In this document: positions 1 to 35,931 of the stretch, piece after piece
Layout: every line of letters begins with the position of its first letter
Position numbering within the stretch: the first letter of the stretch is position 1
NCBI GenBank assembly: GCA_020438135.1
Contig: JAGQVF010000155.1
Span: 1 to 35,931, forward strand
Length of the DNA stretch: 35,931 bases
Reading direction: 5' to 3'
DNA from: Bacteroidales bacterium
GTDB taxonomy: Bacteria > Bacteroidota > Bacteroidia > Bacteroidales > JAADJA01
Notes under the pieces: generated by a model
The model's database searches: none
Seen by the model: only the letters and a program-made list of their open reading frames with translations
What the model was told of the DNA's origin: nothing
Translations under genes and position numbers: made by a program

Positions 1-75
1 AGTCACTTTAGTCACTCTAAATTCTAGTCACTTAAGTCATTCCAAACTCTAGTCACTTGAATCACTTTCGTCACC
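1..75. repeat. Three tandem 25-bp repeat units built on AGTCACT
   Basis: Three consecutive 25-bp units start at 1, 26 and 51. Each opens with AGTCACTT, carries a second AGTCA-like word nine bases later, and the first two end in a C(T/C)AAA(T/C)TCT tail. Unit 3 is degenerate in its second half. AGTCA-like words lie at 1, 10, 26, 35, 51, 60 and 69. The array begins at the window edge, so it may continue upstream. Unit 3 lies inside the 3' end of the response regulator gene. There are no spacers of variable sequence, so it is not a CRISPR array. Function unknown. Confidence 0.85.
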
Positions 76-822
76 GGCCAGCCATTTTTTGAAATCTCCC
101 GAACGTTCGGTGCTGGCGATGGTATCGATCTCGCAGGGTGGGTCGAGTTCGATCTTTACCCTCGATTTCGAATAGGTGTACATCTCCTTGATCGCTTTGA
201 TGCTGATGATGAACTGCCGGTTGATCCGGTAATAGACCGAAGGATCGAGTTTGTCTTCCAGCTTGTCGAGGCTCAGATCGAGGGGAAAGGTGCTGTTTTC
301 GAAGGTGCGGAAAAAGTTATTGCCGCTGTCGGTATAAAAATAGGCGATGTCGTTCACATCAACCGCTTTGATCTTCTGCCCATAGCGCACCACAAACCGT
401 TTTTGGTATGCTTTGTTTCTGATCTTTTCGGCCAGTGCTTCATAATCGATGTGTTGCGGTTTCTGACTGTGCAGCCTTTTGAATTTGTTCAGACTTTCGG
501 CCAACACCTCTTTTTTTACCGGTTTCAGAATGTAGTCGATGCTGTTTACCCTGAATGCATCAATGGCATATTGATCGTAGGCAGTGATGAAGATCACCGG
601 GGCATCGACACGAACCTGCCTGAAAATCTCAAAACAAGAGCCATCGGCCAGGTGGATATCCTGAAACACCAGGTCGGGGTGGGTATTGGTTTTGTACCAG
701 CTTACGGCTGCATCGATGCTGTCGTGAATGTCGATGACCCGGATGGCCGGATCGATGTCGAGCAGCAGCTTCTCCAGCCGGCGTGCGGTTGCTTCCTCGT
801 CTTCAATGATCAATACTTTCAT
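49..822 (-). CDS. LytTR-family response regulator
   Basis: A 257-residue cytoplasmic response regulator. The receiver domain spans about residues 1-120, with acidic pocket residues E7/D8 and the expected phospho-acceptor D55 in the FQDIHL stretch. A LytTR DNA-binding domain spans about residues 135-250. The start codon overlaps the kinase stop as ATGA, so translation is probably coupled and this is the kinase's partner. Family knowledge: LytTR regulators bind direct-repeat sites upstream of target promoters; no target site is identified here. Odd feature: the acidic C-terminal tail ending SDSSD is encoded by the third unit of the 25-bp repeat, and the stop codon lies at a unit boundary, so repeat sequence may have replaced or extended the original gene end. 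Confidence 0.93.
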   Translation of the reverse strand: MKVLIIEDEEATARRLEKLLLDIDPAIRVIDIHDSIDAAVSWYKTNTHPDLVFQDIHLADGSCFEIFRQVRVDAPVIFITAYDQYAIDAFRVNSIDYILKPVKKEVLAESLNKFKRLHSQKPQHIDYEALAEKIRNKAYQKRFVVRYGQKIKAVDVNDIAYFYTDSGNNFFRTFENSTFPLDLSLDKLEDKLDPSVYYRINRQFIISIKAIKEMYTYSKSRVKIELDPPCEIDTIASTERSGDFKKWLAGDESDSSD

Positions 823-3746
823 AGTTGTTCAAAAATTATCGGGACACCCACCGAAAAAGTGTTTTCGTCTTTTTCGATCCTGATCTCCCTGTCGGTGAGT
901 ATCCGGTATCGGTTTGCAATGTTTTCGATGCCGATGCCGGTGGATGACATCACCTCTTTTTTTAATTGCAGTGAATTGGTTACAAATATAAAACCTTTCG
1001 ATATATCAGAATAGATTCGGATGTGCAACGGGTTAACTTTCGACACTACATTGTGTTTGATAGCATTTTCAATAAGCAGTTGCAGCGTAAGCGGCGGAAT
1101 TTTGATCCGGTCGGGAAATTCCGGTTTTTCGATGTCGATCACCAGGTTGTTTCCAAATCTTTTTTTCTGAAGACTGAGATAATTGTTTACGATCTTGAGC
1201 TCTTTTGTAAGGGGTATCACATCCAGATCTTTGTATTCCAACACATTCCTGAACAAAGCCGACAGCTCTTCCACATATACAAGGGCTTCTTCGGTATCGG
1301 TTTCGATCAGTGCCATCAACGTACTGAAACTGTTGAACAGGAAATGCGGATTGATCTGGCTTTTGAGATTTTCGAACTGGAATTTGATCTTTTCGCGGAT
1401 CACCTCTTGTTTCCGGCTGATGGCTCTTTCGCGAAGCCTGATGATGATAAAGATGACAATGATCAGCACAGCGACGATCAGGGCATAAAACCAAACGGTT
1501 TGCCAGTACGGTTTTTCGATGGTAAACGACCAGGCAATTTCATCGGCATGCTTAAAATCGTTATACAAACCCGATTTTACCCTGAACGTGTAAGTTCCCG
1601 GAAGCAGATTGCTGTAGATCATTGTATTGTTTCGGGTTTTCATCCAGTCGAGATCGTGCCCTTCGAGTTTGATCCTGTAAAACACCTTTTCGGGGAACTG
1701 ATACCAGATGCCTGTATAACCGAAAGCAAAATGATTTTGGGTATGCCCGAAAACTGAATCGGATTGGGTATCGATTTCTTCGAGGTAAACCGAAACGTTG
1801 TTGATCCGGGTGACAGGTTTTTGGCGAAAAGTATGACTGTGCCCGTTGTATTTAATAATGCCGTCAGAAGTCCCGATCCACACATTGCCCTTTGCGTCTT
1901 CGGCAAGGGTGTTAAGATCGGAATGTATATCGGCCAGTCCGGCATTCTCTTCAAAATGGATTATATCGCCACTACCGGTTTGCATCACATCGATGCCTCC
2001 ATCGTAGGCCATTACCATCTCACCGAAGCGGTTGATCAAAATACCTGAAAAAGATAGTTTCCCATGATCGGGATCGCTGTAGCAAAGCGTGGTTGTGTCG
2101 CCATCGTAACAATAAATCCCCTCGCGTGAAACATTCATCCACACCTGTCCTCTGTTACAAACAGAAACGGAGTAAACCACTTTGTTGCTGAATTCGCCAT
2201 CCGGGTGAAGATTTCTGAACGATCCGTTTTCATATACAATCACACCGCTTCCATCCGTAGCAAACCAAACCTGGTTGTTTTTACCGATGTGCAGGTCGTA
2301 AATAAAATTGTTGCTGAGGCCCTCTTTTTTTCCAAAATTTTCGAAATGGGGAATAAATTGTGGATTTTTTAGATTATCCGAAATGAGCACCCTGGAAGCA
2401 CCACCCAAAGTGGCAAACCATAACTCGTCGGTTGTACCTTTTATCGCCAGCACATTCCCGTTAACGAGACCGTTTTCTTCAGTGATCCGGATACTTTTGC
2501 CGGTTTCAGGATCGAGCCTGAGCAATCCCTGCCCGAAGGTTCCGATCCAAAGAAAACCAAAGGGATCGCGATGGAGGCTCATGATCTTCTGGCGGCTGAG
2601 ATCAAGACCGGTATTAAACTTTGTTATGTGATCGGGCCTGTTGCTGAAAAAGCGGAAAACACCACGGTCGTTGGCAAACCATACAGATCCGTCATCACAG
2701 GTGATGAGTGCGTGTATGTTGTCGGTGGGATAGGTTCCTGCTTTTCGGATGAAGGTAAGTTTGTTTCCGGAAGAAAGGGTGATGTCGGTGCCCGAAACCA
2801 GCCAGGCATTACCTTCATCATCCTGCATCATTTTTCTGATCCTGGAAAGGTTGATTTCTTCCTGACTTTCGTATCGGTTCACCTCTCCGCTATTGAATAT
2901 ATATTCGATCAATCCTTTGCCGTTGGTGGCAATCCAGAGCCTGTCGGAAAGAGCCAGAATATCGTTTACGGTTCCGTAGGGCCAGTCCCGGAAAACTTCA
3001 GGAGTTTCAATTTTGCCGGTTTCGGTGTTATAGCGGCACACCCCGAATTCGTGCATACCTATCCAGATGTTGCCTGTTTGGTCTTTTTCGAGGCTGCGAA
3101 TGATAAAGTCAGGCAATCCGTCATCAACGGTTATATGTGTAATGTCAAACCTGGTTGAATCAACATCGAGCAGGTTGATGCCATTATCGGTGCCTACCCA
3201 AATCCGTCCTTTTTCATCTTTTACGAACGAATAGATATAGTTGTCGGAGAGGTGGGGGCCATTACCCATTTTAACCAGGCGAAGATCGTCGGTATAATAG
3301 ATGCCATCGCCGTAGGTTCCAAACCAGGTGCGGTGGTTATTGCCTGTGATGATGTCGGTAATCCTTCTGTCGGGCAGGCTGTCGGCTGTAACCGGTTCGG
3401 GAATGTATTGACCTGATAATCGAAGCACATTTCCGTTGTCGAGGCCCACCCAAATGTGGTTGTTATCCCCTTCACCAATGGCTGATACTCCGACTTTCAG
3501 CAAACCGTCAGGGTCGGGAAGCTGTTCGAAACTGATGCCGTCAAACCTGTATAATCCACCGGTGGTGCCGATCCAGACGTATCCGGCATGGTCCTGGAAA
3601 AGGGTATTGATCTGCTGACCGGTGAAATTGCCTGTGGCAGGTACCTGCCTGAACCAGGGCTCCTGGGCACGGGTTGATTGATTTATGATGCCGGGGCAAA
3701 CCAACAGGATCAGCAGTATCAGAATGATGTAGATCTTTCGGGTCAT
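819..3746 (-). CDS. Propeller-domain sensor histidine kinase (LytS-like catalytic part)
   Basis: A 975-residue membrane sensor. It has an N-terminal signal/anchor segment (about 1-28), then about fourteen reg_prop-type repeats of the form (D/G)xxGxxWxGTxxG, enough for two seven-bladed periplasmic propellers. A Y_Y_Y domain (about 683-745), one membrane segment (about 750-771) and a His_kinase/LytS-type core follow. The phospho-acceptor His is about residue 801 in NPHFLFN, and the ATP-binding N-box ENAIKHN is near 890. Unlike the well-known hybrid propeller kinases of Bacteroides it has no fused receiver or AraC domain; the regulator is the separate overlapping LytTR gene. It starts 9 bp after the YceI-like gene. 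The ligand is unknown; polysaccharide sensing is typical of hybrid relatives but cannot be assumed. Confidence 0.93.
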   Translation of the reverse strand: MTRKIYIILILLILLVCPGIINQSTRAQEPWFRQVPATGNFTGQQINTLFQDHAGYVWIGTTGGLYRFDGISFEQLPDPDGLLKVGVSAIGEGDNNHIWVGLDNGNVLRLSGQYIPEPVTADSLPDRRITDIITGNNHRTWFGTYGDGIYYTDDLRLVKMGNGPHLSDNYIYSFVKDEKGRIWVGTDNGINLLDVDSTRFDITHITVDDGLPDFIIRSLEKDQTGNIWIGMHEFGVCRYNTETGKIETPEVFRDWPYGTVNDILALSDRLWIATNGKGLIEYIFNSGEVNRYESQEEINLSRIRKMMQDDEGNAWLVSGTDITLSSGNKLTFIRKAGTYPTDNIHALITCDDGSVWFANDRGVFRFFSNRPDHITKFNTGLDLSRQKIMSLHRDPFGFLWIGTFGQGLLRLDPETGKSIRITEENGLVNGNVLAIKGTTDELWFATLGGASRVLISDNLKNPQFIPHFENFGKKEGLSNNFIYDLHIGKNNQVWFATDGSGVIVYENGSFRNLHPDGEFSNKVVYSVSVCNRGQVWMNVSREGIYCYDGDTTTLCYSDPDHGKLSFSGILINRFGEMVMAYDGGIDVMQTGSGDIIHFEENAGLADIHSDLNTLAEDAKGNVWIGTSDGIIKYNGHSHTFRQKPVTRINNVSVYLEEIDTQSDSVFGHTQNHFAFGYTGIWYQFPEKVFYRIKLEGHDLDWMKTRNNTMIYSNLLPGTYTFRVKSGLYNDFKHADEIAWSFTIEKPYWQTVWFYALIVAVLIIVIFIIIRLRERAISRKQEVIREKIKFQFENLKSQINPHFLFNSFSTLMALIETDTEEALVYVEELSALFRNVLEYKDLDVIPLTKELKIVNNYLSLQKKRFGNNLVIDIEKPEFPDRIKIPPLTLQLLIENAIKHNVVSKVNPLHIRIYSDISKGFIFVTNSLQLKKEVMSSTGIGIENIANRYRILTDREIRIEKDENTFSVGVPIIFEQL

Positions 3747-3755
3747 ACACGCAGG

Positions 3756-4316
3756 TTACTCTTTTGTTAATCCGGCTTTTATATCTACCTGAATCTCCTC
3801 TGCAATTTTCTGGTAAACAAGCTGAGGAATGGTGATGTTGTGATCGGCAAGCGGTACGATAAAACGGGATGATACCACAATCGTATCGCCTGCAATCTTC
3901 AGGGTACATTTGATGATGCGCTCCTGTTTTACCCCATGAATATCGAGCAGACCTTTAGCCCGCACGGTTTGTTCACCGGGGTTTTCCGGATCAACCGTTT
4001 CGATGATCTTACCCGAAAACCGGGCGAAGGGATATTGTTCGGTCTCCATGTAGTTTTCGTAAAAATGTTCCTGCTGCAGAGGAGAGTTAAATCCTTTGAG
4101 TGTATTCACCTCAAGCTGGAAGGCGAATGTTCGTTTGTCGATATCTACCAGGCCTTGCAGCGAACTTGATTCGGCGGTAATAAATTCAAGGGGAGCATCG
4201 GAAACAAATTTGATAAATCCGTTTTCAGTTTTATAAAGCGCCTGTTGCGTTCTGGCCTGAAAAAAGGTCAGCAACAGCACCATTGCTAACAGTAAAAATC
4301 TCTGTAATGGGAACAT
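3756..4316 (-). CDS. YceI-like periplasmic protein
   Basis: A 186-residue protein with a clear signal peptide (about 1-23, ending in ARTQQ) and a body resembling the YceI lipocalin-like fold: an FVSDAPLEFITAESSSLQG opening, a central F(Q/N)xxYMETEQYPFARFSGKI stretch and a late VPLADHNI segment. YceI proteins bind isoprenoid or other amphiphilic molecules in the periplasm; whether this one does is inferred only from the family. It sits 9 bp upstream of the sensor kinase, so it may be part of the same signalling unit, for example presenting a ligand, but this is speculative. A 41-bp gap separates it from the MORN-repeat gene upstream. Confidence 0.82.
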   Translation of the reverse strand: MFPLQRFLLLAMVLLLTFFQARTQQALYKTENGFIKFVSDAPLEFITAESSSLQGLVDIDKRTFAFQLEVNTLKGFNSPLQQEHFYENYMETEQYPFARFSGKIIETVDPENPGEQTVRAKGLLDIHGVKQERIIKCTLKIAGDTIVVSSRFIVPLADHNITIPQLVYQKIAEEIQVDIKAGLTKE

Positions 4317-4357
4317 ACCGAATAAACAACGTTATAAGAGTAAGGTTTAATAAAGGA

Positions 4358-4783
4358 TTATGGGTTGTCGTAATCGACCTCTTTCTGAAGGTTTCCGTCC
4401 AAGTCCCAAAACTTCCAGATGCCTGTCCGCTCATTGTTTTTAACCTCACCTTCATAATACTTTTGACCGTTGGGATGCCAAACCGTTTTTAGTCCGTTTT
4501 CTTTGCCATCCTTAAAGTGTCCGCGGCTCCAGAGTTTGCCGTCTGCAAACCAGGCGTTCCATTCACCGTCGCGCACTCCGTTTTTGAAGGTTCCTTCAAT
4601 TCTTTTCTGCCCGTTTTCGTGGTATTCAATTTTACGCAGCAGCACTTTTTTATCCTCCGTCTTGTAATATTTAACCACTTGTGGCGTGCCGTCGGGATGG
4701 GTCAGTTCTACATATTCATATGGATCGGAAGTGCAGGACCACAGTCCGAAAACCAGCAACAGCAATAAGATTTTTCTCATCAT
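4358..4783 (-). CDS. MORN/YwqK-type repeat lipoprotein
   Basis: About 141 residues from the ATG at 4783. An in-frame ATG at 4849 exists but lies inside pyrC and would bury the signal peptide; the chosen start gives MMRKILLLLLVFGLWSC, a standard lipoprotein signal with Cys17. The body consists of MORN-like repeats (YHENGQKRIEGTFKNGVRDG, WFADGKLWSRGHFKDGKENG, WHPNGQKYYEGEVKNNERTG, WDLDGNLQKEVDY). These match proteins often annotated YwqK-family antitoxin, but no toxin gene is adjacent and that label should not be taken literally. It begins 1 bp after the pyrC stop, so it is almost certainly cotranscribed. Role unknown; predicted membrane-anchored. Confidence 0.85.
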   Translation of the reverse strand: MMRKILLLLLVFGLWSCTSDPYEYVELTHPDGTPQVVKYYKTEDKKVLLRKIEYHENGQKRIEGTFKNGVRDGEWNAWFADGKLWSRGHFKDGKENGLKTVWHPNGQKYYEGEVKNNERTGIWKFWDLDGNLQKEVDYDNP

Positions 4784-4784
4784 A

Positions 4785-6140
4785 TTATCTTTGAAACAAA
4801 AGCCTTTGGCCTTTAACCTGTTCGTTAAATTGTCCGTTTTGATACACAAGATTTCCGTTCACAAAGGTATGGGTTATCGACGAATGAAAGGTATGTCCTT
4901 CAAAAGGCGACCAACCGCATTTATATAACAATGAATCACGGGTAACTTCTGAAGGTTTATCCGGATCGATCAACACCAGGTCGGCATGGTATCCTTTGCG
5001 GATAAACCCTCTTTTTTGAACCTGGAAACAGATGGCCGGAGCGTGACACATTTTTTCAACGATCCGCTCGAGGGTGATTTTCCGCTGGTGGTAAAAATCG
5101 AGCATGGCAGGCAGGGCATGTTGTACAAGTGGCCCTCCCGAGGGTGCTTTCAGGTAAGGATTGTCTTTTTCGTCAAGGGTGTGCGGCGCATGGTCTGTGG
5201 CTATCACATCCAGCTTGTTATCAAGCATTGCATTAAAAAGTGCATCGCGGTCTTCTTTGGTTTTAACAGCCGGATTCCATTTGATCAGTGTTCCTTTTTC
5301 GGCATAATCCGAGTTGCTGAACCACAGGTGATGGATGCAAACTTCGGCTGTTATTTTTTTCCTGGAAAGGGGAATGGTATTGTCGAAGAGCTCCAGTTCG
5401 CGTGCCGTTGAGAGATGCAGGATATGCAGCCTGGTGTTGTAGAGTTTGGCCAGCCCCACAGCCAGTTTAGAGCTTTTATAACAGGCTTTGTCGCTTCGGA
5501 TCAGGGGATGTGCCTCGATGGGAATCCGGTTGCCGTATTTCTCTTTGAAAAGTTCTGTATTATCGCGTATGGTTTGTTCGTCTTCGCAATGGACCGCAAT
5601 CAGCATTTTGCTTTTGGAGAAGATCGCATTCAGGGTGTTAACATTATCCACCAGCATGTTTCCTGTTGAAGCCCCCATAAATATTTTAATCCCACAAACG
5701 GTTGCCGGATCTGTTTTAAGGATCTCCTCCAGATTGTTGTTGGTAGTGCCCATGTAAAAAGAGTAATTGGCCAGGGATTTTTCGGCTGCGATCTTGTATT
5801 TTTCTTCGAGCAGCTCTTGTGTGACGGCCTGGGGAATGGTGTTGGGCATTTCCATAAAAGAGGTGATGCCTCCGGCAATGGCTGCTTTGCTTTCGGTATA
5901 AATTTCGGCTTTGTGGGTCAAACCCGGTTCGCGGAAATGGACCTGGTCGTCGATCACACCCGGGATCAGGATTTTTCCATCGGCATCAATGGTTTCGGAA
6001 TTGTCATCCGGTGTTGGATTTTCACCGGGAGGATGAGGAAGAATGTTGTAAATGAGTCCGTCTTTTACCTGCACACTGCCATGGAAGATTTTCCCTTCAT
6101 TGACAATGCGGGCGTTGTGTATGTTTAGCGTTCCGTTCAT
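4785..6140 (-). CDS. pyrC: Dihydroorotase
   Basis: A 451-residue amidohydrolase-fold enzyme that cyclises N-carbamoyl-L-aspartate to dihydroorotate in pyrimidine synthesis. Visible landmarks are the VIDDQVHFREPG loop (Q66, H68), the carboxylysine candidate K152 in CGIKIFMGAS, metal-ligand candidates in AVHCEDE and LHILHLSTA, and the catalytic Asp in TDHAPHT. The first metal-binding His of the usual HxH pair is Gln (CAG codon at 5943-5945). From memory, this Gln form is common in Bacteroidota homologues, so it is probably lineage-specific rather than inactivating. Cytoplasmic. The gene lies 61 bp after the glycosyltransferase and 1 bp before the MORN lipoprotein. Confidence 0.93.
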   Translation of the reverse strand: MNGTLNIHNARIVNEGKIFHGSVQVKDGLIYNILPHPPGENPTPDDNSETIDADGKILIPGVIDDQVHFREPGLTHKAEIYTESKAAIAGGITSFMEMPNTIPQAVTQELLEEKYKIAAEKSLANYSFYMGTTNNNLEEILKTDPATVCGIKIFMGASTGNMLVDNVNTLNAIFSKSKMLIAVHCEDEQTIRDNTELFKEKYGNRIPIEAHPLIRSDKACYKSSKLAVGLAKLYNTRLHILHLSTARELELFDNTIPLSRKKITAEVCIHHLWFSNSDYAEKGTLIKWNPAVKTKEDRDALFNAMLDNKLDVIATDHAPHTLDEKDNPYLKAPSGGPLVQHALPAMLDFYHQRKITLERIVEKMCHAPAICFQVQKRGFIRKGYHADLVLIDPDKPSEVTRDSLLYKCGWSPFEGHTFHSSITHTFVNGNLVYQNGQFNEQVKGQRLLFQR

Positions 6141-6201
6141 GGGAATAAGGTATGAAGCGTGAAGTAGAATTTTTGCGAATTTACAAAAAATAGAGGTGCG
6201 G

Positions 6202-6942
6202 CTATTTTGCAGGTTTAATTTTATTGCGCATGCTTCGCCACCTGAGTTCCATCACACCAAATATAGCCTCTTTGAAAATGCTTTTGTTCATTTTTGATTC
6301 GCCCTGTGTTCTGTCGGTAAAGATGATATCGACCTCCCGGATGTTAAAACCGAGTTTCCAGGCTGTAAATTTCATCTCGATCTGGAAAGCATAGCCTGTA
6401 AATTTGATCTTATCGAGGTTGATGGTTTGCAACACTTTCCTCCGGTAACACTTAAAACCTGCTGTGGTGTCCTGCACATTCATGCGGGTGATAAAGCGAA
6501 CATATACCGAAGCGAAATACGACATCAGTATCCGTCCCATGGGCCAGTTAACCACATTTACTCCTTTGATGTAACGCGATCCGATTGCCACATCGGCTCC
6601 ATCATCCATGCAGGCTTTATACAAGCGAATCAGGTCGTCAGGGTTGTGCGAAAAATCGGCATCCATTTCAAAAATGAATTCGTAACCGTGTTGCAAAGCC
6701 CACTTAAATCCATGGATATAGGCAGTTCCGAGTCCCAGTTTGCCCTTTCGTTCTTCAATGAACAACTGATCGGGAAATTCTTTCATCAACCGTTTAACAA
6801 TATCTGCTGTTCCATCGGGTGAATTATCCTCGACTACCAGGATGTGAAATACTTTGTTGAGTGAAAATACTTTACGGATGATCCGTTCAATGTTTTCCTT
6901 CTCTTTGTAGGTAGGTATGATGACTAAACTATCTGAGGTCAC
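6202..6942 (-). CDS. Polyprenol-phosphate glycosyltransferase (DPM1-like, GT2)
   Basis: A 246-residue GT2-fold enzyme. It has the N-terminal VIIPTYKEKENIERI motif, VVEDNSPDGT (about 36-45) and the metal-binding D94-A-D96 in EMDADFSHNPDD, then GSRYIKGV and the DTTAGFKCYRR segment typical of dolichol/polyprenol monophosphomannose synthases. It has no C-terminal membrane segments, so it resembles the short soluble DPM1 type. It probably transfers a sugar (often mannose) from a nucleotide sugar to polyprenyl phosphate at the inner membrane, feeding periplasmic glycosylation; the exact sugar cannot be read from sequence. It is the first gene of the minus-strand run that continues through pyrC. Confidence 0.88.
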   Translation of the reverse strand: MTSDSLVIIPTYKEKENIERIIRKVFSLNKVFHILVVEDNSPDGTADIVKRLMKEFPDQLFIEERKGKLGLGTAYIHGFKWALQHGYEFIFEMDADFSHNPDDLIRLYKACMDDGADVAIGSRYIKGVNVVNWPMGRILMSYFASVYVRFITRMNVQDTTAGFKCYRRKVLQTINLDKIKFTGYAFQIEMKFTAWKLGFNIREVDIIFTDRTQGESKMNKSIFKEAIFGVMELRWRSMRNKIKPAK

Positions 6943-6989
6943 TGCTGTTCATTTATGGTAGACGCATTTTAGGAACATCTTTAACGGTG

Positions 6990-7021
6990 CAAAAGTCGAT
7001 AAAATTGTTGATATGTACAAT
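6990..7021 (-). promoter_or_regulatory. Weak promoter candidate for the glycosyltransferase operon
   Basis: On the minus strand, GACTTTTG (6990-6997) is one mismatch from the Bacteroidota -7 consensus TAnnTTTG. ATTG (7018-7021) is one mismatch from the -33 TTTG, with 20 bases between them, within the usual range. Both elements are imperfect. Confidence 0.35.
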
Positions 7022-7039
7022 AGCACGCAAAAGGATTGT

Positions 7040-7085
7040 AAACTTCGCAGGGATGTTGATGGATATGGTTATTTTTGCGAAGTTT
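7040..7085. repeat. Perfect 10-bp inverted repeat
   Basis: AAACTTCGCA at 7040-7049 is exactly complementary to TGCGAAGTTT at 7076-7085, separated by 26 bp. A short T-run continues after the right arm. It could be an operator, a structured leader or a remnant element. The right arm overlaps a TATTTTTG box (7070-7077) that fits the -7 consensus on the plus strand but has no good -33 partner. Confidence 0.6.
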
Positions 7086-7229
7086 TTATGAAATGTTGGA
7101 ATAGGGGAATGAATGACATTTTTTTCAAAAAAATTATACTCAAAAAATAAATGACAAATAGATTACAAAATACAATGATTAAAAAACTCAGACAGGAGAG
7201 TGGCTCCGGCTGCATTTCACATTTTAATA

Positions 7230-7286
7230 AGTCAAGTCATTATTCTAAATCTATTAATTTTAGTCAATTTAGTCAATCAAGTCAAT
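7230..7286. repeat. AGTCA word cluster with 9-bp period upstream of fbp
   Basis: AGTCA words lie at 7230, 7235, 7262, 7271 and 7280; the last three are spaced exactly nine bases apart (AGTCAATTT, AGTCAATCA, AGTCAATAA). Between the two groups is TTCTAAATCT, resembling the CTAAATTCT tail of the 25-bp repeat at 1-75. The two sites therefore look related. It ends 19 bp before the fbp start. Confidence 0.7.
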
Positions 7287-7304
7287 AATCCCGGTAAATA
7301 GCGT

Positions 7305-8318
7305 ATGAAAACACTAATAGAGTTTATCAATGAAAAACAAGCCGATTTTCCTTTTGCCACGGGGGAGTTAACGCGCTTATTGAATGATATAGGAATTGCA
7401 GCGAAAATTGTTAACCGTGAGATAAACAAAGCCGGACTGGCGGATATCCTCGGATTTGAAGGTTCGACAAACGTGCAGGGTGAAGATCAAAAAAAGCTGG
7501 ATGTGTTTGCCAATGATCAGTTCATCAAAGCCCTGAAAAATGGCGGGCAATGTTGTGCCATTGCTTCGGAAGAAAATGATGAGCTGATCACATTCGACAG
7601 CGAACTGTCAAACAAAGGTAAATATGTGGTGGCCATGGATCCGCTTGACGGAAGTTCAAACATCGAGGTGAATGTTTCAATCGGTACGATATTTTCTGTT
7701 TACCGGAGGATCAGCGAACCCGGATCATGCGGAACCAATGCCGATTTGTTGCAACCCGGTACCGAAATGGTTGCAGCCGGATATGTGATCTACGGGTCCT
7801 CCACTATGCTGGTTTATTCCACAGGAAACGGAGTAAATGGGTTCACCCTCGATCCGTCGGTTGGGTTATTCCTGCTCTCGCATCCCGAAATTAAAATTCC
7901 TGAAAACGGAAGCATCTATTCGATCAATGAGGCCAACTATATCCATTTTCCTGAAGGGGTAAAAGAATATATACGGTTTTGCCAGGAAGATGATCCGGAT
8001 AGCGGCAGGCCTTATACCACCAGGTATATCGGGTCGCTGGTTGCCGATTTTCACCGGAATTTATTACGCGGTGGCATTTATATGTATCCGGGAACCAAAA
8101 AACGTAAAGATGGAAAACTGAGGTTGCTCTATGAGTGTAATCCCATTGGTTTTTTGGCTGAACAAGCCGGGGGAAAAGCTTCGGACGGATTCAGACGTAC
8201 CCTCGGGATCAAACCTGAATCGTTGCACCAACGTACCCCGTTTTTTGTGGGATCGTCTGAAATGGTTGAAAAAGCTGAGTACTTCATGCATTATTATTCA
8301 AAAGATTTTAAGTCCTGA
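7305..8318 (+). CDS. fbp: Fructose-1,6-bisphosphatase, class I
   Basis: 337 residues, the normal length for class I enzymes. It hydrolyses fructose-1,6-bisphosphate to fructose-6-phosphate in gluconeogenesis, in the cytoplasm. The metal-binding signature DPLDGSSN starts at D112; ASEEND lies upstream (metal-site Glu residues), and [20 protein letters not shown] forms the late substrate/metal-site segment. The ATG start is well placed against family N termini ([10 protein letters not shown]). mfd follows after 24 bp, so the two may be cotranscribed. The upstream AGTCA cluster is the only unusual sequence near its start. Confidence 0.96.
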
Positions 8319-8342
8319 TCGTATTAATAATAATTACCGGTA

Positions 8343-11300
8343 GTGGAAGTTAAGGAGCTGACAGAAATTTATAAGGCTGATCCGGAGATCGCCCGCCTGG
8401 TGAATCACCTCGAAACTTTGTCGGCACCCAAATTCAGGTTGCAGGGGATGATCGGTTCGATGACCTCACTTGTGACATCTTCGCTGTACGACCTGCTTCC
8501 GAATAATCACATCATTGTTTTGCCTGACAAGGAATCGGCAGCCTATTTTCTGAATGACCTCGAAAGCATATTCGGTGAAAAGGATATGAACTTTCACAAG
8601 AAAAAAGTGCTCTTTTTCCCGGCATCATATAAACGGACCTATGATGTTAAAAACCAGGATAATACCAATATCCTGCTCCGCACGGAGGTGATGAAAAGGC
8701 TGAGTTCAGCCGGACGAAAAAGCATCATCGTTACCTATCCTGAAGCCCTGGCGGAGAAGGTGGTTCGCAAAGCATATCTGAGCCGGAACACGATCCGGTT
8801 AAAAAGGGGCGAACCTTCTTCGATCGATACCATTGCCGACCTGTTGATCGAAAACGACTTCGACCGTGTAGATTTTGTGTATGAACCCGGACAATTCAGC
8901 ATCCGCGGAGGGATCATCGATGTGTTTTCATATACGAATGATTATCCCTACCGCATCGAGTTTTTTGGAGACGAGGTGGAATCGCTCCGTTCATTCAATC
9001 CGAACGACCAGCTTTCGATCGATAAGCTCGATCACATCACCATCGTGCCAAACCTGCAGGACCGGCAAATCATCGAAAAGAGGGTTTCCTTCCTTACCTA
9101 TATTCCCGATTCATCGGTGGTGTGGTTCGAAGACCTTTCCTTTACAGTTGATCGCATTCGCTTTGAATACGAAAAAATCGGGGAATTGCCTCCTGAAGAG
9201 CCACAAAACGGTGAAGAAATTATTCCCTTCCAACCCGAAGAATTGTTTGTTGACGGAAGTGGTTTTGCCGATGAGATTGCTCAGTTTTCGGTGATTGAGT
9301 ACGGGTCGCTCACCTATTTTAATTCGGATGAATCGATTCGTTTTAATGCCTTTCCTCAACCCTCCTTTAATAAAAATTTTGATATCCTGATCTCAAACCT
9401 GAACGACAATACCCGCGACGGTATTAAAAACCTGATCATTTCCGAAAATCCGAACCAGATCAAAAGGTTGTATGCCATTTTTGATGATGTGCTGGCCAAC
9501 AAAGGAGAGGAGCGGCAATTTGATTTTGATACGGTGAAGATTTCTTTACACAACGGTTTTATTGATCATCAGCATAAAATCGCCTGCTACACCGATCACC
9601 AGATCTTCGAACGGTATCACAAATATCACCTGAAAGATAAGTTCAGCAGTAAGGAATCGCTCACGCTTAAAGAACTATACAACCTGCAACCCGGCGATTT
9701 TGTTACGCACATTGATCATGGCATCGGCGTTTTCGACGGGCTCGAAAAGATCAACAACGATGGCAAGATGCAGGAGGCTATCCGCCTGATCTATAAAGAT
9801 GGCGACCTGCTTTATATCAGCATCCATTCGTTGCACCGCATTTCGAAATATGTAGGTAAGGAAGGAACTCAACCTTCGCTGAACCGCCTCGGATCGAATG
9901 CCTGGAGCAAACTGAAGGCAAAAACCAAAAAGCGGGTTAAAGACATTGCCAAGGAGTTGATAAAACTCTACGCCGAAAGAAAGTCTTCCGAAGGATTTGC
10001 CTTTGCACCCGACACCTACCTGCAGCACGAACTGGAAGCGTCTTTTATTTATGAAGATACGCCCGATCAGTTGAAATCGACGGTGGCAGTAAAAGAGGAT
10101 ATGGAGGCAGGATTCCCGATGGACCGTTTGATCTGCGGTGATGTCGGTTTCGGTAAAACAGAAGTGGCCATCAGGGCTGCTTTCAAAGCGGTAAACGACA
10201 GCAAACAGGTGGCTGTGCTTGTCCCTACAACCATTCTCGCGTTGCAGCATTATAAAACCTTCAGCGACCGGTTGGCTGAATTTCCTTGCAAGGTGGAGTA
10301 TATCAACCGTTTTAAAACCGCCAAAGAACAAACCCAAACCAAACAGGAACTGAAAGAAGGAAAAATCGATATTTTGATCGGCACCCATCGCCTGATCGGG
10401 AAAGATATCGAATTTAAAGACCTCGGTTTACTGATCATCGATGAGGAACAGAAGTTCGGTGTTTCAGCCAAGGAAAAACTCAAACAGTTGCGGGTCAATG
10501 TCGATACGCTAACACTAACGGCAACGCCCATTCCACGAACCTTGCAGTTCAGTTTGATGGGTGCCCGCGACCTGTCGGTGATCAATACCCCACCGCCCAA
10601 CCGGTATCCCATCCTTACAGAGATCAGACCCTTTGGCGAGGAGGTGATACGTGATGCGATCAATTATGAGATCGATCGTGGCGGACAGGTTTATTTTGTG
10701 CATAACCGGGTGCAGAACATTGGTGAGGTGGCTGATATGATCAAACGGTTTTGCCCCGATGTGAGCATTGCCATCGGTCACGGACAAATGGACGGCAAGG
10801 CGCTCGAAAAGATCATGCTCGAATTTATCGATGGGCGCTATGATGTACTGCTTGCCACCACCATCATCGAGTCGGGCCTCGACATTCCCAACGTCAATAC
10901 GATCATCATCAACAATGCCCAAAACTTCGGGTTGAGCGACCTGCACCAGTTGCGCGGCAGGGTAGGGCGTTCGAACAAAAAAGCGTTTTGCTATTTGTTA
11001 TCACCGCCTTTGTCGGTGCTCACGGACGAAGCCCGCAAAAGACTAAAAGCGATCGAGGAATTTTCGGAACTGGGAAGCGGGTTCAACATCGCCATGCGCG
11101 ATCTTGATATTCGTGGAGCCGGAAACATCCTCGGTGCCGAACAAAGCGGATTTATTTCCGATATCGGTTTTGAGATGTACCAGAAAATCCTTGATGAGGC
11201 GCTGTTCGAATTGAAAGAGACCGAGTTTAAAGGGCTTTACAAAGAAAAACCTGAAAAAGACTTTGTCAGGGATTGCCAGATCGAAACCGACATGGCGCTG

Positions 11301-11720
11301 TTGATCACCGATGATTATATCACCAGCATTACCGAACGATTAAGCCTGTATAAAGAACTCGACAACATCGAGGAAGAAGAAGAACTGCAACGATTCCGGT
11401 TGAGATTGATCGACCGTTTCGGCCCGGTGCCTCCCCAAACCGAAGAACTGATCGAAACCATCAGGCTTCGCTGGCTGGCGCGCCGTTCGGGAATCGAAAA
11501 GATCTTCCTCAAAAATGAAAGAATGACCTGCTATTTTATCTCCAACCAGGAATCACTGTTTTATCAGTCGGAACTGTTTACAAAGATCCTTCGTTTTGTT
11601 CAGCAAAATCCAATGCTGTGCAGAATGAAAGAGTCGAAAGATAAATTGTCTTTAACATTTTTGAAGATCGATTCGGTGAAAAAGGCAATTGATGTCTTTA
11701 GAAAAATGATGGAGGATTAG
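8343..11720 (+). CDS. mfd: Transcription-repair coupling factor
   Basis: A 1125-residue DNA translocase that removes stalled RNA polymerase at lesions and recruits the UvrA(BC) machinery. The order is canonical: a UvrB-like N-terminal region (about 1-330), a CarD-like RNA polymerase-interaction domain starting near residue 449 (GDFVTHIDHGIGVFDGLEKI), Walker A GDVGFGKTE near 598, the DEEQ motif in LLIIDEEQKFGV near 699, helicase C motifs (ATTIIESGLDIPNVNT, QLRGRVGRS), and a C-terminal TRCF domain. It starts with GTG, in the right place for the family N terminus; no better ATG is nearby. Full length, no disruption. Confidence 0.97.
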   Translation: MEVKELTEIYKADPEIARLVNHLETLSAPKFRLQGMIGSMTSLVTSSLYDLLPNNHIIVLPDKESAAYFLNDLESIFGEKDMNFHKKKVLFFPASYKRTYDVKNQDNTNILLRTEVMKRLSSAGRKSIIVTYPEALAEKVVRKAYLSRNTIRLKRGEPSSIDTIADLLIENDFDRVDFVYEPGQFSIRGGIIDVFSYTNDYPYRIEFFGDEVESLRSFNPNDQLSIDKLDHITIVPNLQDRQIIEKRVSFLTYIPDSSVVWFEDLSFTVDRIRFEYEKIGELPPEEPQNGEEIIPFQPEELFVDGSGFADEIAQFSVIEYGSLTYFNSDESIRFNAFPQPSFNKNFDILISNLNDNTRDGIKNLIISENPNQIKRLYAIFDDVLANKGEERQFDFDTVKISLHNGFIDHQHKIACYTDHQIFERYHKYHLKDKFSSKESLTLKELYNLQPGDFVTHIDHGIGVFDGLEKINNDGKMQEAIRLIYKDGDLLYISIHSLHRISKYVGKEGTQPSLNRLGSNAWSKLKAKTKKRVKDIAKELIKLYAERKSSEGFAFAPDTYLQHELEASFIYEDTPDQLKSTVAVKEDMEAGFPMDRLICGDVGFGKTEVAIRAAFKAVNDSKQVAVLVPTTILALQHYKTFSDRLAEFPCKVEYINRFKTAKEQTQTKQELKEGKIDILIGTHRLIGKDIEFKDLGLLIIDEEQKFGVSAKEKLKQLRVNVDTLTLTATPIPRTLQFSLMGARDLSVINTPPPNRYPILTEIRPFGEEVIRDAINYEIDRGGQVYFVHNRVQNIGEVADMIKRFCPDVSIAIGHGQMDGKALEKIMLEFIDGRYDVLLATTIIESGLDIPNVNTIIINNAQNFGLSDLHQLRGRVGRSNKKAFCYLLSPPLSVLTDEARKRLKAIEEFSELGSGFNIAMRDLDIRGAGNILGAEQSGFISDIGFEMYQKILDEALFELKETEFKGLYKEKPEKDFVRDCQIETDMALLITDDYITSITERLSLYKELDNIEEEEELQRFRLRLIDRFGPVPPQTEELIETIRLRWLARRSGIEKIFLKNERMTCYFISNQESLFYQSELFTKILRFVQQNPMLCRMKESKDKLSLTFLKIDSVKKAIDVFRKMMED

Positions 11721-11815
11721 CGGAAAATTCTGGAATTTCGAATTGCCGGCAGATTTGCTGGAACCTTTGCATTGGCAATATGTAGTATGAGCAGTTCGCC
11801 ATACGGAGTTGGAGA

Positions 11816-12046
11816 TCATTTTTTGATGATCCGTTCGTAAAGTATCCTTGCCGAATAGATGAAGATGGCAGTTATCAGAATTGCAATTAATATTTGAAGA
11901 ATGCGATTGTTCCCATCGATTAAATCTACACCTTCGCTGATCAGCAATAAAATCTTCTCCTGGGGATGTATGTTTAAAAGTTCATCGCGGAGAGAAACCG
12001 CTCCAATGGAAAAAATGAAAAGTTGTATGAAATAATTTATCAGCAT
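11816..12046 (-). CDS. Small membrane protein, unknown
   Basis: A 76-residue ORF with two hydrophobic stretches (about 3-19 and 49-68, the latter ILQILIAILITAIFIYSARIL) and a short basic end (ERIIKK), suggesting a small inner-membrane protein. I do not recognise a family. It lies 49 bp downstream of the O-methyltransferase on the same strand and could be its cotranscript. The 95 bp between it and mfd contain only a weak 6-bp hairpin (CCGGCA/TGCTGG at 11746-11761). Confidence 0.6.
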   Translation of the reverse strand: MLINYFIQLFIFSIGAVSLRDELLNIHPQEKILLLISEGVDLIDGNNRILQILIAILITAIFIYSARILYERIIKK

Positions 12047-12095
12047 CTTTATTAAAACTTCGGGATATGCTGATATATTGCCTGTTGTGCGTATT

Positions 12096-12755
12096 TCAGG
12101 TGTTCAGGTTTTCACGATTGTTCCGTTTGCGGATTAGCAAAACACCGTCACGGACCGACAAAAGCACATTTTCGACCTGGGGATCGTTCTGAACAAAATC
12201 GTTAAACTCAACAATGCCGCGGGTCTCCTTGTCGCTTAGTTCTGCGGGATCGGTCACTTTGCCATCCCAAAGGGTATTGTCGGCAAGAATAAAACCACCC
12301 GGTTTCACTATCGGTAAAACCTGCTTATAATAATTGAGGTAATTCTCTTTGTCGGCATCGATAAATACCAGGTCGAATTCATCCGTCAACTGCGGTATAA
12401 CCTGCAGGGCTTCGCCACTATGCTGGATTACCTTTTCCTGTAAACCGGCTTTTTCGATCCATGCGGCTGCAAATTCAGCAATCTCGGGGTCGGCTTCGAT
12501 GGTATGCAGTTTACCGTTTGGTGTTAATCCGTCGGCCAGACAAATGGCTGAATAACCCGTAAACGTTCCGATTTCGAGTATCCGCTCAGGCCTGATCATC
12601 AAACTGATCATCTTCAAAAACTTGCCCTGAACTTTCCCGGAAAGCATCCGCGGATACATTTGTTCAAGATGTGTTTTACGGTTCAGCAGGTGCATCAGCT
12701 CTGTTTCATCGCTTGTATGCCTGTCGATGTAATCAAGAATATTTTTATCAAACAT
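12096..12755 (-). CDS. O-methyltransferase, SAM-dependent (family 3, COMT-like)
   Basis: A 219-residue soluble class I methyltransferase. The SAM-binding motif ILEIGTFTGYSA is near residues 59-70, an acidic ribose-binding residue lies in TIEADPE, and FDLVFIDADKENYLNYY followed by VKPGGFILADNTLW matches the cation-dependent catechol O-methyltransferase-like family, where the Asp and Asp-Asn residues bind metal. The acceptor is unknown. It starts 9 bp after the Lys/Arg-rich membrane protein gene and is likely in the same operon. Confidence 0.92.
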   Translation of the reverse strand: MFDKNILDYIDRHTSDETELMHLLNRKTHLEQMYPRMLSGKVQGKFLKMISLMIRPERILEIGTFTGYSAICLADGLTPNGKLHTIEADPEIAEFAAAWIEKAGLQEKVIQHSGEALQVIPQLTDEFDLVFIDADKENYLNYYKQVLPIVKPGGFILADNTLWDGKVTDPAELSDKETRGIVEFNDFVQNDPQVENVLLSVRDGVLLIRKRNNRENLNT

Positions 12756-12764
12756 GTTGGAATA

Positions 12765-14297
12765 TTAACTGAAGTTTAAACCATTGTAAAGGATGGCACG
12801 CATTACGTAAATGAGCCCGGCTGCAATCAGAAAATAGATCCAGCCCAACCGGACCTTCGATCTTGCTCCCGGGATTTTTACCATTTGATTTGAAGGAGTG
12901 TTGTATGAAGCCAGCATAGGTATTACCATCAGAATTGAAACACCATACAGCAGTAAAAGTTCAGGTGGGTTACGTGGATAATTGATTACAAAAAGTGCTG
13001 CATTTCCCAATATCCAGGGTATCATGATTTGGGCAAGCATAAAATAGATACGGTTTCCTTCCATGATCAGTCTGTTTGTGGTGGCCGCAAACAGGAATTG
13101 ACGAGTGAGATAAAATCCTGCGATTACCAGGACGATCACAGATACCACCAAAAAAATGATCTCTTCCACATCAAAAATGTTGCTGAAGAAAATCCATTCA
13201 GTTGTGTATACAAATCCGGTACGTGTGATCACACCGCTCACATAAGCTCCAAAAAACATGGTTATTCCGTGGAATATCGACCAAACGATGAAGGTCTTGA
13301 AATTCGCAGGGAATCGTCGTGCCCATAAATATACCTGATAAAATATAAGAGAGAGCGCAAGGCTGAAAATCGGACCTGTTGCAAATATTACGATCAGGGC
13401 AAGTCTTGTATATAAGGTCGAGTAGGTGTATAGCGGCCAGAATATTCGGTACGAATACAATACTGCCGGGATATCAAAAAATCCGGCTGTTAAAATACTG
13501 ATCATTTTATCAGCCAGGTTGATAAGGATAAACGAAACGAGGAACAAAACCGAAGAGTTGATGGCTGTTTTCAGTACATCATTGCGAACCTGCGTATTCC
13601 TGAGGAAAACGCCGAATCGGCCCAGTGAGTTCTGCATTCGCCTGATACGAAACCGGTATCTTTCACGGCGCAATCGCATACTTCTGTTAAAACTTTTCGA
13701 AATATTTCCTGGCAATCGGGTGATCCGTTCCTTTCGTTCGCGCCGGATATCTTCCTTGATATGTTGCCGCAAAAGTTGCTGTTGTTTGTTGAGTTGTTTC
13801 CGGGCAAAGGGATTTCTGATAAATTCAGTAAACCCTTGTTGGAATTTACGGTTTTGTTCTTTCCGCAAACGCTTGTTCATCAGTTGCTGATGTCGTTTCA
13901 GATGGGTCTTCTCTCTTTTGATGGTTTGTTTTTCACGTCGGGCAAATGCGCTTCTTCTTCTTTCATCCTGAATTTGCATCTTTTTTCTTTCCCGTTTCTG
14001 TTTTCTGCTGTATTGCCAATCTTCTTTCAGTTGTTTAAAAAAACTTTTTTTAGCTCGTGTATGAGCTGGTTCTGCACGGGAAGTTTTCTTTTCTTGCTTA
14101 CCAAATATGAAATATAGCAGATAATTCAACCATCCTCCATGTTCGATGATGCGTCGTTGGCGCCATTCTTTTTTCTTTTGCCTGGCCAGTTTTTTCTGAC
14201 GCCTGATCGAATTTTTCTCCCTGCGGATATAATCCTTTCGCTGTCGTTTGAGCTTTCGCTGCATCGCACGGCTTATTTTTCGCTGAGAATTGCCCAT
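12765..14297 (-). CDS. Lys/Arg-rich N-terminal domain fused to polytopic membrane domain, unknown
   Basis: A protein of about 510 residues from the ATG at 14297; a TTG at 14312 would add five residues. The first ~240 residues are extremely basic and low in complexity, with runs such as RKLKRQRKDYIRREKNSIRRQKK, predicted helical or coiled coil. The only break is one short hydrophobic patch (GGWLNYLLYFIFG, about 54-66). From about residue 245 to the end there are six or seven hydrophobic segments typical of an inner-membrane domain. I do not recognise the family. The basic half may bind nucleic acid, ribosomes or anionic lipids, but that is inference from composition only. It lies 9 bp upstream of the O-methyltransferase. 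The reading frame is intact. Confidence 0.8.
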   Translation of the reverse strand: MGNSQRKISRAMQRKLKRQRKDYIRREKNSIRRQKKLARQKKKEWRQRRIIEHGGWLNYLLYFIFGKQEKKTSRAEPAHTRAKKSFFKQLKEDWQYSRKQKRERKKMQIQDERRRSAFARREKQTIKREKTHLKRHQQLMNKRLRKEQNRKFQQGFTEFIRNPFARKQLNKQQQLLRQHIKEDIRRERKERITRLPGNISKSFNRSMRLRRERYRFRIRRMQNSLGRFGVFLRNTQVRNDVLKTAINSSVLFLVSFILINLADKMISILTAGFFDIPAVLYSYRIFWPLYTYSTLYTRLALIVIFATGPIFSLALSLIFYQVYLWARRFPANFKTFIVWSIFHGITMFFGAYVSGVITRTGFVYTTEWIFFSNIFDVEEIIFLVVSVIVLVIAGFYLTRQFLFAATTNRLIMEGNRIYFMLAQIMIPWILGNAALFVINYPRNPPELLLLYGVSILMVIPMLASYNTPSNQMVKIPGARSKVRLGWIYFLIAAGLIYVMRAILYNGLNFS

Positions 14298-14505
14298 AGG
14301 GAAGAGGTTCAATTTTTTTCAAACGCAAAAATAACAGAGTTCCGTGAAATATAAAAATGGTAAGGGATTGATAGGAAATAAAGTAAATCCATACTTGGTA
14401 CGAACACCTTGAAAAGCGCCGGCTTCATTCAACTTCATGCGTTTATTGAATTTGCCCATCTGCTCGTTACCAATTGCATGATCACGCTCATAACACAGAT
14501 AGCTT

Positions 14506-14513
14506 TACATTTG
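14506..14513 (+). promoter_or_regulatory. Promoter -7 box for the apbE cassette
   Basis: TACATTTG matches the Bacteroidota -7 consensus TAnnTTTG and ends 22 bp before the apbE ATG. No convincing -33 TTTG lies at the expected distance. The remaining gap (14298-14535) shows nothing else. Confidence 0.5.
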
Positions 14514-14535
14514 CACTTCACACATTGAGGCTAAC

Positions 14536-15459
14536 ATGACTGAATTCAGAAGACAGGAAAAGCTGATGGGATGCAAATTTGAATTTATCGTTTGCAGCGA
14601 CGATCAAAAATTTGCTGAGGAACAATTGCAAATTGCAATCGGGGAGATGGTCATGATCGAACGCAACCTGTCTGAATACATCGAATCGTCTTATACTTCT
14701 GCTATCAACCGCTCAGCCGGAAAAGGTAGTGTTGCCGTTCCGGAAGAGCTGTATTCCCTGGTTACCCGGTGCATCAAAATTTCGGAGCTCACTCAGGGTG
14801 CATTTGATATCACCACCGGAAAGCTAAAAAAACTCTATAATTTTAGCAGGGAAAGTATAAACCTGCCTTCTCCTGACCTGATTCAGCAGGCGCTTGAGGT
14901 TACCGGTTACCGGTATATTCATACTGCGAAAAATAATTCGCTTTATCTTACAAAACAGGATGTCGGGATCAGTTTTGCTTCTATTGGTAAAGGATATGCT
15001 GCCGACAGGGTAAAAAAGCGATGGGAAGAAAACGGAGTAAAGAGCGGTGTTATCAATGCAAGCGGTGATCTTTGCGTGATAGGGGTCCATCCTGATGGCT
15101 CGCCCTGGAAGGCAGGTATTCCTGATCCTGAAAAATCGGGTGAAATGCTTTTGTTTATACCGGTTACACATGCGATAGCCACTTCGGGAGATTATGAGCA
15201 ATATTTTGAAATTGAAGGGAGACGTTATTCCCACACAATTAATCCGGTTACAGGTGTTCCGGTGTCGGGAATTAAAAGTGTGAGCGTAACCGGTCGGCAG
15301 GCTGAACTTTGCGATGCCCTTGCAACTGCTATCACGGTGATGGGTGTGGAGGTGGGGCTTCATTTTGTTTCACAATTGCCGGGTATACATTGTTTAATAA
15401 TCGATGAAGATAACAGGCTTCATTTTACAGAAAACATTACTTTTGAAAAAAACAATTAA
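14536..15459 (+). CDS. apbE: FAD:protein FMN transferase, ApbE family
   Basis: A 307-residue ApbE-fold protein. ApbE enzymes split FAD and attach FMN to a Thr or Ser of target proteins, or hydrolyse FAD. Visible are the GAFDITTGKL segment, SFASIGKGYAADRV, INASGDLCVIG, the ATSGDYEQYFEIEGRRYSHTINPVTGVPV block with its conserved His, and the C-terminal DALATAITVMG metal/FAD region. There is no signal peptide or lipobox, although many ApbE proteins are exported. The reading frame upstream of this ATG reaches a stop at 14500-14502 without another start codon, so the missing signal is real as sequenced. It abuts the next gene with no gap, implying tight coupling with DUF4266 and DUF3570. Confidence 0.93.
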   Translation: MTEFRRQEKLMGCKFEFIVCSDDQKFAEEQLQIAIGEMVMIERNLSEYIESSYTSAINRSAGKGSVAVPEELYSLVTRCIKISELTQGAFDITTGKLKKLYNFSRESINLPSPDLIQQALEVTGYRYIHTAKNNSLYLTKQDVGISFASIGKGYAADRVKKRWEENGVKSGVINASGDLCVIGVHPDGSPWKAGIPDPEKSGEMLLFIPVTHAIATSGDYEQYFEIEGRRYSHTINPVTGVPVSGIKSVSVTGRQAELCDALATAITVMGVEVGLHFVSQLPGIHCLIIDEDNRLHFTENITFEKNN

Positions 15460-15681
15460 ATGAAATTTCGCCGTATTCTCCTTCCTTTGATTTTCCTTTG
15501 TGTTTTGGTGCTGCCAGGTTGTTCAGCGGTTAAACCCTGGCAGCGGGTTTATCTAAACGACCCGGAAATGCAAATGAGCAGTTGGTCGGGGATCACGTTC
15601 GAAGATTATGTCCACTCCATCCGCACCGGCTCAGTGGTGTCGGGAAGCAAAAAATCAAGCGGAGGATGCGGCTGTAATTAG
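15460..15681 (+). CDS. DUF4266-type small lipoprotein
   Basis: 73 residues. A signal peptide and lipobox (LVLPGC, Cys21) predict a mature lipoprotein of about 53 residues. The mature part has the DUF4266 pattern: KPWQRVYLNDPEMQM, then SGITFEDYVHSIRTGS, then a Gly/Ser/Lys linker ending GGCGCN. The two C-terminal Cys in a CGC arrangement could ligate a metal or be redox active. The protein lacks a clear ApbE flavinylation motif (DxxSGAT-like), so it is not an obvious FMN carrier. It starts on the base after the apbE stop and is followed after 6 bp by DUF3570. Function unknown; the trio ApbE-DUF4266-DUF3570 recurs as a unit in diverse bacteria, to my knowledge. Confidence 0.88.
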   Translation: MKFRRILLPLIFLCVLVLPGCSAVKPWQRVYLNDPEMQMSSWSGITFEDYVHSIRTGSVVSGSKKSSGGCGCN

Positions 15682-15687
15682 CGGGGT

Positions 15688-16914
15688 ATGAAAAGGAGGT
15701 ATCTTGTTATAGGTATGCTTGCAATGGCGCTGAAGGGAAAGCCACAGGCATCAGATCAGCCCTTTCAGAAACGGGAAATTCCCAAAACAGATATCGAGGT
15801 ACTCTTTTCATTTTATAACCAGGACGGCGATCATTCTGCTGTTACCGGCGGAACCGGAACCGAAAAACTAAATGTATATGCTCCCGGCTTCAATCTCGAC
15901 TTTCAAAAAATTAAAAGTAAAATAGGTTTCTCAGGTGGGGTTGATATCATCAGCTCTGCAAGTACCGATAAAATCGACTTTGTAGAATCGTCGGCCTCTC
16001 TTGTTGATCATCGGGTGCATGCCGATTTCGATTATGCACATCAAATAGGCAATAAAGATATGGTAGCCGGGGTTGGAACCGGAATGTCATTTGAATCGGA
16101 TTATTTTTCGATACCGGTCAGAGCATCGTTCAATTACACAACGCCCTCTAAAATGCAGCAGGTTTCGGCTGCGGCTTCGGTTTATTTTGATGATCTGCGT
16201 TGGGGACGCCGGGTCGGACCGGGCATCACACCTCCCGAAACACTGATCTATCCTTCCGAATTGCGATATAAAGAGTGGTACAACACCCACAACCGTTATA
16301 CCTATAATTTGAAAACCGGATTTGAGCAGGTGATCAATAAACGTTTGGTTGCTGCCATTTATCCGGAATTGATAATTCAACGCGGATTGCTGGCTACACC
16401 CTTCCACAGGGTTTATTTTACAAACGATTCGGTACGTGTTGAAAATTTTCCTGATAAAAAAACAAGATTCCCGATTGGGGCCAAAGCACGGTATTTTGCA
16501 GGTAACAAAATGGTGATAAAAGGAGGATACAATTTTTATAGCGATGATTTCGGCATCACGGCGCATGGTATTGATTTGGAAATTGCCGTTAAGGTAAGTC
16601 CTTTGGTTACTTTGTCGCCTTTTGTCAGGGGCTATTCTCAAACCGCCTCCCGTTTTTTTAAACCCTATGGTCAACATGATCCGTCATCGCGATATTATAC
16701 TTCCGATTACGATAACAGTGCTTTCCGGTCAGTAAAAGCCGGACTGGGATTCAGGTGGGCTCCTTTCGGCTATTTTTCAAAAAACGGGATTTTCAACGAG
16801 GTCAACATCAGGTATGCAGCTTTTTTTCGTTCCGACGGACTCTCAGCTCATATGGTTTCGGCGGCCTTTAGTCTGAGCCGGTTGAAGAAAACCGATACTA
16901 CTCCCGGGCAATAA
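15688..16914 (+). CDS. DUF3570-type outer-membrane beta-barrel protein
   Basis: 408 residues. The N terminus (KRRYLVIGMLAMALKGKPQA) looks like a signal peptide. The rest is rich in alternating aromatic/polar beta-strand patterns (for example RYTYNLKTGFEQVINKRLVAAIYPELIIQRGLL and IDLEIAVKVSPLVTLSPFVRGYSQ) with Asp/Gly turns, and ends in strand-like MVSAAFSLSRL. This fits the DUF3570 family, predicted to be an outer-membrane barrel. It closes the ApbE cassette. It may carry or house the product handled by ApbE/DUF4266, but substrate and direction are unknown. Strand count was not computed. Confidence 0.87.
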   Translation: MKRRYLVIGMLAMALKGKPQASDQPFQKREIPKTDIEVLFSFYNQDGDHSAVTGGTGTEKLNVYAPGFNLDFQKIKSKIGFSGGVDIISSASTDKIDFVESSASLVDHRVHADFDYAHQIGNKDMVAGVGTGMSFESDYFSIPVRASFNYTTPSKMQQVSAAASVYFDDLRWGRRVGPGITPPETLIYPSELRYKEWYNTHNRYTYNLKTGFEQVINKRLVAAIYPELIIQRGLLATPFHRVYFTNDSVRVENFPDKKTRFPIGAKARYFAGNKMVIKGGYNFYSDDFGITAHGIDLEIAVKVSPLVTLSPFVRGYSQTASRFFKPYGQHDPSSRYYTSDYDNSAFRSVKAGLGFRWAPFGYFSKNGIFNEVNIRYAAFFRSDGLSAHMVSAAFSLSRLKKTDTTPGQ

Positions 16915-17042
16915 AGCTAATCCTTCTTCAAAATTTCACTTGTCTTCAATCCTGTATAACTGAACCATATCCTGCATAAGGTTGTTATAAAATTTTTATC
17001 AAATAAAACAGTCAACAGTTTATAATGTAAAATCAACTTAGT

Positions 17043-17453
17043 ATGGAAACCATGTATATCAATCATTGGGCTGTGATAGTTTGTGCAGCTTTAAACCTTG
17101 TGGTCGGGGCGATATGGTACTCACCTGCCCTGTTTTACAAAGCCTGGAAAAATGAAAACAATCTTAGTGATGAGGAAATCAAACGAAAAGCAAAACCGGC
17201 GTTAACCTATACGCTCGCCTTTATTTTTGCACTTATCATTTCGTATAACCTGGCCTTTTTTCTGGGTGACGATAAAACAGATTGGGTTTGGGGAATGTCT
17301 GCAGGATTTTTGGCTGGTTTTGGCTGGTCAACACTTATATTTGCCATTGTTGCCCTGTTTGAATTTCGTTCGTGGCGCTACATTTTAATCAATGGCGGAT
17401 ACATCACTGTTTATTTTACACTCATTGGTCTCATCCTCGGAGCATGGAGATAA
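17043..17453 (+). CDS. DUF1761-type small membrane protein
   Basis: 136 residues with four predicted membrane helices (about 7-29, 55-78, 84-108, 113-135). It has the family's N-terminal signature NHWAVIVCAALNLVVGAIWYSPALF and KAWK shortly after. Members are small inner-membrane proteins of unknown function. The 128 bp between the DUF3570 gene and this start show no hairpin terminator that I can recognise. It is followed 13 bp later by the DUF4287/DUF5655 gene, probably in one transcript. Confidence 0.85.
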   Translation: METMYINHWAVIVCAALNLVVGAIWYSPALFYKAWKNENNLSDEEIKRKAKPALTYTLAFIFALIISYNLAFFLGDDKTDWVWGMSAGFLAGFGWSTLIFAIVALFEFRSWRYILINGGYITVYFTLIGLILGAWR

Positions 17454-17466
17454 TTTAAAATCGCCA

Positions 17467-18033
17467 ATGAAAACTGCCAACGAAGTCGAAAAAGAATTTC
17501 TACTCGGTTTAGACGAAAAATATAGTAGAAGTTTGAAAGCCTGGATGCAGGAGATCAAAACAACAGGTCTGAACAAGCAAAAAGAAATTCATGGCTGGTT
17601 AAAAAGTGAAAAGGGGCTAAAGCATAGGGATGCATGGATGCTGGCAGCCATATACCTCAATAATGGAAAACCGGTTTATGGAGATGAATCGGACCTGCTC
17701 GGCAATCAACTGGCAAAATATGAAAATGTGCGAACCCTCTTCGATTTTGTATCGGAACAAATACTGACGACCGTTGAAAAAAGTGAACGTGAGGTTAAAA
17801 AGACCTATGTTTCGTTTAAAAAGAAACGGGAATTTGCCGCTGTGAATATCAGAAAGAATGAGATCAGGCTTGGAATGGATTTGGGTGACGAACCATTTGA
17901 CCATAACCTGCAAAAAGCAAAACTTACCGGACCGATGGCAAGAATATCTCACATGGTTGTTATCAGGAGCGAAAATGATTTTTCAAAACAGATAAAAGAA
18001 CTGCTGAAAAAATCAGCCGGTAGAATAACCTGA
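17467..18033 (+). CDS. DUF4287/DUF5655 domain protein
   Basis: 188 residues from the ATG at 17467. The frame stays open upstream to 17392, but that overlaps DUF1761 and adds an unconserved-looking stretch. Residues about 3-60 (KSRSLKAWMQ-like segment, KQKEIHGWLKSEKGLKHRDAWMLAAIYLNNG) match the DUF4287 helical domain. Residues about 80-185 match DUF5655, a small predicted transport or nucleic-acid associated domain whose function is not established. Soluble, no signal peptide. No function can be assigned. Confidence 0.82.
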   Translation: MKTANEVEKEFLLGLDEKYSRSLKAWMQEIKTTGLNKQKEIHGWLKSEKGLKHRDAWMLAAIYLNNGKPVYGDESDLLGNQLAKYENVRTLFDFVSEQILTTVEKSEREVKKTYVSFKKKREFAAVNIRKNEIRLGMDLGDEPFDHNLQKAKLTGPMARISHMVVIRSENDFSKQIKELLKKSAGRIT

Positions 18034-18317
18034 AAACACGTGAACATGTGCAACGTACCTGTTGATTTTCTGCACATATAAGTGTTGCCGCTACTTTCAG
18101 TTAAACCTTTAAAAATTGCAGGAATTCAGCCACTGTTGATCTTCCTGTGGATGTTTGCCGTTTTTGTAATGGAGTTTTTTATTGGTCCGGCTTTGGCGGC
18201 TGCATTTAAGGATTTGCGAAATTTTAAAAAAAAAGCCGTGGATTTTACCCTTTTTTTAATTTCGTAGCCGATTTTACATTTTAGTATCAAGGTTTTATTA
18301 AATAAAAAATTTGCTTT
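18034..18317 (+). other. Intergenic region with stem-loops, no convincing gene
   Basis: 284 bp. Just after the upstream stop codon lies a two-part stem: AACAC (18035-18039)/GTGTT (18082-18086) outside and ATGTGCA (18046-18052)/TGCACAT (18071-18077) inside, without a T-run. Further on, CGAAATT (18217-18223) pairs with AATTTCG (18258-18264) around opposing A and T runs, an AT-rich hairpin that may act as a terminator or part of the pruA leader. A GTG-started 61-codon frame at 18082-18267 ends inside this hairpin and is not convincing. Confidence 0.55.
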
Positions 18318-19952
18318 ATGAACAATGCAATTTATAGTTTTCGGTCGCCGGATAATGAACCAGTATTGGATTATTTGAAGGGTAGTCCCGAAAGAAAAGG
18401 AATCGAGGAGGAATTAAAACGACAAACCAAACTCGAAGTTGAAATCCCACTGATCATTGGTGGAAAAGAGGTCCGTACCGGGAATACCGGAAAGGTAACC
18501 ATGCCTCATAATCATGGCCATGTGTTAGGTACATATCACAAAGCCGGCACAAAAGAAGTTGAAATGGCCATTAAAGCTGCAGTTGATGCGCAAAAAGAAT
18601 GGTCGGTAACACCGTGGACTGTCAGGGCTTCTGTTCTGCTGAAAGCTGCCGAACTGATTGCAACAAAGTATCGCCACACCATGAATGCAGCCACCATGCT
18701 CGGTCAGAGTAAAACCATTTTTCAATCGGAGATCGACGCTGTTTGTGAAGCCATTGATTTTTTAAGATACAATGCTCATTTTGCAGGTAAAATTTACGAC
18801 GCTCAGCCCAAATCGGCGATGAATCAACTTAACCGAATGGAATACAGGGCACTGGAAGGATTTGTTTTTGCAGTAAGTCCGTTTAATTTCACCTCCATTG
18901 CATCCAACCTTAACATGGCGCCTGTTATGATGGGTAATACTACCATTTGGAAACCGGCTACCACAGCGCTGTTATCCAATTATTACCTGATGAAGATCTT
19001 TATGGAAGCAGGATTGCCTGCCGGTGTTATCAATTACATGCCCGGGCAGGGTTCTGTGATCGGAAATACGGTTGTTGCCTCAAAACATTTTGCAGGATTA
19101 CACTTTACCGGATCAAACGGTACTTTTAATCACCTTTGGCAGGATGTATCCAAAAACCTTACAAATTACATTTCTTATCCACGACTGGTGGGCGAAACCG
19201 GAGGAAAGGACTTTATTTTTGTGCATCCTACGGCCGACACTGAAGAAGTCGCTGCCAATGCCATTCGGGGAGCCTTTGAATTCCAGGGGCAAAAATGTTC
19301 GGCAGTTTCGAGAATGTATATTCCGAAATCACTGTGGCCCCGTATCAAAGATCTGATGGTTGATATGGCCAACGACATCAAAATGGGTGATGCTGCTGAT
19401 TTTTCAGCTTTTATGAATGCGGTTATTTCCGAAACAGCCTTTAACGATATCACTGCTTATATTGATGAAGCAAAAAAATCGAGTGATGCAGAAATTATTG
19501 CAGGTGGCAGCTATGATAAATCGAAAGGTTATTTTATTAAACCGACGATCATTCAGGCACTCAATCCGAAATTTAAAACCATGCAGGAGGAGATTTTCGG
19601 ACCTGTTCTTACAGTCTTTGTTTATGACGATAAAGACCTGGATGAAGCCATCGAATTGTGCGATACTACTTCACCATATGGATTAACCGGTGCTGTATTT
19701 GCCCGCGACAGGGCTGCTGCAGAAATGATCTGTAACAGGTTGCGTTATGCTGCCGGAAATTTCTATATCAATGATAAACCGACCGGTGCTGTTGTAGGCA
19801 TGCAACCATTCGGAGGTTCAAGAGCTTCAGGCACAAACGATAAAGCAGGTGGCGAGTTTAACCTTATCCGTTGGGTAAGTCCGCGAACCATCAAAGAAAC
19901 TTTTGTGCCGGCAACGGAATACAAATATCCCTATCAGAAGGAATTCGAATAG
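18318..19952 (+). CDS. pruA: L-glutamate gamma-semialdehyde dehydrogenase (1-pyrroline-5-carboxylate dehydrogenase)
   Basis: A 544-residue NAD-dependent aldehyde dehydrogenase that oxidises glutamate semialdehyde to glutamate in proline/arginine catabolism. The general base E293 lies in VGETGGKDF and the nucleophile C327 in FEFQGQKCSAVSRMYIP. The C-terminal GNFYINDKPTGAVVGMQPFGGSRASGTNDKAGG is diagnostic for the P5C dehydrogenase subgroup. It is monofunctional, with no proline dehydrogenase domain, and no proline dehydrogenase gene is in the window. Its stop is one base from the convergent antiporter stop. Confidence 0.95.
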   Translation: MNNAIYSFRSPDNEPVLDYLKGSPERKGIEEELKRQTKLEVEIPLIIGGKEVRTGNTGKVTMPHNHGHVLGTYHKAGTKEVEMAIKAAVDAQKEWSVTPWTVRASVLLKAAELIATKYRHTMNAATMLGQSKTIFQSEIDAVCEAIDFLRYNAHFAGKIYDAQPKSAMNQLNRMEYRALEGFVFAVSPFNFTSIASNLNMAPVMMGNTTIWKPATTALLSNYYLMKIFMEAGLPAGVINYMPGQGSVIGNTVVASKHFAGLHFTGSNGTFNHLWQDVSKNLTNYISYPRLVGETGGKDFIFVHPTADTEEVAANAIRGAFEFQGQKCSAVSRMYIPKSLWPRIKDLMVDMANDIKMGDAADFSAFMNAVISETAFNDITAYIDEAKKSSDAEIIAGGSYDKSKGYFIKPTIIQALNPKFKTMQEEIFGPVLTVFVYDDKDLDEAIELCDTTSPYGLTGAVFARDRAAAEMICNRLRYAAGNFYINDKPTGAVVGMQPFGGSRASGTNDKAGGEFNLIRWVSPRTIKETFVPATEYKYPYQKEFE

Positions 19953-19953
19953 G

Positions 19954-20910
19954 TCACCCGTTTGTTAAGATGAACCAGAGGTAGGCGGCATATATCATGG
20001 CCATGATGCCGCCTTCCATTCGATCGATCATGCGGCCGCGGCGTGTAAACACAAAAATGAAAACCAGCAAAGTGGCCAGCACATTGATCCAAAGGTCTAC
20101 ATAAGCTCCGGGTTCAAGAGGTATGGGCTGAATGGTAGCACTGGCCCCGAGAATAAGAAAGGTGTTGAATAAATTGGACCCTATGATATTGCCGATAGAG
20201 ATATCGGCATTTTTTTTAAAAGCAGCCACAAATGAAGTAGAGAGCTCGGGCAGTGATGTTCCGATTGAAAGGATTGTTAAACCGATGATTCGATCTGATA
20301 TTCCATAACTCATTGCAAATTTTTCAGCAAAATAAACGATCAACTGTCCTCCACCTGCCAAAAGGATCATACCGGCTATAATCAGTGTCCATGATTTCCC
20401 CGTTCCCAAAGGTTTGTAGTTTATCTCCCCGTTGTCGTCAGCACGCTTCATTGCAAACCACGAATAATACATAAATACTGCAAAAAATGCGATCAGGATA
20501 AGGCCATCTGACCTGCTGATCATCGCTTCCGCTGAACTGTCGAGAAGAGGATCAGCCGCCATTACCACAAGTATCAGGGCTGCAAGTAAGCAGAGCGGTA
20601 TTTCGATCCAGATGGTCGGGCTCTTCACAGCCATGGGGTAGATCAGAGCTGATAATCCAAGAATTACCAGGATGTTGATAATATTGCTTCCGATCACATT
20701 ACCGAAACTGAATCCTGAATTACCTGAACCGGCTGCCAGCACGTTTACAATCAACTCGGGTGATGACGTTCCAAATGCCACAATGGTAAGACCTATCACA
20801 AGATTGGAGATGTTTTTTCGCTTTGCCACGGCTGTAGCACCATCCACCAGCCAGGTAGCGCCTAAAATTAAAGGAACAAATCCGGCGACCGAATACAACA
20901 GGTTGATCAT
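19954..20910 (-). CDS. Calcium/sodium antiporter (CaCA family, YrbG-like)
   Basis: 318 residues from the ATG at 20910; a TTG three codons upstream is possible but less likely. A polytopic inner-membrane exchanger with two inverted alpha-repeats: repeat 1 has VAFGTSSPELIVNVLAAGSGNSGFSFGNVIGSNIINI, and repeat 2 has LSIGTSLPELSTSFVAAFKKNADISIGNIIGSNLFNT. The acidic residue in each G(T)SxPE motif binds cations. The central loop contains the cytoplasmic KRADDNGEINYK segment. It probably exports Ca2+ using the Na+ or H+ gradient. It is single-gene, divergent from the PKD protein and convergent with pruA. Confidence 0.93.
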   Translation of the reverse strand: MINLLYSVAGFVPLILGATWLVDGATAVAKRKNISNLVIGLTIVAFGTSSPELIVNVLAAGSGNSGFSFGNVIGSNIINILVILGLSALIYPMAVKSPTIWIEIPLCLLAALILVVMAADPLLDSSAEAMISRSDGLILIAFFAVFMYYSWFAMKRADDNGEINYKPLGTGKSWTLIIAGMILLAGGGQLIVYFAEKFAMSYGISDRIIGLTILSIGTSLPELSTSFVAAFKKNADISIGNIIGSNLFNTFLILGASATIQPIPLEPGAYVDLWINVLATLLVFIFVFTRRGRMIDRMEGGIMAMIYAAYLWFILTNG

Positions 20911-20927
20911 AGCGTGCAATTATTTGT

Positions 20928-20935
20928 CAAAAGTA
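20928..20935 (-). promoter_or_regulatory. Promoter -7 box for the antiporter
   Basis: On the minus strand this reads TACTTTTG, an exact TAnnTTTG match, 18 bp upstream of the ATG at 20910. No clear -33 partner at the usual distance. Confidence 0.5.
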
Positions 20936-21009
20936 TACTTTTATTCAGAACATTGGCCGCTGTTTCAGGTTCACTCATCATTCTTCAAATGTTTCGTTTG
21001 GAGCAACCT

Positions 21010-21043
21010 TTTGCATATCTGGCTTGTTTTGTTTGTACTTTTG
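21010..21043 (+). promoter_or_regulatory. Bacteroidota-type promoter for the PKD/T9SS protein
   Basis: TTTG at 21010-21013 and TACTTTTG at 21036-21043 match the -33/-7 consensus with a 22-base spacer, slightly longer than usual. The predicted transcription start is near 21050, about 14 bases before the ATG at 21064. Its position supports starting the protein at 21064 rather than at the upstream in-frame codon 20914. Confidence 0.6.
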
Positions 21044-21063
21044 TATATAAAGATCATAAAAAG

Positions 21064-24006
21064 ATGAAGAGGCATATGTTACATCATTTACGGTTCATAA
21101 TAGTGGCCTTTATGGTCATGTTAATTGGATTAGGCGTTGAAGCGCAGCAATACGATGTGTATAAGGGTAAACAACTTACACGGATCAAAAAGAGTTTTAG
21201 TGAAGTGGAAGAAGATAATGCCCTGTTTCCACAGTTTAAAAGCAAGGGTCGCCGGATACAGAACGAGATTGAAAAATATCCCGAAATGGAACCCGATCAA
21301 AACAATATTTTATACCAGGCCCCAAAGGGGAAATTTAAAGTTACCCAAACATCAAAAGATCCATCACCCCAACCTGATGCCGATTTTCTGGGTTTAGACG
21401 ACAGTGGTGGGTCTATCCCGCCGGATGTGAACGGAGCCCCCGGACCGGATCACCTGATGGTTACCCTCAATACGGAGTTCAGAATCATGGACCGCCAGGG
21501 AAATCCGATCTCTACGGTTAACTCCGGCGCTTTCTGGCATCCCACACCTGGTTCCGGCGGAGTATTCGATCCCAAAATTTCCTACGATCCTTATGAAAAC
21601 CGGTGGATACTGATTGAGCCCAGCTCGTCCGACCCGGCAACCACCCGATTGATGGTGGCAGTTTCAGAAACATCCGATCCAACAGGTGATTGGTTGATGT
21701 ACAGTTTTGACGGAGATCCTGAAAATACCCATTGGTTTGATTATCCTAACTACGGTTTTAATAAAAAATGGATTGTAGTTACCGGTAATCTTTTCGGAGC
21801 CGGTGGAACATATGTAGCGCTGTACGTTTTCAATAAGGAAGACTTATACAATGGTGCTTTTGAGGTGGAATATACCCGCTTTAAAATTTATAACGGGTTT
21901 ACAATTGTTCCTGCCAAAACCTATGACGAGGATGAGGAGGATATTTATATGGTTCACAACGTAACCGGCAACACCGGAGGATTTGGATATATCAATCTCT
22001 GGAAAGTGACTGGTGATGAAAAAGACCCGCAGGTAGAAAACATGGGATCTGTTGGTGTTCCTGAACCATGGAGTAATGGATCATATGCCAATGGCGGAAA
22101 TTTTGCTCCACAGTTGGGCAGTGAAGAAAAGATCAATACTGTTGATGCCCGGATGGAAAACCTGGTATTCCGTAATGGGAAACTATGGACAACACACCAT
22201 GTTTATTTACCACAGGGAAATGTAAATCGATGCGCCGTGCAATGGTGGAATCTCGATACCAGTGGTGAATTATTGCAATGGGGCAGAGTGGACGACCCGG
22301 ACGGAGGAATGTTTTTCGCATTTGCAAGCATTGCCGTCAATGCAAAAGAAGATGTAATGATCGGGTTTGGAAGCTTTTCCGAAAATCAATATGCCAGCTC
22401 ATCCTACGCGTTCCGATATGCAGATGATCCACCCAATGAAATGCGCGAATATTACCAGTACAAAGATGGAAAGGCTCCTTATTTTAAAACATTTGGCGGC
22501 GAACGAAACCGTTGGGGAGATTACACTGCCACCTTTGTAGATCCGGTGGACGATCTTGATTTCTGGACCCTTCAGGAATATGCCGAAACCCCTTCCGGAC
22601 AGGATGAATGGGGAACCTGGTGGGCATATCTCGACCTGAATGCTGCACCAACAGCAGGTTTTCTGGCAAATATAACCAGCGTGCCGGTGGGTAGCCAGGT
22701 TGATTTTACCGATTTTTCGAAATTCGATCCCGATACCTGGATTTGGTATTTTGAAGGAGGTACCCCTGATATTTCAACTGAACAAAATCCTCAGGATATT
22801 CTTTATCAAAATACCGGCCTGTTCGATGTCACACTGATCGCTTCAAACAGTTCGGGTAGCGATACATTGGTACTTCAGGATTATATCAATGTGAATACCA
22901 CTCAGCTTCCGGTTGTTCAATTTGCTGTGGATGATACCATTCCGTGTACCGATCAGGTGGTTCATTTTACCGATCAAACCAAATACAATCCCGTTGGCTG
23001 GACCTGGGAGTTTGATCCCGACCTGGTGACTTTTGTTAATGGGACCAACGAAAATTCACAAAATCCGGAGGTCATTTTTGATAAACCCTATACTTATGAA
23101 GTGAAACTTATTGCGACAAACAACAATGGCAACAGCGAACTGACCAAAACCGCATTGGTAAAGGCAGGTGGTGAAATACTTCCGTTTAATGAAGATTTCG
23201 AAAGCAGAAGCTTCAACATGAAGGGCTGGACTATTGATGACCCGGATGATGATAAAACCTGGAGCTTTTCGCCGGTTGGTGGATTGCCAGGAAGCGAATA
23301 CGCTGCCTATGTTAACATTAAAAACTACATAGGATTTGGAAACCGTGATCGTCTCATTTCTCCCAAACTTAATTTTTATGGTTTTGGCGAAATTTCCCTG
23401 CAGTTCGATTATGCCTATGCCCAGCGTATCGAAACGATGACCGACTCACTTCTTGTTTATATTTCAGAAGATTGTGGCGAAACCTGGACACTGATTCAAA
23501 CCTTTGCAGAGGATACAATGGCTGAAAGATCATTTGCAACCCATGATGCTACAGCACTTGAATTTATCCCGGCTGAGGCTGATGATTGGTGTGGAATGGG
23601 GTCCAATCCTGCTTGTGCCTCCATCGACCTGTCAGAATGGGATGGAAAAGCAGGGATTCAGCTAATGTTTGAAACGTATAATGGTTATGGAAACAACCTT
23701 TTTATCGATAACCTGATGATCTCAGGATTGCCCGACAATGTTCAGGAAAATTCACGTGCTGAAAGGGTTGTATCGGTCTATCCAAATCCTTCTTCAGGAA
23801 AATTTAGTCTTACAACGGATATCACCGGCAACTGTCTGATCAGTATTTATAATATCAATGGAAAAAAAGTTTATAGCTCAACCCGGAGTTTGGGCAATAT
23901 AACTTCTGTGATTGAAATAGAAGCTGCTGGTCTACAAGCCGGAATCTATTTTGTTGAAGTCAGTTCTAAAACCGGATCAGCAGTTGAAAAACTTATTGTA
24001 CGGTAA
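21064..24006 (+). CDS. Secreted PKD-domain protein with T9SS C-terminal sorting domain
   Basis: 980 residues from the ATG at 21064, giving a proper signal peptide (HLRFIIVAFMVMLIGLGVEAQQ). The frame is open back to 20914, but that part lies upstream of the promoter boxes. Residues about 90-520 form a beta-rich domain with GSIPPDVNGAPGPDHLMVTLNTEF, FDPKISYDPYENRWILIE and GNNWGDYT-like segments (RNRWGDYTATFVDP), similar to propeller-like modules of large secreted proteins. Two PKD domains follow (about 527-610, 614-702), then a jelly-roll choice-of-anchor J domain (about 705-889, opening LPFNEDFES), then a type A T9SS signal (about 900-980, opening VSVYPNPSSGKF). It is exported and anchored or released at the surface. 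No catalytic motif recognised; possibly adhesive or polymer-binding. Confidence 0.88.
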   Translation: MKRHMLHHLRFIIVAFMVMLIGLGVEAQQYDVYKGKQLTRIKKSFSEVEEDNALFPQFKSKGRRIQNEIEKYPEMEPDQNNILYQAPKGKFKVTQTSKDPSPQPDADFLGLDDSGGSIPPDVNGAPGPDHLMVTLNTEFRIMDRQGNPISTVNSGAFWHPTPGSGGVFDPKISYDPYENRWILIEPSSSDPATTRLMVAVSETSDPTGDWLMYSFDGDPENTHWFDYPNYGFNKKWIVVTGNLFGAGGTYVALYVFNKEDLYNGAFEVEYTRFKIYNGFTIVPAKTYDEDEEDIYMVHNVTGNTGGFGYINLWKVTGDEKDPQVENMGSVGVPEPWSNGSYANGGNFAPQLGSEEKINTVDARMENLVFRNGKLWTTHHVYLPQGNVNRCAVQWWNLDTSGELLQWGRVDDPDGGMFFAFASIAVNAKEDVMIGFGSFSENQYASSSYAFRYADDPPNEMREYYQYKDGKAPYFKTFGGERNRWGDYTATFVDPVDDLDFWTLQEYAETPSGQDEWGTWWAYLDLNAAPTAGFLANITSVPVGSQVDFTDFSKFDPDTWIWYFEGGTPDISTEQNPQDILYQNTGLFDVTLIASNSSGSDTLVLQDYINVNTTQLPVVQFAVDDTIPCTDQVVHFTDQTKYNPVGWTWEFDPDLVTFVNGTNENSQNPEVIFDKPYTYEVKLIATNNNGNSELTKTALVKAGGEILPFNEDFESRSFNMKGWTIDDPDDDKTWSFSPVGGLPGSEYAAYVNIKNYIGFGNRDRLISPKLNFYGFGEISLQFDYAYAQRIETMTDSLLVYISEDCGETWTLIQTFAEDTMAERSFATHDATALEFIPAEADDWCGMGSNPACASIDLSEWDGKAGIQLMFETYNGYGNNLFIDNLMISGLPDNVQENSRAERVVSVYPNPSSGKFSLTTDITGNCLISIYNINGKKVYSSTRSLGNITSVIEIEAAGLQAGIYFVEVSSKTGSAVEKLIVR

Positions 24007-24045
24007 ACTTCCATAGTTACGGGATTTAACATTACATTTTTTTAC

Positions 24046-24079
24046 AAACCGGGTTATCAGCAACCCGGTTTTGTTTTTT
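24046..24079 (+). terminator. Rho-independent terminator after the PKD/T9SS gene
   Basis: A perfect 10-bp stem, AAACCGGGTT (24046-24055) with AACCCGGTTT (24062-24071), six-base loop, followed by TGTTTTTT. It separates this gene from the ECF operon. Confidence 0.9.
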
Positions 24080-24119
24080 CGGAAAAAATTGAAAAAAATA
24101 TTCTGTTTTTGATTTAAAC

Positions 24120-24145
24120 TGTAACAATCGTTTTTTGATCCGGTC
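24120..24145 (+). promoter_or_regulatory. Candidate ECF-sigma promoter (autoregulatory)
   Basis: TGTAACA at 24120-24126 resembles ECF -35 elements with an AAC core. CGGTC at 24141-24145 resembles the CGTC/GTC -10 element. The spacer between them is 14 bases. The predicted start is roughly 18 bases before the sigma gene start at 24170, so the sigma factor could read its own promoter. Inference from position and known ECF logic. Confidence 0.5.
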
Positions 24146-24169
24146 AAATATATAAACCCGTCAATCAAA

Positions 24170-24739
24170 TTGAGCAAAAAAGATTTAAATAACCAGCTTG
24201 AATTAATTAAAAGGTGTTGTGAAAACGACAAACGGGCACAGTTTGAATTGTACAAAATGTTTTATAAACCGATGTATAATACCAGTCTCAGAATATTAAA
24301 CGATCGAACAGAAGCGGAAGATGTGATGCAGGATTCCTTTCTCATGGCTTTCAGGAAAATAGACGAATATTCGGGTGAAGGAGATTTTGGGGCCTGGTTG
24401 CGCAGAATTGTTGTAAATAACTCAATTGATGCGTTAAAAAAACGGAGACAGTGGATTTTGCCCGGAGACGAAAATCTCGGGGAAGATGAGCCGGAAGAAA
24501 CACAAACAGAGGATACTGAATATAAAATTGCTGAGATTAAATCAGCTATGGGCACATTGCCAGAGCAACACCGGGTAATAATTTCACTTTTTTTATTTGA
24601 GGGATATGATCATGGAGAAATCTCCGAAATTTTGGGGATCTCCTACAATAATTCGCGCACGCGCTATTCAAGAGCCCGGCAAAAACTGTTGGAAGTATTG
24701 TCGGTACAGAGAAAACTGAGTGTTTTTCATCCAAACTAA
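24170..24739 (+). CDS. RNA polymerase ECF sigma factor
   Basis: 189 residues with a TTG start; no in-frame ATG precedes the conserved region. Region 2 covers about residues 25-90 (FYKPMYNTSLRILNDRTEAEDVMQDSFLMAFRKI, then FGAWLRRIVVNNSIDALKKRR). An acidic linker follows, then region 4 at about 125-180 (LPEQHRVIISLFLFEGYDHGEISEILGISYNNSRTRYSRARQKL). It directs core polymerase to a small envelope-response regulon. The next gene encodes a membrane protein with an anti-sigma-like layout, 8 bp downstream, and two secreted beta-repeat proteins follow. Confidence 0.95.
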   Translation: MSKKDLNNQLELIKRCCENDKRAQFELYKMFYKPMYNTSLRILNDRTEAEDVMQDSFLMAFRKIDEYSGEGDFGAWLRRIVVNNSIDALKKRRQWILPGDENLGEDEPEETQTEDTEYKIAEIKSAMGTLPEQHRVIISLFLFEGYDHGEISEILGISYNNSRTRYSRARQKLLEVLSVQRKLSVFHPN

Positions 24740-24747
24740 AGAATGGT

Positions 24748-25290
24748 ATGAAAAGGATCGAAGACAAAATAAAAGACAATCTTAACCTGCTTAATGCAGA
24801 GGAGCCTGATAGCAGCCATCTTGAGCGTTTCAGCGATAAGCTGGACAGGTTTCACGCAACGCAACATGAAAACTGGTTTCAGCGAAACGAACTGGTATTG
24901 AAAATGGCTGCTGCTTTGGCCATCTTTATTACGATAGGTACTTTGCTTTACACAGGAACCTTTTCGCGGTGGAGAACCGTGCTCACCGAGCAGATCGTTG
25001 CAGCCGAGTTACCTGCTGAAGTTAGGGAAGTAATGCAATATTACAATGTAATTACCGAGCAGAAGGTAGAAGAGATCGATAAACTTGCCATTTCGCAGGA
25101 CGAAGCCGACCGTGTTAAAAAGATGGCTCTTGCTGAATTGAAAGACCTCGAACTGGCCCGGTTGGAACTGGAAAAAGAATATACCAAACAACCCGGTAAT
25201 GAACGGATCATGAATGCTATGCTGGCCAATCAACAACGAAAATCAGAGATCCTCGATAAGATATTACATACTTTAAACCAGGTAAATTAA
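24748..25290 (+). CDS. Single-pass membrane protein, probable anti-sigma factor
   Basis: 180 residues. A cytoplasmic N-terminal part of about 48 residues is followed by one membrane helix (about 49-70, LVLKMAAALAIFITIGTLLYTG). The periplasmic part is mostly charged helix ending with ARLELEKEYTKQ and RKSEILDKILHTLNQVN, predicted coiled coil. No zinc-binding HxxxCxxC (ZAS) motif is seen, so it is not a classical ZAS anti-sigma factor. Position directly after the sigma gene and topology make sequestration of the sigma factor the best guess. A homologue-level search would be needed to confirm. Confidence 0.75.
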   Translation: MKRIEDKIKDNLNLLNAEEPDSSHLERFSDKLDRFHATQHENWFQRNELVLKMAAALAIFITIGTLLYTGTFSRWRTVLTEQIVAAELPAEVREVMQYYNVITEQKVEEIDKLAISQDEADRVKKMALAELKDLELARLELEKEYTKQPGNERIMNAMLANQQRKSEILDKILHTLNQVN

Positions 25291-25298
25291 TTTAAATC

Positions 25299-25394
25299 AT
25301 GAATGCTATTGATAACCATTTGGTTATCCGGCTCTCAGACAAAAAGCATTCTCCCCTGACAGGGGTAAATAAACGAAAACAATCAGACAGATGA
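25299..25394 (+). CDS. 31-codon leader ORF overlapping the next start codon
   Basis: ATG at 25299, 31 codons, TGA at 25392-25394, overlapping the ATG of the DUF4097-like gene as ATGA. The peptide is MNAIDNHLVIRLSDKKHSPL followed by a basic end. Two hairpins lie within it. It may be a translation-coupling leader or chance; no family recognised and no strong ribosome-binding site is seen. Confidence 0.35.
   Translation: MNAIDNHLVIRLSDKKHSPLTGVNKRKQSDR
25311..25365 (+). promoter_or_regulatory. Two small hairpins in the leader of the DUF4097-like gene
   Basis: First hairpin: GATAACC (25311-25317) with GGTTATC (25322-25328), loop ATTT. Second hairpin: CCCCT (25353-25357) with AGGGG (25361-25365), loop GAC. 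Both stems are perfect and lie between the anti-sigma-like gene and the next start, so they may affect translation or mRNA stability. No T-run follows either. Confidence 0.5.
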
Positions 25395-26449
25395 AAACAG
25401 GAAGCAAAATTTTGGGAATCGCAATGGTAGGATTACTTCTTTTGCTCAATACCTTAGCAAGAAGTGAAGAATTCACCAAAAAAATGAGCAAGTCCTTTGA
25501 CGTGAACAAAAATGCACTGCTCGAACTGAAAAATAAATTCGGGAAAATTCAATGTTTAAACTGGGATCAGGATATTGTGAAAGTTGATGTGGAAATCACC
25601 ATCAACACCTCGAATCAGGATAAAGCCGATAAATATTTCAATCGTATTAATGTAGATATTTCGGGAAGTGCCGATAAAGTTTCAGTGATCACATCTTATG
25701 ACGACAACCTTTTTAAGAACAACAACAACGATATCACTATCGATTTTACCATCCAAATGCCTGAATCATTGCAACTGGAGGTTAATCACAAGTTTGGAGA
25801 TCTGATCATTGAAAAGATAACCGGCAATAGTGATATCAGCCTGGGTTATGGCAATTTCGACATTGCTGCCCTCGCAGGATCAGGCAATATGCTTGATATC
25901 CAGTTCAGTGACGGGAAGATCGGGTATGTAAAAAATGTAGAACTCGAACTTAAATACTCCGACCTGGAAATCGATGAAGCGGGGTCGATGAATGCGGAAA
26001 CCAAATTCTCAGATTTCGAACTGGGCAAAGTAGATGTGCTTACACTCGAAACAGGCTATGATGATGATTATATAGGTTTTGCCAGAGATGCCGATATCGA
26101 ATCGAGTTTCTCCGATGTTGAAATCCGGAATCTGAGCGAAAAAATCGTCGCGGATATCGATTATGGCGAACTGAAAGTAAAGGAAGTGGATGCCTCATTC
26201 AGCCTGATCGATATCTCAAATAATTTCGCCGATGCCAGTTTAGGTATCAGTCCTCAGGCCAGTTTTAAACTGGTGGCAACTATAAAAATGGGATCCTTTA
26301 ATTTCCCGGAAAACGATGCGCGGTTTACAGTTGTTGACCTTTCGCACACCTCACAGAAATATGAAGGAATTGTTGGCGATGATGAAAACACCACATCGAG
26401 GGTATTGATCGATACCAAAACCGGTGGGACCAATTTATATTTCAGATAA
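25391..26449 (+). CDS. DUF4097-like secreted beta-repeat protein
   Basis: 352 residues with a signal peptide (about 1-24, GIAMVGLLLLLNTLARS). The mature protein repeats short beta-strand units with Asp/Gly/Ser turns (LEVNHKFGDLIIEKITGNSDISLGYGNFDIAALAGSG, then VELELKYSDLEIDEAGSMNAETKFSDFELG), as in DUF4097-type putative adhesins that likely form a right-handed beta-solenoid. It is third or fourth in the ECF operon, and the start codon overlaps the 31-codon ORF. The site of action is periplasm or outer membrane; the function of this family is unproven, although such genes commonly travel with ECF pairs in Bacteroidota. Confidence 0.82.
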   Translation: MKTGSKILGIAMVGLLLLLNTLARSEEFTKKMSKSFDVNKNALLELKNKFGKIQCLNWDQDIVKVDVEITINTSNQDKADKYFNRINVDISGSADKVSVITSYDDNLFKNNNNDITIDFTIQMPESLQLEVNHKFGDLIIEKITGNSDISLGYGNFDIAALAGSGNMLDIQFSDGKIGYVKNVELELKYSDLEIDEAGSMNAETKFSDFELGKVDVLTLETGYDDDYIGFARDADIESSFSDVEIRNLSEKIVADIDYGELKVKEVDASFSLIDISNNFADASLGISPQASFKLVATIKMGSFNFPENDARFTVVDLSHTSQKYEGIVGDDENTTSRVLIDTKTGGTNLYFR

Positions 26450-26490
26450 TTTTTTAATAATCAATAATCATAAACTAAATTCTTACAATC

Positions 26491-27219
26491 ATGAAAAAAG
26501 TGAATTTAACAATGTTATCCGTGCTCCTTTTCAGCTTTATGTTTGTTGCCGCCAGTGCATGCAATTATACATTCAACGGAATTAAAGGCGATGGAAATGT
26601 GGTGAAACAGGAGAGAGAAGTGGGCTCTTTCAGTGGAATCGAAGTAGGGGGTGCATTTAAAGTTTTTTTGAGCCAGGGCGATGAAGAGAAAGTAATTGTT
26701 GAAACCAATGAAAATCTGCTTGATGTCATCGAAACCAAAGTAGTAGGAAATACACTTAAAATTTCAACCACCAAAGATATTAATAAGGCGGATGAACTCA
26801 ATATTTATATCACCTTTGTAAATATTGAAGATCTTGAAGTTAGTGGGGCCTGTCATCTGAAAAGTGATAATAAGATCAAGCTTAAAGAACTTGATTTGGA
26901 GTGCAGCGGTGCATCGGATGTTGAGCTTATGCTATCATTAACCGTTCTCGAAATGGATTGCAGTGGTGCCAGTCAGGTCGAATTATTCGGCACTGCCGAC
27001 AACGTAGAACTCGATTTATCAGGAGCCTCCAAGTTGGATGCAATTGAATTCGAAACCCGCAAACTGGATGCGGATATTAGTGGTGCTTCGGGGGGCAAAA
27101 TGTCTGTTACCGGAGAGCTGTCGGCTGATGTCTCAGGTGCATCCAGCTTCCGCTACAAGGGAGAACCCACCATCAGAAATGTGGATGTGTCCGGTGCTGC
27201 CAGTTTTAAAAAGTATTGA
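26491..27219 (+). CDS. Head-GIN domain (DUF2807) lipoprotein
   Basis: 242 residues with a lipoprotein signal (VAASAC, Cys24). An N-terminal opening VKQEREVGSFSGIEVGGAFKVFLSQGDEEKVIVETNENLL is typical of DUF2807 (head GIN). After it come seven SGA-containing turns about every 15-25 residues (VSGACHL, CSGASDVEL, CSGASQVEL, LSGASKLDA, ISGASGGK, VSGASSF, VSGAASF), indicating a regular beta-solenoid. It is the last gene of the ECF operon, 41 bp after the DUF4097-like gene and directly before a terminator. It is anchored by lipid in the envelope. Adhesin annotation of the family is putative. Confidence 0.9.
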   Translation: MKKVNLTMLSVLLFSFMFVAASACNYTFNGIKGDGNVVKQEREVGSFSGIEVGGAFKVFLSQGDEEKVIVETNENLLDVIETKVVGNTLKISTTKDINKADELNIYITFVNIEDLEVSGACHLKSDNKIKLKELDLECSGASDVELMLSLTVLEMDCSGASQVELFGTADNVELDLSGASKLDAIEFETRKLDADISGASGGKMSVTGELSADVSGASSFRYKGEPTIRNVDVSGAASFKKY

Positions 27220-27242
27220 TCATATCCTTCATGAAATGAATC

Positions 27243-27277
27243 GGAGAGCCGGAGAAAACCGTGCTCTCCTTTTTTTT
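27243..27277 (+). terminator. Rho-independent terminator of the ECF operon
   Basis: GGAGAGC (27243-27249) pairs with GCTCTCC (27263-27269). A one-base bulge and an inner CGG/CCG extend the stem, the loop is AGAAAA, and eight T follow (27270-27277). It separates the ECF operon from the cytochrome genes. Confidence 0.92.
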
Positions 27278-27405
27278 AAGTTGAACAAACTCTTCATCAC
27301 AGTTTTTTTCCGGTTCAGGAAAAAAATATTCCCATTCAACTTCAATTTTTTTTCAGTTTGCCTGAGTAGTAGTTGTTTTGTAATGTTTTAAATACATATA
27401 AAAAG

Positions 27406-29001
27406 ATGAAGGTTATCACTCTCCAAAAAACATTTTTCCTGGTTTTATTTTTAGCGGCAGGTGTATTCGTATTTAATGCCTGTCAACACAAACCCGACGA
27501 ACAATTAAAACCGGATAACCAGGTAGATCCACCGATCGATACCATAGCCTGCGATTCATCCAATGTAACCTATCCAGGAACAGTGTTACCTATTCTCGAA
27601 ACATATTGTTTATCGTGTCATAGCGGACCGACTCCATCAGGTGCCCTTGATTTTACAGACTACAACGACCTGGCCTTTGTAGCTGAAAGCGGTCAGCTAT
27701 TGGGAGCCCTGAAACATCAGGAGGGTTTTGTTGCCATGCCCCAGGGCATGCCAAAACTTTCGCAATGCGAGATCGATTTGGTGGAAATTTGGGTGAACGA
27801 TACTACTTTCATTACTCCGCCCGATACAACGGAATGCGACACATCGATGATCACATTCCCGGGAAAAGTTCTACCGATTTTACAGAACAATTGTATCGGA
27901 TGTCACGGTCCACCGGCATTTGAGGGTGGATTGAACTTTACCGATTATGCTGACATTGCTTTTGTAGCGCAAAGCGGTCAACTGCTGGGGGCCATAAAAC
28001 ATGAGGCAGGATATGAACCGATGCCACAAAATGCCCCAGCTTTAACTGCTTGTGAAATCCTGACCATCGAAACCTGGATCAACGATACAACTTTTACTAC
28101 GATCGATACCACCGAATGTGATTCTTCGAATGTAACTTTTCCCGGAACCGTATACCCGATTCTTCAGGAAAACTGTATCACCTGTCACAGTCAGCCTGTT
28201 CCGGCTGCGGGGCTTGATTTTACCGATTATGAAGATTTGGCTTTTGTGGCGCAAAGTGGTCAGTTGCTGGGTGCGATCAAACATTTGGCTGGTTATACAC
28301 CCATGCCTGAAAACGCACCGCCTTTGACAGATTGCGAGATAGGACTGATACAAAAATGGGTGAACGATACAACCTTTAACACCGGAAACAATGGAATACC
28401 ATGCGATCCTGATACGGTTTATTTTCAAAATGACGTTTTACCCTTGCTCCAGTCGAGTTGCGGAATTGCAGGTTGTCACGATGCCGCAACGGCAGAGGAT
28501 GGTGTTGTTTTAACAAGCTATCTGTCGGTGATGCAAACTGCAGGAGTGCAGCCGTTCAATCCTTTCGACAGTGAAATTTACGAAGTGATCACCGAAAATG
28601 ATCCCGATGATCGTATGCCGCCACCGCCGGCTTCAGCACTTACCAACGACCAGATCAATTTAATATATACATGGATCTCACAGGGAGCGTTAAACAATCA
28701 TTGCGAACAAATGGATTGCGATTCAACCAACGTCAGTTTTTCACAAGAAGTATTCCCGATCATCCAGAACAGTTGCCTGGGTTGCCATAGCGGTGCCAAT
28801 CCCAATGGTGGGATCAGCCTGACCAACTATCAGCAAATCAAAAACCAGGCGTCGATCTCACCGGGATCATCCGGAAGTTTGCTGGGGGCTATCACCTGGG
28901 CCACAGGAAATAGCAATATGCCACAAAACGGAAATAAACTTTCTGATTGCGATATCGGCATCATCAGGAATTGGATTGAAGAAGGAATGCCAAATAATTA
29001 A
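27406..29001 (+). CDS. Five-module c-type cytochrome lipoprotein
   Basis: 531 residues from the ATG at 27406; the open frame from 27373 only adds a non-signal leader. The lipoprotein signal is LAAGVFVFNAC (Cys26). Five cytochrome modules of about 95-105 residues follow, with heme-attachment motifs CLSCH (C68), CIGCH (C163), CITCH (C257), CGIAGCH (C352, four residues between the Cys) and CLGCH (C457). Each module has a later MP-x-x or MPPPP segment offering a Met axial ligand. Modules 1, 2, 3 and 5 also carry a flanking Cys pair (CDSSN-like at the start, C(E/D)I near the end) that may form a disulfide. Modules 1-3 are nearly copies of each other. A periplasmic or surface electron carrier is inferred; partners are the next two genes. 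Confidence 0.9.
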   Translation: MKVITLQKTFFLVLFLAAGVFVFNACQHKPDEQLKPDNQVDPPIDTIACDSSNVTYPGTVLPILETYCLSCHSGPTPSGALDFTDYNDLAFVAESGQLLGALKHQEGFVAMPQGMPKLSQCEIDLVEIWVNDTTFITPPDTTECDTSMITFPGKVLPILQNNCIGCHGPPAFEGGLNFTDYADIAFVAQSGQLLGAIKHEAGYEPMPQNAPALTACEILTIETWINDTTFTTIDTTECDSSNVTFPGTVYPILQENCITCHSQPVPAAGLDFTDYEDLAFVAQSGQLLGAIKHLAGYTPMPENAPPLTDCEIGLIQKWVNDTTFNTGNNGIPCDPDTVYFQNDVLPLLQSSCGIAGCHDAATAEDGVVLTSYLSVMQTAGVQPFNPFDSEIYEVITENDPDDRMPPPPASALTNDQINLIYTWISQGALNNHCEQMDCDSTNVSFSQEVFPIIQNSCLGCHSGANPNGGISLTNYQQIKNQASISPGSSGSLLGAITWATGNSNMPQNGNKLSDCDIGIIRNWIEEGMPNN

Positions 29002-29007
29002 CATAAC

Positions 29008-29034
29008 ATGGTGGGGTGTTGACAGCACCATTTT
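29008..29034 (+). other. Intercistronic hairpin between cytochrome genes
   Basis: ATGGTG (29008-29013) pairs with CACCAT (29026-29031), followed by TTT. Too weak for full termination; it may mark partial termination or mRNA processing between the five-module and one-module cytochrome genes. Confidence 0.35.
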
Positions 29035-29054
29035 AAACAGAGGTAATTTAAAAT

Positions 29055-29429
29055 ATGAAAGCAATAATTTTAAAAACATTTGGTGTCGTTTTAATGCTCA
29101 CAGCTATGCAGGCATGTTATTACGACAATGAGGAAACACTTTATCCCGATAGTGTTGCCTGCGATACGACTAATGTGACCTACGCAGGAACCATTGCTCC
29201 GATCATGGCTGCCAATTGCAATTCATGTCATAATTCGGGACTGGCCAATGGCGGTGTCATTACCGAAAGCTACGATGGATTAAAGATCGTGGCTGATAAC
29301 GGGCGTTTGGAAGGCGCTGTGTTTCATCAGTCGGGATATTCTCCCATGCCTCAAAATCTACCGCAATTGCCGGATTGTGAGTTGACTAAAATAAAAATCT
29401 GGATCGATGCAGGTGCCATTAACAATTAA
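29055..29429 (+). CDS. One-module c-type cytochrome lipoprotein
   Basis: 124 residues with a lipoprotein signal ending AMQAC (Cys21). It has a single module clearly homologous to those of the upstream protein: CDTTNVTYAGTIAPIMAANC, then the heme motif CNSCH, HQSGYSPMPQNLPQLPDCELTKIKIWIDAG with a candidate Met ligand, and the same flanking Cys pair. It lies 53 bp after the five-module gene and 21 bp before the barrel gene. It is predicted to be lipid-anchored and to carry one heme c. It may be the ancestral unit or an interaction partner that hands electrons to or from the larger protein; both are inference. Confidence 0.9.
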   Translation: MKAIILKTFGVVLMLTAMQACYYDNEETLYPDSVACDTTNVTYAGTIAPIMAANCNSCHNSGLANGGVITESYDGLKIVADNGRLEGAVFHQSGYSPMPQNLPQLPDCELTKIKIWIDAGAINN

Positions 29430-29450
29430 ACCTATTTTGAAAAGTATCAT

Positions 29451-30389
29451 ATGAGAAGCGTGAATAAAAAACAAGTTTGGCTGCAGTTTTTACTGTTTAT
29501 TACCCTGGGGTTAGCTGCGGTAAGCGTATTTGCACAGGATGAAGGCGACGACTTGATGAGTCTGCTTAATGAGGGTGAAGATGAAACTATCAATTACAGT
29601 TATGCAACTTTTAAGACCAGTCGTGTGATCAATTCGCATTCTGTGGAGCAACCAGCCAGGGGTGTATTATTATTTCTGATACAACACCGGTTTGGCCGTC
29701 TGAATACAGGCGCTTATGAATTGTTCGGACTTGATCAGGCAACCATTCGGCTTGGTTTGGAGTATGGAATTACCGACAGATTAAGTGTAGGTGTAGGCCG
29801 AAGTTCTTTCGAAAAAACATATGACGGATTTGTTAAATATAAGCTCCTCAGGCAAAGCACGGGAGCACGTAACATGCCTGTTACAATCTCTTATTATGCA
29901 AGTACCACACTTAATTCGCTTAGCTGGTCCGATATGGGTGTTGAAAACCGTACCAATTATTTTAGCTCCAGGCTGGCTTATACTCAAATGCTTCTGATTG
30001 CCAGGAAATTCAGCAGCAAGGTGTCGGTTCAGTTGATGCCAACCTATATTCATAAAAACCTGGTGCCATCAGAAGAGGATGAAAATGATATCTTGTCATT
30101 TGGTGTTGGGGGACGGGTGAAACTCAATAATCGTGTTTCGATCAATGCCGAGTATTTTTACACACCTTCCAATCAGATTTCATACGATTTTGATCAACCA
30201 ATTTCTTTGGGTTTTGATATTGAAACAGGTGGACACGTTTTTCAACTTCATTTCTCCAATGCCAAAGCTTTTTTTGATAACGGATATCTTACCGAAACGG
30301 AAGGTAAATGGAGTTTAGGGGATATTTATTTTGGGTTTAACATCTCCAGGGTTTTTACCATCGTTAAACCCGAACAATTTAAAAACTGA
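29451..30389 (+). CDS. DUF5777-type outer-membrane beta-barrel protein
   Basis: 312 residues with a signal peptide (about 1-28, FITLGLAAVSVFAQ), then a short acidic stretch (DEGDDLMSLLNEGEDE). After it come regular beta-strands typical of DUF5777: FKTSRVINSHSVEQPARGVLLFLIQHRFGRLNTG, LGLEYGITDRLSVGVGRSSFEKTYDGFVKYKLL, and a C-terminal FGFNISRVFTIV. It is predicted to sit in the outer membrane. It follows the two cytochrome genes by 21 bp and is the last gene of the cluster. A barrel adjacent to heme lipoproteins is the arrangement expected of an outer-membrane electron conduit, but a transport or binding role is equally possible. Confidence 0.87.
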   Translation: MRSVNKKQVWLQFLLFITLGLAAVSVFAQDEGDDLMSLLNEGEDETINYSYATFKTSRVINSHSVEQPARGVLLFLIQHRFGRLNTGAYELFGLDQATIRLGLEYGITDRLSVGVGRSSFEKTYDGFVKYKLLRQSTGARNMPVTISYYASTTLNSLSWSDMGVENRTNYFSSRLAYTQMLLIARKFSSKVSVQLMPTYIHKNLVPSEEDENDILSFGVGGRVKLNNRVSINAEYFYTPSNQISYDFDQPISLGFDIETGGHVFQLHFSNAKAFFDNGYLTETEGKWSLGDIYFGFNISRVFTIVKPEQFKN

Positions 30390-30403
30390 TAGATTTCAGA
30401 TAG

Positions 30404-31606
30404 TTATAACTTATCAGGATCGGGATACAGGAAATCGTTATAAGGATATCTTTTGATGTGGATTTTTCTTACCCCGGCATAAATTTTCCTTCGGAGTTCA
30501 TCGATATTTGTTTTCTGAACGGCGGAAATAAAAAGGGTCGGAGAGCCCTTTTTACTCATCCAGGTTTTTTTCAGGTCGTCTAAGCTCAGGTTTTCTCTGG
30601 TTGCCGGTGTAAGGTCATCTTCATCTTTTTTCACATATTGATAAGCATCAATTTTATTGAACAGTATGATTGTCGGTCGGTCAATTACGCCAATATCGGC
30701 TAAAGTTTCATTCACCACATTCATATGTTCTTCAAAATCGGGATGTGAAATGTCGACCACATGGATGAGTAGATCGGAATCCCGAACCTCATCCAGGGTT
30801 GATTTAAATGATTCCACCAGGTCATGAGGGAGTTTCCGGATGAAACCCACGGTGTCGGATAACAAAAAGGGTAAATTTCCGATCACGACTTTCCTGACGG
30901 TAGTGTCCAACGTAGCAAACAATTTGTCTTCAGCAAATACATCTGATTTACTCAGCAGATTCATGATGGTTGATTTTCCAACATTGGTATAACCAACAAG
31001 TGCTACCTGCACCATGCTGCCACGATTACCACGCTGTGTAGCTTTTTGTTTATCGATCTTCTCCAGCTTTTTTTTGAGAAGGGCAATACGATCGCGGATG
31101 ATCCGTCGGTCAGTTTCAATTTCTGTTTCACCCGGTCCTCTTAAACCAATACCACCTCTTTGCCTTTCGAGGTGTGTCCACATTCGTGTTAGTCTGGGCA
31201 ACAGGTACTGGTATTGAGCAAGTTCAACCTGGGTTTTGGCATGGGCTGTCCGTGCCCGGCTGGCAAAAATATCAAGGATCAGGTTGTTCCTGTCGAGGAT
31301 GCGGCATTTCAGAGCATTTTCGATATTCCGCATCTGCGACGGACTCAGTTCATCGTCGAAGATAGCCAGATCGATCTTGTTTTCTTTAATATATTCTGAA
31401 ATTTCGAAAAGTTTACCTGAACCTACAAATGTTCGTGGATCGATAAGCGGCAGTTTCTGGACAAATCGTTGCCTGGTAACGGCACCGGCTGTTTTGGCTA
31501 AAAATGCCAGTTCGTCAAGGTATTCATTGATGCGTTCTTCTGTTTCTTCCTTGGTGATCACGCCAATCAATACGGCAGTTTCGGGTTGTATGGCTGTATG
31601 TATCAA
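30404..31606 (-). CDS. hflX: GTPase HflX
   Basis: A 400-residue ribosome-associated GTPase that splits stalled 70S ribosomes, notably under heat stress. It has the HflX N-terminal domain, the linker GLRGPGETEIETDRR, the Walker A motif GYTNVGKS (205-212), switch and G3 DTVGFIRKLP, and G4 NKID. It begins with TTG: the frame upstream has a stop codon and no ATG, and the family N-terminal motif ETAVLIGV follows closely. It lies 35 bp downstream of trpS on the same strand. Convergent with the barrel gene, 14 bp apart. Confidence 0.95.
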   Translation of the reverse strand: MIHTAIQPETAVLIGVITKEETEERINEYLDELAFLAKTAGAVTRQRFVQKLPLIDPRTFVGSGKLFEISEYIKENKIDLAIFDDELSPSQMRNIENALKCRILDRNNLILDIFASRARTAHAKTQVELAQYQYLLPRLTRMWTHLERQRGGIGLRGPGETEIETDRRIIRDRIALLKKKLEKIDKQKATQRGNRGSMVQVALVGYTNVGKSTIMNLLSKSDVFAEDKLFATLDTTVRKVVIGNLPFLLSDTVGFIRKLPHDLVESFKSTLDEVRDSDLLIHVVDISHPDFEEHMNVVNETLADIGVIDRPTIILFNKIDAYQYVKKDEDDLTPATRENLSLDDLKKTWMSKKGSPTLFISAVQKTNIDELRRKIYAGVRKIHIKRYPYNDFLYPDPDKL

Positions 31607-31641
31607 TCCGGTCTTTTTTCGGGATTATTTTGAAAATGAAC

Positions 31642-32634
31642 TCAGGGTCTGAAACCAATGATCTCCCTGATTTCGCTGACAGTTTTGCCACCGCTTGCCC
31701 GGGCTTTTTCTTTACCCATATCCATCACTTTTTTGATATAAGCGTCATCAGACGAAAGTTCAAGTATCTTTTCCCTGATCGGTTCAGTAAATGCAACAAC
31801 ATCTTCGGCAAGTTGTTTTTTCATATCTCCATAACGGATCTCGCATGCGTTGTATTTTTCATCAAAGTAAGCGACCGTATCAGGAGATGATACCGCTTGC
31901 ATAATGGCAAAGAGATTTTTTATGGGATCAGGTTTGGGAGCATTCATTTCTGTCGGACCTGCATCGGTAACGGCTCGCATCACCTTTTTTCTGATGGTTT
32001 TCGGATCATCGGCCAGGAAAATGGCATTACCTTCACCTTCTGATTTTCCCATTTTACCTGAACCATCCAACCCGGGGATCTTAACAAGCTCTTCTCCAAA
32101 ATTATAGGCTACAGGTTCCGGGAAAAATTCGGTTTTATACATCCTGTTGAAACGCCTTGCAAAAGTCCTTGTCATTTCGAGATGTTGTTCCTGGTCTTTT
32201 CCAACCGGCACTTTATGTGCCCTGTGAATCAGGATATCAGCGGCCATTAATGTTGGATAAGTAAGCAAACCGGCGTTGATGTTGTCGGGTTGTTTTTTTG
32301 CTTTCTCCTTGAAAGTTGTCACCCGTTCAAGTTCTCCTTTATAGGCGTTCATATTCAGTAACAGGTAGAGCTCAGCTGTTTCCGGCAGATCGCTTTGAAC
32401 GTAAATGGTAGCAATTTCGGGATCAATTCCTGCTGCAAGATATTCAACCAGTGCCTGTTTAACATTGCCCTGTAAATTTTCGGGAGTTGGATGAGTCGTC
32501 AGGGAATGGTAATCGGCAATAAAAAAGTAGCATTGATTTTCATGCTGCATTTTAACAAAGTTCCTGAGGGCACCAAAGTAATTTCCAAGGTGAAGATTTC
32601 CTGTCGGTCGTATACCGCTTAAAACTATTTCCAT
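31642..32634 (-). CDS. trpS: Tryptophanyl-tRNA synthetase
   Basis: A 330-residue class I aminoacyl-tRNA synthetase charging tRNA-Trp. The HIGH-type motif is HLGN in RPTGNLHLGNYFGALRNF near residue 16, and the KMSKS-type motif is KMGKS near residue 194 within GLDGSGKMGKSEGEGNA. Normal length for bacterial TrpRS. No T-box or leader peptide is visible in the 69-bp gap to rng. It precedes hflX and may share its transcript. Cytoplasmic housekeeping gene. Confidence 0.97.
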   Translation of the reverse strand: MEIVLSGIRPTGNLHLGNYFGALRNFVKMQHENQCYFFIADYHSLTTHPTPENLQGNVKQALVEYLAAGIDPEIATIYVQSDLPETAELYLLLNMNAYKGELERVTTFKEKAKKQPDNINAGLLTYPTLMAADILIHRAHKVPVGKDQEQHLEMTRTFARRFNRMYKTEFFPEPVAYNFGEELVKIPGLDGSGKMGKSEGEGNAIFLADDPKTIRKKVMRAVTDAGPTEMNAPKPDPIKNLFAIMQAVSSPDTVAYFDEKYNACEIRYGDMKKQLAEDVVAFTEPIREKILELSSDDAYIKKVMDMGKEKARASGGKTVSEIREIIGFRP

Positions 32635-32703
32635 CTCAATAAATCTTACTTATCTTGATTTTTAACTGCCTGCAAATATCTCAAAATTTAACGAAAGATC
32701 TTT

Positions 32704-34254
32704 TCAGATTTTTATCTGGTCGTCGTTCTTGTTAAAGAAGTGATATTCAAGCATGTGGTAAGAGTCAACAGCTTCCACCCTGATCCATCTTTTGTATTTC
32801 AAATACCATTTTAATCGCTGTGATATCAGGCCTTTTGTGATGTAGGCACATAAATAGGGATGCAGCGAAAGTTTCAGGTACTTTTCGTTTTGTTCCTGTA
32901 TCAGGTACCGGATGTTATTTTCTATTTCATCGAAATATGCGATACTTGGTTTGATTTCGCCGGAGCCATCACAAACAGGACAACGTTCAGCATTTTTTAC
33001 GTTCATTTCCGGCCTCACACGTTGCCGTGTGATTTGAACGAGGCCAAATTTGCTCGGTGGAAGAATGGTATGTTTGGCCCTGTCTTTGGCCATTTCTTCT
33101 TTCAGCTTTTGAAACAGTTTACGCCGGTTGGCAGCTTGTTTCATATCAATGAAGTCGATCACTATGATACCACCCATATCTCTCAGCCTAAGCTGACGGG
33201 CGAGTTCGGCTGCTGCTTCAAGATTAACGGCAAGTGCGTTTTCTTCCTGGCTGTTTTCCTTGTTTACTCTGTGCCCGCTGTTGATATCGATTACATGAAG
33301 CGCCTCCGTATGCTCAATGATCAGGTAAATGCCGCTTTTGATGGTTACAATACGGCCAAAAGAATTTTTAATCTGTTTGTCGATGCCGTAGTTTTCAAAA
33401 ATCGGTTTTTTCCCTTTATATTGTTTAACAATATTTACCTTATCAGGTGCAATCGATCTGAGAAAGTTCCGGGTGTCATCATAAACGCCCTGATCGTTAA
33501 CAATAATACTGTTGAACGATTCATTTAAAATGTCACGGAGGATGGCTGAAGTTCTGTCGAGTTCGCTAACAATTTTCATCGGGGGAGATGCCTTTGCAAG
33601 CCTTTCAACCGAACTTTCCCATTTTACGACCAAACTTTTCAGGTCGTTATCAAGATCAGCAACTTTTTTGTGTTCGGCAACCGTACGAATAATCACACCG
33701 AAGTTATTCGGTTTTATGCTCTGGATCAGGCGTTTTAGGCGTTTTCTTTCGTCAATACTTTTGATCCGCTGCGAAAGCGAAATGCGATTGGAAAAGGGTA
33801 CCAGAACGAGGTATCTTCCAGCCAGTGATAATTCAGAAGAAACACGAGGACCTTTCGTAGAAATGGGTTCTTTTGCTACCTGAACAAGTATTTGTTGTCC
33901 CGCTGTTAGTACATTGGTGATCTTTCCGGTTTTTTCAATGTCTTTCTCAAGCCTGAATTTATCGAGGGTAAGCGATTTGAGTTTACCCTGCATGATGAGA
34001 CGTGTAAGTTTATTAAGACTTTGCACTTGCGGACCGAGGTCGAGGTAATGGAGAAATGCATCTTTTTCGTATCCCACATCAACAAAAGCAGCATTGAGCC
34101 CGGGCATTATTTTTCTTACCCTTCCCAGATAAATATCACCTACTGCAAAGCTAGTGTCGCTTTTTTCCTTGTGAAGTTCAACCAGGTATTTTTCTTCCAA
34201 AAGAGCAATTTCAACTTCCGAATTTACCGAGTTGATTATTAATTCTTTATTCAC
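32704..34254 (-). CDS. rng: Ribonuclease E/G family endoribonuclease
   Basis: A 516-residue RNase G-type enzyme for rRNA/mRNA processing. It has an N-terminal S1 RNA-binding domain (about 37-120, GDIYLGRVRKIMPGLNAAFVDVGYEKDAFLHYLDL), the catalytic Mg2+ segment HVIDINSGH, the second Asp in GGIIVIDFIDM, and a Zn-link CPVC in AERCPVCDGSGEI. It ends after the catalytic core, with no long RNase E-style scaffold. It starts with GTG at 34254. A strong hairpin terminator lies between it and the 29-codon gene, so it probably has its own promoter or depends on read-through. Confidence 0.95.
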   Translation of the reverse strand: MNKELIINSVNSEVEIALLEEKYLVELHKEKSDTSFAVGDIYLGRVRKIMPGLNAAFVDVGYEKDAFLHYLDLGPQVQSLNKLTRLIMQGKLKSLTLDKFRLEKDIEKTGKITNVLTAGQQILVQVAKEPISTKGPRVSSELSLAGRYLVLVPFSNRISLSQRIKSIDERKRLKRLIQSIKPNNFGVIIRTVAEHKKVADLDNDLKSLVVKWESSVERLAKASPPMKIVSELDRTSAILRDILNESFNSIIVNDQGVYDDTRNFLRSIAPDKVNIVKQYKGKKPIFENYGIDKQIKNSFGRIVTIKSGIYLIIEHTEALHVIDINSGHRVNKENSQEENALAVNLEAAAELARQLRLRDMGGIIVIDFIDMKQAANRRKLFQKLKEEMAKDRAKHTILPPSKFGLVQITRQRVRPEMNVKNAERCPVCDGSGEIKPSIAYFDEIENNIRYLIQEQNEKYLKLSLHPYLCAYITKGLISQRLKWYLKYKRWIRVEAVDSYHMLEYHFFNKNDDQIKI

Positions 34255-34333
34255 ATTATATATCTTTATCAGTTTACACCGGTCTTATGCCGGAGTTTTC
34301 TGGAGAGAGAGCCGAAAATTTCCAAAAGGTGGT

Positions 34334-34377
34334 TAAAAAAATATGAAACACGATGCCGCAGGCACCATGTTTCATAT
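34334..34377 (-). terminator. Rho-independent terminator between the 29-residue gene and rng
   Basis: A perfect 10-bp stem, ATATGAAACA (34341-34350) with TGTTTCATAT (34368-34377). An internal loop and a TGCC/GGCA inner stem close with loop GCA. On the minus strand the stem is followed by a T-run (A at 34334-34341 on plus). Confidence 0.88.
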
Positions 34378-34393
34378 TGAAGATCAAGTGTTA

Positions 34394-34483
34394 CTATTTC
34401 TTTTTATGTCTGTTTTTCCGCAAACGTTTTTTACGTTTATGGGTCGCCATCTTGTGCCGTTTTCTCTTTTTTCCGCTAGGCAT
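34394..34483 (-). CDS. 29-residue AURKAIP1/COX24-type (bS22-like) ribosomal protein
   Basis: Only 29 residues: MPSGKKRKRHKMATHKRKKR, then LRKNRHKKK, with about 60% Lys/Arg/His. The KMATHKRKKRLRK core matches the short AURKAIP1/COX24 domain shared with mitochondrial mS38 and mycobacterial bS22, small subunit components. It sits 21 bp downstream of HU on the same strand and upstream of a terminator. This position, next to rng and HU, is one I recall as widely conserved in Bacteroidota. It is short enough to be missed by most gene callers. Confidence 0.88.
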   Translation of the reverse strand: MPSGKKRKRHKMATHKRKKRLRKNRHKKK

Positions 34484-34504
34484 AGTTTGCTGTTTATTAG
34501 CTTA

Positions 34505-34789
34505 TTACTTTACGTTGTTTTTAATTTCGTTTACAAATGTTTTGGCCGGTTTGAATGCCGGAATATGATGAGCAGGAATAATAATTGTTGTATTCTTCGA
34601 GATATTCCTACCTGTTTTCTCAGCTCTGCGTTTGATAACAAAACTTCCAAACCCCCTCAGATAAACATTTTCCCCGTTTTTCATCGAATCTTTTACAGCT
34701 TCCATAAAAGCCTCAACAGTGTGTTGAACGGTAATTTTTTCAATCCCAGTTTTGTTTGAAATTTCTGCTACGATTTCTGCTTTTGTCAT
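34505..34789 (-). CDS. HU/IHF family DNA-binding protein
   Basis: 94 residues: MTKAEIVAEISNKTGIEKITVQHTVEAF helical dimerisation part, then GENVYLRGFGSFVIKRRAEKTGRN, and the beta-arm with IPAHHIPAFKPAKTFVNEIK. It bends DNA and organises the nucleoid. It is divergent from mutY and followed by the 29-residue basic protein, with which it is probably cotranscribed up to the terminator at 34334-34377. Confidence 0.95.
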   Translation of the reverse strand: MTKAEIVAEISNKTGIEKITVQHTVEAFMEAVKDSMKNGENVYLRGFGSFVIKRRAEKTGRNISKNTTIIIPAHHIPAFKPAKTFVNEIKNNVK

Positions 34790-34837
34790 GATGTAACTAT
34801 TTAATAATTTGAATTATAACTATTTCAATAAGGGCTG

Positions 34838-34845
34838 CAAATATA
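34838..34845 (-). promoter_or_regulatory. Promoter -7 box for HU
   Basis: On the minus strand this is TATATTTG, an exact TAnnTTTG match, about 49 bp upstream of the HU start codon. A TCTTG at about 34862-34866 is a possible -33 but at a short 16-base spacing. Confidence 0.55.
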
Positions 34846-34910
34846 TAAATTTTTTTAAATGCAAGACATCGGTCCCTTTTTTTTAACTGACTGTTATTAA
34901 ATTTGTTCCC

Positions 34911-35931
34911 GTGAAATTTTCAGAAAAAATTGGAAAGTGGTACCAGCAGAATAAAAGAAACCTGCCCTGGCGTAAAACAAACGACCCCTATGTGATTTGG
35001 ATATCTGAAATTGTTTTTCAGCAAACCCGTATTCAACAAGGAATTGCTTATTTTCAGCGATTTATTGATCGTTTCCCGACGGTGCTGGATTTGGCAGAAT
35101 CGGCGGAGGAGGAGGTCCTTAAAATATGGCAGGGGTTGGGCTATTATTCGCGGGCCCGAAACTTACATCATACAGCCAAAACCATTGCAAACGTTTACAA
35201 TGGCAGGTTTCCGGATACATTTGAAGAAGTGATCCAGCTTAAAGGAGTAGGAGAGTACACTGCATCGGCTATCCTCAGCATTGCTTTTGAGAAACCCTTT
35301 GCTGTGGTGGATGGAAACGTTGCCAGGGTGTTAAGCAGGATCTATGGAATCAGGGAGCCAATTAATTCACCGGCTGGGAAAAAAATACTTGCCGCCAAAG
35401 CACATGATATCATGGATAAAAAAAATCCCGGAGATCATAATCAGGCAATGATGGAATTTGGAGCCCTTTTCTGTGTACCAGTAAACCCCGATTGTGGAAA
35501 CTGTATTTTTGCTGATCAATGTTTTGCTTATCAAAATAAACGGGTGGATAAACTTCCTGTGAAAGTCGCGGTGACAAAGATCGTAAACCGGTATATCCAC
35601 TATTTTGTGCTGTTGCACACGCACAATGAAACTTCTTATATTTTTCTGAATAAACGAAATGAGAAGGATATCTGGCAACATCTGTATGACTTTCCCCATG
35701 TTGAAACGGAAAAACAAATCAATCTGAAAAAGGCATCTGTTCGATTTTATGAGAATTTTGGTTTTTATCCACAAATTCGAAAAGAGGTTGTGAAAGATTA
35801 CAGGCATATATTAACACACCGGATCATTCATGGTAGGTTTTACAGGATGGAAATTGATGACATTGTTCCGGAGGAAAAACTCAGGATACTGGATGAAAAA
35901 TATCTGCGTATTCCTGTTGCATCAATCGACA
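34911..35931 (+). CDS. mutY: A/G-specific adenine glycosylase, 3' end cut by window
   Basis: 340 residues present, no stop before the window end; full proteins are about 350-370. It removes adenine mispaired with 8-oxoguanine. Visible are the catalytic E33 in WISEIVFQQTR, the helix-hairpin-helix LKGVGEYTASAIL, the catalytic Asp in VVDGNVARVL, and the [4Fe-4S] Cys set C188-x6-C195-x2-C198-x5-C204. A C-terminal NUDIX-like 8-oxoG recognition domain includes LTHR. It starts with GTG: the frame upstream meets a stop at 34884-34886 with no ATG. A TAAATTTG box (34898-34905) lies only 5 bp before the GTG, so any transcript from it would be nearly leaderless. Confidence 0.96.
   Translation, partial: MKFSEKIGKWYQQNKRNLPWRKTNDPYVIWISEIVFQQTRIQQGIAYFQRFIDRFPTVLDLAESAEEEVLKIWQGLGYYSRARNLHHTAKTIANVYNGRFPDTFEEVIQLKGVGEYTASAILSIAFEKPFAVVDGNVARVLSRIYGIREPINSPAGKKILAAKAHDIMDKKNPGDHNQAMMEFGALFCVPVNPDCGNCIFADQCFAYQNKRVDKLPVKVAVTKIVNRYIHYFVLLHTHNETSYIFLNKRNEKDIWQHLYDFPHVETEKQINLKKASVRFYENFGFYPQIRKEVVKDYRHILTHRIIHGRFYRMEIDDIVPEEKLRILDEKYLRIPVASID

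Follow-up and report, generated by a model that had tools for sequence, protein, structure and literature searches.

DUF5777 barrels paired with haem or Rieske lipoproteins: a candidate Cyc2-like electron-exchange module of Bacteroidota outer membranes

Gene organization of the locus

The stretch of DNA analysed here (the window) is the 35,931-nucleotide contig JAGQVF010000155.1 of a Bacteroidales bacterium (assembly GCA_020438135.1). Its plus strand carries three adjacent genes, at 27406–29001, 29055–29429 and 29451–30389, and the open reading frames of the window uphold the common orientation and the intergenic gaps of 53 and 21 bp described in the first-pass annotation. To this layout we add a hairpin followed by eight T residues at 27243–27277, which has a 13-base loop, longer than the 8-base limit of our hairpin scan, and was identified by reading the sequence. 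Because this hairpin separates the three genes from the upstream DUF2807 gene, the trio looks like a unit of its own. The features of the locus are as follows.

3756–4316, minus strand: YceI-family protein, 186 residues, a paralogue of the DUF5777-linked YceI (sequence comparison)
27243–27277, plus strand: terminator-like hairpin GGAGAGC...GCTCTCC with T8, closing the upstream unit (read in the sequence)
27406–29001, plus strand: five-module c-type cytochrome lipoprotein, 531 residues from the ATG (Pfam profiles and module alignment)
29055–29429, plus strand: one-module c-type cytochrome lipoprotein, 124 residues, with the haem motif CNSCH at 29217–29231 (module alignment and neighbourhood survey)
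29451–30389, plus strand: DUF5777 (PF19089) outer-membrane β-barrel, 312 residues, with 12 predicted strands (profile match and AlphaFold2)

Modular architecture of the two cytochromes

The 531-residue protein has a lipobox-like N-terminus, in which the lipid-bearing cysteine is residue 26 and is followed by QHKPDE, and consists of five modules of 94–105 residues, each with a single haem c motif at module position 20. All five modules lie on the plus strand.

27550–27834, plus strand: module 1, CLSCH at 27607–27621, 60–61% identical to modules 2 and 3
27835–28116, plus strand: module 2, CIGCH at 27892–27906 (module alignment)
28117–28401, plus strand: module 3, CITCH at 28174–28188 (module alignment)
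28402–28716, plus strand: module 4, divergent, CX4CH motif CGIAGCH at 28459–28479, in all aligned multi-module cytochromes
28717–28998, plus strand: module 5, CLGCH at 28774–28788, in all aligned multi-module cytochromes

In every module the haem motif is followed by a Met-Pro pair that provides a candidate ligand. The earlier description of one haem and one candidate methionine per module therefore stands for all five modules, although the motifs are not uniform, as module 4 has CX4CH and the other four have CXXCH. The protein matches the Pfam profiles PSCyt1 (E = 1.6e-22) and Cytochrome_CBB3 (E = 3.2e-17), and five stretches of it match NF047812 (LIC11213 family lipoprotein) at 86 bits, under the curated cut-off of 100; like PSCyt1, this family is a single-haem lipoprotein domain, as in the window modules. 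A sequence search of the PDB with the multi-module cytochrome gave no meaningful match, and the AlphaFold model of the five-module protein (pLDDT 36, from only 11 sequences) was unusable.

The number of modules per locus ranges from none to five. Among the loci surveyed, multi-module cytochromes mostly have two modules; three-, four- and five-module forms also occur, the five-module form being confined, among the loci seen, to the genus of the window. Modules 4 and 5 are kept in 11 of 11 aligned multi-module cytochromes, and modules 1 to 3 of the window share 60–66% identity with one another and are therefore recent duplications. As these modules are recent duplicates and most multi-module cytochromes have two modules, the string of beads is a local and optional expansion, with the core of the design lying elsewhere. 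Nor is it the conserved partner of the barrel, since a typical locus has a two-module cytochrome or no multi-module cytochrome at all.

The 124-residue protein is a single module that is 32–42% identical to each of the five modules. It too is lipobox-like, and its N-terminus after cleavage would read CYYDNEETLYP. Among the 97 single-haem proteins that we gathered, those beside a barrel almost all have a lipobox, and the peptide after the cysteine is conserved among them as CYYDNEEELYP. The first-pass annotation had compared such residues with export signals of surface lipoproteins. Acidic residues at positions +2 to +7 are mildly enriched (1.86 per six residues in one-module and 1.58 in multi-module proteins, against 1.24 in other lipoproteins), CYYDNEE is unlike the surface-lipoprotein export signals described (PMC5080379), and surface export of these proteins is weakly supported.

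The DUF5777 barrel

The third gene product matches PF19089 over the full profile (E = 2.5e-96, 322 bits, positions 1–247 of 247), and AlphaFold2, with 106 sequences, predicted a confident 12-strand barrel (pLDDT 94.3, pTM 0.85); the match and the predicted fold uphold its initial assignment as a DUF5777-type barrel. A fold search of the model against the PDB returned small generic barrels (NanC, OmpG, porins and FapF) as the nearest structures and gave no functional clue. The one PDB sequence match, to a pore-forming toxin (E = 0.085), was taken as chance. The barrel is narrow, and its N-terminal segment possibly fills the lumen.

Five residues (H79, G93, H262, F264 and G295) are invariant in the 106 barrel sequences, and T259, N203, K129 and R300 are conserved in more than 90% of them. 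Judging from strand alternation, H79, T259, H262 and R300 would have lipid-facing parity on the neighbouring strands 1, 10, 11 and 12, and this patch might serve for docking or as a site for a lipid or quinone.

In MtrB, 26 strands form a barrel around a decahaem cytochrome (PMC8406198). With only 12 strands predicted, the DUF5777 barrel is unable to enclose these cytochromes in the manner of MtrB, and, judging from its modelled size, it would not admit a class I cytochrome domain.

Pairing of barrel and redox lipoprotein across Bacteroidota

DUF5777 was found in 115 of 296 Bacteroidota genomes sampled evenly over the phylum (39%; 65 of 140 genera). It was absent from all 14 control genomes, and the genome of the window has two copies. 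We surveyed 112 DUF5777 loci, from relatives of the window and from the phylum, covering about 6 kb of flanking sequence in each direction as far as the contigs reached. A cytochrome of the one-module or multi-module family lies within four genes of DUF5777 at 94 of the 112 loci, and a small Rieske protein, whose N-terminus resembles a lipobox or a Tat signal, takes its place at seven (six recognized by motif and L140 by eye; Pfam confirmed all four that were scanned). L089 has both proteins, and one of the 112 loci carries a cytochrome–barrel fusion. As background, the module family accounts for 8 of 430 genes more than four genes away, which corresponds to a chance of about 14% per eight-gene neighbourhood. 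The 112 loci are mutually related, so these counts are descriptive and do not represent independent trials. Modules or Rieske proteins adjoin nearly every DUF5777 gene, compared with 8 of 430 distal genes, and the pairing is thus not due to chance.

Another 80 named loci, selected by similarity to the window barrel and overlapping in part with the first set, include 73 with a cytochrome and one with a Rieske protein. The six loci with neither are all on contigs that end nearby, and a cytochrome is present at 63 of 63 loci where the contig extends 1.5 kb or more to both sides. The genes thus co-occur widely, contrary to the rarity that the first-pass annotation had named as evidence against a link, and the one-module lipoprotein is the conserved partner of the DUF5777 barrel across the phylum. 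Salibacter, Pontibacter and Hymenobacter are among the cultured relatives that carry the pair.

Not every locus has a redox partner, because the slot at L055 is occupied by a haem-free LamG-like lipoprotein, and at L101, L123, L128 and L132, examined in full context, YceI is present and no redox partner was found. L082 has only a weak barrel match, and the remaining partnerless loci are limited by their contigs.

Our literature search found no mention of DUF5777 and no paper that describes the cluster or connects YceI to a barrel and cytochrome of Bacteroidetes. An anode-enriched Bacteroidetes MAG encodes six multihaem cytochromes together with a barrel in one uncharacterised cluster (PMC8258643). 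Cytochrome–barrel pairs are known as a kind, and the DUF5777 pairing is apparently undescribed.

Exchange of haem and Rieske partners and natural fusions

Mapped onto the barrel tree, the Rieske label requires four changes, at least three of which are forced by well-supported branches. Haem and Rieske lipoproteins are thus interchangeable in the partner slot of the barrel. That two unrelated redox proteins repeatedly occupy one slot argues that the barrel needs one-electron chemistry rather than the haem fold.

Fusions occur in two genomes from two families, at L142 (G089) and L230 (G376), where one frame runs from a signal peptide through a CX4CH module into DUF5777. The two fusion proteins are 55% identical over residues 6–373 of 375, and the fused module is homologous to the stand-alone one-module proteins (phmmer E = 1e-15). 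A third suspected fusion, a 497-residue frame at G051, proved to be merely a longer reading frame, with the OB-fold, single-haem, YceI and barrel proteins all encoded by separate genes. The N-termini of outer-membrane barrels face the periplasm. As the cytochrome is joined to the barrel N-terminus, in the fusions it should be periplasmic. The cytochrome domain of Cyc2 has likewise been argued to be periplasmic (PMC8406198). Together, the haem–Rieske exchange and the fusions argue that the job of the barrel is tied to one-electron chemistry.

These proteins also bear on a rival explanation, in which DUF5777 would be a scaffold or display device that anchors or flips the lipoprotein, with the redox reaction at the membrane surface and no step through the barrel. 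The conserved peptide CYYDNEEELYP would suit such a role, as would the similar peptide CINDNEKDMFP, which L055 keeps on a lipoprotein with a LamG-like domain in place of the haem domain. However, the fusions have an ordinary signal peptide without the lipid anchor peptide, and the likeness to export signals is mild (1.86 versus 1.24 acidic residues), and we regard this explanation as improbable.

YceI, OB-fold and multihaem partners

The commonest extra neighbours of DUF5777 are YceI (PF04264) and an OB-fold protein (PF12869, tRNA_anti-like), and YceI and a cytochrome are both near DUF5777 at 57 of the 112 loci. In several species of the genus of the window (L038, L042 and L046), the YceI and OB-fold genes lie slightly downstream on the opposite strand. 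In the genome of the window itself, a YceI copy on contig C96 is 64% identical to that of L038, whereas the copy in the window, 23 kb from the trio, is 39% identical; the C96 copy is therefore the likelier orthologue of the DUF5777-linked YceI, and the window copy a paralogue. Given the pairing, the fusions and the haem–Rieske changes forced on the barrel tree, the invariant core appears to be one redox lipoprotein and DUF5777, usually accompanied by YceI and the OB-fold protein.

The frequency of YceI underlies the main rival to electron exchange, namely, lipid-radical repair. YceI would bring an antioxidant of the quinol type to the outer membrane; this would be recycled by the haem or Rieske lipoprotein, and the barrel would be a lipid-facing docking or reaction site, with the electrons staying in the cell. 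In Burkholderia, the YceI lipocalin BcnA and the cytochrome b561 LcoA guard the lipids of the membrane against peroxidation, and ubiquinone-8 is a ligand of a YceI lipocalin (PMC9113575). DUF5777 loci may resemble this precedent in the genetic linkage between a YceI lipocalin and a haem protein of redox function (PMC9113575), and YceI is the most frequent extra partner of DUF5777. Repair would also agree with the inferred lipid-facing parity of H79, H262, T259 and R300, and with the aerobic life of some hosts and the several haem-copper oxidases in the genome of the window. Unlike the Burkholderia system, however, DUF5777 loci combine a c-type cytochrome or Rieske protein with a barrel and have no b561 with YceI, and the YceI gene of the window is not adjacent to the trio. 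Moreover, repair leaves the multi-module cytochromes without an obvious role and does not match one branch of the barrel tree (the B/C branch), in which the partners are multihaem proteins and quinol dehydrogenases and YceI was not seen. On balance, we consider lipid-radical repair unlikely, although less so than the scaffold.

In a tree of 108 barrels, those from multihaem or NrfD contexts (24 rows; support 100/97) are split from those of mostly YceI contexts. The typical gene order of the multihaem branch is a Crp-like regulator, a 6-haem lipoprotein, a single-haem lipoprotein, DUF5777, a 7-haem cytochrome, b561 and a NapC-like 6-haem protein. Among related loci, L073 has a 4Fe-4S protein and NrfD (Pfam), L061 has the same 4Fe-4S protein, and L070 encodes a fusion of a 19-haem protein with a b561 domain; b561 genes were found only at loci without YceI nearby. 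The barrel and single-haem pair has thus come together with quinone-linked respiratory modules on the one hand and with YceI on the other.

The second DUF5777 locus in the genome of the window (L040, contig C350) has exactly the gene order of the multihaem branch. Its 6-haem lipoprotein has an MtrC/MtrF II/IV domain above the cut-off and a weak collagen-like match, and, together with the 7-haem protein, b561 and the NapC-like protein, gives the locus MtrCAB-like features. As judged from gene content, the locus resembles a full extracellular electron transfer chain, and this respiratory context supports a role of DUF5777 in electron transfer.

This second locus, the co-occurrence of barrel and cytochromes, and the presence of a barrel and two cytochrome lipoproteins in one apparent operon would also fit a classical porin–cytochrome conduit, in which the barrel sheathes a cytochrome spanning the outer membrane and the five-module protein is the outside wire. 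Like MtrCAB and the Geobacter porin–cytochrome types, the window has a barrel and c-type cytochromes in one cluster. In contrast, it lacks a densely packed multihaem protein, having one haem per module of 89–105 residues with a module number that varies from none to five between loci, and its barrel is far smaller, with 12 predicted strands compared with 26 in MtrB (PMC8406198). The predicted 12-strand barrel led us to set this explanation aside as very improbable. The extracellular conduit proposed in the first-pass annotation accordingly survives in part: the barrel–cytochrome pair is conserved and a second locus is multihaem, but the barrel has 12 strands, each module one haem, and the beads are not the conserved partner.

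A proposed split Cyc2-like module

The closest parallel is Cyc2, in which a single haem attached to a 16-strand barrel is enough for the oxidation of Fe(II) (PMC8406198). Both systems pair one single-haem c-type domain with an outer-membrane barrel, and the L142 and L230 fusions share with Cyc2 the order of cytochrome N-terminal to barrel. Unlike Cyc2, the cytochrome and barrel of the window are encoded by separate genes rather than as a single polypeptide, the barrel has 12 predicted strands instead of 16, and DUF5777 systems add extra modules, YceI and OB-fold partners and have no known iron activity.

We therefore propose, with about even confidence, that the trio is a local, expanded form of a phylum-wide, split Cyc2-like module for electron exchange at the outer membrane. 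A lipid-anchored one-electron carrier, either a single-haem c-type cytochrome or, in some lineages, a Rieske protein, would pair with a dedicated 12-strand DUF5777 barrel. The cytochrome would dock where the barrel opens to the periplasm, as is thought for the cytochrome domain of Cyc2, and exchange electrons with periplasmic or quinone-linked carriers in a direction that we can only infer. Its counterpart might be a small redox species that reaches the cytochrome through or beside the barrel, and an electron path across so narrow a barrel is putative. The multi-module cytochrome would be an optional extension of variable length, serving as a store or relay of electrons at the outer membrane.

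More tentatively, DUF5777 may define its own class of outer-membrane electron-exchange system, apart from both MtrCAB-type conduits and Cyc2. Such a class, which we put forward with the same reserve, would comprise a 12-strand barrel and an interchangeable haem or Rieske lipoprotein, occur in about two fifths of the sampled Bacteroidota, and have one branch with multihaem chains.

If its task is not extracellular transfer, the DUF5777 pair would perform some other, so far unknown redox function in the outer membrane. There are few genetic handles on extracellular electron transfer in Bacteroidota, and the presence of the pair in cultured relatives allows deletion tests.

Other genes in the window

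Outside the trio of cytochrome and barrel genes, two further groups of genes in the window are of note:

24170-27219, an apparent separate unit just upstream of the trio: a gene for an ECF sigma factor and the three genes behind it
3756-4849, on the minus strand, a YceI (lipocalin-family) paralogue and an adjoining MORN-repeat lipoprotein-like gene

Of the genes following the ECF sigma factor, one encodes a small protein that has a single hydrophobic segment, another an exported protein of 352 aa that matched no Pfam family, and the third a DUF2807 protein; together with the sigma factor gene they appear to form a unit of their own, separate from the trio. The YceI/MORN-repeat pair lies 23 kb from the trio.

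Barrel residues and haem motifs

In the window barrel (29451-30389), the invariant or nearly invariant polar residues H79, T259, H262 and R300 have lipid-facing parity on adjacent strands. Within the module family there is a switch of haem motif, CXXCH in some modules and CX4CH in others, at one identical module position:

28459-28479, the CX4CH site in the window; the switch also occurs in genes for single-module cytochromes at many loci

Variation at other DUF5777 loci

A CX4CH module is naturally fused to DUF5777 at L142 (genome G089) and L230 (G376), the same architecture as that of the cytochrome-porin Cyc2. At nine loci (L056, L085, L089, L090, L112, L113, L138, L140 and L209), a Rieske-type protein lies near the barrel and YceI, at most of them instead of the cytochrome. 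Other neighbours include:

L055, 5085-5813, a haem-free LamG-like lipoprotein occupying the cytochrome slot
L070, 9266-12067, a 19-CXXCH protein with a C-terminal b561 domain

The LamG-like lipoprotein keeps a similar N-terminal peptide (CINDNEKDMFP), and the barrel at this locus of G038 may operate in the absence of haem. Proteins of 928-933 aa with 19 CXXCH motifs lie close to DUF5777 at both L070 and L071.

The genome containing the window has a second such locus:

L040 (contig C350), 3207-10061, second DUF5777 locus

It encodes a Crp-like regulator, a 6-haem MtrC/F-domain lipoprotein containing a collagen-like stretch, a single-haem lipoprotein, a DUF5777 barrel, a 7-haem cytochrome, cytochrome b561 and a NapC-like 6-haem protein. 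For extracellular electron transfer, L040 is a stronger candidate than the window locus.
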